Positions 1-64,000 of a DNA stretch of 64,000 nucleotides are shown in pieces. The notes under the pieces were generated by a model. The model searched no databases and had not been told where the DNA came from. It saw only the letters and a list, made by a program, of their open reading frames with translations. How positions within the stretch are numbered: the first letter of the stretch is position 1; each line of letters begins with the position of its first letter. The DNA is from Magnetospirillum sp. (GTDB lineage Bacteria; Pseudomonadota; Alphaproteobacteria; Rhodospirillales; Magnetospirillaceae): contig JANQAI010000008.1 in the NCBI GenBank assembly GCA_024707145.1, forward strand, positions 62,001-126,000, read 5' to 3'. The position numbers and the translations under genes were made by a program.

Positions 1-397
1 TCCGGACGACATCGAGGCCCTGCTGTCCAGCATCGGAACCAACTACCTGGACTGGGTGCGCAGCTTCTCGCCGGTGGCGGTTGCAGGCAGCGCCGATGGC
101 GAGGAAGTGGCCGAATTCACCCGCTCGCTGCTGGCCATGCGCCCCGACGTGGCCTTCGCCATGGCCCTGACAATCTTCAAGCTGGACCTGCGCGACCAAC
201 TGGACGGCTTCACCACCCCCACCACCATCGTCCAGACGCTGGAAGACGTGGCGGTTCCCATGGAGGTGGCCGGGTACCTGCACGACAAATGGCCGCAAAG
301 CCGGCTGGAGATCATCGACGCCTCGGGCCATTTTCCCCACATGACCGCCCCCAGTCAGTTGATCGCCATCCTGGAGGGGGCGCTGCCGAAATGCTAA
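1..397 (+). CDS. Alpha/beta hydrolase, RsbQ-like (C-terminal part, truncated by window edge)
   Basis: The frame is open from base 2 to the TAA at 395-397, so this is the last ~131 residues of a gene starting upstream. The segment NYLDWVRSFSP, a central helical cap region, TTPTTIVQ, and a C-terminal GHFPHM containing the presumed catalytic histidine match the second half of RsbQ-type alpha/beta hydrolases. In Bacillus, RsbQ works with the phosphatase RsbP in energy-stress signalling to sigma-B. In Proteobacteria, homologues commonly sit near PAS or GGDEF sensor genes and their substrates are unknown. The nucleophile serine lies outside the window. Family assignment is fairly secure, physiological role is not. 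Confidence 0.75.
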   Translation, partial: PDDIEALLSSIGTNYLDWVRSFSPVAVAGSADGEEVAEFTRSLLAMRPDVAFAMALTIFKLDLRDQLDGFTTPTTIVQTLEDVAVPMEVAGYLHDKWPQSRLEIIDASGHFPHMTAPSQLIAILEGALPKC

Positions 398-430
398 AGC
401 GTCGTACGGTAAACCTACATCACCCCTTCC

Positions 431-513
431 TCGTCATGCCCGCGCGTGACGCGGGCATCCACGTGGTGCCAAACGGCCTCACGTGGATGGTCGGGCCGAG
501 CCCGGCCATGACT
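431..513. repeat. REP-like palindromic intergenic element
   Basis: Two inverted-repeat units lie side by side: CCCGCG..CGCGGG near 439-457 and GGGCCGAGCCCGGCC near 493-507, with CACGTGG/CACGTGGAT copies between them. The CGTCATGCCCGCG and CCCGGCCATGAC ends resemble the element at 8046-8108. It fills the gap between the hydrolase stop and the convergent hydrogenase protease gene and may act as a bidirectional terminator. Confidence 0.55.
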
Positions 514-522
514 CGCAGGGAT

Positions 523-984
523 TTAGTGCACGCCGCTGTCGCCCACGGCTTCGCGCACCAGCGCCACCACCTGAGGAAGCGCCGTCGCCACCTGGGGCGA
601 CAGGGGCGCGCCGGCGGCGAACTCGCCCCCCTCGACGCCGATCACCGTCAGCCTGGGCGGCAGACGGCCGAGCAGGCGGGCCATTTCCACCGCCTCGGCC
701 AGCCCGAACTGATGGCTGCTTTTGGGGAACAGGCCGGCCGGCAGCGTCTCGGCCTCCACCTCCCAGCGGCGGATGGAACCGGGCGATGCGCCAGAACAGG
801 TGGCGTCCACCACCACCACGGCGTCGAAGCCCTGCCAACGGGCCATCAGGTCGGTGCCCTCGCCATGATGGGCAAGGACGGTGACGCCGGGCAGGTCCAG
901 CGCCGCCACCGCGTCAGCGAGTTGGGGGCCGACGGCGTCGTCACCGCGGAACGGATGACCGATGCCGACGACCAGGGCGCTCAT
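523..984 (-). CDS. Hydrogenase maturation protease (HyaD/HybD/HoxW family)
   Basis: Endopeptidase that clips the C-terminal tail of the [NiFe]-hydrogenase large subunit after nickel insertion. The 153-residue protein begins MSALVVGIGHPFRGDDAVG, the family glycine-rich start with the acidic nickel-sensing residue, followed by VVVVDA with a conserved Asp near 65 and HQFGLAEAV with the conserved His near 90. Length fits the family (about 150-160). The ATG at 984 was chosen because the family motif starts there; the upstream in-frame extension is not conserved-looking. It starts 10 bp after the EpmC-like gene, so the two are probably co-transcribed. Its likely substrate is HydA, which ends in DPCISCATH plus a short tail. 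Confidence 0.88.
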   Translation of the reverse strand: MSALVVGIGHPFRGDDAVGPQLADAVAALDLPGVTVLAHHGEGTDLMARWQGFDAVVVVDATCSGASPGSIRRWEVEAETLPAGLFPKSSHQFGLAEAVEMARLLGRLPPRLTVIGVEGGEFAAGAPLSPQVATALPQVVALVREAVGDSGVH

Positions 985-994
985 GCCCAAACGC

Positions 995-1663
995 TCACGA
1001 ATGGTCGGCGAACCAGCGGGCGAAGAAAGTGTCATCGCCTTCCTGGCGCAGATTGCGGGTGGGGCCGCCATCGTCGTCGATCAGCTCCATCTGGTGCAGC
1101 CAGCGGACGATCTTGCGGAAATGGGCCACGTTCTGCAGGTTGGCGCCGCCTTCCATCCAGTTCTGCTCCAGGAAGGCCAGGATGGAGGGCTGGCCCAACT
1201 CGGCCTCCCACAGGATGCCCAGCAGCGAGCACAGCGCCTCTTCCACGTCGCGTTCGGGGCAAAACAGGGTCTGCACCGCGTCGGCCTCTTCCCGCTTGCC
1301 GCTTTCCGGGCCGCAGCCCAGGCCGAAATCCAGCACCGCGCGACGCTCGGGCGCCGCCAGCTGATAATGGCCCACCTCGTGGATCAGCACGCTGGGCTCC
1401 ATGCGGATGGCCACGTTGACGCCATCCCAGGTGAAGTGGGTCTTGGGATCCACGTCCAGGATGCCGAAGCCGAACTGGCGGCACAACTCGACGCCCTCGG
1501 CGTGGTGCTTGGGCTCGGAGGACAGCGTCATCAGGTCGCCGTCGGGGACCAGCGCGGTGACGCGCTCGAACACGCGACGGGCCAGGATATCGTCGCCCAG
1601 CGCCGCCTTGAACTCCGGCAGCAGGGGCAGCAGGGTGTGGTGGTCGACAGGTGTCAGCATCAT
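995..1663 (-). CDS. EpmC-like (YfcM/DUF462) metal-binding protein
   Basis: 222 residues. The core shows HEVGH near residue 96, then ERRAVLDFGLGCGP and a downstream acidic stretch RDVEEAL. This resembles the HExxH..A..RR..DFG..C.P pattern of EpmC, the iron-dependent hydroxylase of elongation factor P in Enterobacteria. No EpmA or EpmB is seen here. The gene lies 10 bp upstream of the hydrogenase maturation protease in the same direction, hinting at a job linked to hydrogenase or EF-P maturation. ATG codons at 1663 and 1660 are both possible. Family call is from motif recognition; the substrate is unknown. Confidence 0.6.
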   Translation of the reverse strand: MMLTPVDHHTLLPLLPEFKAALGDDILARRVFERVTALVPDGDLMTLSSEPKHHAEGVELCRQFGFGILDVDPKTHFTWDGVNVAIRMEPSVLIHEVGHYQLAAPERRAVLDFGLGCGPESGKREEADAVQTLFCPERDVEEALCSLLGILWEAELGQPSILAFLEQNWMEGGANLQNVAHFRKIVRWLHQMELIDDDGGPTRNLRQEGDDTFFARWFADHS

Positions 1664-1785
1664 GATGGCGGCGTTTTAGCGCCTTTGCCCACCTCCGCCA
1701 ACGAGAAACCATCCAAATCCCCGGCCCACCGTGCCGGAACGCCATGGACGTGTTATCCTGGCAGCGTCGCTTGGAGGGCATCGCC

Positions 1786-2319
1786 ATGTTCAAGGACTTT
1801 CCGCTCGCCGAAGTCTACCGCCTGCTGGAACCGGGCCCGGTGGTCCTGCTGACCACCGCCGAGGACGGCCGCGCCAACGTCATGTCCATGTCCTGGCACA
1901 TGATGGTGGAGTTCACCCCGCCGCTGGTGGCCTGCGTGGTCAGCGGCAACGATTTCAGCTTCCGGGCGCTGCGGCGTACCGGCCAATGCGTCATCGCCAT
2001 CCCCACGGTGGAACTGGCGGAGCAGGTGGTCGCGGTGGGCAATTGCTCGGGCCGCGACACCGACAAATTCGCCGCCTTCGGCCTGACCCCTGCGCCAGCC
2101 GAGAAGGTGGCACCGCCGCTGGTGGCCGAATGCTTCGCCAACCTGGAATGCAAGGTGGCCGACGACGCCCTGGTGGACGACTACAACCTGTTCATCCTGG
2201 AAGTGGTCAAGGCGTGGATCGACCCCGCCCACAAGGAACCCCGAACCATCCACCATCACGGCTATGGTCACTTCGTGGTGGACGGCGAGACCATCACGCT
2301 GAAGTCGAAGATGCCGTGA
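1786..2319 (+). CDS. Flavin reductase family protein (FMN-binding split barrel)
   Basis: 177 residues. The order of motifs, VVLLTTAEDGRANVMSMSW, PPLVACVVS, F..LRRTGQCVIAIP and a late CKV region, is that of the flavin-reductase-like FMN-binding domain, which uses NAD(P)H to reduce free flavin or carries bound FMN. The ATG at 1786 is preferred over an upstream ATG at 1744 because GGAGGG lies 8-9 nt before it. It stands alone between two minus-strand units, so its partner oxygenase or redox chain cannot be deduced. A histidine-rich HHHGYGH near the C-terminus could bind metal. Confidence 0.8.
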   Translation: MFKDFPLAEVYRLLEPGPVVLLTTAEDGRANVMSMSWHMMVEFTPPLVACVVSGNDFSFRALRRTGQCVIAIPTVELAEQVVAVGNCSGRDTDKFAAFGLTPAPAEKVAPPLVAECFANLECKVADDALVDDYNLFILEVVKAWIDPAHKEPRTIHHHGYGHFVVDGETITLKSKMP

Positions 2320-2355
2320 TCACCCCCACCCCGCCCCGCGAGGGAGGGAGGAGTG

Positions 2356-2739
2356 TCAATCCCCCTCCCCCAGCGTGCTGGGGGAGGGTTGGGGTGGGGG
2401 CTGCGCCAACGCCTCCGCGATGAGTGCCGTCACGCTGTCAGGTGCCTGCAGGACCTCTTCGTTCCAAAAGCGCAATACCCGCCACCCTTGCCGCCGCAGG
2501 AAGACGTCCCGACCTGCGTCATGCCGGCTTTCCGCATGTTGTCCGCCATCGGTTTCGATGGCGAGGCGAAGCTTGACGCACGCGATATCCACGAAATAGG
2601 GGCCGACCGGATGCTGGCGCCGGAAACGCCACGCCGGGAAGGTACTGGTAACCAACCGCCACAAGGCGCGCTCCGCCAGGGTAGCGGTTTGGCGAAGGGA
2701 ACGGGCGCGGGTCTTGGTTTTTTCGGAAAGCCTTGCCAT
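2356..2739 (-). CDS. DUF559 (Vsr-like) endonuclease-domain protein
   Basis: 127 residues: a basic N-terminus, then LAERALWRLV, FRRQHPVGPYFVDIAC, LAIETDGGQHAE and WRVLRFWNEEVL. These are the DUF559 signatures, a restriction-endonuclease-like fold with the D..E.DG.QH catalytic-type residues. The last ~15 residues (PPPQPSPSTLGEG) are encoded inside a REP-like palindrome. The gene is bracketed by such palindromes at 2361-2401 and 2755-2840 and lies just after hydA. The reading frame runs on from a shifted hydA frame, but that is not a true fusion. Function is unknown; such genes are scattered between palindromes in many genomes. Confidence 0.75.
   Translation of the reverse strand: MARLSEKTKTRARSLRQTATLAERALWRLVTSTFPAWRFRRQHPVGPYFVDIACVKLRLAIETDGGQHAESRHDAGRDVFLRRQGWRVLRFWNEEVLQAPDSVTALIAEALAQPPPQPSPSTLGEGD
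2361..2401. repeat. REP-like palindrome, DUF559 3-prime side
   Basis: CCCTCCCCCAGC pairs with GCTGGGGGAGGG around a short loop, followed by GGTTGGGGTGGGGGC. The same sequence in opposite order occurs at 2755-2840. It overlaps the end of the DUF559 gene. Confidence 0.6.
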
Positions 2740-2754
2740 GCGGTTACAGCCCCC

Positions 2755-2840
2755 ACCCCAACCCTCCCCCGCTCCGCGGGGAGGGTGTGTCAGCCCCCCT
2801 CCCTCAGCTTGCTGGGGGAGGGCCGGGGTGGGGGCCTTCC
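2755..2840. repeat. REP-like double palindrome, DUF559 5-prime side
   Basis: Contains CCCACCCCAACCCTCCCC, CTCCGCGGGGAGGG, then CCCTCAGCTTGCTGGGGGAGGG and GGGGTGGGGG. It lies between the DUF559 start and the hydA stop and shares its unit with 2361-2401. Confidence 0.6.
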
Positions 2841-2843
2841 AAG

Positions 2844-4140
2844 TCACCCCCGATCCACCTCCAGCTTGAGAAAGTGGGTCGCGCAGGAAATGCAGGGGTC
2901 GTAATTGCGGATCGCCTGTTCCGCCCGCCATTTGATGGTTTCGTCGGGCTGGCTCAGATTGGCCTGCACCACCTTGGCCAGGTCCAGTTCGATGACCTTC
3001 TGGTTCTGGGCGGTGGGCGGGACGATGCGGGCCTCCTGCACCGTGCCCGCCGCGTCGATGCGGTAGCGGTGATAGCAGATGCCGCGCGGCGCCTCGGTGC
3101 AACCATGGCCCTCGCCCGGATGAATGTCGGCCTGGACGAAGGGGGCGTCGGGTTCCGCATAGCCGCGCACCAGGGCCAGGGCGTCCTCGCACACCTGCAC
3201 CAGTTCCACCGCGCGCACCACGATGGATTTGAACGGGTTGCGGACCACCGCCCCCAGGCCGACGGCCTGGGCGGCATCCTTGGCCAGCACGCCCAGCTTG
3301 TCGTAGTTGAGATTGTAGCGGGCCAGCGGCCCGACATGATGGGCGCTGCCGTCGCGGGCCACGCCGTGCAGGGCATTGGACCAGGGCACGTGCTCCTCGT
3401 CCATGTGCTTGAGGAAGTCGGGCACCGCGATGTCCAGCCCGCGCGAGGTCACCAGCCGGCCTTCGTGGATGGCGTATTCGTCGGGATGGCGCAGCGCCAT
3501 GAAATTGTAGTCCTGCTCCAGGCTCGGGGAAGTCGAAGCCGCCCACCAGCTTCACTGTGGCGATGGAGGTTTCCAGCCCCCATTCCAGCTCGTCCTCCAG
3601 CGCCCGGATGGCGCGACGCGACGGCGCCTTGTGGAAACCACCGATGCGCAGGTTGACCGGATGGACGGCGCGGCCGCCGCCCACCGTCTCGATGATGTCG
3701 TTGCCCAGCTTCTTCAGCCGCAACGCCTTTTCCACCAGCGCCCGGTCCACCTTGGCCAGTTCCAGCGCATCGGCGAGGCCGAGGAAATCGGGGGCGTGCA
3801 GCATGTAGACGTGCAGGGCGTGGCTTTCCAGCCACTCGCCGCAATAGATCAGCCGGCGCAGGTCGCGGATGGGCTTGGGCACGGTGATGCCCAGGATGGC
3901 CTCCATGGCCTGGGACGCCCCCATCATGTAGGCGATGGGGCAGATGCCGCAGATGCGGGCGGTGATGTCGGGCACCTCGGCATAGTCGCGGCCCTTGAGG
4001 AAGGCCTCGAAGAAACGCGGCGGCTCGAAGATGCCGAAATGCAGCTCCTTCACCTGGCCGTCGCGGATCTTGACCGACAGCGAGCCCTCGCCCTCGACGC
4101 GGGCCAGGGCCTCGACCTTGATGGTGCGGGTGTCAGCCAT
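2844..4140 (-). CDS. hydA: Group 3b [NiFe]-hydrogenase large (alpha) subunit, one apparent frameshift
   Basis: Catalytic subunit carrying the NiFe site of the cytoplasmic NADP-linked hydrogenase/sulfhydrogenase. N-terminal RVEGEGSL and ARICGICP (first Cys pair) and C-terminal DPCISCATH (second pair plus the cleavage histidine and a nine-residue tail) are all present. The two halves are in different frames: the join is at CCAGGCTC (3518-3525), where the minus strand reads GAGCCTGG and one extra C breaks an otherwise continuous ~431-residue protein. The start is the ATG at 4140, overlapping the hydD stop by 8 bp, as expected for translational coupling. The lesion shares its context with other frameshifts here and is probably an artefact. 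Confidence 0.9.
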
Positions 4141-4909
4141 GGCGGTCGGCCTCCTTGCGGAACGCGTCGGCATTGGCGTTGAAGCTGCGGAACAGGCGCT
4201 GGATCTCCCCGCCGTCCTTGCCCAGTTCAGCCAATTTGGCCGCCAGGGCGACGGTGTTGGGCGTCTCCATGGGGCCGAAGCAGCCGTAGCAGCCGCGGTC
4301 GATGCCGGGGCACAGGGTGCCGCAGCCGGCCTGTGTCACCGGCCCTAGGCAGGCTTCGCCGGCCGCCACCATACGGCAGACCACGCCGTTTTCCTTGCAT
4401 TCCATGCACTGGGAATGGCGCGGCACCATGGGCTTGCGGTGGTTGAGGGCGGCGCCCAGAACCTCCAGCAGTTGGTGCTTGTTCACCGGACAGCCGCGCA
4501 GTTCGAAATCCACCCGCACATGGTCCGAGATGGCGGTGGAAGTGGTCAGGGTGTCGATATATTCCGGGTGGGCGTAGACGGCCCGCACGAAGTCGCGGAC
4601 GTTGGCGAAGTTGCGCAGCGCCTGGATGCCGCCCGCGGTGGCGCAGGCCCCCAGCGTGATCAGCACCTTGGACTGCTTGCGCACCTCACGGATGCGCATG
4701 ACGTCGTGCGGCGTGGTGATCGAGCCCTCCACCAGCGAGATGTCGTAGGGCCCCTTCTCCACCTTGCGGGTCGCCTCCAGGAAATAGCTGACCCGGAGCT
4801 GGTCGGCGAGCGCCAGCAGCTCGTCCTCGCAGTCCAGCAGCATGAGCTGGCAGCCGTCGCAGGACGAGAACTTCCACACCGCGAGCTTGGGCTTTGGACG
4901 CTGGGCCAT
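4133..4909 (-). CDS. hydD: Group 3b [NiFe]-hydrogenase small (delta) subunit
   Basis: Relays electrons from the NiFe site through Fe-S clusters. 258 residues with CDGCQL near residue 18 and GACATAGG near 97, then [24 protein letters not shown] and a Cys-rich C-terminal region ([18 protein letters not shown]) supplying cluster ligands. No Tat signal is visible, as expected for a cytoplasmic enzyme. The ATG at 4909 is two bases from the hydG stop at 4912, and the stop overlaps hydA. The order beta-gamma-delta-alpha is the classical one. Confidence 0.93.
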
Positions 4910-4911
4910 GA

Positions 4912-5769
4912 TCACAGCTCCCGCGTGGTGAACAGGTGTTCGATGTCGCCGTAGCAATAGACCGGCCCGTCCTTGCACATGAAGGTGGGGCCGAACTGGC
5001 AATGGCCGCACAGGCCGATGCCGCACTTCATGTTGCGCTCCAGCGTCACCCAGATGCGGTCGCTGGTGATGCCCTTCTCGTGCAGGGCGTCCACCGCCGG
5101 CTTGGTCAGGCTTTCCGAGCGGCAGACAAAGGCCACCGAGTTCTCTCCGTCCAGCTTGGCCGCCTTGACCGCCGCCGCCACGCTGCCCACCCGGCCGCGA
5201 TAGCCGGCCGGGGCGGAGTGCACGGTGACGTGCACGTTGGTGTCGAAGCGGCCGCGCCAGGTGTGCAAATCGTCCTCGTAGAGGATGTCGTCCACCCCGC
5301 GCGAGCCGTAGCACAGGACCACCTTGCCGAACTCGTTGCGCCGCGCCAGCACCTCCAGGATCAGCGGGCGCAGGGGCGCCAGGCCGACGGTGCCGGTGAC
5401 GAAGATGACGTCGTTGCCCACCACCTCGTCGATGGGCCAGGGCCGGCCGAAGGGACCGCGCACGCCGATCACCGCGCCGGCCTTCAGCTTGGCCATCTCG
5501 CGGGTAACCGAGCCGACCGCGCGGATGGTGTGGACCAGCTTGGTCCGGTCGCGGCAATCGCCGCTGATGGAGATGGCCACCTCGCCCACGCCATAGGCGT
5601 AGAGCATGTTGAACTGGCCGGGACGGAAGCTGAAGGGCTGGCCGTCCTCGGCCTCCAGCGCCCAGGTAAACACGCCGGCCACCTCGCGTTTGAGCCGGCG
5701 GATGCGGAACAGGCGCGGCACCATGGGATCGGTCATGGGGACCATCGCGGGCGTAGCACTGCCGTCCAT
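4912..5769 (-). CDS. hydG: Hydrogenase/sulfhydrogenase gamma subunit (FAD/NAD(P)-binding)
   Basis: Diaphorase subunit exchanging electrons with NAD(P)H. The ferredoxin-reductase fold is clear: [12 protein letters not shown] with [10 protein letters not shown] (flavin site, residues ~50-70), [12 protein letters not shown] (nucleotide site, ~127), and a C-terminal [2Fe-2S] ligand set [13 protein letters not shown] (~250-270). 285 residues, normal for the family. GGGGAGG lies 6 nt before the ATG at 5769. It follows hydB by 12 bp. The second residue of the nucleotide-site GGxG motif is Thr here, which may tune nucleotide binding. Confidence 0.92.
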
Positions 5770-5781
5770 GACGGACCTCCC

Positions 5782-7391
5782 CTATTCGTCGCAGGCACCC
5801 GGTTCGGTCGCCAGTTCCAGGATGCGCAGGCGGTCGCTCATCAGGCGGCGCGCCATGATGGGGACGAAGCGCTTGTAGATCTCGTAGCCGAGCACCCGGT
5901 CGCTCTCGATCTTCTTGCGCAGGCAGGCGCCATCCACGCTGATGGCGCGCACGGTGTCCACCGCGCGGGCGTCGTTGCTCCACTGGTAGGGCGCCACCAG
6001 CCAGCTCCAGCCGATGATCTCGCCCGCCTCGATGGTTTCCAGGACGACGGATTCCCGGCCGGGTACGAAGAACTCCAGCGACACCTGCCCGGTGCGGATC
6101 AGGAAGAAGCAGTCGGCCGGCATGCTCTGCCGGTACAGAAAGGTGCCCGGCTTGAACACGTGGTTGGCGCAGCAGCCCACCACGATGGCCAGGGCGTCCG
6201 GGTCCATGTCGGCGAAGAACGGATGCTGGGCCAGCAGCGGCCCGAGGTTTTCAACCTGCACCATGGCTTCCTCCCGCATTGTTGCGCCGATGGCGGCGAC
6301 CTCGGCGGTGATGTCGATGCCCACCGGGCACCAGGTGATGCAGCGGCCGCAGCCGACGCAGCCGGTGGTGCCAAACTGTTTTTCCCAATTGGCCAGCTTG
6401 TGGGTGATCCACTGGCGATAGCGCGCCCGCGCCGACGTGCGCAGGGCGCCGCCATGCACGTAGGAGAATTCGATGGTGAAGCAGGAATCCCAGCGCCGCC
6501 ACCGCTCGGCATGGTCGCCGGTGAGGTCGGTGACGTCCTCCACCGTGGTGCAGAAGCAGGTGGGGCACACCATGGTGCAGTTGCCGCAGGTCAGGCAGCG
6601 GCTCGCCACGTCGTCCCAGCGCGGATGTTCCGGCACGGTGTCCAGCCGCGCGGCGACCCCGGCATCCATGGTCCGGCCCATGGTGGCGCGGGCGTTGGCG
6701 CGGGCGGCATCGGCGGCCGCCGCATCGCCCTCCGCCGCCGGTTCCGCCGCCAGCCCGGCCAACAGGGCGCGGCCGCGCTCGCTGCCGGCATCGGCGAGGA
6801 AGCGGGCCGGCGCCACCTCCACCAGGCGGATGTCGTAGCCCTTGGTCACCTCGGGGCCGGTGCCCATGGAGGCGCAGAAACAATTCCCCCCGCCTCGCCG
6901 CATTCCACCGCCACCACGAAGGCGGCGGCCAGCCGACGCTGGTAGCCCGGCTCGGCGAAGTCCTTGTCGCCGAACACGCGGGCCTGCACCGCCATGGCGG
7001 CCAGTTCGCAGGCGCGGACGCCGATGAACGCCATGGGCGCCGGCTCAGGCGCGGGCGGTTCCAGGGCGAAGCCGTCCTCGGTGCGGCGGGCGGCGAACAG
7101 GCGCTGGCGCGGCGGGTAGAGGAAGCGCTTCCATCCCTGCGGCGCGGTGGTATAGCCGAACAGGGCGCCGTCATCGCGGCGGCGCAGGCGGTAGCGCCCG
7201 CCCTCGCGCTCGTCGCCCCAGCCGGCGGGCAGGTCCGCCATGGTATCGATGTCGTCGTAGATGACGGCGCCGTCAGCGACACGTGGACCGAGGACTCGAT
7301 AGCCCTCGGTCTTCAAGCCGGCGATCAGCCGGGCGAGGCCGTTCCCATCCAGGACGACCGGCGCACCGACGGAGGTGTCCACCCCAGGCAT
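5782..7391 (-). CDS. hydB: Hydrogenase beta subunit (two 4Fe-4S clusters) with C-terminal cNMP-binding domain; one apparent frameshift
   Basis: N-terminal ~170 residues ([19 protein letters not shown]) followed by [10 protein letters not shown] form the HydB core. Cluster motifs [11 protein letters not shown] (~266-276) and [11 protein letters not shown] (~345-355) bind two [4Fe-4S] centres that wire HydG to HydD. A run of six C at 6886-6891 is one base short, splitting the frame at the CFC motif; restoring it gives 536 residues. After the second cluster the frame continues without a stop into a CRP-like cyclic-nucleotide-binding fold (~386-526). GGGAGGAAGCC precedes an internal ATG at 6264, so the cNMP module could also be translated separately. 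ATG at 7391 opens the operon. Confidence 0.85.
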
Positions 7392-7505
7392 CGGATTCCC
7401 CCTGTTTCAGGTAGGGATGAAATACTGTACACCGGCCCCGCCGCACTGCCAACCGGCCAGATGAAGACGAATTTTTGACTATTCCCAAATATCCTGAGCG
7501 ATTAC

Positions 7506-7518
7506 TTGCACGATGCAA
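7506..7518. promoter_or_regulatory. Inverted repeat TTGCA-CGA-TGCAA in the hydB/rrf2 divergent region
   Basis: The 225-bp gap between divergent hydB and the Rrf2 gene is less GC-rich than its surroundings. It holds this perfect 5-bp inverted repeat with a 3-bp spacer, about 100 bp from each start. It is a plausible operator for the adjacent Rrf2-family regulator. A weak FNR-like TTGAC-N4-CCCAA lies nearby at about 7476. Confidence 0.35.
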
Positions 7519-7616
7519 AGACTAAGCGCCCCACTGGGACAAATGGAAATTCCTGCTGCAAAGGCGCCGGCCACGGGCTAGAACGGAACGCAGCACGGAC
7601 GTGGGAGACAGGGGGC

Positions 7617-8003
7617 ATGAGGCTACAGAAGGCGACACGGTGCGCCCTTTTCGCCGTTGCCGAACTGGCCGCCGAACCGGCGCGCCCCATCTCGGCCGGC
7701 GAGATCGCCGCCAAGTACGGCCTGTCCCTGAACCACCTCGCCAAGGTGCTGACCGAGTTGACCCGCTCTGGCCTGATCGAGGCGGTGCGCGGCGCCGGCG
7801 GCGGCTATCGCTTCGTGGGCGACGCCCACCGCACCACGCTGATGGACGTGGTCGCCCTGTTCGAGCCGGTGGAGTCCGACGACGCGCCGCAGACCAAGGA
7901 GGCGGTGGCATTGACCAGGATGCTGGTCAGCATGGAGGGCCGTGCCCGCGCGCCGTTCCTGGCCATGACGGTGGAGGAGATGCTGAAGCTGTCGGGACGG
8001 TGA
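7617..8003 (+). CDS. Rrf2-family transcriptional regulator lacking Fe-S cysteines
   Basis: 128 residues. N-terminal MRLQKATRCALFAVAELA, GEIAAKYGLSLNHLAKVLTELTRSGLI and the wing GAGGGYRF are a typical Rrf2 winged helix-turn-helix. The C-terminal half has none of the three cysteines that hold the cluster in IscR or NsrR, so if it senses anything it uses other chemistry or a partner. The ATG at 7617 is preceded by GGGAGACAGGGGG. Divergent orientation from hydBGDA suggests control of the hydrogenase, which is an inference. Confidence 0.85.
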   Translation: MRLQKATRCALFAVAELAAEPARPISAGEIAAKYGLSLNHLAKVLTELTRSGLIEAVRGAGGGYRFVGDAHRTTLMDVVALFEPVESDDAPQTKEAVALTRMLVSMEGRARAPFLAMTVEEMLKLSGR

Positions 8004-8045
8004 CGCTAAAGTTTGTCCGGTTCAGGCTAAGTCGCTTTCTTCTTA

Positions 8046-8108
8046 TCGTCACCCTCGGGCTTGACCCGAGGGTCCATGGATGGCCGGGTCAAGCCCGGCC
8101 ATGACGAG
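8046..8108. repeat. REP-like palindromic element
   Basis: Two stem-loops: CTCGGGCTTGACCCGAG (8052-8068) and GGCCGGGTCAAGCCCGGCC (8082-8100), flanked by CGTCA and TGACG ends, so the whole unit is a larger imperfect inverted repeat. It lies between convergent rrf2 and radical SAM genes and may serve as their shared terminator. Confidence 0.6.
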
Positions 8109-8142
8109 AGGGGAGAGCGATTCCATCAAAACCCGACAAACC

Positions 8143-9015
8143 CTAAAGCCCGCGCATCCATCCCGGCCGGAGGCCCCGCCCACCCGCCATGGCCTGCTCG
8201 ATCTGGGCCAGCACCTTGCCCTTGTCCTTGGGCAGCGTGCCGGCGAGCGGCAGCGCGTTGCTGGCGTGATTGGAACGGAAGATCACCGGGCTGGACGGGT
8301 TCAGGCGTTCGACCAGATGGTGCAGTTCCTCCAGCACGCCGGTGTCGTCCTGCCACTGGAACGGTTCGCCGAAGCGCTCGAAGAAGCGCGGCGCCACCGC
8401 TTCCTCCAGGCCTAATTGCAGGGTGGACAGATAGGTCACCGGCACCCGGTTGATGAGGTCGGCGGTGGCGTCCACGTGCTCGCGCCAATGGGTCTTGCCG
8501 CCCAGGCCGTTGATCACCGTGGCGGAAACCTTGAGGCCGGCCTCGGCGGCACGCGCCAACCCCTGCTCCATCACCTTGGCCGAGCCCTTGGCGATCTTCC
8601 TGAGAATGAGGTCGGAACCGCTTTCGATGCCCACATAGACCAGCGACAGCCTGGCCGCCTTGAGCGCCTGGATTTCCTCGACGCTCTTCTTCAGCAGGTT
8701 GAAGGGCGTGGCATAGGCCGAAACTCGCGTCAGGTTGGGCAGGCATTCCTTCAGCCTGGCGCAGATGGCGGCCAGGGTCTCGGTGGGCAGGCCATAGGCG
8801 TCGCCATCGGCCAGGAAGACGCGGGACGCTTGGGGCCATACCCGCGCCGCCTGCTCGATGTCGTCGAACACCGCCTGAAGCGGGCGCTCCACGTACCGCT
8901 TGACCTTGTACATGGAGCAGAAGGTGCAGCCGTTGAAGCCGCAGCCCAGCGTCGCCTGGATGATCAGGTTGTCGCCTTCCGACGGCGGCCGCCACAGGGG
9001 GAAATCGTAATGCAT
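8143..9015 (-). CDS. Radical SAM domain protein
   Basis: 290 residues. CGFNGCTFCSMYK near residue 25 provides the three cysteines for the SAM-binding [4Fe-4S] cluster in the CX4CX2C spacing of the branch that also carries GCSHNKCTFC. LADGDAYGLP (~70), VSAYATP, GIESGSD (~128) and GGKTHWREHV (~175) continue the TIM-barrel SAM-binding pattern. The reaction is unknown. Start at ATG 9015. It stands alone between Rrf2 and a PRC-barrel gene, so context gives no substrate. Confidence 0.8.
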   Translation of the reverse strand: MHYDFPLWRPPSEGDNLIIQATLGCGFNGCTFCSMYKVKRYVERPLQAVFDDIEQAARVWPQASRVFLADGDAYGLPTETLAAICARLKECLPNLTRVSAYATPFNLLKKSVEEIQALKAARLSLVYVGIESGSDLILRKIAKGSAKVMEQGLARAAEAGLKVSATVINGLGGKTHWREHVDATADLINRVPVTYLSTLQLGLEEAVAPRFFERFGEPFQWQDDTGVLEELHHLVERLNPSSPVIFRSNHASNALPLAGTLPKDKGKVLAQIEQAMAGGRGLRPGWMRGL

Positions 9016-9088
9016 GCTGACAGCTTTCCGCCGGCCCAGGTGTCGGTCCTTATCTAAGCCAAGCGGTGGAAGACCGCCAGCACCGCGG

Positions 9089-9451
9089 TCAGTCCTTCTC
9101 GCCCCGGTACTCGGGCAGCTGCGACAATTGCTGGTCGTTCATGTTGAGCGTCAACTGGTCGGCCTTCATGGAGACGTCGTTCCACGGCACCGCCCGGTTC
9201 TTGCCCTTGACGTCGACCACCAGGGCCTGCACCCGCCCGTCCTGGCCGATCAGCACGTCCTTGACCTTGCCCACCTCCTTGCCCTGGGTGTTCACCGCCT
9301 GCTTGTCGATCACGTGATGGGCGTCGGCGGACAGCTGGGCCTGGGCCGCCTGGCCTTGCTGCTGCTCATGCTGGGCCTGCTCCTGCGCGACCGCCACCAG
9401 CGGCAACGCCAGGGCCAGTCCGGCCGCGAGGACGAATGCGGAGTGTTTCAT
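9089..9451 (-). CDS. PRC-barrel domain protein, exported
   Basis: 120 residues. The first ~22 (MKHSAFVLAAGLALALPLVAVAQ) form a Sec signal peptide ending at an A-x-A-like site. A Gln-rich linker (EQAQHEQQQGQAAQAQ) follows, then a PRC-barrel core: HVIDKQAVNTQGKEVGKVKDVLIGQDGRVQALVV. The role is probably structural or adaptor-like in the periplasm. Single gene with its own start at 9451. Confidence 0.75.
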   Translation of the reverse strand: MKHSAFVLAAGLALALPLVAVAQEQAQHEQQQGQAAQAQLSADAHHVIDKQAVNTQGKEVGKVKDVLIGQDGRVQALVVDVKGKNRAVPWNDVSMKADQLTLNMNDQQLSQLPEYRGEKD

Positions 9452-9525
9452 GGAAGCCTCCCGATGCCTTGTCTTGCCAAAGCATCAACCGAGGCTCCCC
9501 CGGCCCTGTTCCCGGCGGCCGGATG

Positions 9526-10905
9526 CTATTCCTGGCATTCCGGGCTGGGATCGGGCCGCTTCTCGCGCATGGTCACCAGTTCCTCGGCCGCCGTGGGATG
9601 GATGCCGATGGTGGCATCCAGTTGGGCCTTGGTCACGCCGCATTTCATCGCCACGGCGAAGCCCTGGACCATCTCGGCGGCGTCTGCGCCCACCACGTGC
9701 AGGCCCAGCACCTGGTCGGTGGCGCGGTCCACGATCAGCTTCATCATGGTGCGCTCATCACGGCCGGCCAGGGTGTTGCGCATGGGCTTGAAGCGCGACA
9801 GGTAGACGTCGAAGGCGCAGCCATGGGCCGTGCGCGCCTGCGCCTCGGTCAGGCCCACAGTGCCCACCGGCGGCATGGAGAACACCGCCGTGGGGACGCC
9901 CGTGTAATCCATGGTGGTGGGTTTGTCGAGGAACAGGGTGTTGACCAGGGCGCGGGCCTCGGCCAGGGCCACCGGGGTCAGGTTCATGCGGTCGGTGACG
10001 TCGCCGATGGCGAAGATGGAGGGCACGGCGGTGGCCGAGAACTCGTCCACCACCACGGCGCCGTCCTCGTTGAGCGGCACGCCCGCCGCCTCCAGCCCCA
10101 GGCCGTCGGTATTGGGGCGCCGGCCGGTGGCGTACATGACCAGGTCGGCATCCAGCGTCTCGTCGCCGGACAGGCGCAGGGAATAGCCCGCCTTGGTCTT
10201 CTCGATGGACTTGACCACCGTCTCGCAACGCAGATCGATGCCCTTCTTCACCATCTCCTCGGACAGGGCGGCGCGCACGTCCTGGTCGAAGCCGCGCAGC
10301 ACGGTATCGCCGCGCAGCACCTGGGTGACCTTGACCCCCAGGGCGTTGAAGATGCCGGCGAACTCCACGGCGATGTAGCCGCCGCCGACGATGACCATGC
10401 GGCCGGGCAGCTGCATCAGGTCCAGCGCCTCGTTGGAGGTGATGGCGTACTGGATGCCGGGGATTTCCGGCAGGGACGGCCGGCCGCCGGTAGCCACCAC
10501 GATGCGCTGGGCGGTGTGGCGCTCGCCGGCCACCTCGACGGTGTGCGGGTCGACCACCACGCCGCGGCCTTCCAGCAGGGTGACGCCGTTGTCGCGCAGG
10601 ATACGGTTATAGACCGCCTCCAGCCGGTTCAGCTCGGCGTTCTTGGCGGCAATCAGGCGGGCCCAGTCGAACGACACCTCGCCGACGGTCCAGCCGAAAC
10701 CCAGGGCGTCGGTCAGGTCCTCGGCGAAATGGGCGCCGTAGACCAGCAGCTTCTTGGGCACGCAGCCGCGCATGACGCAGGTGCCGCCGACGCGGGATTC
10801 CTCGACCACCGCCACCCGCGCGCCCAGCTGCGCCGCCAGGCGCGACAGGCGCACGCCGCCCGAACCGGCGCCCAGCGTGATGAGGTCGAAATCGTAACCG
10901 GCCAT
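9526..10905 (-). CDS. gor: Glutathione-disulfide reductase
   Basis: NADPH-dependent flavoenzyme that reduces GSSG to GSH. 459 residues: FAD-binding LGAGSGGVRLSR near residue 12, the redox-active disulfide GGTCVMRGCVPKK (~41-53), the NADPH-binding IVVATGG and VGGGYIAVEFAG (~175), the second FAD motif FAIGDVTDR (~300) and the dimer-interface HPTAAEE with the catalytic His-Glu pair (~440). Start ATG at 10905, with GATCGCT upstream but no strong ribosome site. It is separate from the downstream PRC gene and the upstream histidine kinase. Confidence 0.92.
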   Translation of the reverse strand: MAGYDFDLITLGAGSGGVRLSRLAAQLGARVAVVEESRVGGTCVMRGCVPKKLLVYGAHFAEDLTDALGFGWTVGEVSFDWARLIAAKNAELNRLEAVYNRILRDNGVTLLEGRGVVVDPHTVEVAGERHTAQRIVVATGGRPSLPEIPGIQYAITSNEALDLMQLPGRMVIVGGGYIAVEFAGIFNALGVKVTQVLRGDTVLRGFDQDVRAALSEEMVKKGIDLRCETVVKSIEKTKAGYSLRLSGDETLDADLVMYATGRRPNTDGLGLEAAGVPLNEDGAVVVDEFSATAVPSIFAIGDVTDRMNLTPVALAEARALVNTLFLDKPTTMDYTGVPTAVFSMPPVGTVGLTEAQARTAHGCAFDVYLSRFKPMRNTLAGRDERTMMKLIVDRATDQVLGLHVVGADAAEMVQGFAVAMKCGVTKAQLDATIGIHPTAAEELVTMREKRPDPSPECQE

Positions 10906-10970
10906 GAGCGATCTCCTGCGTTGCGGACACAACGTAGCAACGCGGAAGGCTCGGCGAAAGGCCGGCCCGG

Positions 10971-12290
10971 TCAAAACGGCAGCAATACCGTCACCGTGGT
11001 GCCGCAGCCGGGCGCGCTGCGGATGTGCAGGCTGCCGCCGTGCAGGCGGACGAAACTGTTGCTGAGCGGCAACCCCAACCCCGTGCCGGGGTAGCGACGG
11101 GCCAGCGACGAATCCACTTGGCCGAACGGTGTGAGCGCGGTCTGGACCGCCGTGTCGTCCATGCCGATGCCGGTATCGGCCACCTGGATGGCCACCCCGT
11201 CCTCGTCCATCTCCACCGACAGGCTGACGCAACCGCCCTCGGGGGTGAACTTGACCGCATTGGACAGCAGGTTCAGCAGGACCTGCTTGAGGCGAAGGGG
11301 ATCGACGCGGGCAGTGGCGACGCCTTCGGCGATACGGACGTCCAGCGCCACCCGGGCCTTTTCCGCCCGCTCCGCCACCAGCCGCACCGCCCCTTGAACG
11401 ATCGCGCGCAGATCGCAGACTTCACGATGCAGCTCGAAATGCCCGGCCTCGATCTTGGCCAGGTCCAGGATGTCGTTGATGATCTCCAGCAGGTGGGTGC
11501 CGGATTCGTGGATGGCGCGGATGTACTCGGCATAGACGGCATTGCCCAACGGTCCCATGACTTCCAGCTGCATGACCTCGGAAAAGCCGATGATGGCGTT
11601 GAGCGGCGTGCGCAATTCGTGGCTCATGTTGGCGACGAACTCGCTCTTGGCGCGGTTGGCCAGTTCGGCCTGCTCCTGGGCAAGCAGGGCCTCGCGCGTG
11701 CGTTCGGCCACCCGCACCTCCAGCAGCTCGTTGGCGTCCTGGAGAGCACGCTCGGCATGCTTGCGGTCGGTGATGTCGCCGATGGAACCGACCATGCGGG
11801 TGGCCCTGCCGCTGCCGTCGCGCACCACCAGCCCGCGCGCCAGCACCCAGCGGTACTCGCCGCTTTCGCCGCGGACACGGTATTCGCATTCGAAATGCTC
11901 GGTCAGCCCCTTGAGATGGTCCACCAGCCGGGCCTGATAGGGCGCGCGGTCGCCGGGATGAACCAGCTTCAGCCATTCGTGCGAGGTGGTGTGCAGGTTG
12001 GCGCTGGGGAAGCCGAGAATGGAGAGCAGGCGGGCTGAAAGGTACAGTTCCTTGCTGTTGGGGTCCCAGTCCCACAGTCCCTCATTGGGCCCCTTCATGG
12101 CCAGGGCGTAGCGTTCCTCGCTGCGCCGCAGGGCCTCGGTGGCGGCCAGCAGTTCCTGCTGAGCCCGCAGCGCCTTGGACTGCGCCAGTTGCAGCTCGCC
12201 GATGCGCGCCAGCAGCCGGCGCACATGCGGTGCCCTGTCCGCCCGGCGCGCCGTAGGCGGCGGCCTGATCCGTCCCTTGTAAGCCGTCAT
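10971..12290 (-). CDS. PAS-domain sensor histidine kinase
   Basis: About 439 residues, no transmembrane segment visible. An N-terminal coiled coil ([20 protein letters not shown]) precedes a PAS domain with PAC tail ([18 protein letters not shown] to [13 protein letters not shown], ~55-185). A HisKA domain follows with the phospho-acceptor in [11 protein letters not shown] (~220), then a HATPase domain with N, G1 (DTGIGM) and G2 (GTGLGLPLS) boxes. No cognate response regulator is adjacent. The ATG at 12290 was chosen because the open frame upstream runs through the cysNC terminator; AGGAG abuts that ATG, so the exact start is uncertain. Confidence 0.82.
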
Positions 12291-12376
12291 CTCCTGGACG
12301 CTCCGGCTTATTGTTTTTGTTATGCTTCGACTGTGCAGGGTGCGCACGGCGAAGGCAAGCGGAGCAAAGGCATAAG

Positions 12377-12410
12377 AAAACGGGCGCCCCGGCATGGGGA
12401 CGCCCGTCTT
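12377..12410 (-). terminator. Rho-independent terminator of the cys operon
   Basis: On the minus strand CGGGCGTCCCC-ATGC-CGGGGCGCCCG is followed by TTTTCTT. It lies 20 bp after the cysNC stop. Confidence 0.8.
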
Positions 12411-12431
12411 TTCAGGTACCGGAGAAAAGGA

Positions 12432-14325
12432 TCAACTGGCCGCGCGTTCGCGGCTGGAGAGGCCGACCTCGCCTTCCACATAGGCCTGCAGTTCGGCCAC
12501 CGCCTCATCCACCGTGCGGCCGAAGGTATGCAGCCGCAGCGCCGGCTCGGCCGGCTCCTCGTAGGGCGCGGAGATGCCGGTGAAGTCGGCGATCTCGCCG
12601 GCGCGGGCCTTCTTGTACAGGCCCTTGGGGTCGCGCCGCTCGCATTCCTCCAGTTCGGTGGCCACGTGGATCTCGTGGAAGGCCTCGGGGTCGATGGCGC
12701 GCACCTTCTCGCGGTCGGCCCGGTAGGGGCTGATGAACGAGGCGATCACCAGCATGCCGGCCTTGGCGAACAGGTGGGCCACCTCGCCGACGCGGCGGAT
12801 GTTCTCGATCCGGTCGACCTCGGAAAAGCCCAGGTCGGAGTTGAGGCCGGTGCGCACGTTGTCGCCGTCCAGCACGGTGACTTGCCAGCCGCGCAGGAAC
12901 AGCCGGCGCTCCAGGCTCCATGGCGAGGGTGGACTTGCCCGAACCGGACAGCCCGGTCAGCCACAGCACGGCACCCTGGTGGCCGTTGGCCTGGGCGCGG
13001 GCCTGGGCGGTGACCTTGTGCTCCACCTCGGTGAGGTTGCGGGCGTCGCCCGCCGCGCTGGCGACGATGCCGCCGCCGACGATATCGTAGCCGTGCACCA
13101 GCACGAAGCGGCCCAGCCGGGCATTTTCGGCAAAGGAATCCAGCGCCATGGGGGCGCGGGAACGCAGCACCACCTCGGCCACGGCGTTGCGGGCGACCTC
13201 GCCGCCGTCGTGGTTCTTCAGGTCCTCCACGTCCACCACCCGCTCGATGGCCGCCACCTCGACCGGATATTCGGCGGTGGCCAGCTTGAGCTTGAGGCGC
13301 GACCCCACCTTGAGCGGCTGGTGGCCCAACCAGAACACGCGGGCGCGCACCGAATAGGCGATCACCGGGGCGGCCTCGCCGATATGGGCGATCTGGCCGC
13401 GCTCGACGAAGATGGGCTCGTCCAGGGTCACGCCCACCGCCTGGCCGGCGCCGGCCGACACGGTGGAAACGTCGTCGCCCGCCCAGCCCTCGATGCTGGC
13501 GATGCGGGCGGACTTGCCCGACGGTGCGAACACCAGCCGGTCGCCCACCTTGAGGCGGCCCGATTCGATGCGGCCGGCGACGATGCGGCGGCTGTCGAAC
13601 TTGTAGACGTCCTGCACCGGGAGGCGCAAGGCCAGATCGGTGGCCGGAGCAGCGGTGTGGAAGCCGTCCAGGGCGTCGATGATGGTGGGGCCCTGGTACC
13701 ACGGGCTGGCGCCCGAGCGCGTCTTGACGTTGTCGCCGCCGCGCGCCGAAACCGGGATCACGTGGGTGGGGGTGACGCCGATCTCGCCCAGGTAGCCGCG
13801 GATTTCCGCTTCCACCTCGCGGAAGCGGTCCTGGCTCCAGCCCACCAGATCCATCTTGTTGACCGCCACGGCGATCTGGCTGAGGCCCAGCAGGTGCAGC
13901 AGGTAGCCGTGGCGGCGGGTCTGCTCCTGCACGCCCTCGGCGGCGTCGATGATCAGCAGGGCGGCCTCGGCCGAGGCGGCGCCGGTGATCATGTTCTTGA
14001 GGAATTCCTTGTGGCCGGGCGCGTCGATAATCAGCACCGGGCGCTTGCCGGAATGGAAGCGCAGCTGCGAGGTGTCGATGGTGATGCCCTGGTCGCGCTC
14101 GGCCTGCAGGGCGTCCATGACGAAGGCCCACTCGAACGGCATGCCGCGCTTGTCGCAGACCTCCTTCAGGTACTCCACCTTGCCGTCGGGCAGGGCGCCG
14201 GTCTCGTTGAGGATGCGGCCCACCAGGGTGGACTTGCCGTGGTCCACATGGCCGACGACGACGATGCGCAGCGGCGCGGAGTCGCTGCGGAGCAGCGCGT
14301 TTGCGTCGGTATGATCAGCGCTCAT
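12432..14325 (-). CDS. cysNC: Bifunctional sulfate adenylyltransferase subunit 1 / adenylylsulfate kinase, one apparent frameshift
   Basis: The N-terminal GTPase half drives ATP sulfurylase; the C-terminal half phosphorylates APS to PAPS. GTPase motifs: GHVDHGKSTLVGR (~24), DAPGHKEF (~108), NKMDLVGW (~163). The kinase half has its P-loop GLSGSGKSTLA (~463), DGDNVRTGLN, ISPYRADRE and FTGISAPYE. The frame breaks just after the kinase P-loop at CCAGGCTC (12911-12918), where GAGCCTGGAG on the minus strand has one extra C; without it the protein is 630 residues, the usual size. Start ATG at 14325, 17 bp after cysD. Probably intact in the organism. Confidence 0.9.
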
Positions 14326-14342
14326 AGCTTTCCCCCAACCCC

Positions 14343-15143
14343 TTACATGTAGCCGGCGGCGCGCAGCCGCTCGAAGGCGTCCTCGGATTCCTTGTCCTGG
14401 GCGCGGCCGGCGCGCTCGGACGTCCTGGTGGTCTCCAACTCCTCGATGATCTCCTCGACGGTCGAGGCGGTGGAGGCGATGGAGCCGGTGCACGGCGCGC
14501 AACCCAAGCTGCGGTAGCGGCGGCCGTTCTTGGCGAAATACAGGTCCACCACCGGGATGCCCTCGCGGGCGATGTAGCGCCACACGTCCAATTCGGTCCA
14601 GGCCAGCAGGGGATGGATGCGCAGGTGGGTACCGGGGGCGAAATCGGTCTTGAACTGGCCCCAGAACTCAGGGGGCTGGTCCTTGAAGTCCCATTCGTTG
14701 GTTTCGTTGCGCGGGCTGAACACACGTTCCTTGGCGCGCGTGCCCTCCTCGTCGCGGCGGATGCCGGCGATGACGCCGGTGTAACCGTGCTCGGCCAGCA
14801 GCGCCTTCAGCCCCTCGGTCTTCAGCGCCGAGCAGCAATTGACGCGGCCCTGGGCCGGGCTCATGCCGGCGGCCAGCGCCTCCTTGTTCTGGCCGACGAT
14901 CAGCGGCAGCTTCCATTCGCGCGCCACCCGGTCGCGGAACTCGATCATCTCGGGGATCTTGTAGCTGGTATCCACGTGCAGCACGGGGAACGGCACGTGG
15001 CCGAAGAAGGCCTTGCGGGCCAGCCACAGCATGACGTTGGAATCCTTGCCGATCGACCACAGCATGGCGATCTTGTCGAGGCGGTTGAAGGCCTCGCGCA
15101 GGATGTAGATGGACTCACTCTCCAAGACATCGAGATCGTTCAT
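14343..15143 (-). CDS. cysD: Sulfate adenylyltransferase subunit 2
   Basis: Catalytic subunit of ATP sulfurylase, making APS from sulfate and ATP with CysN. 266 residues. [16 protein letters not shown] is the SGKDS-type PP-loop, followed by [54 protein letters not shown] and [13 protein letters not shown]. All are standard for CysD. It sits 3 bp after cysH and 17 bp before cysNC, in one operon read from the sulfite reductase gene. Confidence 0.95.
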
Positions 15144-15146
15144 TTT

Positions 15147-15821
15147 TCACAGGCCCTTGGCAGTCCCCAGCGGGACGGTATGGATTCCACATTCGGTCTT
15201 GGCGCTGCCGGCCCAGCGCCCGGCGCGCGCCGGCTCCCCCGGCTTGGTGGGACGGGTACACGGCCAACAGCCGATGGAGCGGTAGCCCTGGGCCACCAGC
15301 GGATGGCGCGGCAGGTTGCGGACCTGGAAATGGGCCTCGATCTGCTCTTCCGACCAATTGGCCAACGGGCTGATCTTGACCACGCCGCCTTCCTGCTGGA
15401 CGGAGCCCAGGCCATCGCGGTCGAAACCATGGGCGCGCTTGCGGCCGTCGATCAGGGCGGCATAGCCGCCCACCGCCCTGACCAGGGGGCGCACCTTGCG
15501 CAGCTCGCAGCAGCGGTCGGCGTCGGTGCGCCACAAATCCTCGGCCGCCTTGCGCTCCGCCTCGGTGGGGCGCACCACCACCACGTTGGTCAGGCCCAGC
15601 ACCCGCTCCAGCCGATAGCGATAGTCCAGCGTCTCGTCGAACAGCTCGCCGGTATCCAGGAAGATCACCGGCAGGCTGGCGTCCACCTGGGCCACCAGAT
15701 CCAGCAGCACCGCCGATTCCGCCCCAAAGGACGAGGTCACGGCGATGCGGCCGGCAAAGTGGCTGGCGGCCATGGCAATCAGCTCCCGGCCATCCAGGCG
15801 GGACATGGCATCCAGACTCAT
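15147..15821 (-). CDS. cysH: Adenylylsulfate reductase, [4Fe-4S] type (CysH family)
   Basis: Reduces activated sulfate to sulfite with thioredoxin. 224 residues with the PP-loop-like VTSSFGAESAVLLDL (~29), DTGELFDETLDYR, DRCCELRKVRPL, GCWPCTRP and the catalytic KTECGIH near the C-terminus. The two Cys pairs (CC and CxxC) mark the cluster-containing form that prefers APS rather than the cluster-free PAPS reductase. The ATG at 15821 overlaps the sulfite reductase stop (ATGA), showing tight coupling. It coexists with an APS kinase in CysNC, so PAPS may be made for other uses. Confidence 0.92.
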   Translation of the reverse strand: MSLDAMSRLDGRELIAMAASHFAGRIAVTSSFGAESAVLLDLVAQVDASLPVIFLDTGELFDETLDYRYRLERVLGLTNVVVVRPTEAERKAAEDLWRTDADRCCELRKVRPLVRAVGGYAALIDGRKRAHGFDRDGLGSVQQEGGVVKISPLANWSEEQIEAHFQVRNLPRHPLVAQGYRSIGCWPCTRPTKPGEPARAGRWAGSAKTECGIHTVPLGTAKGL

Positions 15822-17885
15822 TCCGCCATCCCCAATATGGCGCTGATGTCGCCCACGGCGGCGGCGACCGGCACCGCCGGTGCCTCCACCACCTGGGTCG
15901 CGGTGTCGATGAGATAGGCCACCGTCTCGCGGAAGGCCTCGATGTCCCCGTCCTTGGCGCCGACGGCGGCGGCATAGGCACCCAGCACATCGTCGTTGCC
16001 GGCATAGGCGCCACGCACCGAGGCGACCACCGCCTCCAGGCTCCACGTCCTCCTCGGCGGGGATGGCCTGGGCATGCAGCAGGCGGCGGCCGGTGGCGAC
16101 CACGGCGGCGACACCGGCGGCGCGGGCGCGCTCGGCTTGGCCGACGGCAAGGGCGCGGTCCAGGGTGATCAGGGCGTCGTCAGCCAGATCGACGAACAGG
16201 TCGTCCATGGCGAAGGGCGCCGCGCATTCGCCGCGGGTGGTGGGGGCGCCGGCGAACTCGTCGACATCGCCCCAGTCCACGAACACATTGTCGGCCTGGC
16301 CCACGTCCAGCGGCGCCAGGACGGCGGCGATGCCCGGCTTGCCCAGGCGCTCGGCCCAGGCCCGCACGCTTTCCGCGCCCTGGCGCTGCTCGCCATAGGC
16401 CTGGCGCAGCAGGGCCAGGGCTTGGTTGGCCAGCTTGGCCGGGATCATGGGGCCGCCGATGCCGATCTCGCCGGTGCGGGCGTCGCCGCCCAGATGCAAC
16501 TGGTAATGGGGCGCCGAGCGGCCGTCAATCTTCTTGGCCATGCCGTGCAGGCCGAAATCGGCCACGTGGTGCAGGCCGCAGGAATTCCTGGCAGCCGGAC
16601 ACGTGCACCGACAGGCCCTTGGCCAGCGGGTCGGCATCGGCCTCGGCCAGGGCCTGGCGGGCGAAATTCTGGGAATTGGTGATGCCGATGCGGCAGGTGG
16701 TGGTGCCAGGGCAGGAAACCACATCGGGCACCGCTTCGGCCGAAGCCGGCACGTCGAAGCCGATGGCCTTCACGCCTTCCACCAGCGCCGCCACCTTGGC
16801 GGCGGAAACCCCAGAATGGCGACGTTCTGGTCGCGGGTGATGCGCAGGCCGCTGCCGCCCGCCTGCTCGGTCAAGTCGGCCAGCTTGTCCAACTGGTCGG
16901 ACGAGACGATCCCCAGCGGCACCGACACCACCACGGCCTTGGAGCCGTCATGGGCGTCCACCACGCCGACGGGGGCGCGGGCGACGGCGGCTTCGGTGGG
17001 GGTCCGCCAGGACAGGGACTGCCACGGACGCTGGGGCAGGCCCTTGACCCGCTCGAATTCCTCGGCGAACAGTTCGACGAACTTTTCCTCGCCGAAGCGC
17101 TTCACCACGAACTTGATGCGGGCCAGCGAACGGTCGCGCCGGTTGGAGTAGCGCTGATGCAGACGGGCAAAGGCCTCGACCACGGTGGGAAGCTCTGCCT
17201 CGATGACGAAGGGCAGCACCTCGACCGCCTGGCGGGGCTGGCCGCCAAGGCCGCCGCCGGCCAGCACGCGGAAGCCCTGCACGCCGTCCCTCTCGACCGC
17301 GATGAAGCCCAGATCGTGGATGGGGCTGGCGCCGCAATCGGTGGCGCAGCCCGATACGGTGAACTTGGCCTTGCGCGGCATGTGCTGGACCAGCGGATTG
17401 CGCAGCCAGCTGCGCGCCAGTTGCTCGGCGACGCGGCCGGCGTCCACCAGTTCGCGCGGGCAGGCACCGGCCAGGGCGCAGGCGTTCATATTGCGCAGTG
17501 TGTTGCCGCAGGCCTCGCGGGTGGTGACGCCGTTGGAGTACAGGAACTCCAGCAGGTCGGCAGAACGGGCCAGCGGCACATGGTAGATCTGGATGTCCTG
17601 GCGGGTGGTGAAATGGGCGTCGCCCACGGCGAAGCGACGATTGGCCTCGGCGATGGTGCGGGCCCACGACACCGGCAGGATGCCGCCGGGGATCTTGATG
17701 CGGACCATCTGGACGCCGGGCTGCTTCTGGCCGTAGACGCCGAAGCGGACGCGATAGGCGGTCCAGCGCTCGTCGTCCCACTCGCCGGCCAGATGCTTGG
17801 CCAGGCCGTCGCGATATTCGGCCAGATCGCTCATCCGCACCAACGGCTCGGGCTGAGTCAGCGGGGCCAGGATCGCGTCGCGCAT
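15818..17885 (-). CDS. cysI: Nitrite/sulfite reductase, siroheme type, three apparent frameshifts
   Basis: Six-electron reduction of sulfite to sulfide. The N-terminal half shows GVYGQKQPGVQMVRIKIPGG, FTTRQDIQIYH, CALAGAC and SGCATDCG; the second half shows RITRDQNVAILG, CPGTTTC and SGCQNSCGLHH. Both halves therefore carry Cx5C and Cx3C pairs. Three one-base errors interrupt the frame: a missing G near 16809, an extra G near 16585 (CCAGGAATTCC) and an extra C at 16036-16043 (GAGCCTGGAGG). Corrected length is 688 residues. Start at ATG 17885 (GAGAGG 10 nt upstream) or 17894. First gene of the operon cysI-H-D-NC. Probably functional. Confidence 0.85.
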
Positions 17886-18034
17886 GTTCACCATTCCTCT
17901 CTCGATTTCACACACAATTCGGTGTATGTATAACATTAACTACGAGATGACACCGGAAAGACTAGAAAGTCAACGTATTTTTGTGTAGAATAATCCCATT
18001 CACCAGTAGCTTAACCGTAGAATTAGGAGCTGCC
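17886..18034. promoter_or_regulatory. Divergent promoter region, sulfite reductase / rhodanese
   Basis: A/T-rich 149 bp between divergent genes. On the minus strand TGTTATACAT is a good -10 for the cys operon. On the plus strand TCAACG and TAGAAT (about 17980-17998) could serve the rhodanese gene. The imperfect repeat ACACACAATTCGGTGTATGT near 17910-17930 overlaps the minus-strand promoter and is a possible operator. Confidence 0.4.
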
Positions 18035-18454
18035 ATGACCGCCTATGCCGGCGACCTCACCCCCACCCAGGCGTGGGAACGGCTGCAATCCGAGCCCAAT
18101 GCCAAGCTGATCGATGTGCGCACCCAGGCGGAGTGGACCTATGTGGGCATTCCCGATCTGGCCGGATTGGGCAAGCAGCCTATCCTGGTGCAGTGGCAGG
18201 CGTTCCCCGCCATGTCCCGCAACGACGCCTTCGCCGATCAGCTGAAGAGCCAGGGCGTACAGCCGGGCGACACCCTGCTGTTCCTGTGCCGCTCGGGCGT
18301 GCGCTCCAAGGCGGCGGCCGAATTAATGACCCAGCTGGGTTTCGGCGCCGCCTACAATATTCTGGAGGGCTTCGAGGGCCCGCTGGACGGCAGCCGCCAC
18401 CGCGGCGGTGCCGCCGGGTGGAAGGCCACCGGCCTGCCCTGGGTCCAAGGCTGA
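18035..18454 (+). CDS. Rhodanese-domain sulfurtransferase
   Basis: 139 residues, a single rhodanese domain. LIDVRTQAEWTYVGIPDL near residue 28 is the N-terminal CH2-type motif and FLCRSGVRSKAAAELM (~89) is the catalytic loop with the persulfide-forming Cys and the CxxGxR signature. The ATG at 18035 has AGGAG six nt upstream. It is divergent from the sulfate assimilation operon, so handling of reduced sulfur during cysteine or cofactor synthesis is likely (inference). No signal peptide. Confidence 0.85.
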   Translation: MTAYAGDLTPTQAWERLQSEPNAKLIDVRTQAEWTYVGIPDLAGLGKQPILVQWQAFPAMSRNDAFADQLKSQGVQPGDTLLFLCRSGVRSKAAAELMTQLGFGAAYNILEGFEGPLDGSRHRGGAAGWKATGLPWVQG

Positions 18455-18467
18455 CCAACTGCCTGCG

Positions 18468-18502
18468 GAATGGGCGGCGCTCCGGCGAAGGGCCGCCCAT
18501 TC
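18468..18502. terminator. Stem-loop after the rhodanese gene
   Basis: GAATGGGCGGC pairs perfectly with GCCGCCCATTC across a 13-nt loop, 13 bp after the stop. There is no T-tract, so it may be a weak or Rho-assisted terminator or an RNA 3-prime stabiliser. Confidence 0.45.
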
Positions 18503-18737
18503 CCACGCCATTTCCGCCCCGACTGTTGCAAGAGCGCCGCACTGTGGCACCAACGACGAAAGCGCTGCCGATTGCCGTTGCTTCCGCCCGCGCCGGGCAG
18601 CTATCCATAAGGGGAGGGTCGGCTGGCCGACGTCCGGTCGCCGCCGGTCGAAACCCGAAATCGCGTGCGCCAGCGCGGGCACCTGGCGGCTATAATCGGG
18701 TATCGGCGCCCGGCCGGCAGCTTTAGGGTTTGATCAA

Positions 18738-20363
18738 TTGTCCTTCGCCCGCCCCATCCTGTTCTCGCTGGCCCTGGCCCTCGCCAGTGCCGCTCCCGCC
18801 TACAGCGTATTTGCCGAAACACCTGTCGAGGTTCAGCGCCGCTTCGAGGACTCCGCCGGCACCGTCAAGATCGGCGAACGGATCATCGACCTGATGCCGC
18901 TGCGCGATTTCTACCGCGAGCGCGGCTTCCGCCTGGCCTGGGGCGGCCTGCCCGGTCAAGCCGCCGCCGAGCGGCTGCTGGGCGAGGTGCACGCCGTCGC
19001 CACGGCCGAGGGCATGCAGCCCGACCAGTATGCCGTCACCCTGGCCTCCGCCGGTTCGGAACTGGATCGCGACCTGCTGGTAGCCGACGCGCTGGTGCGC
19101 TTCGGCCGCGATCTGGCCACCGGCCGGGTGACGCCCAGTCGCCTGGTGGGCGGCATGGGGGCCGAAACCCGCCCCGCCTTCGACAGCACCAAATTCCTGC
19201 GCGAACTGGCCGGCGGCAAGGAATTCGCCAGCTTGGCGGAGCCCCTGCCCCCGGCCTATGCCGGCTATCACCGCCTGAAGCGGGCGCTGGAGCGCTATCG
19301 CGCCCTGGCCGGCGCCGGCGGCTGGACCGCCATCCCCGACGGCCCCTCCATCAAGGCCGGCATGGAGGACGACCGCGTGCCGCTGGTGCGCAAGCGGCTG
19401 ATCGCCACCGGCGAGCTGGACGCCAAGCACGACAAGGGCAAGGTGCTGGACCAGCACCTGACCTCGGCGCTCAGGCGCTTCCAGCAGCGCCATGGCATCG
19501 AGGCCGACGGCGCCGTCGGCAAGGCCACCCTGGCGGCGCTGAACGTCAGCGCCGACGAGCGCCTGAAGCAGATCCTGGCCAACATGGAGCGCTGGCGCTG
19601 GATGCCGCGCACCCTGGACGCCACCCACATCGCGGTGAACCTGCCGGCCGCCCATCTGGAGTTGGTCCGCAACGGCGAGATCCAGATGGCCATGCGCGTG
19701 GTGGTGGGCGACGTCCAGCACCAGACGCCGACCATGCAGACCACCATGACCTCGGTGGTGCTGAATCCCACCTGGACCGTGCCGCCGTCCATCGCCACCA
19801 AGGAAATCCTGCCCAAGCTGCGCAAGGACCCCAATTACCTGGCCAGCAACAACATGCAGATTCTCGAGGCCTTTCCCGAGGGCAGCACCCAGGCCCAGGG
19901 CCTGGGCATCGACTGGAACAAGTACGGCAAGTTCCCCTGGCGCATCCGCCAGGCGCCCGGCCCCGACAACGCGCTGGGGCAGGTCAAGTTCAACCTGTCC
20001 AACCAGGACGACATCTACCTGCACGACACGCCCAAGCGGCAGTATTTCGGCCGGCTGTTCCGCGCGCTGTCGCACGGCTGCGTCCGCCTGGAGCGGCCGG
20101 TGGCCCTGGCCGAGGCGCTGGTGCCGTCGGAATACGCCAGCAAGGTGGACGACCTGATCGCCGAGACCAACACCAAGACGCTGAAGCTGGAACGGCCGCT
20201 GACCGTCTATCTGATGTACATGACCGCCTGGGCCGACGACGACGGCACCGTCCACTTCCGCGACGATCTGTACGGCCACGACGGACGCCTGAAGGCGGCG
20301 CTCAAGAAAGCCCGCACCTCGGCCGCCCAGATGGCCCAGGACCACCCGCAGCGCACCCTGTAA
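18738..20363 (+). CDS. L,D-transpeptidase, YcbB/LdtD-like
   Basis: Forms 3-3 crosslinks in peptidoglycan in the periplasm. 541 residues: a signal peptide (FARPILFSLALALASAAPAYS), a scaffold region, a peptidoglycan-binding domain (VPLVRKRLIATGELD..ALRRFQQRHGIEADGAVGKATLAALN, ~210-270) and a YkuD catalytic domain ending in FRALSHGCVRLERP (Cys near 446). The YcbB-type WNKYGKFPWRIRQAPGP precedes it. The only plausible start is the TTG at 18738. It is followed by a second cell-wall gene (20493), suggesting a shared envelope role. Confidence 0.9.
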   Translation: MSFARPILFSLALALASAAPAYSVFAETPVEVQRRFEDSAGTVKIGERIIDLMPLRDFYRERGFRLAWGGLPGQAAAERLLGEVHAVATAEGMQPDQYAVTLASAGSELDRDLLVADALVRFGRDLATGRVTPSRLVGGMGAETRPAFDSTKFLRELAGGKEFASLAEPLPPAYAGYHRLKRALERYRALAGAGGWTAIPDGPSIKAGMEDDRVPLVRKRLIATGELDAKHDKGKVLDQHLTSALRRFQQRHGIEADGAVGKATLAALNVSADERLKQILANMERWRWMPRTLDATHIAVNLPAAHLELVRNGEIQMAMRVVVGDVQHQTPTMQTTMTSVVLNPTWTVPPSIATKEILPKLRKDPNYLASNNMQILEAFPEGSTQAQGLGIDWNKYGKFPWRIRQAPGPDNALGQVKFNLSNQDDIYLHDTPKRQYFGRLFRALSHGCVRLERPVALAEALVPSEYASKVDDLIAETNTKTLKLERPLTVYLMYMTAWADDDGTVHFRDDLYGHDGRLKAALKKARTSAAQMAQDHPQRTL

Positions 20364-20369
20364 GGCCAC

Positions 20370-20406
20370 ACAGCGGCCGGCCGAAGCCACACCGGACGGC
20401 CGCTGT
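20370..20406. terminator. Stem-loop after the L,D-transpeptidase gene
   Basis: ACAGCGGCCG and CGGCCGCTGT form a perfect 10-bp stem 7 bp after the stop codon, without a T-tract. Confidence 0.4.
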
Positions 20407-20492
20407 AACATCTCGACACATTCTTCATTGCCGAGGTTGACTCCCGCCCCTACCCAGATGGTATGAAGGACCACTCCATAAGGGGGGAGCGT

Positions 20493-21065
20493 ATGCATCA
20501 AGGTGATGACGCCAACCAGCGCGAAGGTCTTTCGCGTCGGTCCTTTCTGACCTTGGGCCTGGGTGCCGCGGCGGCGGCCATGGTGGTCAGCAACCCGCTG
20601 GAAGCGGCCGTCCGGGCACTGCCGGAACGCGGGCTTCACCTCTACAACACCCATACCGGTGAAACCCTGAAGACCGTCTATTGGTCGCAGGGCCGTTACC
20701 TGCCCAAGTCGCTGGTGCAGGTCAACCGCTTCCTGCGCGACCACCGCTCGGGCGAGACCACCCAGATGGACCCGCGCCTGCTGGACCTGATGGTCGCCGT
20801 GCACAAGAAGTTCGGCAACAAGGGTGCCATCCACATCATCTCGGGCTATCGCTCGCCGGCCACCAACGCCATGCTGGTCGCCAACAGCGACGGCGTCGCC
20901 CACAACAGCCTGCACATGACCGGCAAGGCGGTGGACATCCGCATCCCCGGCCAGACCACCAAGCTGGTGGGTCGTGCCGCCAAGTCGCTGCGCGTCGGCG
21001 GCGTGGGCACCTATCCCTCGTCCAATTTCGTCCACATCGACACCGGCCGCGTGCGCTACTGGTGA
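20493..21065 (+). CDS. DUF882 / YcbK-type murein endopeptidase (M15 fold), Tat-exported
   Basis: 190 residues. The N-terminus has a twin-arginine signal (LSRRSFLTLGLGAAAAAMVV). The mature part carries the M15/YcbK zinc-site pattern: SGYRSPATNAML, HNSLHMTGKAVDI and FVHIDTGRVRYW, including the His and Asp ligands. E. coli YcbK (MepK) cuts 3-3 crosslinks, the very bonds made by the L,D-transpeptidase encoded just upstream, so the pair likely remodels the same linkage. The ATG at 20493 was chosen because GGGGGGAG lies six nt before it and the Tat motif follows. Confidence 0.87.
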   Translation: MHQGDDANQREGLSRRSFLTLGLGAAAAAMVVSNPLEAAVRALPERGLHLYNTHTGETLKTVYWSQGRYLPKSLVQVNRFLRDHRSGETTQMDPRLLDLMVAVHKKFGNKGAIHIISGYRSPATNAMLVANSDGVAHNSLHMTGKAVDIRIPGQTTKLVGRAAKSLRVGGVGTYPSSNFVHIDTGRVRYW

Positions 21066-21103
21066 GCGCCTTCTGACCCCGCCGATGGAGCGCCTGTGGG
21101 CGC

Positions 21104-21784
21104 CTATTGGCGCCCGGAACCCTGCATGGCCATGATGCCGGCCAACGCCTGGGCGATACGCTCGGGCGGCACCGAGCGCAGGTCCATGCCGAGCCAGCCG
21201 GCCGGCAATTCGAACATCCGCTCCTCCACCTTCCCCACCTTCAGGTTCGACAGCGCCGTCGCCACCTCGGAGCTGCGGCCCTTGCCATCCTCCAGCGTGC
21301 CTTCGGCCCGCAGCAGGATGCCTTCCTTGGTGAACCAGGCGTCACCGTCGAAGCGCGAACCGTTGGGGCCGGCCGCCGTCACCTTGTAGCGGGCAGCGCG
21401 GATGCCGCCCAGGGTTTCGTCGCGCAGCTTCTGGCGCTCCACCGTCAGCGAGTCGATGCCGCCGGCGAGGGCGCCCACGGCCTGGAAGCCCAGGCCCACA
21501 TACCAGCGCCCCGACGGCTTCATCAGATAGGCCGAATCGGTGTCGCGGCGCAGCAGCACCGTTTGGCCGCCGCCCTGGGTGCCGAAATCGCGGCGCTCGC
21601 GCCCCGGCGCATGCCACACGGTGCCGTGATAGGTGCCTTTGTCGCTGCTGACCATGAAGTCGGCGCTGTAGGACACCGGCACGTCCAGCAGGTCCAGCGC
21701 CTTCTCGGCCGCCGCCGGACGGGACAGCAGAGCGGGGGCAAGCAGCCCCACGGCCACCACGATGGAGGACAACCAGCGCAACAT
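21104..21784 (-). CDS. Exported protein of unknown function (DUF4412/LolA-like beta fold)
   Basis: 226 residues. A Sec signal (LRWLSSIVVAVGLLAPALLSRPAAA) precedes a beta-rich domain with VSYSADFMVSS, GTYHGTVWHAPGRERRDF, YLMKPSGRWYVGLGF and RYKVTAAGPNGSRFDGDAWFTKEGILL. The pattern of paired strands and a lipid-carrier-like half-barrel resembles DUF4412/LolA-type proteins. The role is unknown. Monocistronic, converging with the YcbK gene. Confidence 0.55.
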   Translation of the reverse strand: MLRWLSSIVVAVGLLAPALLSRPAAAEKALDLLDVPVSYSADFMVSSDKGTYHGTVWHAPGRERRDFGTQGGGQTVLLRRDTDSAYLMKPSGRWYVGLGFQAVGALAGGIDSLTVERQKLRDETLGGIRAARYKVTAAGPNGSRFDGDAWFTKEGILLRAEGTLEDGKGRSSEVATALSNLKVGKVEERMFELPAGWLGMDLRSVPPERIAQALAGIMAMQGSGRQ

Positions 21785-21950
21785 TCAAGACTCCTGGATG
21801 GATCGGGCCTGCAGCATCCAAGCACGGCATCATGGCGGGTATAAGGCCGGTATTAACCCGGAAAACACCCTATTCGTCTTGGCACCGCTAGGGGTACCAT
21901 GAAATGGTCAAACGGCAAGACTTCAGAGCTCTCGGGCGGCGGAAACAACG

Positions 21951-24032
<2,082 letters not shown>

Positions 24033-24125
24033 TCCCATTGTCATGGTTTTCTGTGGACCCGGGGCGGAGTCAGGTTATACTTCCGTCGCGCCAACGGTCA
24101 TGCGTCCGCGCAGGGGAGAAGTGCG

Positions 24126-24791
24126 ATGAAAATCCTGGTCGCCGATGACCATAAGCTGGTGCGTGACGGTCTGAAGCCGTTCCTCCAGGAACTTGGCCCC
24201 GATGTGGAAATCCTCGACGCCGCCAATCTGGAGGAGGCGTTGAATGTCGCGGCCACCGCCACCGACCTGGGACTGGTTCTGCTCGACCTGATGATGCCGG
24301 GCATGGATGGGCTGAAGGGCCTGGAAGTGTTGCGCAACAAGTGCCCCGACGTGCCGGTGGTGATCGTCTCGGGCTTCTCCAGCCGCGACCACGTGGTGTC
24401 GGCGGTGCAGGCCGGCGCCGCCGGTTTCATCCCCAAGACGGTCAGCGGCACCGCCATGGTCAACGCGTTGCGCCTGGTGCTGTCGGGCGAGAAGTACCTG
24501 CCCTCCTCCACCTTCTTCGACGACCCCAGCAACCAGATGAGCATGCCCACCGCGCCGCGCACGGGCGCGGTGCCGGCGCCATTCGACAAGCTGTCACGGC
24601 GCGAGGCGGAGATCCTGGCGCTGCTGGTGGAAGGGCGCACCAACAAGGAAATCGCCCTCTGCCTGGACCTGCAGGAGATCACCATCAAGGTCCATCTGCG
24701 CAACGTCTACCGCAAGATCGGCGCCGCCAACCGCGCTCAGGCGGTGCGCATCGCCATGTCCTCGGGCTGGGTGCCGGCCGGCGCCGCCTGA
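24126..24791 (+). CDS. NarL/LuxR-family response regulator
   Basis: 221 residues. The receiver domain starts KILVADDHKLVRDGL with Asp pocket and acceptor in LVLLDLMMPGMDG (~55), VVIVSGFSS and the Lys of FIPKTVSG. The C-terminal LuxR helix-turn-helix is LSRREAEILALLVEGRTNKEIALCL to VHLRNVYRKIGAANRAQAV (~155-210). It directly follows the hybrid kinase at 21951, so they probably form a phosphorelay pair. GGGGAGAAGTGCG precedes the ATG. Confidence 0.92.
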   Translation: MKILVADDHKLVRDGLKPFLQELGPDVEILDAANLEEALNVAATATDLGLVLLDLMMPGMDGLKGLEVLRNKCPDVPVVIVSGFSSRDHVVSAVQAGAAGFIPKTVSGTAMVNALRLVLSGEKYLPSSTFFDDPSNQMSMPTAPRTGAVPAPFDKLSRREAEILALLVEGRTNKEIALCLDLQEITIKVHLRNVYRKIGAANRAQAVRIAMSSGWVPAGAA

Positions 24792-24911
24792 ACCTGGACA
24801 AGCCCCATGCGGGGCATGCCGTAGACGCAGCCGTCCCGTTCCGCACGCTGCCCTTGCCTTGTGTGGCGTTCTGGAGGATTGTTGCGCCCTTCCACGATTT
24901 GGACAGGGGCG

Positions 24912-25403
24912 ATGGCCACCGTTTTCCTTGGTTTGGGAACCAATCTGGGCGACCGCGCGGCCAACCTGCGCGCCGCCCTTTCGGCGCTCTCCGCCATTGC
25001 CGACATCCAGGCGGTGTCGGCGGTGTACCAGACCGCGCCGCTTTACGTCACCGATCAGCCCGCCTTCCTGAACATGGCCGTGCGTGCCGCCACCGCGCTG
25101 GCGCCCCGCCCCCTGCTGGCCGCGCTCAAGGCCATGGAGAGCGACCTGGGCCGCGTCGCCTCGGTGCGTTACGGACCGCGCCTCATCGACCTGGACATCC
25201 TGCTCTACGACGGCGTGGTGATGGACGAGCCCGAGTTGGTCATTCCTCATCCGCGCCTGCATGAACGGCGCTTCGCCCTGGTACCCCTGGCCGACGTCGC
25301 CGCCGAGGTGCGACACCCGCGGCTCGGCGGCACCATTGCCCAGTTGCTGGCCGCCCTGCCGGCCGAGGACGACGTGGTCCCGGCCGAGCCCATACTGGCC
25401 TGA
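24912..25403 (+). CDS. folK: 2-amino-4-hydroxy-6-hydroxymethyldihydropteridine pyrophosphokinase
   Basis: Transfers pyrophosphate from ATP to the pterin, the step before dihydropteroate synthase in folate synthesis. 163 residues. FLGLGTNLGDRAANL (N-terminal), VYQTAPLYVTDQPAFLNMAV, ALKAMESDLGR, RYGPRLIDLDILLYD and IPHPRLHERRFALVPL are the full set of HPPK motifs, including the RxIDLDIL magnesium site. The ATG at 24912 with AGGGG upstream fits the motif start. folB follows 38 bp later. Confidence 0.95.
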   Translation: MATVFLGLGTNLGDRAANLRAALSALSAIADIQAVSAVYQTAPLYVTDQPAFLNMAVRAATALAPRPLLAALKAMESDLGRVASVRYGPRLIDLDILLYDGVVMDEPELVIPHPRLHERRFALVPLADVAAEVRHPRLGGTIAQLLAALPAEDDVVPAEPILA

Positions 25404-25441
25404 CACCCCGCTGGCCTGACACCCGCTCCGAGGATCCTTCC

Positions 25442-25822
25442 ATGTACGCCACCTCCCCCGACGCCAAGCTCTACCGCATCCTAGTGCGCGACTTGGTGCT
25501 GAAGTGCCTGATCGGCATCCATCCCCACGAACTGCTCGCCCCACAGCGCGTGCGCATCAACGTGGACATGGCGGCAGTGGAACAGGCCGGCCCGCTGTCG
25601 GACGACATCGCCAACGTGGTCTCCTACGAGGACGTCATCGAGGGCATCAAGCGCATGCTGGCCGAGGGCCACATCAATCTGGTGGAAACCCTGGCCGAAA
25701 AGATCGCCGCCCTGTGCCTGGCCGACGAACGGGTGGATTCGGTGCGGGTGCGGGTGGAAAAGCTGGACGTCTACGCCGAAGCGGCCTCGGTCGGCATCGA
25801 GATCGAACGCCGGCGCGACTGA
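25442..25822 (+). CDS. folB: Dihydroneopterin aldolase
   Basis: Converts 7,8-dihydroneopterin to 6-hydroxymethyl-dihydropterin and glycolaldehyde. 126 residues. IGIHPHELLAPQRVRINVDM, NVVSYEDVIEGIK, HINLVETLAEKIAALCL and VRVRVEKLDVYAEA match the family, with the substrate-binding Glu of VETLAE. Encoded just after folK, so two successive folate steps are coupled. The gene order (aldolase after kinase) is the reverse of the reaction order. Confidence 0.93.
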   Translation: MYATSPDAKLYRILVRDLVLKCLIGIHPHELLAPQRVRINVDMAAVEQAGPLSDDIANVVSYEDVIEGIKRMLAEGHINLVETLAEKIAALCLADERVDSVRVRVEKLDVYAEAASVGIEIERRRD

Positions 25823-25884
25823 CCGCGGCCCTTGCCGCCGCCCCGGCTTGCTGCCACAGTTGCGCGAGAAAGAGGCTGCGCAAC

Positions 25885-28017
25885 ATGCCGCAAAAGTACG
25901 GGACCGTGAAAATCTGGGCCGCCGCCGCCCTGCTGGCGGTGGCCGGCAGCACCGCCTCCACCTGGCAGCTGGTGGCCAGCCGCCAGGCCCATCTGCACGC
26001 GGCGGAACAACTGGCTCTGTCCCTGTCCTACGCCGCCGCCCAACGGGTGGCGGTCAGCTTGCGCAGCATGGACGTGATGCTGACCGAACTGGCGGAGAAG
26101 GTAGGCGACCCGGCCGATGTGGACCCATCCCTGACCGATACCCTGCGTTCCAAGCTGGACGTGTTCCCCGAAGTGGACAGCATGGGGCTGGTGGACGCCC
26201 AGGGCTGGCTGCGGCACATCATCTATCGCGGCGGGCCGCCGCGCCCGGTGCCGTTGGACATTTCCGACGTGCCGCACGTGCGCGCCATCGCCGAGAACTG
26301 GCGCAACGGACAGCTGTTCATCACCCCACCCATTCCCGAACGCTTCACCGGGAAAACGGTGGTGCTGCTGTCGCGTCCCATCGTCGGGGCGGACAAGACC
26401 TTTCACGGCAGCGCCGGCATGGCCATGCTGACCTCCTTCATCGACGACGCCCTGGCCTCGGTGGTGCCGGCCGAGGGCGATGCCGCCGGCGCCTTCTCGC
26501 CCGACGGCGTGCTGTACAGCCGCCAGCCGCGCGACGACCGCTTCGTCGGCCGCTCCATCGCCGGCAGCGGTCTCTATCGCGCCTACGCCGCCGTCGGCGG
26601 GGCCGGCACCTCGCGGGCCGCCGCCAGCTTTTCCGACGGGGAACGCCGCATCGTCGGCTTCACCCCCGTGCCCAACTACCCCCTGGTCACCGCGGTGGGT
26701 ATCAACCGCGCCCGCATCATGGACGGCTGGCTGCGCGAGGTGTGGGTGCACGGCAGCATTCAGGCCATCTTCGTCGGCGTCATCTTCACCCTGGCCATGC
26801 GGCTGTCGCGCTCGGAGCGCCGCCGCCACCTGCTGAGCGCCGAGATGCTGGCGACCGAGCGCGCCCATGTGGAGAGCCTGGCCCGGGCGGTGAAGGAACG
26901 GACCGCCGAACTCAACGATCTGCTGGCGGCGCTGACCGAGAGCGAGGAGCGCTTCCGCCGCATCGTCGACATCTCGCCATTGCCGCTGGTGCTGACGCGC
27001 CGTGCCGACAGCCGGGTGGTCTACATCAACACCCGCGCCGCCGAAGCCTTCGGCATTTCCCAGGACGAGGCGGTGGACGAGGCCGCCCCCGATTACTGGG
27101 TCAACGCCGACGACCGCGCCCGCATGGTGGAAACCCTGGCCGCCCACGGACAGGTGCACAATCTGGAGGCGGTGCTGAAACGCTCCAACGGCGAGCGTTT
27201 CACCGCCCTGCTGTCGGGCGCGACCGTGACCCTGCGCGGCGAATTGCTGATCCTGGTGGCCGTGCTCGACATCACCGAACGCAAGCGCCTGGAAGAGGAT
27301 TTTGCCCGCTCCAACCGTGACCTGGAACAGTTCTCCTACGCCGTTTCCCACGACCTGCAGGAACCGCTGCGCATGGTTTCCAGCTACCTCGCGCTGCTGG
27401 AGCGGCGCTACAAGGACAAGCTGGACGACGAAGCCCACGAATTCATCGCCTTCGCGGTGGACGGCGCCCAGCGCATGTCACGGATGATCACCGACCTGCT
27501 GGAATATTCCCGCGTCCATCGTCGCGGCAACCGTTTCGCCCCGGTGGGGCTGGACGGTGTGCTGGCCGACGCCCTGGCCAACCTGTCCGCCGCCATCGCC
27601 GAATCCGGCGCCCAGATCAGCGCCGAGCGCCTGCCCACCGTCATCGGCGATGCCAGCCAGCTGATGCGAGTGTTCCAGAACCTGGTGGGCAATGCGCTGA
27701 AGTACCGCAAGCCCGACACGGCTCCCCACGTCGCGGTCAGCGCCAAGCAGGAGGACGGCGCCTGGGTGGTGTCGGTGGCCGATGAGGGCATCGGCATCGA
27801 CCCGGCCCATCTGGGCCGCCTGTTCCAAGTGTTCCAGCGCCTGCACCCGCGCGGCGCCTATGAGGGCAGCGGTGTCGGCTTGGCGCTGTGCCGCCGCATC
27901 CTGGAACGCCACGGCGGCCATATCTGGGTGGAATCTCCCGGCGAGGGACACGGTTCCACCTTCCGCTTCGCCCTCCCCCTGGTACCGCTGCAGCCCGCAG
28001 AAGGCGACCCGACCTGA
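25885..28017 (+). CDS. Membrane sensor histidine kinase (extracytoplasmic sensor, PAS)
   Basis: 710 residues. A transmembrane helix near 10-30 (IWAAAALLAVAGSTASTW), a periplasmic Cache-type sensor (~35-285, with WLRHIIYRGGPP and FTGKTVVLLSRPI), and a second helix near 292-312 (IQAIFVGVIFTLAM). A coiled coil leads into a PAS domain (ESEERFRRIVDISPLPLVL). HisKA has its phospho-acceptor in AVSHDLQEPLRMV (~488), and the HATPase shows NALKYR, DEGIGID and GSGVGLALC. The SHDLQEPLR box is the bacteriophytochrome-type form. Start ATG at 25885. No regulator is adjacent downstream. Confidence 0.87.
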   Translation: MPQKYGTVKIWAAAALLAVAGSTASTWQLVASRQAHLHAAEQLALSLSYAAAQRVAVSLRSMDVMLTELAEKVGDPADVDPSLTDTLRSKLDVFPEVDSMGLVDAQGWLRHIIYRGGPPRPVPLDISDVPHVRAIAENWRNGQLFITPPIPERFTGKTVVLLSRPIVGADKTFHGSAGMAMLTSFIDDALASVVPAEGDAAGAFSPDGVLYSRQPRDDRFVGRSIAGSGLYRAYAAVGGAGTSRAAASFSDGERRIVGFTPVPNYPLVTAVGINRARIMDGWLREVWVHGSIQAIFVGVIFTLAMRLSRSERRRHLLSAEMLATERAHVESLARAVKERTAELNDLLAALTESEERFRRIVDISPLPLVLTRRADSRVVYINTRAAEAFGISQDEAVDEAAPDYWVNADDRARMVETLAAHGQVHNLEAVLKRSNGERFTALLSGATVTLRGELLILVAVLDITERKRLEEDFARSNRDLEQFSYAVSHDLQEPLRMVSSYLALLERRYKDKLDDEAHEFIAFAVDGAQRMSRMITDLLEYSRVHRRGNRFAPVGLDGVLADALANLSAAIAESGAQISAERLPTVIGDASQLMRVFQNLVGNALKYRKPDTAPHVAVSAKQEDGAWVVSVADEGIGIDPAHLGRLFQVFQRLHPRGAYEGSGVGLALCRRILERHGGHIWVESPGEGHGSTFRFALPLVPLQPAEGDPT

Positions 28018-28022
28018 CAATG

Positions 28023-28047
28023 AAAAAGGGGCCGGACGGCCCCCTTT
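28023..28047. terminator. Bidirectional terminator between convergent kinase and gapR genes
   Basis: AAAGGGGCC-GGAC-GGCCCCCTTT with A-rich and T-rich flanks serves both converging transcripts. Confidence 0.75.
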
Positions 28048-28073
28048 CGCATTCGATCCGGTCAGCCGGCCGT

Positions 28074-28338
28074 TCAGGCCATGCCCAGCGCCGCCTTGTA
28101 CAGGTCGAGCAGCTGTTCGGTTTCCTCGCGCTCCTGGTCCTCCATGCGGCGCAGGGAGACGATCTTGCGCATGATCTTGGTGTCGAAGCCTTGGGACTTG
28201 GCCTGGGAATAGACATCCTTGATGTCGGCCGCCAGCGCCTTCTTTTTCTTCCTCGAGGCGCTCGACGCGCTCGATGAACTGGCGCAGCGCCTCAGCCGCG
28301 ATGCCGCCGATCTGGCTGTTGTTCTGCTCGTCGCTCAT
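28074..28338 (-). CDS. gapR: GapR-like DUF2312 nucleoid protein, one apparent frameshift
   Basis: Alphaproteobacterial DNA-binding protein that recognises overtwisted AT-rich DNA (role known from Caulobacter). [20 protein letters not shown].. [11 protein letters not shown], then, in another frame, [27 protein letters not shown] and [23 protein letters not shown]. The frames meet at a run of five A on the minus strand (near 28243-28247), where four would give EEEKKALAAD and a continuous 87-residue protein of normal size. An essential-type gene with a homopolymer error is most simply a sequencing artefact. Confidence 0.85.
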
Positions 28339-28648
28339 TCTGGAACCCCTCGGGTGGACGTGAGGGCCCCGACCATAGTTCGGCCGGCCGATGCGATCAA
28401 GGCACATCTACCCCCTCGGCCATAGCCCTTGCGAGGTAGCGGCGACGGCAAGACCAGGGGCGCACCACCTGTGCGCATCAGGCCGAGACCCGAGAAGTAA
28501 CCACACTAGTTATAGATGTTTTATCTAAGACAGTCATCAATATACAGAAAACACCCTATACGAAAGTTTAATTTTGCCCTAGACATGAATTGCTACATTG
28601 AATATATATTTGTCACATTTCGTCACCAACAGACACCAGACTACGGCG
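28339..28648. other. Intergenic region, A/T-rich promoter zone
   Basis: 310 bp between gapR and a plus-strand response regulator. The last ~140 bp are strikingly A/T-rich for this genome (GTTATAGATGTTTTATC, ATTGAATATATATTTGTCAC) and should contain the promoter of the regulator gene. No gene or clear inverted repeat was seen. Confidence 0.5.
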
Positions 28649-29050
28649 ATGACCCTATTTCACTCGCACCTTCGGGTTTTGCTGGTCGAAGACATTCCCG
28701 CCATGCGCCTGCTGGTCCGCCAGATGCTCCGCTCGCTCGGCATCGACCAGATCGTCGAAGCCGGCGATGGATCGTTGGCCTTGCAGGCCCTGCGCGAACA
28801 TTCCGTGGACGTGATCCTGTCGGACTGGAACATGATTCCCATGACCGGCTATCAGTTGCTGATGGCGGTGCGCGACGCCCCCAAGACCCGCCATATCCCG
28901 TTCATCATGCTCACCGGCGAGCATTCGGCCGAGCACGTCACCCGCGCCCGCGCCGCCGGGGTGTCGGGCTACCTGATCAAGCCGTTCGGCCTGGACACCC
29001 TGAACCGGCAGTTGGCTCGCGCCCTGGGCAAGAACCGCAGCGCCGCATAG
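28649..29050 (+). CDS. Single-domain response regulator (CheY-like)
   Basis: 133 residues, receiver only. VLLVEDIPAMRLLVRQML (acidic pocket), VDVILSDWNMIPMTG (phospho-Asp ~60), FIMLTGEHS (Thr switch) and GYLIKPFG (Lys) are all present. No output domain. It is a close paralogue of the gene at 29262, sharing VRQML, LSDWNM..PM and KPFG. Probably part of a phosphorelay or chemotaxis-type pathway with one of the orphan kinases nearby (inference). Confidence 0.88.
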   Translation: MTLFHSHLRVLLVEDIPAMRLLVRQMLRSLGIDQIVEAGDGSLALQALREHSVDVILSDWNMIPMTGYQLLMAVRDAPKTRHIPFIMLTGEHSAEHVTRARAAGVSGYLIKPFGLDTLNRQLARALGKNRSAA

Positions 29051-29261
29051 GCAGGTCTGCGGCAGGCACATACACCGTTCGTAGTTCAGAAAACCGTTCG
29101 ACTAAACCTGCGAGTAAGAGCAGGCGTGCCCTTTTGTATAAAACCTCCACCCCCTCCCCTTCCAATGCCCAGCAGGACCATCTTTCAGGATGTCTATTGC
29201 CTGGTGGCGAAACATGGGATCACAGCGGAGAGAGATCCGTTACGCTCCCGGGGGCAGGGCC

Positions 29262-29654
29262 ATGGACGAGGGATTTACCATTCTCGTGGTGGAGGACAGC
29301 GCGCTGATGCGCTCGCTGGTCCGCCAGATGCTCAGCCAGGCCACTCCCTGCACCATCCTCGACGCCGCCGATGGGGTCGCCGCCCTGGAGATCCTGCGCC
29401 AGCGGGGCGCCGACTTGGTGCTGTCCGACTGGAACATGCAGCCCATGGACGGCCTGCACCTGCTGCAGGCCATGCGGGCCGACCCCGCCCTGGCGGAAGT
29501 CCCCTTCGTCATGATGACCGGCGAACAGACGCCCCAGACCATCATGCACGCGGTGGCGGCCGGCGTGGCCGGCTTCCTCACCAAGCCGTTCGGGCGCGAG
29601 CAATTGGCCCGCACGGTGCTGCGCATCCGCGCCAACCGCATCCAGGCGGCCTGA
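29262..29654 (+). CDS. Single-domain response regulator (CheY-like), paralogue of 28649
   Basis: 130 residues: ILVVEDSALMRSLVRQMLSQ, ADLVLSDWNMQPMDGLHLL (phospho-Asp ~56), FVMMTGEQT and FLTKPFGREQL. The ATG at 29262 follows GGGGGCAGGGCC and matches the domain start. The strong similarity to the upstream gene suggests tandem duplication. It converges with a methyltransferase gene whose stop is 6 bp away. Confidence 0.88.
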   Translation: MDEGFTILVVEDSALMRSLVRQMLSQATPCTILDAADGVAALEILRQRGADLVLSDWNMQPMDGLHLLQAMRADPALAEVPFVMMTGEQTPQTIMHAVAAGVAGFLTKPFGREQLARTVLRIRANRIQAA

Positions 29655-29660
29655 CGCCCG

Positions 29661-30270
29661 TCAGGGCGCCCACGCGATCACGAACAGCCATTGGGCATGG
29701 GCGCGGGCGGTCGACGCTTCGCGGATGCCCCATCCGGCAAAACCGGCGGCCTTCAGCACGGGCTCCAGGTCATCCGGCTCCCAATAGCAGAAATACCGGG
29801 GCGCCCCGATCTTCTCACTCGACCAGCCCCTCCCCCTGCCCCCGTTTCAAGCTGAACGCAAAACGCCCGCCGGATTTCAGCGAGCGGAGCAGCTTGCCGA
29901 GGACGAGGGCGAACTCGCCACGGTCGAAATGCAGCATCACCGCATTGGCAAGGATCAGGTCGTAGCGGCCGTCCAGATCATCGGTCAGCGCGTTGAACAG
30001 CCGCGCGTTGAAACCGTGCGCCCGCAGATGAGACACGAAACCGGGAACGGCATCCGTGCATTCGACATCGAACCCCCTGGACGCCACATAGGCGGCGTCG
30101 CGGCCGAACGCGCTGCCCAGTTCAACCAGCCTGGCGCCCGACGGCAGGTTGGCGAGGGCGGCATCGATCCAATCCTTCGCCTCGCCCGTCACCACCTGCA
30201 AGGTGCCGTCGATGTATTCCCGGACCCGGTCCTCGTAGGACCGAAGGGTTTCGCGGTTGGCCCCGGTCAT
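29661..30270 (-). CDS. Class I SAM-dependent methyltransferase, one apparent frameshift
   Basis: About 202 residues after correction. LPSGARLVELGSAFGRDAAYVASRGFDVECTDAVPGFV is the SAM-binding motif I and acidic strand end; DLILANAVMLHF is motif IV, and SLKSGGRFAFSLKRG follows. Near 29815-29824 the frame ends prematurely (GLVE then stop), while the next frame continues SEKIGAPRYFCYWEPDDLEPVLKAAGF to a stop at 29661. Removing one G (GGTCGAGTGAG) rejoins them. Substrate unknown. It precedes the CBS/DUF294 gene in opposite transcription order by 22 bp. Confidence 0.7.
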
Positions 30271-30292
30271 CGTCCAGCCATGGCGGGCGCCG

Positions 30293-31733
30293 TCAGCCGG
30301 CGACGCCGCAGATGTACTTCAGGGTGCGCAGGCGCTTGAAGCACCAGCGCAGCCGGTTGCGCGTCTGCTTGGAGAAGCGCTTGGGCTCGATGCGGGCGGA
30401 GGGGGCGATGCCGGCGGCCAGGTCGGCCAATTGCTGTTCCAGCATGGCGCGCATGACCACCTCGCGGATTTCCAGGAAATCGCGCCAATCCTCCTCGTGC
30501 AGCAGTTCCTGCTCCTTCAGCGCGGTGTAGCGCTCATCGGTGCCGGTCTGCAGCACGTGGGCACGGATGGCACGGAAGCGGGCGGCCGACACCAGCGGCA
30601 GCAGGGCGAATTTCTTGGCGTTCAGCCGGCCCTGGGTGGTGACGAACTCGCCGAACAGGCCCAGCGACACTTCCATCTTGGCCACGTGCTGAGCCAGGTA
30701 CTGCATGAAGAAGGCCGATTGCGCCGCCTTCTCCACCGCGTAGGTGCGCAGTTCCTCGGCCAGGGCGCGGTCGCCCCAGACCGGCTGGAAGTCGAAGAAG
30801 ATGTCGCAATACATGACCGTCTGGTTCTCGACGGCATAGACCCAGTGGTGGACCTCGTCCTTCCATTCCTCCAGGTTCTTGCGCCATTTGGGTTCGCGCG
30901 CCATGACGCCGCCGTCGCAGAACGGAATGCCGGCGTCGTTGAGCATCTGGTTGACCCGCTTGCCCAGGCTCGGCGAACCAGACATCGTCGGCGGGACCGC
31001 CGCGATGGACGATGGCGTTGTCCTGGTCGAACACCAGCAGGCTCTCGCCCCGTCCGGCCGAGCCCAGCACCAGCATGGCATAGGGGGCCGGCGGCGCCCC
31101 CCATCCGTCCTCCAGCATGGCGGCTTCAGCCAGTTCGGTGGCGCGCGCGGTCAGGTCGCGGATGACCAGGGCGACGACCGAGGCGATGTTGCGGGCCGAC
31201 ACGCCCTCGGCCAGCAGCCCCTTGGCCAGGCGCGGCAGCGCCGCCATGACTTCCACCATGTCCTGGGCATTGCGGGCCTCGTGCACCGAATCGCCCAGCG
31301 CCAGGGCGTCGTTGGCGCGCACCTTCAGCAGGGCGCGCCCGGTAACCATGCCCATGGGTCGCTTGTCGCCGTCCACCACCACCAGATGGCGTAACCCCAT
31401 GCGGTTCATCTTGCCCAACGCCACATAGACGAAAGCGTCGGCGTCCACTGCGGCCACCGGCCGGCTCATCACCTGCCCCAGGGTGCCGTCGAGCCCTTGC
31501 GGACCACAGGTGGACAGGATGCGCAACAGGTCGCGCTCGGTCAGGATGCCTACGGCGCGCCCGTGGTCGTCCACGGCGACGATGGAGGATACCCGCGCCT
31601 GGTACATGCGGTCGATGGCGTCCCTGAGGGTGACGTCGCCGGGGGCGGTCAGCACCGGCGTGCTCATCACCTCACGCAGGCGATGCTGATAGGGGAAACT
31701 GTCGATGCGAGCCAGAGCGGCGACGTCGTTCAT
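30293..31733 (-). CDS. CBS-domain DUF294 nucleotidyltransferase-like signalling protein, one apparent frameshift
   Basis: 479 residues after correction. Two CBS repeats (~18-140: MSTPVLTAPGDVTLRDAI, GRAVGILTERDLL, MSRPVAAVDADAF, GMVTGRALL), then a DUF294 nucleotidyltransferase-like domain (LGSAGRGESLLVFDQDNAIV, ~228) and a DUF294 C-terminal domain (GLFGEFVTTQGRLNAKKFALLPLV). The family resembles GlnD-type regulators. The frame shifts at CCAGGCTC (30964-30971): GAGCCTGGGC on the minus strand carries one extra C. Such genes often accompany acetate/solute symporters, and here actP is divergent. Confidence 0.85.
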
Positions 31734-32226
31734 GGAGAGATCACCATAGTGGCGGAGGGCAGGTTCGCAACCTCGAGGATATTAAGAAAAAGGTCATTGC
31801 AAGCGCAAACGTCCCCACCCAAAAGTGTCGACTGAGAACACGATTGGACGGATATTTTGAACGAACGCGTTCAATGGATAGTCCCGGAACCCGGAGAGGA
31901 AGGCCTACTGGCGCTGAATTCAGGAAACAAACCGCAGCTTCTTATGAAATACTTGACCTTATCTTTCTTACTGCACTGCGGAATGACTTAGAGGATAAGA
32001 GCATAACCTTAATCAATAATGCAGACACACTCGTATGGAGTTGACGGCATGGTAGGCGGATGTTAATGACAACGAAAGCCTCAGGCAAGCCGAGGGGCCA
32101 TGCTGCAAACGCATAGGTGCCTTCGGCCACCTGCAAGGAGCGCCAAACGAGCCGGCACCAAGACCGGTACAGAAACAACGAAGCCGTCCGCCAAGCTGCA
32201 GGACGGCTCAGATAGTGGAGGGTCAA
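31734..32226. other. 493-bp intergenic region between CBS/DUF294 gene and DUF485-actP
   Basis: Divergent promoter region, notably A/T-rich from about 31840 to 32040. It contains a perfect inverted repeat at 31857-31874 and promoter-like TTGACC near 31951. A 67-codon open frame at 31844-32044 has no recognisable features and is not called as a gene. Confidence 0.5.
31857..31874. promoter_or_regulatory. Perfect inverted repeat TTGAACG-AACG-CGTTCAA
   Basis: Seven-base arms around a 4-bp spacer, 124 bp from the CBS/DUF294 start and 353 bp from the symporter operon. The size and symmetry fit a dimeric regulator site (LuxR-, TetR- or LacI-like). No cognate regulator is adjacent. Confidence 0.4.
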
Positions 32227-32547
32227 TTGTCACAAGTCGCAAATACCCAAGCTGTACACGAGAGGATTCGGAACAATCCGAAGTTTCATGAACTGGTCTC
32301 GAAGCGCACGTCCTTCGCCTGGACGCTGTCGGCGCTGATGCTGGGCATCTACGCCGGCTTCATCCTCCTGATCGCCTACGGCAAGGAGTTCCTCGGAACC
32401 TCGCTGTTCGGTGGCACCACCACCATCGGCTTCCCCATCGGCGTCGGCGTCATCCTGTCGGCCATCGTGCTGACCGGCATCTACGTCCGTCGCGCCAATG
32501 GCGAGTTCGACGAACTCAACCGCCAGATCATCGAGGAATCCCGCTGA
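32227..32547 (+). CDS. yjcH: DUF485 membrane protein (YjcH-like)
   Basis: 106 residues. Cytoplasmic N-terminus ([16 protein letters not shown]) followed by two transmembrane helices ([20 protein letters not shown] and [22 protein letters not shown]) and a tail [19 protein letters not shown], all standard DUF485. The partner of acetate symporter ActP, whose ATG overlaps this stop by one base (TGATG). A TTG at 32227 with GGAGGG just upstream fits the conserved N-terminus; a GTG at 32215 is the alternative. Confidence 0.85.
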
Positions 32548-34235
32548 TGAAGACGCTCAAGTCCGCTTTCGCGGCCGCCACCCTCGCCGCCGGCGGGTTG
32601 CTGGCCGCCACCACCGCCGCCCTCGCGGCCGGCGCCGACATGGGTGCCGCCGAAAAGCAGGCCACCAACTGGCACGCCATCGTGATGTTCGTCATCTTCG
32701 TCGGCATCACCCTGGGCATCACCTACTGGGCCGCCCGCAAGAACAAGACCGCCGCCGACTTCTACGCCGCCGGCGGCGGCATCACCGGTTTCCAGAACGG
32801 CCTGGCCATCGCCGGCGACTACATGTCGGCCGCCTCGTTCCTGGGTATTTCGGCCCTGGTGTACGGGTCGGGCTTTGACGGCCTGATCTTCTCGGTGGGC
32901 TGGCTGGTCGGCTGGCCGATCATCCTGTTCCTGATCGCTGAGCGCCTGCGCAACCTCGGCAAGTTCACCTTCGCCGACGTGGCGTCCTATCGCCTCGCCC
33001 AGGGTCCGGTCCGCGTGTTCGCGGCCACCGGCGCGCTGATCGTGGTGATCTTCTACCTGATCGGCCAGATGGTCGGCGCCGGCCAGCTGATCAAGCTGCT
33101 GTTCGGCCTGGACTACCTGCTGGCGGTCATCGTGGTCGGCGCCCTGATGATGGTCTACGTCACCTTCGGCGGCATGACCGCCACCACCTGGGTGCAGATC
33201 ATCAAGGCTTGCCTGCTGCTGGGCGGCGCCACCTTCATCGCGCTCGGCGTGATGAGCCACTTCGGCTTCTCGTTCGAGGCGCTGTTCACCAAGGCGGTCG
33301 AGGTCCATCCCAAGCATGGCGCCATCATGGCACCGGGCTCGCTGGTGACCAATCCGGTGGACGCCATCTCGCTGGGCCTGACCCTGATGTTCGGCACCGC
33401 CGGCCTGCCGCACATCCTGATGCGCTTCTTCACCGTGCCGAACGCCAAGGAAGCCCGCAAGTCGGTCTTCTTCGCCACCGGCTTCATCGGCTACTTCTAC
33501 ATCCTGACCTTCATCATCGGCTTCGGCGCCATCACCCTGGTGGCCACCGACCCGCAGTACATCGATGCCGCCAAGGGCGGCCTGAACCTGAAGGGCGGCG
33601 GCAACATGCCCGCCATCTGGCTGGCTCATGCCATCGGCGGCGACATGTTCCTGGGCTTCATCTCCGCCGTGGCCTTCGCCACCATCCTGGCGGTGGTGTC
33701 GGGCCTGACCCTGGCCGGCGCCTCGGCCATCTCGCATGACCTCTATGCCAACGTGTTCGCCCGTGGGCGCACCACCGAGGCCACCGAGGTCCGCGTGTCG
33801 AAGATCTCCTCGCTGGGCCTCGGCGTCATCGCGGTGATCCTGGGCGTCATCTTCGAGAAGCAGAACGTGGCGTTCATCGTGGCGCTCACCTTCTCCATCG
33901 CCGCCTCGGCCACCTTCCCGGTGCTGGTGATGGCCATGTTCTCGAAGAACCTGACCACCCGCGGCGCCGTCATCGGCGGCTATATCGGCCTGATCGGCTC
34001 GGTGGGCTGCGTGGTGCTGTCCAAGGTGGTGTGGGTGCAGAGCTTCGGCTTCCAGAACGCCATCTTCCCGTACGTGTACCCGACCCTGTTCACCATGCCC
34101 GCCGCCTTCCTCGGCTGCTGGGTGTTCTCGGCCCTGGACAACTCGCCGCGGGCCCAGGCCGAGCGGGATGCCTATCCGGCCCAGGCCATCCGGTCCGAGA
34201 CCGGTCTGGGTGCCGAGGGTGCGGCCGCCCACTAA
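32547..34235 (+). CDS. actP: Cation/acetate symporter (SSS family)
   Basis: Sodium-coupled uptake of acetate and related carboxylates. 562 residues: a cleavable signal-like N-terminus ([17 protein letters not shown]), then about 13 hydrophobic helices with the SSS-family motifs [72 protein letters not shown] and [19 protein letters not shown]. One-base overlap with the DUF485 gene shows translational coupling. A strong terminator follows at 34273. Confidence 0.93.
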
Positions 34236-34272
34236 GGGGTCGCGTCTTCCACAATTCTTCGAAGAATAAACT

Positions 34273-34302
34273 GGCCGCCGGCGTCCCCGGCGGCCTTTTT
34301 TC
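34273..34302 (+). terminator. Rho-independent terminator after actP
   Basis: GGCCGCCGG and CCGGCGGCC arms around CGTCC, followed by TTTTTTCT. Confidence 0.88.
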
Positions 34303-34337
34303 TTTGCCGGGCCGTGGGCGGGAAAACGCCCCAGCCC

Positions 34338-34940
34338 TCAGAGGCGTCTCAGCACGATGAACTGAAAGCGCTGGACGTTGCCACCGGGAGTGCGGTGCTC
34401 CTCGGCGAGTTCGTCCACCAGCCTGAACGAGGCGGCGAATTGGGCGGCCAGCCCCTTGGCGTCGTAGCGGCAGACGGGAAGCCCGCTGCACCGTTCCGGA
34501 CCATCCGCGGCGAAGGTGCCGATGACGGCATGGCCTCCGCTGGGCAGCGCGGCGGCCATTGCGTCCGCATAGGCGCGCCGGTCGCCTTCCTCGGTCAGGA
34601 AATGGAATACGGCACGGTCGTGCCAGACATCCATTGGCGCCGGCGACTTCCACCGGGTGATGTCGGCGGTGACCCAACGGACCTTCGCGGCGGCCTCGCC
34701 CAGTCGCGCCTTGGCCTTTTCCAGGGCGGCCCCGGCGATATCCAGCACCGTCACGTCATAGCCGCGTTCGAGCAGATGGTCGACCAAGCGGGATGCGCCC
34801 CCACCGACATCGACAATCCTGGCACCGGGCTTCGCACATTCAAGCAGTGCCAGCGAGGTGGCCGGACGCTCCTGAAACCAGGAAACGGAGGTTTCGTCCT
34901 TGGACGCGTACACACCCTGCCAATGCGCCTGTCGATCCAT
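34338..34940 (-). CDS. Class I SAM-dependent methyltransferase
   Basis: 200 residues. MDRQAHWQGVYASKDETSVSWFQ at the start is typical of a thiopurine-methyltransferase-like/UbiE-like group. GARIVDVGGGASRLVDHLLERG is SAM motif I, VTVLDIAGAALEKAKARL motif II, and WHDRAVFHFL motif IV. Substrate unknown. It converges with actP across a terminator and is divergent from the integrase region, so it is the last chromosomal-backbone gene before the island. Confidence 0.78.
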   Translation of the reverse strand: MDRQAHWQGVYASKDETSVSWFQERPATSLALLECAKPGARIVDVGGGASRLVDHLLERGYDVTVLDIAGAALEKAKARLGEAAAKVRWVTADITRWKSPAPMDVWHDRAVFHFLTEEGDRRAYADAMAAALPSGGHAVIGTFAADGPERCSGLPVCRYDAKGLAAQFAASFRLVDELAEEHRTPGGNVQRFQFIVLRRL

Positions 34941-35235
34941 CGTTCACTCCGAAATTTTCGAGGCATTCCCGACCAGCAGTTCAATCCCGGGCATGGAAGA
35001 AGCGGCGACGGGTGTTCCGCCATTGTTCCGGCCTCGGTCCAACCCGAATAACCCATTGCTGGACATGAGTTTTCTCACAAAGAATGCAAACGGATAGCCC
35101 CAAGATTGCACACTAATCCGTGTGGATAGCGGACAGCTATCGACGACTTCGGCATATGACCGGGGCAACGGTGGGGCAACCGGTTGTGCCGCCGCCTCGC
35201 TTGCCCACATCCCCCGTGAGACCAGGGAGGCGTGG

Positions 35236-36671
35236 ATGCCCGAGGACCGCAGGGTGCAGTTGACGCCGCGACAATGGGCGAAACTGGCCTTCGATCCCGC
35301 CCAGGCGGCAGGCAAGAGGGACATCCTTGTCAAGGACGAGGTCACCCGTGGCCTGGAAATGCGCCTATCTGCCACCAGCCGCGTCTGGCGATACCGCTAT
35401 CGCTATGCCGGCCAGGAAGCCCGCCGCATCACCATCGGCGATGCCGACCTGATCGGCTATGACGCAGCGAAGACGCTGGCGGATGTCTACAATCGGGAAC
35501 TGGACCACGGCCGCGATCCGAGTCTGATCACCTACCGCCCAAAGACGGCCAGCACGCTCCGCCACGTGGTGGATCACTACATGACCAGGCTATCGGCCGA
35601 GACCTCCACCAGGGACAATGTCGTCCGAGTGGTCAAAAGGCTGCTGGCCGAACACGGCGACCGGCCGCTCATCAACATCGACAGCAGGCTGATCCATTCC
35701 TGGCTCGATCAGACCATGTGGCGGACCGCCACCAGGAAGGACCTAGAGAAGATCACCGCCAGGAAAATGGCAGCATCGCTCTACCGTCGCGCAGACGGCC
35801 GGGTCGAGGTCAGGGCCTGCGGCCTGACCTCTGCGCTCGTCCGCTATATGACTTCCGCGTTCAACCGGGCAATGAGCCCGATCAGCGGCCTGGACATGCC
35901 CCCGGCATACACCAACCCTTTCCGCAACATGCTGTCCGAACTGGCGTGGATGAAGGATTACCGCCCCGACAGCTACGCCCGGTCATGGGGAGCCGAGGAA
36001 TGGCGGGACATCGTGGCCGGCCTGGATGCCTGCTACCTGGCCGCCCGAGTCAAGGACACCCTCGATCACCGCTCCGGCCCCTCCCCCATCGGGCTGCGCT
36101 GTCTCCATCTGATCATGTTGACCGGCACAAGGCCCGAGGAAATCCAGTCCCTGAGATGGGACGAACTGGAGCCTTGCACCGCACTCATCGGCGGCGTCAC
36201 CTTCAAGGTCACCCGCATCATCAAGACCTGGGGCAAGACCGGACGCCCCCGCCAGATCATCGTGGCGAAAGCGGGCATGCGGGTGCTGGAGGAACAAAGG
36301 ACGTGGCTGCAGGCCAACGGCCTTGCCGCCAGCCCCTGGTCTTCCCCACCCCTGGCGGCAAGCGCATCAGAAGGGATGGCAGCACGGCAAAACCCTACCT
36401 TGCCGACGTCAAGGACTACGCCAAGACGGTGTCGCAGCGATGTCGGCGTGACTTCGACCCGCAGACCTACAATTTCCGCTCCGCCTACATCAATTTCGCC
36501 CTCGATTCCCTGGGCACGAATTGGCTGGAGGTGGTCGCCGAGAATGTCGACCACGTGAACAGCACGACCGCACTGCGCTACTACCAGCGCAACCGCCTGG
36601 ATAAGCTCATCGAGGGAGCGGTGAAAGCCGATCATGCCTTCGCGGAGATGATTGGATCGGGACGCCTTTGA
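35236..36671 (+). CDS. Tyrosine recombinase/integrase, one apparent frameshift
   Basis: About 478 residues once joined. N-terminal DUF-type arm-binding region (VTRGLEMRLSATSRVWRYRYRYAGQEARRITIGDA), a core-binding domain and a catalytic domain with LTGTRPEEIQSLRWDEL (first catalytic Arg), NFRSAYINFAL, and HVNSTTALRYYQR near the C-terminus holding the nucleophile Tyr. The frame changes near 36338-36341 (CCCCTGGTCTTC), where one G seems missing to give SPWVFPTPGGKR. The ATG at 35236 has AGGGAGG five nt upstream. It marks the left end of the mobile island. No attachment site or tRNA target could be identified. Confidence 0.82.
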
Positions 36672-36720
36672 TATCGCCAGACCGTTCCCGTCCAAACGCC
36701 CAAGACCACTGGCAAGCCGG

Positions 36721-37212
36721 TCAAATCAGAGCGCGAATATCCTTCATGAGCACGAACAGATGCATGGGATCGCCTGGCGAAGACATGAAGTCGAAACGCT
36801 CGTAGAAAGCCCGCGCCTCGTCGTCCTTGGCATGAACCGCGAAGACGCGCAGCCCGGCGATCTCCGCCGCCGCCAGCGTCCGGATGAGAGCATCCTTCAG
36901 CAGGCCGGAGCCGATCCCCTTGCCCATCCAGTTCCGAGAAACCGCCAACCGGGCCAAGATCATCAACGGAATCGGATGGCGGGCGACACCCTTGCGCAAC
37001 CGGTCCGGCGTGTCGTCATAGGCGACGTCGCCGAAAACCAGGGTATAGAAGCCGATCACCTCGTCGCCTGAAAGCGCGAGATAGGTCTGCGTGCTGTTGG
37101 CGGACTGGCTTTGCAGTGCAAAACGCGCCAGGAAACGGTTGAGCGGTTCCTTACCGCGATCAAAACCCTCGACGTGATGGTCGCGTCGCAATTTCTCGAT
37201 GCGTGGCGCCAT
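36721..37212 (-). CDS. GNAT acetyltransferase, TacT-like toxin
   Basis: 163 residues. IEKLRRDHHVEGFDRGKEPLNRFL at the start, DTPDRLRKGVARHPIPLMILARLAVSRNWMGKGIGSGLLKDAL (acetyl-CoA site, Q/RxxGxG form), and HAKDDEARAFYERFDF near the C-terminus. These are characteristic of GNAT toxins that acetylate aminoacyl-tRNA (TacT/AtaT family). The DUF1778 gene directly upstream (stop 2 bp before this start) is the expected antitoxin. Role inferred from family and context. Confidence 0.85.
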   Translation of the reverse strand: MAPRIEKLRRDHHVEGFDRGKEPLNRFLARFALQSQSANSTQTYLALSGDEVIGFYTLVFGDVAYDDTPDRLRKGVARHPIPLMILARLAVSRNWMGKGIGSGLLKDALIRTLAAAEIAGLRVFAVHAKDDEARAFYERFDFMSSPGDPMHLFVLMKDIRALI

Positions 37213-37214
37213 AC

Positions 37215-37502
37215 CTATTCGGTCGGCTCGCGCTCGAACACACTGGGCTCAGCCATGAGGCGTCCGAGGCGAGGCAACGGCCGGGCCGGGGCGTCAAGCG
37301 CGGTAAGGAACGCCTGCCAGCGCTCGGCGTCGAGGCCGAATTGCCGGCGATCCGGCAAAGCCTCCTCGGCGCGGGCCAACGCGCTCTCCAGCACAAAATC
37401 GCTGACCGAGCGCCGGCTCGCCCGTGCGGCGGCGTGGAGCACGCGCTTGGCTTCGGGCGTCAGGCGCAGGTCCAGCTTCTCGGATCGGGTCGCGGCGGCC
37501 AT
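37215..37502 (-). CDS. DUF1778 antitoxin, TacA-like
   Basis: 95 residues. EKLDLRLTPEAKRVLHAAARASRRSVSDFVLESALARAEEAL is a ribbon-helix-helix of the DUF1778 type, followed by a neutralising tail (RRQFGLDAERWQAFLTALDAPARPLPRLGRLM). It lies immediately upstream of the GNAT toxin gene, the standard order, and probably autoregulates the pair. A palindrome GACATTGTCATGACAATGTC at about 37543-37562, 40 bp upstream of the start, is a good operator candidate. Confidence 0.88.
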   Translation of the reverse strand: MAAATRSEKLDLRLTPEAKRVLHAAARASRRSVSDFVLESALARAEEALPDRRQFGLDAERWQAFLTALDAPARPLPRLGRLMAEPSVFEREPTE

Positions 37503-37542
37503 GATGAAATCTCCTCGTCTGCTTTTTTAACACATCCGCCCG

Positions 37543-37562
37543 ACATTGTCATGACAATGTCG
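37543..37562. promoter_or_regulatory. Perfect 20-bp palindrome upstream of the TacAT-like pair
   Basis: GACATTGTCATGACAATGTC is fully self-complementary and lies 41 bp before the DUF1778 start. Probably the TacA-type autorepression operator; also near the end of the convergent-order PIN gene. Confidence 0.6.
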
Positions 37563-37592
37563 GGCATCCGAGATCGTCGAAGCAGGGCGCCG

Positions 37593-38048
37593 TTAGTGCT
37601 GAACCGGAGACAACAGCGCCGCCAGCAAGGGATGGCGCTTGGCGGTGAAAGGGTTGACCACGGTAACGCCGCGCCAGGTGAAGCCATCCTGCAAGTCCTC
37701 GGACAGCAGCAGGCGGCACCGGGCATCGGCGGCCACCGCCAGGATCAGGGCATCCCAAATTTGCAGGCCGTGATCGGCCACCAGATCCATGGCGGCCACC
37801 AGCGCCTGATCGGTGGTGTCATGCACCGGCATGGCGTCGCGCCACGACAGGATGGCAGCGCGGGCGTCGGCGGCGCTGCGCTTCAGCTTGGCGGTCAACA
37901 CGCGGAACAACTCGCCCAACACCTGCACGGGAAGAATGACCGCGCCCTCCGGCAGGGACTGGATGATTTCCAGCGCCTTGGCCTGCCGGGCGCTATCGTT
38001 GACGCCCTCGGCATAGGCCAGCAGGTTGGTGTCGAGGGCGACGATCAC
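37593..38048 (-). CDS. PIN-domain ribonuclease toxin (VapC-like)
   Basis: 151 residues. VIVALDTNLLAYAEG provides the first catalytic Asp at the extreme N-terminus, VLGELFRVL the conserved Glu, WDALILAVAADARC the central Asp and LLSEDLQDG the last acidic pair. This is a complete PIN catalytic set for Mg-dependent RNA cleavage. The start is the GTG at 38048, which overlaps the antitoxin stop (GTGA). Pairs with the Phd/YefM-type gene just upstream. Confidence 0.85.
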   Translation of the reverse strand: MIVALDTNLLAYAEGVNDSARQAKALEIIQSLPEGAVILPVQVLGELFRVLTAKLKRSAADARAAILSWRDAMPVHDTTDQALVAAMDLVADHGLQIWDALILAVAADARCRLLLSEDLQDGFTWRGVTVVNPFTAKRHPLLAALLSPVQH

Positions 38049-38287
38049 GCTCTGACCTCGTCGTCGTATAGCTCGTCGCGGCTCCAGGTGATTCCGGCGG
38101 CGGGTTGGTTCTGCAGCCGGGCCAGCAACGCCTGCCGCGCGGTCTTCGTCCCCCCCTCCGGAAACCGCAGGCTTGATGGTGGCCACGGGAACCCCCGCGA
38201 GGTGACCGTCACCGTCTCTCCGGCCTGCACATCACGCAACAGGCGGGAGAAATGGCGATTGGCATCGGCGGCGGAAACGTTGCGCAT
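38045..38287 (-). CDS. Phd/YefM-type antitoxin, middle segment out of frame
   Basis: 80 residues. MRNVSAADANRHFSRLLRDVQAGETVTVTSRG is a clear Phd/YefM N-terminus (DNA-binding). The next ~18 residues (FPWPPSSLRFPEGG) look foreign; reading one frame over gives VPVATIKPAVSGG, the expected family sequence, after which TKTARQALLARLQNQPAAGITWSRDEL is back in frame. Two compensating errors in G runs (near 38190 and 38150-38156) explain this. Overlaps the PIN gene by 4 bp. Confidence 0.78.
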   Translation of the reverse strand: MRNVSAADANRHFSRLLRDVQAGETVTVTSRGFPWPPSSLRFPEGGTKTARQALLARLQNQPAAGITWSRDELYDDEVRA

Positions 38288-38383
38288 CGGGCACCTCGGA
38301 CGTTGATCGAGGGCATTATCAGAGCGGCAAGGGGTAGAATACAAGTTCGATGTAGTGAAGTGACTACTTTTATAAGGATGGGC

Positions 38384-39572
38384 TCATCGCCCGTGGCCGA
38401 GATCGTGGCTGTGCGTGATGATGGGGCGGCCCTGATAGAACATCACCCGATCTCCCGGTTCGACGTCGCGGGCGGCCTCCTGTGCGCCACGGGTGGCGGC
38501 TTGGACGTAGTGATGGACCAGCTTGTGGCGCTCCTCGCGGTACCACGCGCCCACCTCGCGGCGGAACTGCCGCTGCTCGGTGCGCCAGGCACTGATATGC
38601 TGCGCCCGCTTGTCCACAACCTCCTGCCGTTCCGCCCGATAGCGGGCGAGCAGCGGCGGCACCCGCCTCTGGTCCAGCGGACACGGTCGATAGGTCTGCC
38701 GCGCCGGCTCTTTGTCTTGGGCCGGCTGGAAGGGGCCGCACGCCTTGACCAGGGCGCCCATGGACAGGGAACGGTCGATGCTGAACGCCTTCACCGCGCG
38801 GTCGGGCTTGTCGGCATCGACAAACACCAGCCCGGCGCCGCGCGGCCTGATCTCCAAACCGTGCTGGGCGGCGACCTTGTGTAGTTCCGGCCAGCCCGTG
38901 TCCTTGGCGGCCAGCAGATCGTCGCGGGCAGTGTCACGCACCCAGCGAGCGAAGCTCTCCACGCCCGTATGGGCTTCCATGTCGGCGGCCTTGCCTTTGA
39001 TCGGCGCAAGCGAGGCGTCGTCGCGACCGAGGCCGTGATTGGTCCGGGTCAGGCCCAGCGCGATCTCCAGTTCGTGGCAGGCGCGCATCAGCCGGCGCTG
39101 GCCGAAGGATGGGTCGACACATTTATAGGTCTCGGGTATAGGTCTCGGGGTGGACGCGGTTGAGCGCCACATGCAGATGGGCGTGGTCGGTGTTGACGTG
39201 CAGCGCCGACAGCCGCTGATGGTCGGCCATGCCCAAAGCGGCACACAGGCAATCCTCGATGTGGTGCAATTGGCGGTCGTTGGGCCGCTCGCCGACCGGG
39301 AAGGACACCACCAGGTGCAGCGTCTTGTTGGCGGGGCGGGTGTTGCAGGCTTGGGTATTGCGGATTTGCAGCATGGCCAGGCGCACATTGTCGGTGCCGC
39401 AATTGGTGACGCGCGACCACGCCACCTTCTCGCCGGCATGGGCACTGTCCACCACGTAGCGGCTCAGCCGCTCGGCCGCGGTACTATGGCCCTCGGCCTT
39501 GGCATCGATGATGTAGCGCCCCAGCCGGACGAAATCGCCGGCGGTGCGGGCGGGAACGATCTTGGCGATCAC
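38384..39572 (-). pseudogene. Mobilisation relaxase (MobA/VirD2-like) disrupted by a 13-bp duplication
   Basis: Nicks and carries the transfer strand during conjugative mobilisation. Starts at GTG 39572 (VIAKIVPARTAGDFVRLGRYIIDAK), overlapping the mobC stop (GTGA). N-terminal histidine triad region HVNTDHAHLHVALNRVHPET is intact. Just after it the unit CCCGAGACCTATA occurs twice in tandem (39124-39150), creating a stop; beyond it the shifted frame continues KCVDPSFGQRRLMRACHELEIALGL and on to 38384. Without the extra copy the protein would be 391 residues. Unlike the one-base errors elsewhere, this looks like a genuine slippage mutation. Confidence 0.82.
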
Positions 39573-39869
39573 GCCAGCCGCTCCATCTGGATGCCCAACT
39601 GGTTGCGCAGCCGGGCGATGCGGCTCGCCAAGGCCGGCCAGCCGCTGCACCTCGCCCAGTTCGCCGTGCAGGCGGACCAGCACGTCCGATGCCTGGCGGT
39701 CGGCGAGGCGCTGCAGCGGCTGGTTCAGCCCGGCCACCCGCAGATAGGACGCCACCGACAGCCCCGCCGCCGCGTGCGCTTCGATGGTCGCCCGCTCCTC
39801 GGGTGACACGCCCACCTTCAGCCGAGAGTCGCGGTCGCGGACTGGCCTTGCCGTCTCGTTGGTGGTCAT
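39569..39869 (-). CDS. Mobilisation accessory protein (MobC-like, ribbon-helix-helix), one apparent frameshift
   Basis: About 99 residues after correction. RDRDSRLKVGVSPEERATIEAHAAAGLSVASYLRVAGL is a plasmid-mobilisation RHH protein that assists relaxase at oriT. LHGELGEVQRLAGL then needs a one-base shift (GCCGGCCTTGGCG near 39620, one C extra) to reach the family end ASRIARLRNQLGIQMERLA and a TGA overlapping the relaxase GTG. The overlap shows tight coupling. Indicates that the island is, or was, mobilisable. Confidence 0.7.
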
Positions 39870-40151
39870 GCCCTTGCTCCCTTGCCATCGCGTCGAGCCG
39901 CAGGCGATGTAAGCAACCGGGTTTGTGGGCTCACAAACCACATCTTGCCACCGCATCAGACTGCGCAAGTAAAATAATATCAGCGCAACTGAGCGGAACA
40001 CTGTGCAAGTGTATCTATCTGTGTGCAACCCCGCGCAACTCCACTGAACTGAGCACAGGGCCGAACAAGTTCTCTGCATTCCGGCATTCCGGCATGCCTG
40101 TATCTCGACCTTTGGCGATAGGACTTGCGGAGATACTGTCTCGGGGCCGTT
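39870..40151. other. Intergenic region upstream of mobC, candidate oriT
   Basis: 282 bp, less GC-rich than its flanks, with several short repeats: GCGCAACT at about 39983 and 40032, ATTCCGGC in tandem at about 40078-40093, and GTGCAAGTGTATC / GTGTGCAAC. The position just upstream of mobC-relaxase is where an origin of transfer usually lies. No known nic consensus was recognised. Confidence 0.35.
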
Positions 40152-40577
40152 TCAGAGACTGGAGAGTGGTGCCGCCTCGGCCACCGCCAAGCGCAGCGCG
40201 CGCAGATTGCCCAGCGTCTCGGTGATATCGGCCACCCCGGCACCCAGGCCGCCTTCGAAATCGGGGTAACGGGTCACCGTCGCCCATTCCGTCACCGGGA
40301 TGAACCAGTCGATCCGGGACGCGAGGGCCGGGAACAGCGGCACGACCATGCCGGCCAGAATTTCCAGATCGTGGGTGCGGGGAACTTTGACCGCCACCGC
40401 CACCAGCAGGCCCTTCATGATCTTTTCCGCCGCCTCCTGGCAATGATAGGCGGCGGGATCGATAAGCGGCGGATCGGCGGCCAGCATCAGGGCCGCCCCG
40501 CGGATGTCCTCATCGGCCTTGGCGAACCAGCGGCCGGCTTCCTCCCACTGCGCGAGGACCTGGAGGATCAGGTCCGC
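40152..40577 (-). CDS. HEPN-domain protein, start disturbed
   Basis: About 141 residues. ADLILQVLAQWEEAGRWFAKADEDIRGAALML, then AAYHCQEAAEKIMKGLLVAVAVKVPRTHDLEIL and a helical C-terminus (ADITETLGNLRALRLAVAEA) are characteristic of PF05168-type HEPN proteins, partners of minimal nucleotidyltransferases. The frame has no ATG/GTG/TTG before the conserved start; the expected ATGAGC at 40581 is one base out of frame, so an indel near 40574 is likely. The MNT gene overlaps upstream. Confidence 0.7.
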   Translation of the reverse strand, partial: ADLILQVLAQWEEAGRWFAKADEDIRGAALMLAADPPLIDPAAYHCQEAAEKIMKGLLVAVAVKVPRTHDLEILAGMVVPLFPALASRIDWFIPVTEWATVTRYPDFEGGLGAGVADITETLGNLRALRLAVAEAAPLSSL

Positions 40578-40885
40578 TCATAAACCACGACCCCTTCGGT
40601 CAGGACCGTATGGGCGAAGGAACCAATGGCGCGCGCCCGGTGCTTCAATGTGCTTTCGCGGCAGGGCAGCACATCGGCGGAAAATCCCCGGCGGGCCTCA
40701 TAGCGGCGGCGCCAGGATAGATCTTCGTCGGGAGTATCGTCGTCGACCACCACCACTAGATCGTAATCGCTGTCGTCGCGCGCATCGCCGCGCGCCCGGC
40801 TGCCGAACAGGATGACCTGTCGCGGCCCGAAGACGGACACCACCTGCTTCAACAGCGGTTCGGGAACGGTACTGACGGGGCCCAT
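40568..40885 (-). CDS. Minimal nucleotidyltransferase (MNT) domain protein
   Basis: 105 residues. PRQVILFGSRARGDARDDSDYDLVVVVDDDTPD holds the GSRARG..DxDxD catalytic signature of the DNA polymerase beta-like nucleotidyltransferases. It overlaps the HEPN gene, forming the common HEPN/MNT two-gene unit in which the MNT partner can AMPylate or otherwise neutralise the HEPN ribonuclease. Start ATG at 40885. Toxin-antitoxin activity is inferred from the family. Confidence 0.83.
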   Translation of the reverse strand: MGPVSTVPEPLLKQVVSVFGPRQVILFGSRARGDARDDSDYDLVVVVDDDTPDEDLSWRRRYEARRGFSADVLPCRESTLKHRARAIGSFAHTVLTEGVVVYERT

Positions 40886-41060
40886 TGCGGCTTTCCCAGC
40901 ATGCGATGGCGTTTAGCATAGCACTGTTCCGCCAATGTGCCCAAGTCGTGCCGTGATGGATATGCACGAAGCGGCGTTCCGCGCCGGGCTGCCTACCCCT
41001 TTGTGGGTAGTCCCTTGGGGAAGGGCAGCCGCGCCCCGCTGGGAGGCGCGGCCCCTGACG

Positions 41061-42250
41061 TCAGTTCACCTTATCCAGCAGCCGCTTGGCCCGCTGCTCC
41101 AGGCCGAGCCGCGCGTCCTGATGCTCCTTGCTCCGCGCCACGGCGGTGATGCCCTGGACGAAATCAAACACGCTCTCCGGCGCCCTGCCCTCCTCGCGCA
41201 GCACCGTGTCGATGATCCTGGCGGCATCAGTTCGGCCGAAGCCCGCCCGCCTGGTCAGGAAGTCGGTGCGCTCCTCGTCGGTGCGGGCGACGATGCGCGC
41301 GCGGGCGGCACGGATGCCGGCCATGAAGGGCGCCGGGCTGGAGGCGGCGAAGCGTTCCAGCGCCGGAGCGGCCTCGTGGGCGAAACGGGACGCGGCGTAT
41401 TTGGAATGGCGGATGGCGATTTCCTCGAAGCCCTCCACACCCCACAGGTTGCGGTTCTGGCATACGCCCCGCAGAACGAGGCCATGCCCAGGGTCTTGCT
41501 GCCCACCTCGAAATTCCAGCAATAGAATCCCCGGAAATAGAGGTCGGGCGAGCCGTCTGCCAGTTTTCCCGCCTCGATGGGATGGGTATCGTCCACCAGG
41601 AACAGGAAGACGTCGCGGTCACTGGCGTACAGCGTGGTGGTTTCCGTGGTCACGTCGACGAAGGGGGTGTGGGTGCCATCGGCCCAGTCCAGCGTGCCCG
41701 GCACCTTCCACCGCGTGTCCCCGGTGCCGTTGCCGGCGATGCGCTGCACGGCGGAGACCAGTTCGTGATCGTAGATGCGGCCGTAATCCAGGCCGGTAAC
41801 GGCGCGCAGTTCCAGCCGGCCGTCCTCGGTCTCCAGGGTCTTGACCTGCTCGGCGCGATGATGGTTGAGGCCGTATTGCAGATTGATCCCGGCCAGCGGC
41901 GCCGGCAGCTGGCGCAGATAGCCGGAGGGCGCGCCGACCAGCGAGCACCGCTGGCCGAAGCTCCAATGGGTGGCGGCGGTGGGCCGGTCCTCGCCGGGCA
42001 GCAGCAGGGCGAGGTTCTCCATGTCGTCGCGGGCGGCCTCCACCCGCACCGCCCGGCTTTCCACCATGCGGGTCTGCGAGCGGTCGGCACGGCCCCGCAC
42101 CGAGGCGTACAGGTCGGACAGGCTCAGGAAACGCTGATCGGCGGGGCGGGAATACCATTCCGACGCCACGCGGCCGACATTGGCGCCCCGGCCCACATCC
42201 ACCCGGAACGCGCCGGACACCTGGGGGCCAGCTTCCATGTCGCTGTGCAT
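41061..42250 (-). CDS. DUF932 phage/plasmid-like protein, one apparent frameshift
   Basis: About 396 residues after correction. FLSLSDLYASVRGRADRSQTRMVESRAVRVEA, HWSFGQRCSLVGAPSGYLRQLP, YGRIYDHELVSAVQRI, TTLYASDRDVFLFLVDD, YFRGFYCWNFEVGSKTLGMA and, in the next frame, CQNRNLWGVEGFEEIAIRHSKYA match DUF932 proteins found on plasmids, phages and islands, sometimes near anti-restriction or CRISPR loci. The frame changes near 41466 (TTCTGCGGGG, one C short). Function unknown. ATG at 42250. Confidence 0.78.
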
Positions 42251-42547
42251 GATCCTCTCTCCTTTCCAATGATCGCTCGGCAAGCAGCCTCGCGCTGCTT
42301 CCCGGGGCCGCGTGAGCGGTGGGGTGAGAGGGGGACGAGGACCGGCGCGCCGGACCGGGTTGCGCGCCGGCGAAGCTCTCGGGCTTTGCCGAAGCGCGCG
42401 GCCCTGCCCGGCGGAGAGGCGGTGCTCGCGGGGGAGAGCGGGGGAACGCCCGCTCTTCCCGCAAAACCAGAGCATGAAAATCCCGGTTGCAAAAAAAGCA
42501 ATCGATACGATGATTGCGCGAGAAAACGCCAACCCGGAGCCCGCCCC
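42251..42547. other. Intergenic region upstream of cas3
   Basis: 297 bp. The first part is strongly G/C-rich (AGCGCGCGGCCCTGCCC..), the last ~80 bp A-richer (GGTTGCAAAAAAAGCAATCGATACGATGATTGCGCGAG), the probable cas3 promoter zone. No gene or CRISPR repeat was found. Confidence 0.45.
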
Positions 42548-44636
42548 ATGGCTTGGTTTGCCCATTCATCGCCCCACGGCACTGAACCTCTCGGCGAACA
42601 TTTGGCTGGCGTTGGCGATCTGGCGGCAGACTTCGCAGTCCCTTTCAGTTCCCCGGACTGGGCGCGGGCGGCCGGACTTCTGCACGATGTGGGCAAGGCA
42701 CACGGAGCGTTCCTGCGCCGCCTTGCCGGCGACCCCGCCAAGGTGGACCATGCCAGCGCCGGCGGTATTGCCGCGCTCGAACGGCTGGGGCTGGTGGGAC
42801 GCTTGCTGGCCTATGCCGTGGTGGGACATCACGGCGGGTTGCCGGATGCCGGCAAGCTGGATGAACGGCTGGCGCGCGATTCCGTTTTTGACCATGGCGC
42901 GGTTCCCGAACTTCCCCACCTGCCCAAGCCGCCGGTGGACATGACCGGCCAGGGCGCCGCCGCCTTCCTGCGCATGATCTTTTCCTGCCTGGTGGACGCG
43001 GATTTCATCGCCACCGAGCGGTTTTACGATCCGGCGGCCAAGGATCGGCGCACCATACCCTTCGATGCGGAGCCTGCTGCTCGGCCGCCTGCTCGCCCAC
43101 CTCGATCAGGTGTCGGCCGACGCCAAGCCATCCCAGGTCAATGACTGGCGCCGTGCGGTACTGGTGCGGTGTCTGGCCATGGCGGACCAGCCGGCCGGCG
43201 TGTTCTCGCTTTCGGTGCCCACCGGCGGCGGCAAGACCCTGGCGTCCATGGCCTTCGCCCTGGCCCATGCCAAACGCTGGCAAAAGCGGCGCGTCATCTC
43301 GGTCATTCCCTATACCAGCATCATCGAACAGAACACGGCGGTGTACCGCGACGCCCTGGGCGCCGAGATGGTGCTGGAGCATCACAGCAATTTCCGCCAC
43401 CCCGACGACCGCGACGGCGTCGAGGCCGAGGACGCGCAGAAACTGCGCATGGCCGAGGAGAACTGGGATGCGCCTGTGGTGGTCACCACCTCGGTCCAGT
43501 TCTTCGAGAGCCTGTATTCCAACCGCCCATCCCGCTGTCGCAAGCTGCACAACATCCCCGGCGCCGTCATTGTGCTGGACGAAGCGCAATTGCTGCCACT
43601 GCCGTTCCTGGAGCCCTGCCTGGAAGCCCTGAAGCTGCTGGTGAAGGATTACGGCTGCACCGTTGTGCTGTGCACCGCCACCCAACCGGCTTTGGCTGAC
43701 CGCGACTGGCTGCGCTACGCCTTCGACCACGTGACCGAGATCATCGAAAACCCCACCGCCCTGCATGATGCCCTGCGACGGGTGGAATACACCTGGGCCG
43801 GGCGCCTGAGCGACGGGCAGCTCGCCGAATACCTGGAGCGGCACGATCAGGCCCTGACCGTGGTCAACACCCGCCGCCACGCCCGCGAATTGTTCACGCT
43901 GATCCGCGATCTGCCGGGTGCCGTCCATCTGTCGGCGGCTATGACACCCCTACACCGCGCCCAGATCCTGGCCCGCATCCGCCAGAACCTGAGGGACGGA
44001 CGGCCCTGCCGCGTGGTCTCGACCCAATTGGTGGAATGCGGCGTCGACATTGACCTGCCCATTGTGTTGCGTGCACTGGCAGGCCTGGATTCTATCATCC
44101 AGGCGGCCGGCCGCTGCAACCGCGCCGGACGGCCGCAACCGGGGCAGGTGACGGTGTTCGAGCCGTCGGACCATGGCACGCCCAGCCCGTGGCGCGAGCA
44201 CGCCAACCTGGCCCGCCGGGTGATGACGGAGGAGTTCCCCGCCGACCCCGCCGCTCCCGAGGCGGTGGCGTGGTATTTCCGCAATTTGTTCCAAAGCCAG
44301 GACTTGGACCGCGCAGGCATTCTCCCGCTGCTCGCCGCCAATGCCCGCCTGAACTTCTCGTTCCGCTCCGCCGCCGACGCCTTCCGCCTGATCGGCGACG
44401 GCCAAGTGGACGTCACCGTGCCCTTCGACGACGAGGCCCGCAGCCTGATCCAACAGGTGGAAACCAACGGCCCCCGCCACGACCTGCTGCGCGACCTGCA
44501 ACGCCACACCGTGCAAATCTGGCGCAAGGATGCCCAAGCCCTGAAGTCGGCGCTGCGGACCGTCGGAGAGCGCGTGCTGGTGTTGACCCCGGCGGCTTAT
44601 GACGCGGAATTGGGGGTGGTGACGAGAGGGGAGTGA
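42548..44636 (+). CDS. cas3: Cas3 helicase-nuclease, type I-C, one apparent frameshift
   Basis: Recruited by Cascade to unwind and degrade target DNA. HD nuclease half: AAGLLHDVGKAHGAFLRRL (~40), DHASAGG, VGHHGGLPD. Helicase half: SVPTGGGKTLASMAFALAHA (Walker A), IPYTSIIEQNT, VLDEAQLLPLP (DEAx box), CTATQPAL, STQLVECGVDIDLP and QAAGRCNRAGRPQ (motif VI). The halves are in different frames, meeting at GAGCCTGCTG (43070-43079), where removal of one C gives DAELLLGRLLAHLDQ and a normal 695-residue protein. The ATG at 42548 opens the HD domain. Likely functional if the frameshift is artefactual. Confidence 0.9.
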
Positions 44637-44658
44637 CGGTGACCACCGTCACTCCCCG
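44629..44658. terminator. Perfect hairpin at the cas3 stop
   Basis: GGGGAGTGACGGT pairs with ACCGTCACTCCCC around GACC. It overlaps the cas3 stop codon and would also end a minus-strand transcript carrying the lone repeat and its spacer-like sequence. Confidence 0.65.
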
Positions 44659-44717
44659 ATTTTACATGTGGATATTACAAACACAGTTTCAATCCACGCC
44701 CCCGCGTAGGGGACGAC
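44652..44717 (-). ncRNA. CreA/CreR-like crRNA: lone degenerate I-C repeat plus spacer-like guide
   Basis: Positions 44686-44717 are the reverse complement of the array repeat with only three changes in 32 bases, all in the top of the stem; the 3-prime GTGGATTGAAAC that becomes the crRNA 5-prime handle is intact. The following ~34 bases (44685 down to 44652, beginning TGTGTTTGTAATATCC) are in spacer position. No second repeat is seen; a 13-bp hairpin follows. The guide partly matches 44778-44804. A perfect TATAAT lies on this strand at 44801-44796, giving a short leader. Expression is not shown. Confidence 0.6.
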
Positions 44718-44774
44718 TGCTGCCTCTTACCACGCCCCTCATATATGGTGCGAGGTCTTATCGAACCATCGAAC

Positions 44775-44804
44775 TTTTGTGTATGTAAGTTCCAGATTAT
44801 AAAC
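44775..44804 (+). promoter_or_regulatory. Candidate creT promoter overlapped by a partial protospacer
   Basis: TTTTGT (44775-44780), exactly 17 bp, then TATAAA (44798-44803) form a sigma-70-like promoter. The protospacer-like stretch 44778-44804 spans it from -35 to -10 and matches the guide of the lone repeat at positions 1-5, 7-11, 14-17, 19-20 and 24-26, with the bases 5-prime of it reading TTT (canonical I-C PAM is TTC). Binding by Cascade would occlude RNA polymerase. Confidence 0.5.
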
Positions 44805-44843
44805 ATTGACCTAGTTACGAAACGGGGGGTAGCGTCAGCAGTA

Positions 44844-44873
44844 GGTTCGGAAAGGCTGCCACCTTTCCGAACC
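44844..44873 (+). promoter_or_regulatory. Strong 5-prime UTR hairpin of the mini-gene
   Basis: GGTTCGGAAAGG and CCTTTCCGAACC form a perfect 12-bp stem with loop CTGCCA, about 35 bp after the predicted transcription start. A second element, AAACAACC (44886-44893) with GGTTGTTT (44912-44919), would pair across the Shine-Dalgarno. Confidence 0.55.
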
Positions 44874-44920
44874 CAGGCTTGCAAAAAACAACCGCATTCT
44901 GATTGAAAGGAGGTTGTTTC

Positions 44921-44953
44921 ATGGCATGGCGTCGCCAGCCGAGAATATCCTAA
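44921..44953 (+). CDS. CreT-like 10-codon mini-ORF with ideal Shine-Dalgarno
   Basis: ATG GCA TGG CGT CGC CAG CCG AGA ATA TCC TAA encodes MAWRRQPRIS. AAAGGAGG (44906-44913) sits exactly 7 nt before the ATG, far better than any Shine-Dalgarno of the neighbouring cas genes. AGA and ATA are rare in this GC-rich genome and stand next to each other before the stop. Known CreT toxins are small RNAs or mini-ORFs with strong ribosome sites and rare codons that sequester a scarce tRNA. A 3-prime hairpin with a GGAA tetraloop follows at once. Alternatively this is a leader peptide. Translation is unproven. Confidence 0.45.
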   Translation: MAWRRQPRIS

Positions 44954-44992
44954 CGCAAGGTGGGGCAGAGCGGAAGCTCGCCCTGCCTTGCG
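44954..44992 (+). terminator. Structured 3-prime hairpin after the mini-ORF
   Basis: CGCAAGG..GGGC.GAGC-GGAA-GCTC.GCCC..CCTTGCG folds as one long stem with small internal loops, starting right after the TAA. There is no U-tract. Confidence 0.5.
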
Positions 44993-45031
44993 CCCAGAGC
45001 AATCGGGCAAAGGAAAGCCGACCCACATGTT

Positions 45032-45133
45032 TTCATCACCCCCGCGAAGGCGGGGGGGCCATGGTCAGGACAAACGAGAATCAGAGCCGAAAACCGCGTT
45101 TGCTGACGCGTGAATTCCCGCTTTCGCGGGATG
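45032..45133. repeat. REP-like palindromic intergenic element
   Basis: CATCACCCCCGCGAAGGCGGG and, 60 bp on, GAATTCCCGCTTTCGCGGGATGACG are related palindromes of the type scattered in alphaproteobacterial genomes. They separate the mini-gene from the cas5 promoter. Confidence 0.5.
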
Positions 45134-45189
45134 ACGGCGTTCTTGGTGTGAACACTCCCGTTCCCCGTTTCCCCTGACTTACCCACTAA

Positions 45190-47702
<2,513 letters not shown>

Positions 47703-47704
47703 CC

Positions 47705-48578
47705 ATGGCCGAGCCGATCAAGAACCGCTACGAGTTCACCTTCCTGTTCGAAGTCGCCATGGGCAACCCCAACGGCGATCCCGATGCCGGCAACATGCCG
47801 CGTCTGGATTACGAGACCAGCCACGGCATCGTCACCGATGTCTGCCTGAAGCGGAAGGTGCGCAATTTCGTCGATCTGGTGCGCGGCGATTTGGGCGTGG
47901 AAAGCGGCCTTAACATCTATGTGCGCGAGAAAGGCGTGCTCAACCGCGAGAATGAGCAGGCCTACAAGGCGCTGGGCCTGAAGCCGGAAAGCGGCAAGCT
48001 GCCCAAGGACGACGCCAAGGCGCGCGAGCTGACCGCGTGGATGTGCGCCAACTTCTTCGACATCCGTGCGTTCGGCGCGGTGATGACCACCGAGATCAAT
48101 TGCGGCCAGGTACGCGGCCCGGTGCAATTGTCCTTCGCAAGATCCATCGAGCCGGTGCACCCCCCAGGAAATCGCCATCACGCGCATGGCGGTGACCAAC
48201 GAAAAGGATGCGGAGAAGGAACGCACCATCGGCCGCAAGCACGTGCTGCGCTATGGCCTGTACCGTGCCGAGGGCTTCATTTCGGCCCATCTAGCCGACC
48301 GCACCGGCTTTTCAGAGGACGACCTTGCCCTGCTGTGGAAGGCGCTGGTCAACATGTTCGACCATGACCGTTCGGCGGCACGGGGCATCATGTCGGCACG
48401 CAAGCTGATCGTGTTCAAACACGCCAGCAAACTGGGAGATGCTCCGGCCCAGGTTCTGTTCGGCGCGGTCAAGGTGAATCGCGCCACCGAGGGGCCATCC
48501 TCGTCCTTTGGTGACTACGCGGTCACCATCAATCGGGCGGCCATCCCGGCGGGGGTCGAGGTGATCGAGGTGCTGTAG
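47705..48578 (+). CDS. cas7c: Cas7c (Csd2) Cascade backbone subunit, one apparent frameshift
   Basis: Forms the crRNA-bound helical backbone. [29 protein letters not shown] is the family start and [37 protein letters not shown] the central region; [34 protein letters not shown] continues in another frame. The run of six C at 48160-48165 has one too many; five give [11 protein letters not shown] and a 290-residue protein. It starts 2 bp after cas8c. The three cas frameshifts would abolish interference if real. Confidence 0.92.
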
Positions 48579-48594
48579 TGATGGTGCGGTGGCC

Positions 48595-49224
48595 ATGGAA
48601 GACGACGACGACCTGATCCCCCTGTCGGCCCTGCAGCACTGGCTGGTCTGTCCCCGCCAGTGCGCGCTGATCCATCTGGAGCAGCAATGGCAGGACAACC
48701 GGCTGACCGCCGAGGGCAATGTGTTGCATCAGGCGGTGGATCAGGCCGGGTCGGAAAGCCGGCATGGGGTGCGGCGGGTCACCGGCCTGCCGCTGCGTTC
48801 GGTGCGGCTGGGGCTGTCGGGGCGGGCCGACGTGGTGGAGTTCCGTCCCGACCCGGATGGCGGCGAGGTTCCCTATCCCATCGAACACAAGCGCGGGCGG
48901 GAAAAACCGGACGACCGCGACAAGGTGCAACTGTGCGCCCAGGCCATGTGTCTGGAGGAGGCGCTGGGCGTGCCGGTGCCCGAGGGATCATTGTTCTATG
49001 CCGCCACGCGGCGGCGCCAATTGGTCGGCTTTGACGATGGCTTGCGCCGGCGGGTGAAAGAGGCGGCCACGGCCATTCGCGCCATGCTGGAATCGGGCCG
49101 CACCCCGCCGCCGGTGGTGATTGCGGCCTGCAAGGGCTGCTCGCTGGCCGATCTGTGCCTGCCTGCCAACCTGTCCACCGCCTCGGTGGCGCGCTATTTT
49201 GCCAAGGGACTGGCGGAGCCATGA
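48595..49224 (+). CDS. cas4: Cas4 exonuclease (RecB-like, Fe-S)
   Basis: Helps Cas1-Cas2 select and trim PAM-containing prespacers. 209 residues: LVCPRQCALIHLEQQW (first two cluster cysteines), LSGRADVVEF and YPIEHKRGREK (nuclease Asp and ExK), QLCAQAMCLEE, and CKGCSLADLCLP with the remaining cysteines. The ATG at 48595 or GTG at 48589 are both possible. The stop overlaps the cas1 ATG by 4 bp. Confidence 0.93.
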   Translation: MEDDDDLIPLSALQHWLVCPRQCALIHLEQQWQDNRLTAEGNVLHQAVDQAGSESRHGVRRVTGLPLRSVRLGLSGRADVVEFRPDPDGGEVPYPIEHKRGREKPDDRDKVQLCAQAMCLEEALGVPVPEGSLFYAATRRRQLVGFDDGLRRRVKEAATAIRAMLESGRTPPPVVIAACKGCSLADLCLPANLSTASVARYFAKGLAEP

Positions 49225-50252
49225 AGGAACTGCTCAACGTCCTCTATGTGCTGACGCCCGATGCCTATCTGGGCAAGGACGGCCAGTGCGTGTCGGTGCG
49301 CATCGAAGGCCAATCGCCCCGGCGCCTTCCCATTCAAGGGATCGAGGGCATCGTCTGCCTGGGGCGCGTCAACGCCAGCCCCTTCCTGATGGCCATGTGC
49401 GCCGAACATGGAGTGGCGTTGACCTGGATGACGGAAAACGGCCGCTTCCTGGCCTCGGTCCACGGCGAGACGCGGGGCAACGTGCTGTTGCGCCGGCAGC
49501 AATACCGCTGGGCCGACGATCCCGGCCGCTCGGCGGCGGTGGCGCGCTTCATCCTCAAGGGCAAGCTGGGCAATGCCCGCACCGTGTTGCGCCGGGGCGC
49601 CCGCGATACCCGCGACGAAGGGCGCGTCGCGCCGCTGACCGCCGCCGCCGACACCATTACCGCAGCCTTGACCCGGCTTGATCGCGAAACGGACCTGGAC
49701 GGACTGCGTGGTGTCGAGGGCGATGCCGGAGCGACGTACTGGGGCGCCTTCCCCGCGCTGATCGGCAATGCCGGCCCGGCCTTCGTCTTCGCCGGGCGCA
49801 ACCGGCGGCCGCCGCTGGACGCGGTGAACTGCCTGCTGTCTTTCGTCTACACCCTGCTGGCGCATGATGTGCGCTCGGCGTTGGAAGGGGTTGGGCTGGA
49901 CCCTTACGTGGGCTTTCTGCACCGCGACCGGCCGGGCCGCGCCAGTCTGGCGCTCGACATGATGGAGGAACTGCGCCCGGTCCTGGCCGACCGCCTGGTG
50001 TTGTCGCTGATCAATCGTCGCCAGGTGGCGGCCGAGGGTTTCAAGACGCTGGACAGCGGCGCGGTGGTGATGACCGACGACACCCGCCGCACGGTGATCG
50101 ACGCTTGGCAGACCCGCAAGCGCGAGACCATCCGCCACCCCTTCCTGAACGAAGATACCGAGATCGGCCTGCTTCCCCACCTGCAGTCCCTGCTACTGGC
50201 CCGCCACATCCGCGGCGACCTGGACGGCTATCCCGCCCTGTTGTGGCCATAG
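49221..50252 (+). CDS. cas1: Cas1 integrase
   Basis: Integrates new spacers at the leader end. 343 residues. NVLYVLTPDAYLGKDGQCVSVRIEG (I-C type start), GVEGDAGATYWGAFPALI (metal-binding Glu), VGLDPYVGFLHRDRPGRASLALDMMEELRP (His and acidic ligands). Starts in the cas4 stop (ATGA) and ends 4 bp before cas2. Intact. Confidence 0.96.
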   Translation: MKELLNVLYVLTPDAYLGKDGQCVSVRIEGQSPRRLPIQGIEGIVCLGRVNASPFLMAMCAEHGVALTWMTENGRFLASVHGETRGNVLLRRQQYRWADDPGRSAAVARFILKGKLGNARTVLRRGARDTRDEGRVAPLTAAADTITAALTRLDRETDLDGLRGVEGDAGATYWGAFPALIGNAGPAFVFAGRNRRPPLDAVNCLLSFVYTLLAHDVRSALEGVGLDPYVGFLHRDRPGRASLALDMMEELRPVLADRLVLSLINRRQVAAEGFKTLDSGAVVMTDDTRRTVIDAWQTRKRETIRHPFLNEDTEIGLLPHLQSLLLARHIRGDLDGYPALLWP

Positions 50253-50256
50253 CCCC

Positions 50257-50547
50257 ATGCTGGTGCTGATCAGCTATGACGTCCAAACCACCGATGCCGC
50301 CGGCCGCAAGCGCCTGCGCCGCATCGCCGGCACCTGCCAGGATTACGGCCAGCGCGTCCAGTTCTCGGTGTTCGAATGCGAGGTCAGCCCGGCGCGATGG
50401 GTGGAACTGAAAGCCCGCCTGCTGTCCATCATCGACGCCAAAACCGATTCCTTGCGCTTCTACAACCTGGGCGCCGATGGACAACGCCGCATCGAACACT
50501 TCGGTACACGCCAGCCGCTGGACCTGGACGCCCCGCTGATGCTGTGA
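50257..50547 (+). CDS. cas2: Cas2
   Basis: Structural partner of Cas1 in spacer acquisition. 96 residues. MLVLISYDVQTTDAAGRKRLRRIAGTCQDYGQRVQFSVFECEVSP is the Cas2 ferredoxin-fold signature with the N-terminal Asp; RFYNLGADGQRRIEHFG follows. The last gene before the array; the leader starts directly after the stop. Confidence 0.95.
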   Translation: MLVLISYDVQTTDAAGRKRLRRIAGTCQDYGQRVQFSVFECEVSPARWVELKARLLSIIDAKTDSLRFYNLGADGQRRIEHFGTRQPLDLDAPLML

Positions 50548-50729
50548 CGCCGCCGCGAACGTCAAACTCCCACTCGATCCCCGGGTGGTTCGCGGATGGA
50601 TTTTCCCCAATGATATCAAAGATGTTAGCCAACGGACCCGCTGGAACGCGGCCCGCCACAGTTCATTGCGCAGTCCTTCGCGATAAATGGCTGTTTTTCC
50701 GATTGCCGCCATTGGGTTAAGGATAGGGG
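50548..50729 (+). promoter_or_regulatory. CRISPR leader
   Basis: 182 bp between cas2 and the first repeat, A/T-richer in its second half (CCCCAATGATATCAAAGATGTTAGCC, GCGATAAATGGCTGTTTTTCC). It should carry the array promoter and integration signals, and the repeat orientation agrees. Confidence 0.75.
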
Positions 50730-54022
<3,293 letters not shown>

Positions 54023-54108
54023 TGTCGCCTATTGGGCGAAGGTTCTTGCGGCGCGGAGAGTGAGGGCGAGAGACGAAGCGTTCGTCACTCCTGGATTGGT
54101 CCGCAAGG

Positions 54109-54124
54109 TGCCAAAATCGGTCAC
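54109..54124 (+). promoter_or_regulatory. Candidate WYL-regulator operator TGCCAAAATCGGTCAC
   Basis: Identical 16 bases occur at 62144-62159, just upstream of the WYL regulator gene. CCCAAAGTCACC follows 3 bp later as a possible half-site. The site lies in the 376-bp gene-free stretch between array and rtcB, which also has GATAAT at 54154. Confidence 0.5.
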
Positions 54125-54340
54125 CCTCCCAAAGTCACCCTCTTGCACCGCCCGATAATGCTGGTGTAGCGTCCACACACGATCAACCACCGGATGAACC
54201 GAAGTGAAACACCTCCCGTCATTCACAGCCCATTGCAGCCCCGCCCTGTTTCGGCGGAGCGCGATGTGGCACGGCCATCTGCCGTGGGAGGATGCCTTGT
54301 AGACGGTGTGACCGCCGCCACAGGGCCAGGGCTTTTCAAG

Positions 54341-54387
54341 CCGACGCCCCTCCCCGGTCTTCCTGGGTGAGGGGCGTCGGCTTTTTT
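54341..54387 (+). terminator. Rho-independent terminator-like hairpin upstream of rtcB
   Basis: CCGACGCCCCTC and GAGGGGCGTCGG (12 bp, perfect) are followed by CTTTTTTG. It ends 12 bp before the rtcB ATG, so it could terminate a short RNA or act as an attenuator. Confidence 0.8.
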
Positions 54388-54398
54388 GTTCGAGGTGC

Positions 54399-55596
54399 AT
54401 GGTGAACAATTACAACTTCATCCCCGTCGAGGGCGGGGTTCCGATCAAGGCCTGGACCAAGGGTGCCCCGGTCGCTCCCCAGGCCGAACAGCAACTGCGC
54501 AACGTGGCGGCCCTGCCCTTCGTCTTTCGCCATGTGGCGGCCATGCCCGACGTGCACGGCGGCAAGGGCGCCACCATCGGCAGCGTCATCGCCACCCGCA
54601 AGGCCATCATTCCGGCGGCAGTTGGCGTCGACATCGGCTGCGGCATGATGGCGGTACGGACCAACGTGCGCGCCGAGCACCTGCCCGACAATCTGCACGA
54701 CATCCGCACCGCCATTGAGGCGGGGGTGCCGCACGGACGCACCGACAACGGCGGCACCAACGACCGGGGCGCCTGGGCCGAGCCGCCGCCAGCGGTGGCC
54801 GAGGCGTGGGCTGGACTGGCGCCGGAGCATGAACGCCTGTGCGAACAGACGGCGAAGATCGCCGGCGGCCGCACGCTGCACCACCTGGGCACGCTGGGCA
54901 CCGGCAACCACTTCATCGAGCTGTGCCTGGACGAGGCTGGCGCGCTGTGGGTGATGCTGCATTCCGGCTCGCGCGGCGTCGGCAACAAGATCGGGACGGT
55001 GTTCATTGAACTGGCGAAGAAGGACATGGAACGGTTCTTCATCCGCCTGCCTGACGCCGACCTCGCCTACTTCCCCGAGGGTACGGACCACTTCACCGCC
55101 TACATGCGCGCGGTGTCGTGGGCACAAAAGTTCGCACGCACCAACCGCCAGCTGATGATGGATGCGACCCTCGGCGCGCTCGGCCGCTTTTTCCCCGACG
55201 CGGCGGTGGACGAAGTTGCAGTCAACTGCCACCACAACTACGTCAACGCCGAGACGCATTTCGGCCAGACGGTGCTGGTGACCCGCAAGGGGGCGGTGCG
55301 CGCTATGGCGGGCGACCTGGGCGCGTTCCTTCATCGTGCGCGGCAAGGGCGAGGCCGAGAGCTTCTGCTCGTGCTCGCACGGGGCCGGACGGGTGATGAG
55401 CCGCACCCAGGCGCTCAAGCGATTCACCGTGGACGACCACGCCCGCGCCACCGCCCATGTGGAATGCCGCAAGGACAAAGGCGTGTTGGACGAAACACCT
55501 GCCGCCTACAAGGACATCGACGCGGTGATGGCGGCACAGGCGGATCTGGTCGAGGTGGTCCACACCCTGCGCCAGGTGGTGTGCGTGAAAGGGTGA
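54399..55596 (+). pseudogene. rtcB: RNA ligase RtcB, lacking a conserved loop through a deletion of about 23 bp
   Basis: Joins 2',3'-cyclic-phosphate and 5'-OH RNA ends using GTP and Mn. PDVHGGKGATIGSV, VGVDIGCGM (metal Cys), GTGNHFIELCLDE, MLHSGSRGVGN, CHHNYVNAETHFG and SCSHGAGRVMSR (guanylylated His) are all recognisable, about 400 residues. At 55313-55330 the sequence runs GDLGAF where the family has a GDLG(V/I)IPGSMG(A/K)..SFIVRG loop; the frame shifts there and the rest (IVRGKGEAESF) is in another frame. One 23-bp deletion between GGGCG repeats explains this. ATG at 54399. Confidence 0.85.
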
Positions 55597-55599
55597 CGG

Positions 55600-55839
55600 A
55601 TGAGCCGCTCGCGCCGACACACGCCGATCATCGGCATCACCACCGCCGACAGCGAGAAGCAGGACAAGCGGCGCGCCAACCGATCCTGGCGCGCCGCCAT
55701 CCGCCGCGCTTTGCGCGAAGGCGAGCACGAGGCCGCCCATTCCCGCCACGCCTTCTCTGACCGGTGGACGATGGCCAAGGACGGCAAGAACGGGATCGGC
55801 GGCCTGGCCCGCCGGCTGCCTGCATTGATGAGGAAATGA
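55600..55839 (+). CDS. Small conserved basic protein of unknown function
   Basis: 79 residues, strongly basic: SRSRRHTPIIGITTADSEKQDKRRANRSWRAAIRRAL, then a polar stretch and FSDRWTMAKDGKNGIGGLARRLP. The arrangement of an N-terminal PI(I/F)GITT element and a C-terminal W.M.KDGK recurs in small proteins of phages and islands. It starts 3 bp after the rtcB stop and its own stop overlaps the next gene (ATGA), so it is co-transcribed with rtcB. RNA binding is plausible from charge only. Confidence 0.6.
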   Translation: MSRSRRHTPIIGITTADSEKQDKRRANRSWRAAIRRALREGEHEAAHSRHAFSDRWTMAKDGKNGIGGLARRLPALMRK

Positions 55840-55841
55840 GC

Positions 55842-56678
55842 ATGGCTCCCGATTACGTGAGCGCGACCTTCAACGAATGCGATGCCGGCTGGCTATCTTT
55901 CTCGGTCGAGGCGGTCGGCCAGTCGGTCACACTGAGCGCCAGCCACATCATCGATCCGTTCCCGGCAATGATCGACTGGCTGCACCTCGTGGTCGGCGGC
56001 GCGACCTTCTGCCACTGGGGAGTGAACGAAGAAAATTGGGCAACCAGTTTCCGGCTGGCCCGCCGTGCGGACGGGCTGGCACGGCTGGTGGTGGCCGGCT
56101 TTCAGCACGATATCTTCCAGCCGGTGCCGGCAATCCCCGCCCAGGCGAACGAATGTGACAAGCTGCATATGGATGTACTGGTCGATCCGATGCAGGTGGC
56201 CGAGGCGTTCTTCACGGCATTCGACGCCTTCGTCCATGGTCCGAACTATCATCCACTGGCGTGGGAATGCGTCACCTTAGGGCGCATGGTGAAACGGGTG
56301 CTGCCCACCGCCAGCATTGACGACCTGACGGCATTGCCGCCGGCCGAACTCGCCCTGCTCGCTAACGCCTTGTCCTATCCGGGCGACGAGGTGTGGCGGA
56401 CGGAAGCGGGCTCATTGGCTGAGTTCCTTGCCCACGAGCGCACCCGACGCACCATTCCCTGGGCCGCAGATGGCGTCTTTCCCACCGATCTCGTGGACAA
56501 TGTGGAGGGCGACGTCGAGGTCCCCGCCGACTTCGCATCCCGGTCGGTCAGGAAACGCCGGGCCTTCGTCAGCGAGTTCCTCAAGGGTTTCGTCAACAAC
56601 TGGGATGGTGACGATCTGACCGCATTGCTGGCGGGTGAAGCCGCCTCGGCCATTCGGCACCGTCTTGCCCAATTGTGA
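55842..56678 (+). CDS. Unknown protein in the RNA-repair cluster
   Basis: 278 residues, acidic, no signal peptide or membrane helix. Notable segments are SFSVEAVGQSVTLSASHIIDPFPAMIDWLHLVVGG, FHTAFDAF-type aromatic stretch, and a C-terminal DLVDNVEGDVEVPADFASRS. An ATG at 55836 overlaps the upstream stop; the ATG at 55842 has GAGG at better distance. No family was recognised. Coupled to the rtcB operon by position. Confidence 0.6.
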   Translation: MAPDYVSATFNECDAGWLSFSVEAVGQSVTLSASHIIDPFPAMIDWLHLVVGGATFCHWGVNEENWATSFRLARRADGLARLVVAGFQHDIFQPVPAIPAQANECDKLHMDVLVDPMQVAEAFFTAFDAFVHGPNYHPLAWECVTLGRMVKRVLPTASIDDLTALPPAELALLANALSYPGDEVWRTEAGSLAEFLAHERTRRTIPWAADGVFPTDLVDNVEGDVEVPADFASRSVRKRRAFVSEFLKGFVNNWDGDDLTALLAGEAASAIRHRLAQL

Positions 56679-56730
56679 CCGAATCAGACACCGCCCGGTG
56701 ACCTGATGGGCCGGCAAACGGAGAGGCTGC

Positions 56731-57501
56731 ATGGATATCGCGCAAAGCATTCTCGGAGGAATGGAGGAGGACCGCCTTCGTACCGCCGTCGTGTTCGCCA
56801 GCAGCATGGCCTGCTCCGAGGCGTTGCTTGCGTTCCTGCGCTCGGATCACGGCTTGCTGCTACATCCTGCGTTGTTGCAGGAAGGGACCGGGCTGTCGCC
56901 CCGGATTACCCCGCAGCCGACGCTGTATGACCTTGTCCGGAAAGCCCACATTCCCGGCTGGCTTTCGCTGTACCCGTCCCTGTCCACCGACCCCGCACTG
57001 CTGCTATCCGCCTCACGCCTGATCTGGTTCCGTGATCACGCCGAACCGGTGCCACCAGAGCCAGGTTCCGGCGCGTGGTCCTGCGCCGTCAATGTCGGAC
57101 TGGCAATGGAATACGGTCTATCGGTCAGTTGCTTCGATGCACAAGGACGCTCGTTCTGGCCGCCTTTCGACACAGCGCTGGATGCCATGGTCGATTGCGA
57201 TCTGAAGGATTGGTGGGCGCATCGCCGGGCCTATACCGACCGCATCCGAGCGAAAGGGTTGGTTCTGGCCTACGATTTCGATGGAACCCTGCTGTGGGGC
57301 GCGCAGGGTGGCGCCATTGATGCAGGTTCTCTCGATCTGCCCCCGACACTGACCCGGCGGGTTCGGCAGATGGAGCACTGGATGCGTTTCCAGCCGCTCA
57401 AGGGGGCCTGGACGGACGATGCGGAATACGACGCCTTCGACGCCGAACTGCAATGGCTGGCCGACACGCTCGGCACCACGGTCAAACTCTATGACCTCTG
57501 A
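56731..57501 (+). CDS. Unknown protein in the RNA-repair cluster
   Basis: 256 residues. [65 protein letters not shown] and [17 protein letters not shown] are its clearest segments. The DFDGT string resembles the first HAD motif, but the surrounding HAD motifs are missing, so a phosphatase is not claimed. GAGAGG precedes the ATG. It ends 13 bp before the cca start. Confidence 0.6.
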
Positions 57502-57514
57502 CGCGGGCACCACT

Positions 57515-58688
57515 ATGAAACGCTACCTCGTCGGCGGCTGTGTCCGCGACCAACTGCTCGGGCGTCCCATCCGCGACCGCGACTGGGTGTTTGTCGGTGC
57601 CACGCCCGCCGACATGCTGGCGCGTGGGTTCCAGCAGGTGGGCAAGGACTTTCCCGTCTTCCTGCACCCTGAGTCGCGCGAGGAATACGCCCTGGCGCGC
57701 GGCGCCACCATCGAGGTCGACCTTGCCGCCCGCGACCTGACCATCAACGCCATGGCGCTGGATGAGAGCGGTGCCCTGGTCGACCCGTTCGGCGGCCGGG
57801 CCGACCTGGAGACGCGGGTACTGCGCCACGTGCCCGGCTTCGCCAATGACGCGATCCGCATCCTGCGCACCGCCCGCTTCACCGCCGGGCTGGACGGTTT
57901 CACCATCGCCCCCGAGACGCTGGCGCTGATGACGGAGCTGACGGCGGCGGGGGCATTGGACGCCGCCACCCCGGAGCGGGTGTGGCTAGAACTGGACAAG
58001 GCGCTGGACTGCGACCGCCCCAGCCGCTTCTTCCTTGCCTTGCGCCAGTGTGGGGCGCTGGCCCGGCTGTTGCCCGAAGTCGACGTGCTGTTCGGCGTGC
58101 CGCAGCCGGTCCAGCACCACCCCGAGGGCGACGTCGGCACCCACACCATGATGGTGGTGGACGCCGCCGCCCGTCTGACCGCCGACCGCGCCGTGCGTTT
58201 TGCGGCACTGCTCCACGATCTGGGCAAAGGCCTGACGCCCGCCGAGCGGTTGCCCCACCATTACGGCCACGAAGAGGGTGGCGCCACCCTGGTTGAGCCG
58301 CTGGTACGCCGCTTGGCCGGGCCGATGGCCTGGGCCGAGCCTGGGCACACTGGTTGCGCGCTGGCACGGCCAAGTGCACAAGGCGGCAGAACTGCGCCCC
58401 GGCACGATGCTGAAACTGCTGGAGGCGGCGGATGCCTTCCACCATCCCGAAAGGTTGGAGGCCCTGCTGCTCGCCTGCGAAGCCGATTTCCGCGGCCGTC
58501 TGGGCAAGGAACATACGGCCTATCCCCAAGCCGACCGCATCCGCACTGCGGCCGCGGCCACCGCCCGCATCACCGCCCGCGACCTGACCAACGCCGGCCA
58601 CGCCCCCGACCCCAGGCTGGGCGAGGTGCTGTTCCAGAAACGGGCGGAGGCGATCCGGAGAACATTGCCATGCATCGAACCAAACTGA
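57515..58688 (+). CDS. cca: CCA tRNA nucleotidyltransferase (bacterial type with HD domain), one apparent frameshift
   Basis: Adds or repairs the 3-prime CCA of t[33 protein letters not shown] is the catalytic GGxxRDxxLG..DxDxV motif; [38 protein letters not shown] and a HD region [14 protein letters not shown] follow. The frame breaks at GAGCCTGGGC (58337-58346): dropping one C gives [20 protein letters not shown] and a continuous 390-residue protein. ATG at 57515. Placed next to rtcB, it may serve tRNA repair rather than, or besides, housekeeping. Confidence 0.9.
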
Positions 58689-58996
58689 CCTTTCGCCGCC
58701 ACCCGATCCGGGGCTACAGCAGTCGTCTGCTCGGCAAGACTTGGCGCATCTGGGGCCATGCGCACTTTTTCAGCCCACTCTGCGGCGAGGACGAGTTGTC
58801 GGGCCGTTTCGACTGGCTGGAGGTGCCGCGCGGTTATGCCCTGATCGACATGGGCCGCCGCAAGCTGCTGGGGATCTTTCACAGCGAAATCCGCGCGGAC
58901 AGGGAAGGCGAACGGGCGGCATACCGGTATCGCAAACAAGCCGGTCAATGGGCCTTTGGGCGCAAACGCCGGCATCGCCCCATCAGCGCGCGGTGA
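58670..58996 (+). CDS. Small unknown protein downstream of cca
   Basis: 108 residues, basic. [65 protein letters not shown], then a charged tail. It starts inside the last codons of cca, suggesting coupling, and overlaps the convergent DUF3841 gene by 14 bp. No family recognised. Confidence 0.55.
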
Positions 58997-59573
58997 ACCT
59001 CTCGACCTTGCGCACCTGATCCTTGCCCAGGCGCCAAAACGTCGCCTGAATGCTTTGCGTTTCCGGCGAACCGTTCCACGCGGGATGCAGACTGGCGTGA
59101 TCGATGTCGAACACCCGTTCCCAGCTCGCTTCGACCCGGGCGGTGAAAGCCCCGTAGTCTCGGCTCAGTTTTGGAATTCCGGCAGCGGCCAATTCGGCGT
59201 CAAAGGCATCCGCCTCGGCCTCACTCCGCGCCAGGTAACCGTTATTCAGCACCATGTGCCAATCGCTGAAATCGGACAGCACGACCTGCTGTTGCGGCAC
59301 GTCAAGGGTCAGGCGATAGCACTGCGTGCCACGTGGCTTATGGCCGCCTGTTCGCATGTCGGGCCGGCGGTTCGGGCCGCTCCATTGTGCCCACGCCCAC
59401 AACGGATAGGCTCGAGGGCGCGGCGGCGGGCCGATCCGGCGCCCCATTTGCTCGGCCATCCACCGATAGGCGTGGCGAAAATCTCGCCAGACCCGCCGCC
59501 CGTCGGCGATTAGTTCGCCGCGCGTGCGTAGCGCCTGCAAAAACGGCTCTTCCACAATCATCCATAAACGCAT
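58983..59573 (-). CDS. DUF3841 family protein
   Basis: 196 residues from ATG 59573 ([19 protein letters not shown]); an ATG at 59591 is possible. [64 protein letters not shown] are the DUF3841 signatures (WM..QM..R, P.WAW.Q, LLSDFD.WH.VLN). The function of the family is unknown. It is the only strand-switched gene in the first half of the cluster, although it lies between two plus-strand units. Confidence 0.8.
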
Positions 59574-59678
59574 GGGACGGTTCTCCGGCAATCAGGCGTC
59601 ATGCTGGCCTATTGCCGTGCCCATTCCGGACACCCTGCCGATCCACATTCGTCGCGAATGACTGAGGGAGGGACTGCC

Positions 59679-60179
59679 GTGACATTGCCATTGGAAATCC
59701 GCCTGGAGGCGAACGCCCTGATCGATCGGCTGGTTGCCGACGACATCGACACCTTCGCCCCGGCCGAGGCGTCCCGGTTGCTGGAACTGATCCCTTGCGA
59801 GCGCCGGCGCCGATGGTTCGCATTTTCCCTGCGGGAGCAGTTGCCTGGCGGAACGACCAAAGGTCTTGCCGCCGGTGTCGGCACTGCGGAGATGGAAAAC
59901 AACGGAAGGTCGATTGAAATGAGCTTCAACGGCGATCGGGTCTGGCGGGTCGGCGGCTACAAGGTGACGCATTGCCCGGGCGAGTTGACCATCGGATTGA
60001 TGATGGAGTTCAACCCACTGATCGCCAAGGAATGCTTCCTTGTCTATCGGGACCAATACAAGCCTTTGCGGCTGGAATTGGCGACCGAGTGGGCCTTCAC
60101 CTTGCCTCTATGGCGGTTCTCTTTCGAACTCTCGTTCCCTGGGCGGCAAATCTGGAAACGGCCCCAGCCCCAGACATGA
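59679..60179 (+). CDS. Unknown protein in the RNA-repair cluster
   Basis: 166 residues from the GTG at 59679, which has GAGGGAGG 7 nt upstream; an ATG at 59658 is an alternative. LPLEIRLEANALIDRLVADDIDTFAPAEASRLLELIPCERRRRWFAFSLREQ is helical, followed by a beta-rich half (SIEMSFNGDRVWRVGGYKVTHCPGELTIGLMMEF). No recognised family. Confidence 0.5.
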   Translation: MTLPLEIRLEANALIDRLVADDIDTFAPAEASRLLELIPCERRRRWFAFSLREQLPGGTTKGLAAGVGTAEMENNGRSIEMSFNGDRVWRVGGYKVTHCPGELTIGLMMEFNPLIAKECFLVYRDQYKPLRLELATEWAFTLPLWRFSFELSFPGRQIWKRPQPQT

Positions 60180-60194
60180 CCAATTCGGTCATAT
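60176..60194. promoter_or_regulatory. Inverted repeat TGACC-AATTC-GGTCA, candidate operator
   Basis: Located in the 55-bp gap before the small membrane protein gene. CCAATTCGGTCA resembles the repeated CCAAAATCGGTCA at 54109 and 62144 with one base fewer. Confidence 0.4.
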
Positions 60195-60234
60195 GAAAGT
60201 GCCAGGGTGGCGGCATGGATTGGAGGACATTGCC

Positions 60235-60435
60235 ATGTTGCCCTGGATCATCACCACGCTTTTCCTCGCCCTGCTGTCGGACTTGGCGCCCGAACCGTTG
60301 GCCGATACCGTTCGCCTGTTCGCCATCGGCTATGGGGCGCTGACGGTGTTCGTCGTCACTCCGGCGTGGGCGGTGCTGCGGCTGGCGCAGGCGGTGGCGC
60401 GGCCACGGCCGGCGCCGGTCAGGGTGATGGCATGA
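60235..60435 (+). CDS. Small membrane protein
   Basis: 66 residues from ATG 60235 (GGAGG upstream at 60222). Two hydrophobic stretches, LPWIITTLFLALLSDLA and LFAIGYGALTVFVVTPAWAVLRLA, suggest two membrane helices, then a Pro/Arg tail. Its stop overlaps the nucleotidyltransferase ATG (ATGA), so the pair is translationally coupled. Function unknown. Confidence 0.55.
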   Translation: MLPWIITTLFLALLSDLAPEPLADTVRLFAIGYGALTVFVVTPAWAVLRLAQAVARPRPAPVRVMA

Positions 60436-61226
60436 CCATCACCCCCGCCATCCGCGCCCGCATCGACGCCACCCTGGCCGATCTGGAAAGCCGCGAGAAC
60501 ATCCACATCCTGTGGGCGGTCGAATCGGGCAGCCGTGCCTGGGGTTTCCCGTCGCCCGACAGCGATTACGACGTACGCTTCGTCTATGTGCGGCCGCTGG
60601 AATGGTATCTGTCGTTGAATCCTGGGCGCGACGTCGTCGAACTGCCCATCGCGGACGAGTTGGATGTAGCCGGCTGGGACCTCCACAAGGCGTTGGGCTT
60701 GCTGGTCAAGGCTAATCCGGCCCTGCTGGAATGGCTGTCCTCGCCCATCGTCTATCGTGCCACGCCCGAGGCGGAAAGCCTTCGTGCCCTGGCCCGGCGC
60801 AGCCCTTACCGCCGCTCGGCCGCCCATCATTACCTGGCGTTGTTGCGCGGCAATTACGACCGCTACATCGCCGACCGACCGATGGTGCGGCTGAAAAAGT
60901 ACATGTATTGCCTCCGCCCCGCTTTGGCGCTGCTGTGGCTGCGCTCGCGCGACGACATGGTGCCCATGGATCAGCCCTCGCTGCTGGCCGGCCTGTCCCT
61001 GCCTGCCGACTTGGATGGCGCCATCGGCGCCCTGGTGGCGAAGAAGTCGGCCAGCGGCGAAATGGGCGAAGGCCCCCGCGTGGCGGTCATCGACGCCTTC
61101 CTGGAACAGGAACTCCGGCTCGCCCAGGAAGGCGCCATCCAGACACCATCGGCATCGCCAGAGTTTCACGAGGCCGCGGAGGTTCTGTTCCGGGCGCTGG
61201 TCCTGGGCATCAGTCGAGCACGGTGA
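60432..61226 (+). CDS. Predicted nucleotidyltransferase, PF10127/RlaP-like (YcgL)
   Basis: 264 residues. VESGSRAWGFPSPDSDYDVRFVYVRPLEWYLSL is the polymerase-beta-type signature (GS..WG..S.DSD.D.R), followed by DLHKALGLLVKANPALLEWLSSPIVY and YRRSAAHHYLALLRGNY..LKKYMYCLRPALALLWL. These are hallmarks of the RNA-ligase-associated nucleotidyltransferase family, which comparative genomics links to RNA repair. It may modify or prime RNA ends in concert with RtcB. Substrate not established. It overlaps the small membrane protein gene. Confidence 0.82.
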   Translation: MTITPAIRARIDATLADLESRENIHILWAVESGSRAWGFPSPDSDYDVRFVYVRPLEWYLSLNPGRDVVELPIADELDVAGWDLHKALGLLVKANPALLEWLSSPIVYRATPEAESLRALARRSPYRRSAAHHYLALLRGNYDRYIADRPMVRLKKYMYCLRPALALLWLRSRDDMVPMDQPSLLAGLSLPADLDGAIGALVAKKSASGEMGEGPRVAVIDAFLEQELRLAQEGAIQTPSASPEFHEAAEVLFRALVLGISRAR

Positions 61227-61590
61227 CGACCACACCGTCCTTGATCACCAGAGTGACGCCGCCCGCAATGATCTTGGTGGCACCGGCGGCGATGGCGGCA
61301 CGGTTGTCGGGCGACAGGATATGCTCGCGGATCAGGTCCACATTGATCTCCAGAACCCGTTCGATGAAGCGCAGCAGCGCGTGGGTGCTGACCACCGGTT
61401 CGGCCAAAGCCGCCCTACGTGATCGCTGGCGTTCCAGGGCCTGCTTGACGTTATTCAGTTGGTCGGCCAGCTGCTGACGGTCGCGTTTGAACTCGGCCAG
61501 CGAGTGGTCGATGCGGTCCCGACGCAGTTCCAGACGGAGGATCAAGTCCTCCAATTCCTGGCTGGTCTTGCTGTTCAGATCGTTGGCCAT
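61210..61590 (-). CDS. Small coiled-coil protein of unknown function
   Basis: 126 residues. The first half is a long charged helix (LEDLILRLELRRDRIDHSLAEFKRDRQQLADQLNNVKQAL), the second a compact domain (ALLRFIERVLEINVDLIREHIL..GGVTLVIKDGVVVTVLD) resembling small domains of phage-type hypothetical proteins. Its end overlaps the convergent nucleotidyltransferase by 17 bp. Confidence 0.55.
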   Translation of the reverse strand: MANDLNSKTSQELEDLILRLELRRDRIDHSLAEFKRDRQQLADQLNNVKQALERQRSRRAALAEPVVSTHALLRFIERVLEINVDLIREHILSPDNRAAIAAGATKIIAGGVTLVIKDGVVVTVLD

Positions 61591-61648
61591 GGCCTGATTT
61601 CCGGTTGCAGGTGGCCGTCATCATAGCAGCAACAAGGGACCGAAGCGG

Positions 61649-62038
61649 TCACCCCACATCCAGCTCCCGCGCCACGGACGGGTCATTCCTGATCGCCAGC
61701 AGCAACTGCCACTGCTGCCCCGCATGGGGCGCCACCAACCGCCGCACCGGCGTGGGGATCAGACTGAACCAGGCGGCCAGGGCGGCGCGGCAGGCGTACC
61801 ACGTTTCGCCTCGCTGCCCCGGCGGATCAAGCCACACCCCGCGCCGGTCCAGCAGCGGCGCGGTCACGCAGGGGATCGTCAGGAGGTTGCCCGTCCATTC
61901 CCAACAGCCAAAGCCACAATCCCACCGGCCCAACAACCGGGTCGAGGTTGCCCCCGGTATGACCAGGGCACGCTCGGTCAGCCGCCAGACGGCGTCGGGG
62001 GCACGGACCAGGGGGATGGCGGGTTCCATGACGATCAT
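61649..62038 (-). CDS. Unknown protein divergent from the WYL regulator
   Basis: 129 residues from ATG 62038 (a second ATG follows at 62029). VWRLTERALVIPGATSTRLLGRWDCGFGCWEWTGNLLTIP..RRGVWLDPPGQRGETWYACRAALAAW contains two closely spaced Cys and many Trp. No family recognised. It shares a promoter region with the WYL gene. Confidence 0.45.
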   Translation of the reverse strand: MIVMEPAIPLVRAPDAVWRLTERALVIPGATSTRLLGRWDCGFGCWEWTGNLLTIPCVTAPLLDRRGVWLDPPGQRGETWYACRAALAAWFSLIPTPVRRLVAPHAGQQWQLLLAIRNDPSVARELDVG

Positions 62039-62064
62039 GGTGAGACCATAGCGGCATTGGGTGT

Positions 62065-62159
62065 CAACTTTGGTCACGTTCTGTTCCAAAGCTGAGTGGT
62101 GCGGTTCAATGCAACCATCAGGCTTCCTCGAAGCCTCACGCCATGCCAAAATCGGTCAC
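62065..62159. promoter_or_regulatory. Two candidate WYL operators upstream of the regulator
   Basis: CAACTTTGGTCACG (62065-62078) and TGCCAAAATCGGTCAC (62144-62159) flank the divergent promoter region. The second equals the site before rtcB. Autoregulation and control of the cluster are suggested. Confidence 0.5.
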
Positions 62160-62181
62160 ATCGCGAGAAAGGGGCAAGCCG

Positions 62182-63171
62182 ATGCGTTACGAAAAGGCCG
62201 ACAACCTGTTGCAACTTGCCCTTGAGATGCAGGCGGCACGCGGCGGACTGTCCTTGGCCGAGATCGAGGCCAAGTTCGCCGTCGGCCGCCGCACCGCCAT
62301 GCGCATGCGGGACGCCGTGCTGCGCAACTTCCCCCAGGCCGAGGAGGTGGCGACCGACGAGCGCGTCAAGCGCTGGCGCCTTCCACCCGGCACCTTGGAC
62401 CGGCTGGTGAACTTCACCGCCGAGGAACTGGCGGCGCTGGAAAGCGCCGCGCGGCTGATGGAGCACGACAACCGCGCCGACGAGGCGGCGACCATCGCCA
62501 CCGTGCTGGCCAAGGTGCGCGCGCTGATGAAGCCCGAGGTGGCGCGCAGGGTGGAACCCGATCTGGAGGCGCTGCTGGAGGCCGAGGGCCTGGCCATGCG
62601 CCCCGGCCCCAAACCGCGCATCAAGGTGCTGGTGCTGGAGGAATTGCGCGAGGCCATCAAGGCCTGCCGCAAGGTGCGCATCCAATACCGCAACCGCCGC
62701 ACCCGGCAGGTCAAGGAACGCCTCGTCCACCCCTATGGTTTCCTGCACGGCCACCGGCACTATCTGGTCGGCTGGCACGAGAACCCCAAGGCCAACAACG
62801 TGGCGCTGTTCAGCCTGCCCAACATCGAAGCAGTAGAACTGGCCGATGAAACCTTCGTCCGCGATCCCGGCTTCGACCTGAAAACCTTCGCCGTCCGCTC
62901 GTTCGGCCTGTTCCAGGGCGAGGAGCCGTTCGAGACCGTGTGGCGCTTTGCCCCCGAGGCCGCCGCCGATGCCGCCGACTTCGTCTTCCACCCCACCCAG
63001 ACGCTGGAAACCCAGCCCGACGGCGGTCTGATCGTCCGCCTCACCGCCGCAGGCGATCTGGAGATGGCCTGGCACCTTTATGCCTGGGGCGACAAGGTGG
63101 AGGTTCTGGAGCCCCAGCGGCTGGTCGACATGGTGCACGGGCAGCGGATGGCGTGGCCGGCATTGCCTTGA
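62182..63171 (+). CDS. WYL-domain transcriptional regulator
   Basis: 329 residues. N-terminal helix-turn-helix (MRYEKADNLLQLALEMQAARGGLSLAEIEAKFAVGRRTAMRMRDAV), a central helical linker and a WYL domain (~165-240: AIKACRKVRIQYRNRRTRQVKERLVHPYGFLHGHRHYLVGWHENP) with a WCX-type C-terminus. Such proteins sense nucleic-acid fragments or other ligands and often control defence or RNA-repair loci. The ATG at 62182 has AAGGGGC upstream; an ATG at 62143 lies inside the operator. It lies at the far end of the rtcB cluster. Confidence 0.88.
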   Translation: MRYEKADNLLQLALEMQAARGGLSLAEIEAKFAVGRRTAMRMRDAVLRNFPQAEEVATDERVKRWRLPPGTLDRLVNFTAEELAALESAARLMEHDNRADEAATIATVLAKVRALMKPEVARRVEPDLEALLEAEGLAMRPGPKPRIKVLVLEELREAIKACRKVRIQYRNRRTRQVKERLVHPYGFLHGHRHYLVGWHENPKANNVALFSLPNIEAVELADETFVRDPGFDLKTFAVRSFGLFQGEEPFETVWRFAPEAAADAADFVFHPTQTLETQPDGGLIVRLTAAGDLEMAWHLYAWGDKVEVLEPQRLVDMVHGQRMAWPALP

Positions 63172-63447
63172 TCAGGGCGCTTGCACCTTTGGCCTGTTGC
63201 GCGATCCGATCCGGCGGCCGCGGCGTGGGCCGGTCCAAGGCTGGGGAGTGGTAGTGCAGGCCCGCCAGCGATCGAGTTCGGCAATCATGTACAGCGCAGT
63301 GCCTGATGTCCCACCCTTGCCCCTGGTCGGGTTGGTGTATTTGGGGCCGACGCCGCGCTTGGCCCACGACTCCATCGTTCCCACGCAAACGCCAAGATAT
63401 TCCGCCGCTTCGCGCCGCTTGAGACTCTTCCCATCGCCATTCGACAT
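63172..63447 (-). CDS. Excisionase/AlpA-like helix-turn-helix protein
   Basis: 91 residues. KSLKRREAAEYLGVCVGTMESWAKRGVGPKYTNPTRGKGGTSGTALYMIAELDRWRA is the MerR-like winged HTH seen in excisionases and AlpA regulators of integrative elements. It converges on the WYL gene. It may be a leftover of the element that brought the CRISPR/RNA-repair region, whose integrase could be the one at 35236 (inference). Confidence 0.72.
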   Translation of the reverse strand: MSNGDGKSLKRREAAEYLGVCVGTMESWAKRGVGPKYTNPTRGKGGTSGTALYMIAELDRWRACTTTPQPWTGPRRGRRIGSRNRPKVQAP

Positions 63448-63680
63448 ATCACCCTCGCAATAACATCGAACTCCAGCGTCAAAAATTACAACGGAACACT
63501 ATATTTATATTTACGCTTCATCAAAAGAATAACCGCTTTTACCACACCTATTCTCTTGGCGTGGCAACGGCGTGACACCGGGGGCAGCAACCTGAAGGAG
63601 AAATTTAGGTTTTACAGGCGAATAGCCAGAACTTTGCTGGTTCTGTCGAAGAATTGGGCGCTCAGCCACAGCCTCCCAGA

Positions 63681-63716
63681 AAAACAGCCGCAGGACCTTG
63701 CGGTCCTGCGGCTGTT
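63681..63716 (-). terminator. Rho-independent terminator of the sulfurtransferase gene
   Basis: AACAGCCGCAGGACC and GGTCCTGCGGCTGTT (15 bp, perfect) around TTGC; on the minus strand TTTTTCT follows. The A/T-rich stretch 63448-63600 upstream carries no gene. Confidence 0.85.
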
Positions 63717-63744
63717 TGTGGTCCTCTTCAAGAACGGCGGGGGT

Positions 63745-64000
63745 CTAGCCGACCACTGCCACCGCCTCGGGATGGTTGCCCCATTCGGCCCAGGACCCGT
63801 CATAGACGGCCACGTCCTCGCGGCCCAGCAGGTAGAGCGCCAGCGCCAGCACGCAGGCGGTGATGCCCGACCCGCAGCTGGCCACCACCGGCCGGGAAAA
63901 ATCCAGACCGGCGGCCTCGAAGCGCGCCCGCAACTCGGCGGCCGGCTTCATGGTGTGGGTGGCGGCGTCGATCAGGTCGGCGAAGGGCACGTTCAGCGCC
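63745..64000 (-). CDS. sseA: 3-mercaptopyruvate sulfurtransferase (C-terminal part, cut by window edge)
   Basis: The last ~84 residues of a two-domain rhodanese: NVPFADLIDAATHTMKPAAELRARFEAAGLD, then VVASCGSGITACVLALALYLLGREDVAVYDGSWAEWG. CGSGITAC is the active-site loop (CGSG(V/I)TA) that separates mercaptopyruvate sulfurtransferases from thiosulfate types. Both the catalytic Cys and the C-terminal GSWAEWG are present. The start lies outside the window. Confidence 0.9.
   Translation of the reverse strand, partial: ALNVPFADLIDAATHTMKPAAELRARFEAAGLDFSRPVVASCGSGITACVLALALYLLGREDVAVYDGSWAEWGNHPEAVAVVG

Follow-up and report, generated by a model that had tools for sequence, protein, structure and literature searches.

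The gene at positions 995-1663 of the window, the 64,000-nucleotide stretch of Magnetospirillum DNA analysed here, encodes an HExxH protein that we take, at slightly better than even odds, for a diverged metalloenzyme related to EpmC whose target is EF-P already modified by EpmA. EpmA would first attach (beta-)lysine to EF-P and the EpmC-like enzyme would act afterwards; its most likely activity is a metal-dependent hydroxylation of that lysine, the reaction that EpmC (YfcM) performs in E. coli, with Fe(II) putatively bound by His95, His99 and either Glu141 or Glu142; both the substrate, EF-P, and its hydroxylation as the reaction are what we infer. The tight association with a hyaD-type hydrogenase maturation protease gene would then be a local operon arrangement placing two separate functions on one transcript.

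The EpmC-like gene and its family

The features at the left end of the window that bear on this question are as follows.

523-984, minus strand: HyaD-type hydrogenase maturation protease, 153 aa, intact (TIGR00072, 117 bits, cut-off 47.45; Pfam HycI, 47.4 bits, cut-off 23)
995-1663, minus strand: EpmC-like metalloprotein, the subject gene (open reading frame of 222 aa; 41-sequence family alignment A1)
1238-1243, minus strand: Glu141-Glu142, invariant, candidate third (carboxylate) metal ligand (A1 columns and structural model)
1367-1381, minus strand: HExxH motif HEVGH, residues 95-99 of the EpmC-like protein (both histidines invariant in 41 sequences)
1744-2319, plus strand: flavin reductase-like protein (Pfam Flavin_Reduct, 108 bits)

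The initial annotation was right that an HExxH protein is encoded 10 bp before a hyaD-like gene on the same strand. Relatives at E≤0.001 turn up in 32 of the 199 genomes sampled from the order; a reading frame conserved in this way is more than chance, and we have rejected a chance open reading frame. The closest named relatives are Magnetospirillum records, and Magnetospirillum aberrantis SpK shares the window's layout, running from the hydrogenase cluster through the flavin reductase and the EpmC-like gene to hyaD; no match was found in the plasmid collection. The neighbour at 523-984 is a member of the HyaD/HycI proteases (TIGR00072), whereas the EpmC-like protein is not, with no match to the TIGR00072/HycI family. 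Among 73 family rows (a set in which some genomes are counted twice, as a named and a second record) the motif begins HE in 69 and HD in three, with one row carrying HEMTH outside the search pattern. The C-terminal half of the family (SLLGILWEAEL..P.ILAFLEQNWMEGG) is strongly conserved and has no EpmC counterpart.

Taken on its own, the window protein is ambiguous between two families. It scores 14.5 bits against Pfam EpmC (PF04315) and 14.8 bits against Peptidase_M50 (PF02163), neither of which reaches its gathering cut-off (23.8 and 27.2 bits respectively), and the two matches cover the same ∼30 residues; the EpmC match spans profile positions 46-78 of a 162-position domain and so falls short of a full-domain alignment. 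A PDB search with this protein alone returned nothing relevant (best E 0.57). The likeness to the EF-P hydroxylase claimed by the initial annotation is therefore weak for the single protein, but it is better for the family profile, which finds YfcM first: among 177,635 distinct PDB sequences the top match to A1 is E. coli YfcM/EpmC (3wtr/4pdn, E=0.0012), followed by an M50 protein at E=0.99. Moreover, when the profile was run through 179 genomes of the phylum, all eight matches outside the family fell within EpmC genes located by PF04315. Single members give a more mixed picture, with 37 of 41 matching Pfam EpmC at E≤0.5 (best 2e-6) and 35 of 41 matching M50 at the same threshold (best 0.002). 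Ten other members were scanned singly; only one (L029) exceeded the EpmC cut-off, at 28.1 versus 23.8 bits, EpmC was ahead of M50 in seven, M50 was ahead or level in the M. aberrantis protein (L045) only, and one (L022) matched neither.

Profile comparisons lean the same way. With HMMER, A1 scores EpmC sequences at up to 26.7 bits and M50 sequences at up to 16.1 bits; with hhalign its alignment to 22 EpmC sequences has a probability of 95.5 (E=1.5e-8) and that to M50 a probability of 90.3 (E=1.5e-6), the M50 set in both comparisons being 18 rows of which one (L129) is a wrong 18-residue piece. As controls, a YbeY profile showed no similarity to A1 by hhalign (probability 0.2), and EpmC against M50 gave a hhalign probability of 3.5 and no HMMER match. 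The EpmC profile produced one weak match (L099) that reads as an ArdC-like HExxH protein. The EpmC similarity extends over 30 columns by hhalign and up to 53 residues by HMMER, and of the 15 EpmC-invariant positions in the 30 aligned columns the window protein keeps eight by our count. A relationship of the family to EpmC is thus likely, resting on a short stretch, and the balance tips towards EpmC as the better match once the 41 members are taken together.

The resemblance to EpmC/YfcM consists of the HExxH motif followed by ..A...RR...DFG....P(D/E) over ∼30 residues, a glutamate-bearing helix after the HExxH helix, and the occurrence of the family in EpmA-positive genomes. It differs from EpmC in length (222 aa, versus 190 in the solved YfcM), in having GLGxGPE where EpmC has GYWYxPD, in the absence of the SxDNL block from the window protein, and in the family's lack of similarity beyond the 30 to 53 residues. 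In the best reading the window protein likely works like EpmC, but as it fails both the Pfam cut-off and full-domain alignment it is not classed here as a member of EpmC. The likeness to RseP-type site-2 proteases (M50) takes the form HExGHYxxA...........GxGPE, also over ∼30 residues, but the window protein is far under the M50 cut-off and has no strongly hydrophobic segment (hydropathy maximum 1.24, versus 2.29 in one RseP), and the N..P.P.LDG motif is found in none of the 73 family rows; we have rejected an M50 protease.

The AlphaFold2 model of the window protein is confident and mainly helical (mean pLDDT 93.1, pTM 0.91); helix 90-102 carries HExxH, and Glu141-Glu142 come shortly after the beginning of the helix that follows, 137-155; a core-only model of residues 60-206 has a mean pLDDT of 66.3. 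In the report on YfcM (PMC4231759) the metal is bound by two histidines of one helix, His59 and His63, and by Glu98 of the helix after it, so that the predicted ligand order in the window protein is compatible with the YfcM 2-His-1-carboxylate site. His95 and His99 align with the EpmC histidines, and Glu141/Glu142 would be the equivalent of YfcM Glu98. YfcM was neither among the 35 Foldseek matches to the full model up to E 10 (none at E≤0.001) nor among the six chains at Z≥2 (best 3.4) in a VIA comparison with 277 chains, a result with which a YfcM fold (a partial UPF0054 fold) is still compatible. A protease with glutamate as its catalytic base would tolerate HDxxH poorly, and the HDxxH of three of the 73 rows fits a metal site better than such a protease.

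EpmA, EF-P and the distribution of the gene

The remark in the initial annotation that EF-P modification genes are not nearby holds for the window, where EF-P and aminomutase queries found no match, but not for the genome. On the same contig as the EpmC-like gene (contig positions 62998-63663), and 81-83 kb away outside the window, lie efp, a lysine 2,3-aminomutase-like gene and epmA. EF-P is recognized by a domain match at contig positions 144657-144827 (TIGR00038, 236 bits, cut-off 185.8) and has the lysine loop IVQPGKGGAF (PGKGG). The aminomutase-like gene adjoins efp (positions 1761-3149 of locus L100) and scores 484 bits against TIGR03822 (cut-off 396); against the EpmB model TIGR03821 it reaches 240 bits, under the cut-off of 369, so the supply of beta-lysine for EpmA is likely but not assured and the odds of an EF-P role are slightly lowered. 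EpmA is encoded at contig positions 146181-147152 (383 bits), and a PF04315 search of this genome found no EpmC. The distance between the EF-P genes and the EpmC-like gene is no argument against a role in EF-P modification. A search around 85 carrier loci, in which some genomes are counted twice, found no EF-P, EpmA or EpmB gene in their flanks; of the 16 class carriers outside the order, flanks were taken from 8.

Across the order, EpmA is found above the TIGR00462 cut-off in 60 of 199 genomes, comprising all 32 carriers of the EpmC-like gene and 28 of the 167 non-carriers, so that there are 28 EpmA genomes without it. In a sample of 385 genomes of the class EpmA is present in 17 of 18 carriers versus 102 of 367 others; the carriers are 18 of 23 matching genomes, the other five (G411, G482, G575, G593 and G703) being weak matches that read by eye as RseP. 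The single exception is an assembly of 440 contigs (G715) in which the gene is only a fragment, at base 1 of its contig. These genome counts are not independent, because EpmA is present throughout the order's two carrier families (45 genomes in the sample), and a count by family is fairer: all eight carrier families of the class are among the 55 EpmA-positive families of ∼160-177, for which the chance would be ∼6e-5 to 1.5e-4 on the assumption, not wholly true, that families are independent. EpmA and the group 3b hydrogenase, a pair without a known link, also associate at p=5e-4 in the order sample. EpmC itself (PF04315) occurs in 24 genomes of a phylum sample of 200, the alphaproteobacterial share of which is not given, and all 24 are outside the class. 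With EpmA found in all carriers sampled from the order, and also in the genome that the window comes from, there is no need for the new substrate envisaged by the initial annotation.

The hyaD-type neighbour and hydrogenase

Beyond the flavin reductase gene the window contains a hydrogenase cluster (2844-7391) that is most like the ShyA/HydA type, a type which the label 'group 3b' of the initial annotation presumably fits.

2844-4140, minus strand: NiFe hydrogenase large subunit, group 3b-like (ShyA/HydA models, below their cut-offs; frame broken at ∼3454-3545)
4133-4915, minus strand: hydrogenase small subunit (Oxidored_q6; 79% identical to the M. aberrantis subunit)
4912-5769, minus strand: FAD/NAD(P)-binding hydrogenase subunit (domain and family models; comparison with M. 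aberrantis)
5782-7391, minus strand: iron-sulfur subunit, HydB/ShyB-like (frame broken near 6885-6891; runs on into a cyclic-nucleotide-binding-like part)

Compared with their intact M. aberrantis homologues the large subunit (at 3454-3545) and the HydB-like subunit (at 6885-6891) are each split over two frames, reflecting either a decaying hydrogenase or assembly errors; the genome is listed as 91.57% complete and 6.31% contaminated. Between the flavin reductase and the hydrogenase there is a DUF559 domain (∼2407-2721, minus strand), which has no counterpart gene at that place in M. aberrantis and is flanked by a G-rich repeat (GGGGGAGGG..GGGG.GGGGG) present in three copies (2380-2400, 2750-2770 and 2814-2834) and in none of 100 shuffles.

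The check proposed with the initial annotation was co-occurrence with group 3b hydrogenases, and the gene proves to be present regardless of hydrogenase, the outcome that the annotation had named as refuting its idea. With 3b genomes defined by large-subunit matches at E≤1e-70 (49 genomes, leaving out G015, a contig-end fragment at 1.9e-27), the large subunit is found in 10 of 32 carriers versus 39 of 167 non-carriers in the order (p=0.37); 22 carriers have no 3b hydrogenase, and 39 of the 49 3b genomes have no EpmC-like gene. Within the two carrier families the figures are 10 of 32 versus 6 of 13 (p=0.49). In eight carriers the 3b large-subunit query found nothing at E≤1e-10, so that by this measure they have no NiFe hydrogenase. 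When the whole order is counted, a NiFe large-subunit match of any kind is more frequent among carriers (24/32 versus 50/167, p=4e-6), but this association fades inside the two carrier families (24/32 versus 7/13, p=0.29), and across the 199 genomes the gene shows no dependence on hydrogenase.

The proposed coupling to hyaD stands as an operon-like arrangement, yet only the window's family and its near relatives have it. The pair occurs at 13 distinct loci, with a 4-bp overlap in ten, a 1-bp overlap in two and the 10-bp gap in the window (our own gene calls, made with a codon-model caller). Nine of the order's 32 carriers, all members of one family (f1), have the pair, as do 9 of 45 named loci, none of them from Azospirillum. 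A 3b hydrogenase is present in eight of the nine pair genomes of the order sample, and in seven of those eight it is on another contig or more than 170 kb away. Conversely, a protease gene lies within 500 bp of the large subunit in 29 of the 49 3b genomes, including two carriers (G133 and G161) in which the EpmC-like gene is elsewhere. The simplest account of the pairing is that the protease gene came to stand behind the EpmC-like gene in an ancestor.

In G126 a hyaD-type protease gene (L008:1064-1498; TIGR00072, 58.4 bits, above the cut-off) follows the EpmC-like gene and no 3b hydrogenase was found; it is possibly an orphan protease. G094, of the same genus, has EpmA and a 3b hydrogenase and is without the EpmC-like gene or a close hyaD-type protease (a match at 1.2e-11 only), which looks like a joint loss of the two genes or a gap in the assembly.

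Hydrogenase subunits flank the EpmC-like gene at 1 of 40 loci of one set and 2 of the 45 named loci. At L033 the EpmC-like gene has, 140 bp away and in divergent orientation, a different NiFe hydrogenase (1138-3494; large and small subunits of NiFeSe/group 1-like type) that adjoins an IS3-family transposase, with no hyaD at this locus. With one representative taken per cluster, the gene has chemotaxis, glycosyltransferase, amino-acid transport and queC genes beside it in Azospirillum, and aroA- and panE-like genes in other members of the window's family.

Alternative explanations and implications

Among the alternatives to an EF-P-directed enzyme, we give most credence, though still rather little, to an EpmC-related metalloenzyme that has another protein or a small molecule as its substrate and whose link to EpmA comes from shared ancestry. 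The carriers of the order belong to two families that are both fully EpmA-positive in the sample, the gene neighbourhood offers no EF-P link, and the conserved C-terminal half lacks an EpmC counterpart, all of which such an enzyme would accommodate. It accommodates less well the EpmA-positive state of all eight carrier families of the class sample, and its nearest relative, EpmC, has EF-P as its reported substrate. We regard as distinctly improbable a more far-reaching reading, in which a still unnamed enzyme family performs the last EF-P step in those alphaproteobacteria that have EpmA and lack EpmC, possibly with another chemistry or target atom, and in the window's family is under joint control with hydrogenase maturation.

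It is a shade less probable again that the protein is a hydrogenase maturation or protecting factor working with the adjacent HyaD-type protease, at least through recruitment to that task in the window's family; a maturation role was one of the two ideas of the initial annotation. The translational overlap with hyaD is conserved at 12 of the 13 distinct loci, nearly all pair genomes have a 3b hydrogenase, NiFe large-subunit matches are commoner in carriers, and both the window and M. aberrantis have a 3b cluster close by, with the other NiFe hydrogenase 140 bp off at L033. Against this are the many carriers without a 3b hydrogenase and 3b genomes without the gene, the lack of association with 3b overall and the fading of the any-hydrogenase association within the two families, the scarcity of hydrogenase subunits in the flanks, the remoteness of the 3b hydrogenase in most pair genomes, the placement of proteases beside the large subunit in genomes such as G133 and G161, and the transposase beside the L033 hydrogenase; we have rejected the hydrogenase-factor reading. 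Least probable of all is a soluble HExxH metallopeptidase, with an M50-like motif or of the zincin kind. The window protein does score level with EpmC against M50, hhalign joins the family to M50 with appreciable probability, and the top two VIA matches, both weak, are ArdC (Z 3.4) and a metallocarboxypeptidase (Z 3.1); the HDxxH rows, the missing LDG motif and hydrophobic segment, and the lead of EpmC over M50 in the PDB search, in HMMER and in most single scans all speak against it.

In the open-licence literature we found nothing joining EpmC and hydrogenase and, among the matches listed, nothing on an EpmC-like protein of this kind in alphaproteobacteria, which is no proof of absence. A published survey of 1137 genomes gives 358 EpmA and only 143 EpmC proteins (PMC6544042), and many lysylated EF-Ps are therefore without a known final enzyme. 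If the gene is a diverged EpmC relative acting on EF-P, a second, distant EpmC-like family in alphaproteobacteria would supply a candidate for part of this gap between EpmA and EpmC, and it would be an independent system for asking what the last EF-P modification step serves. Joint control with hydrogenase maturation, if true, would tie polyproline translation to hydrogen metabolism. As a matter of caution, the gene should not be annotated as a hydrogenase factor.
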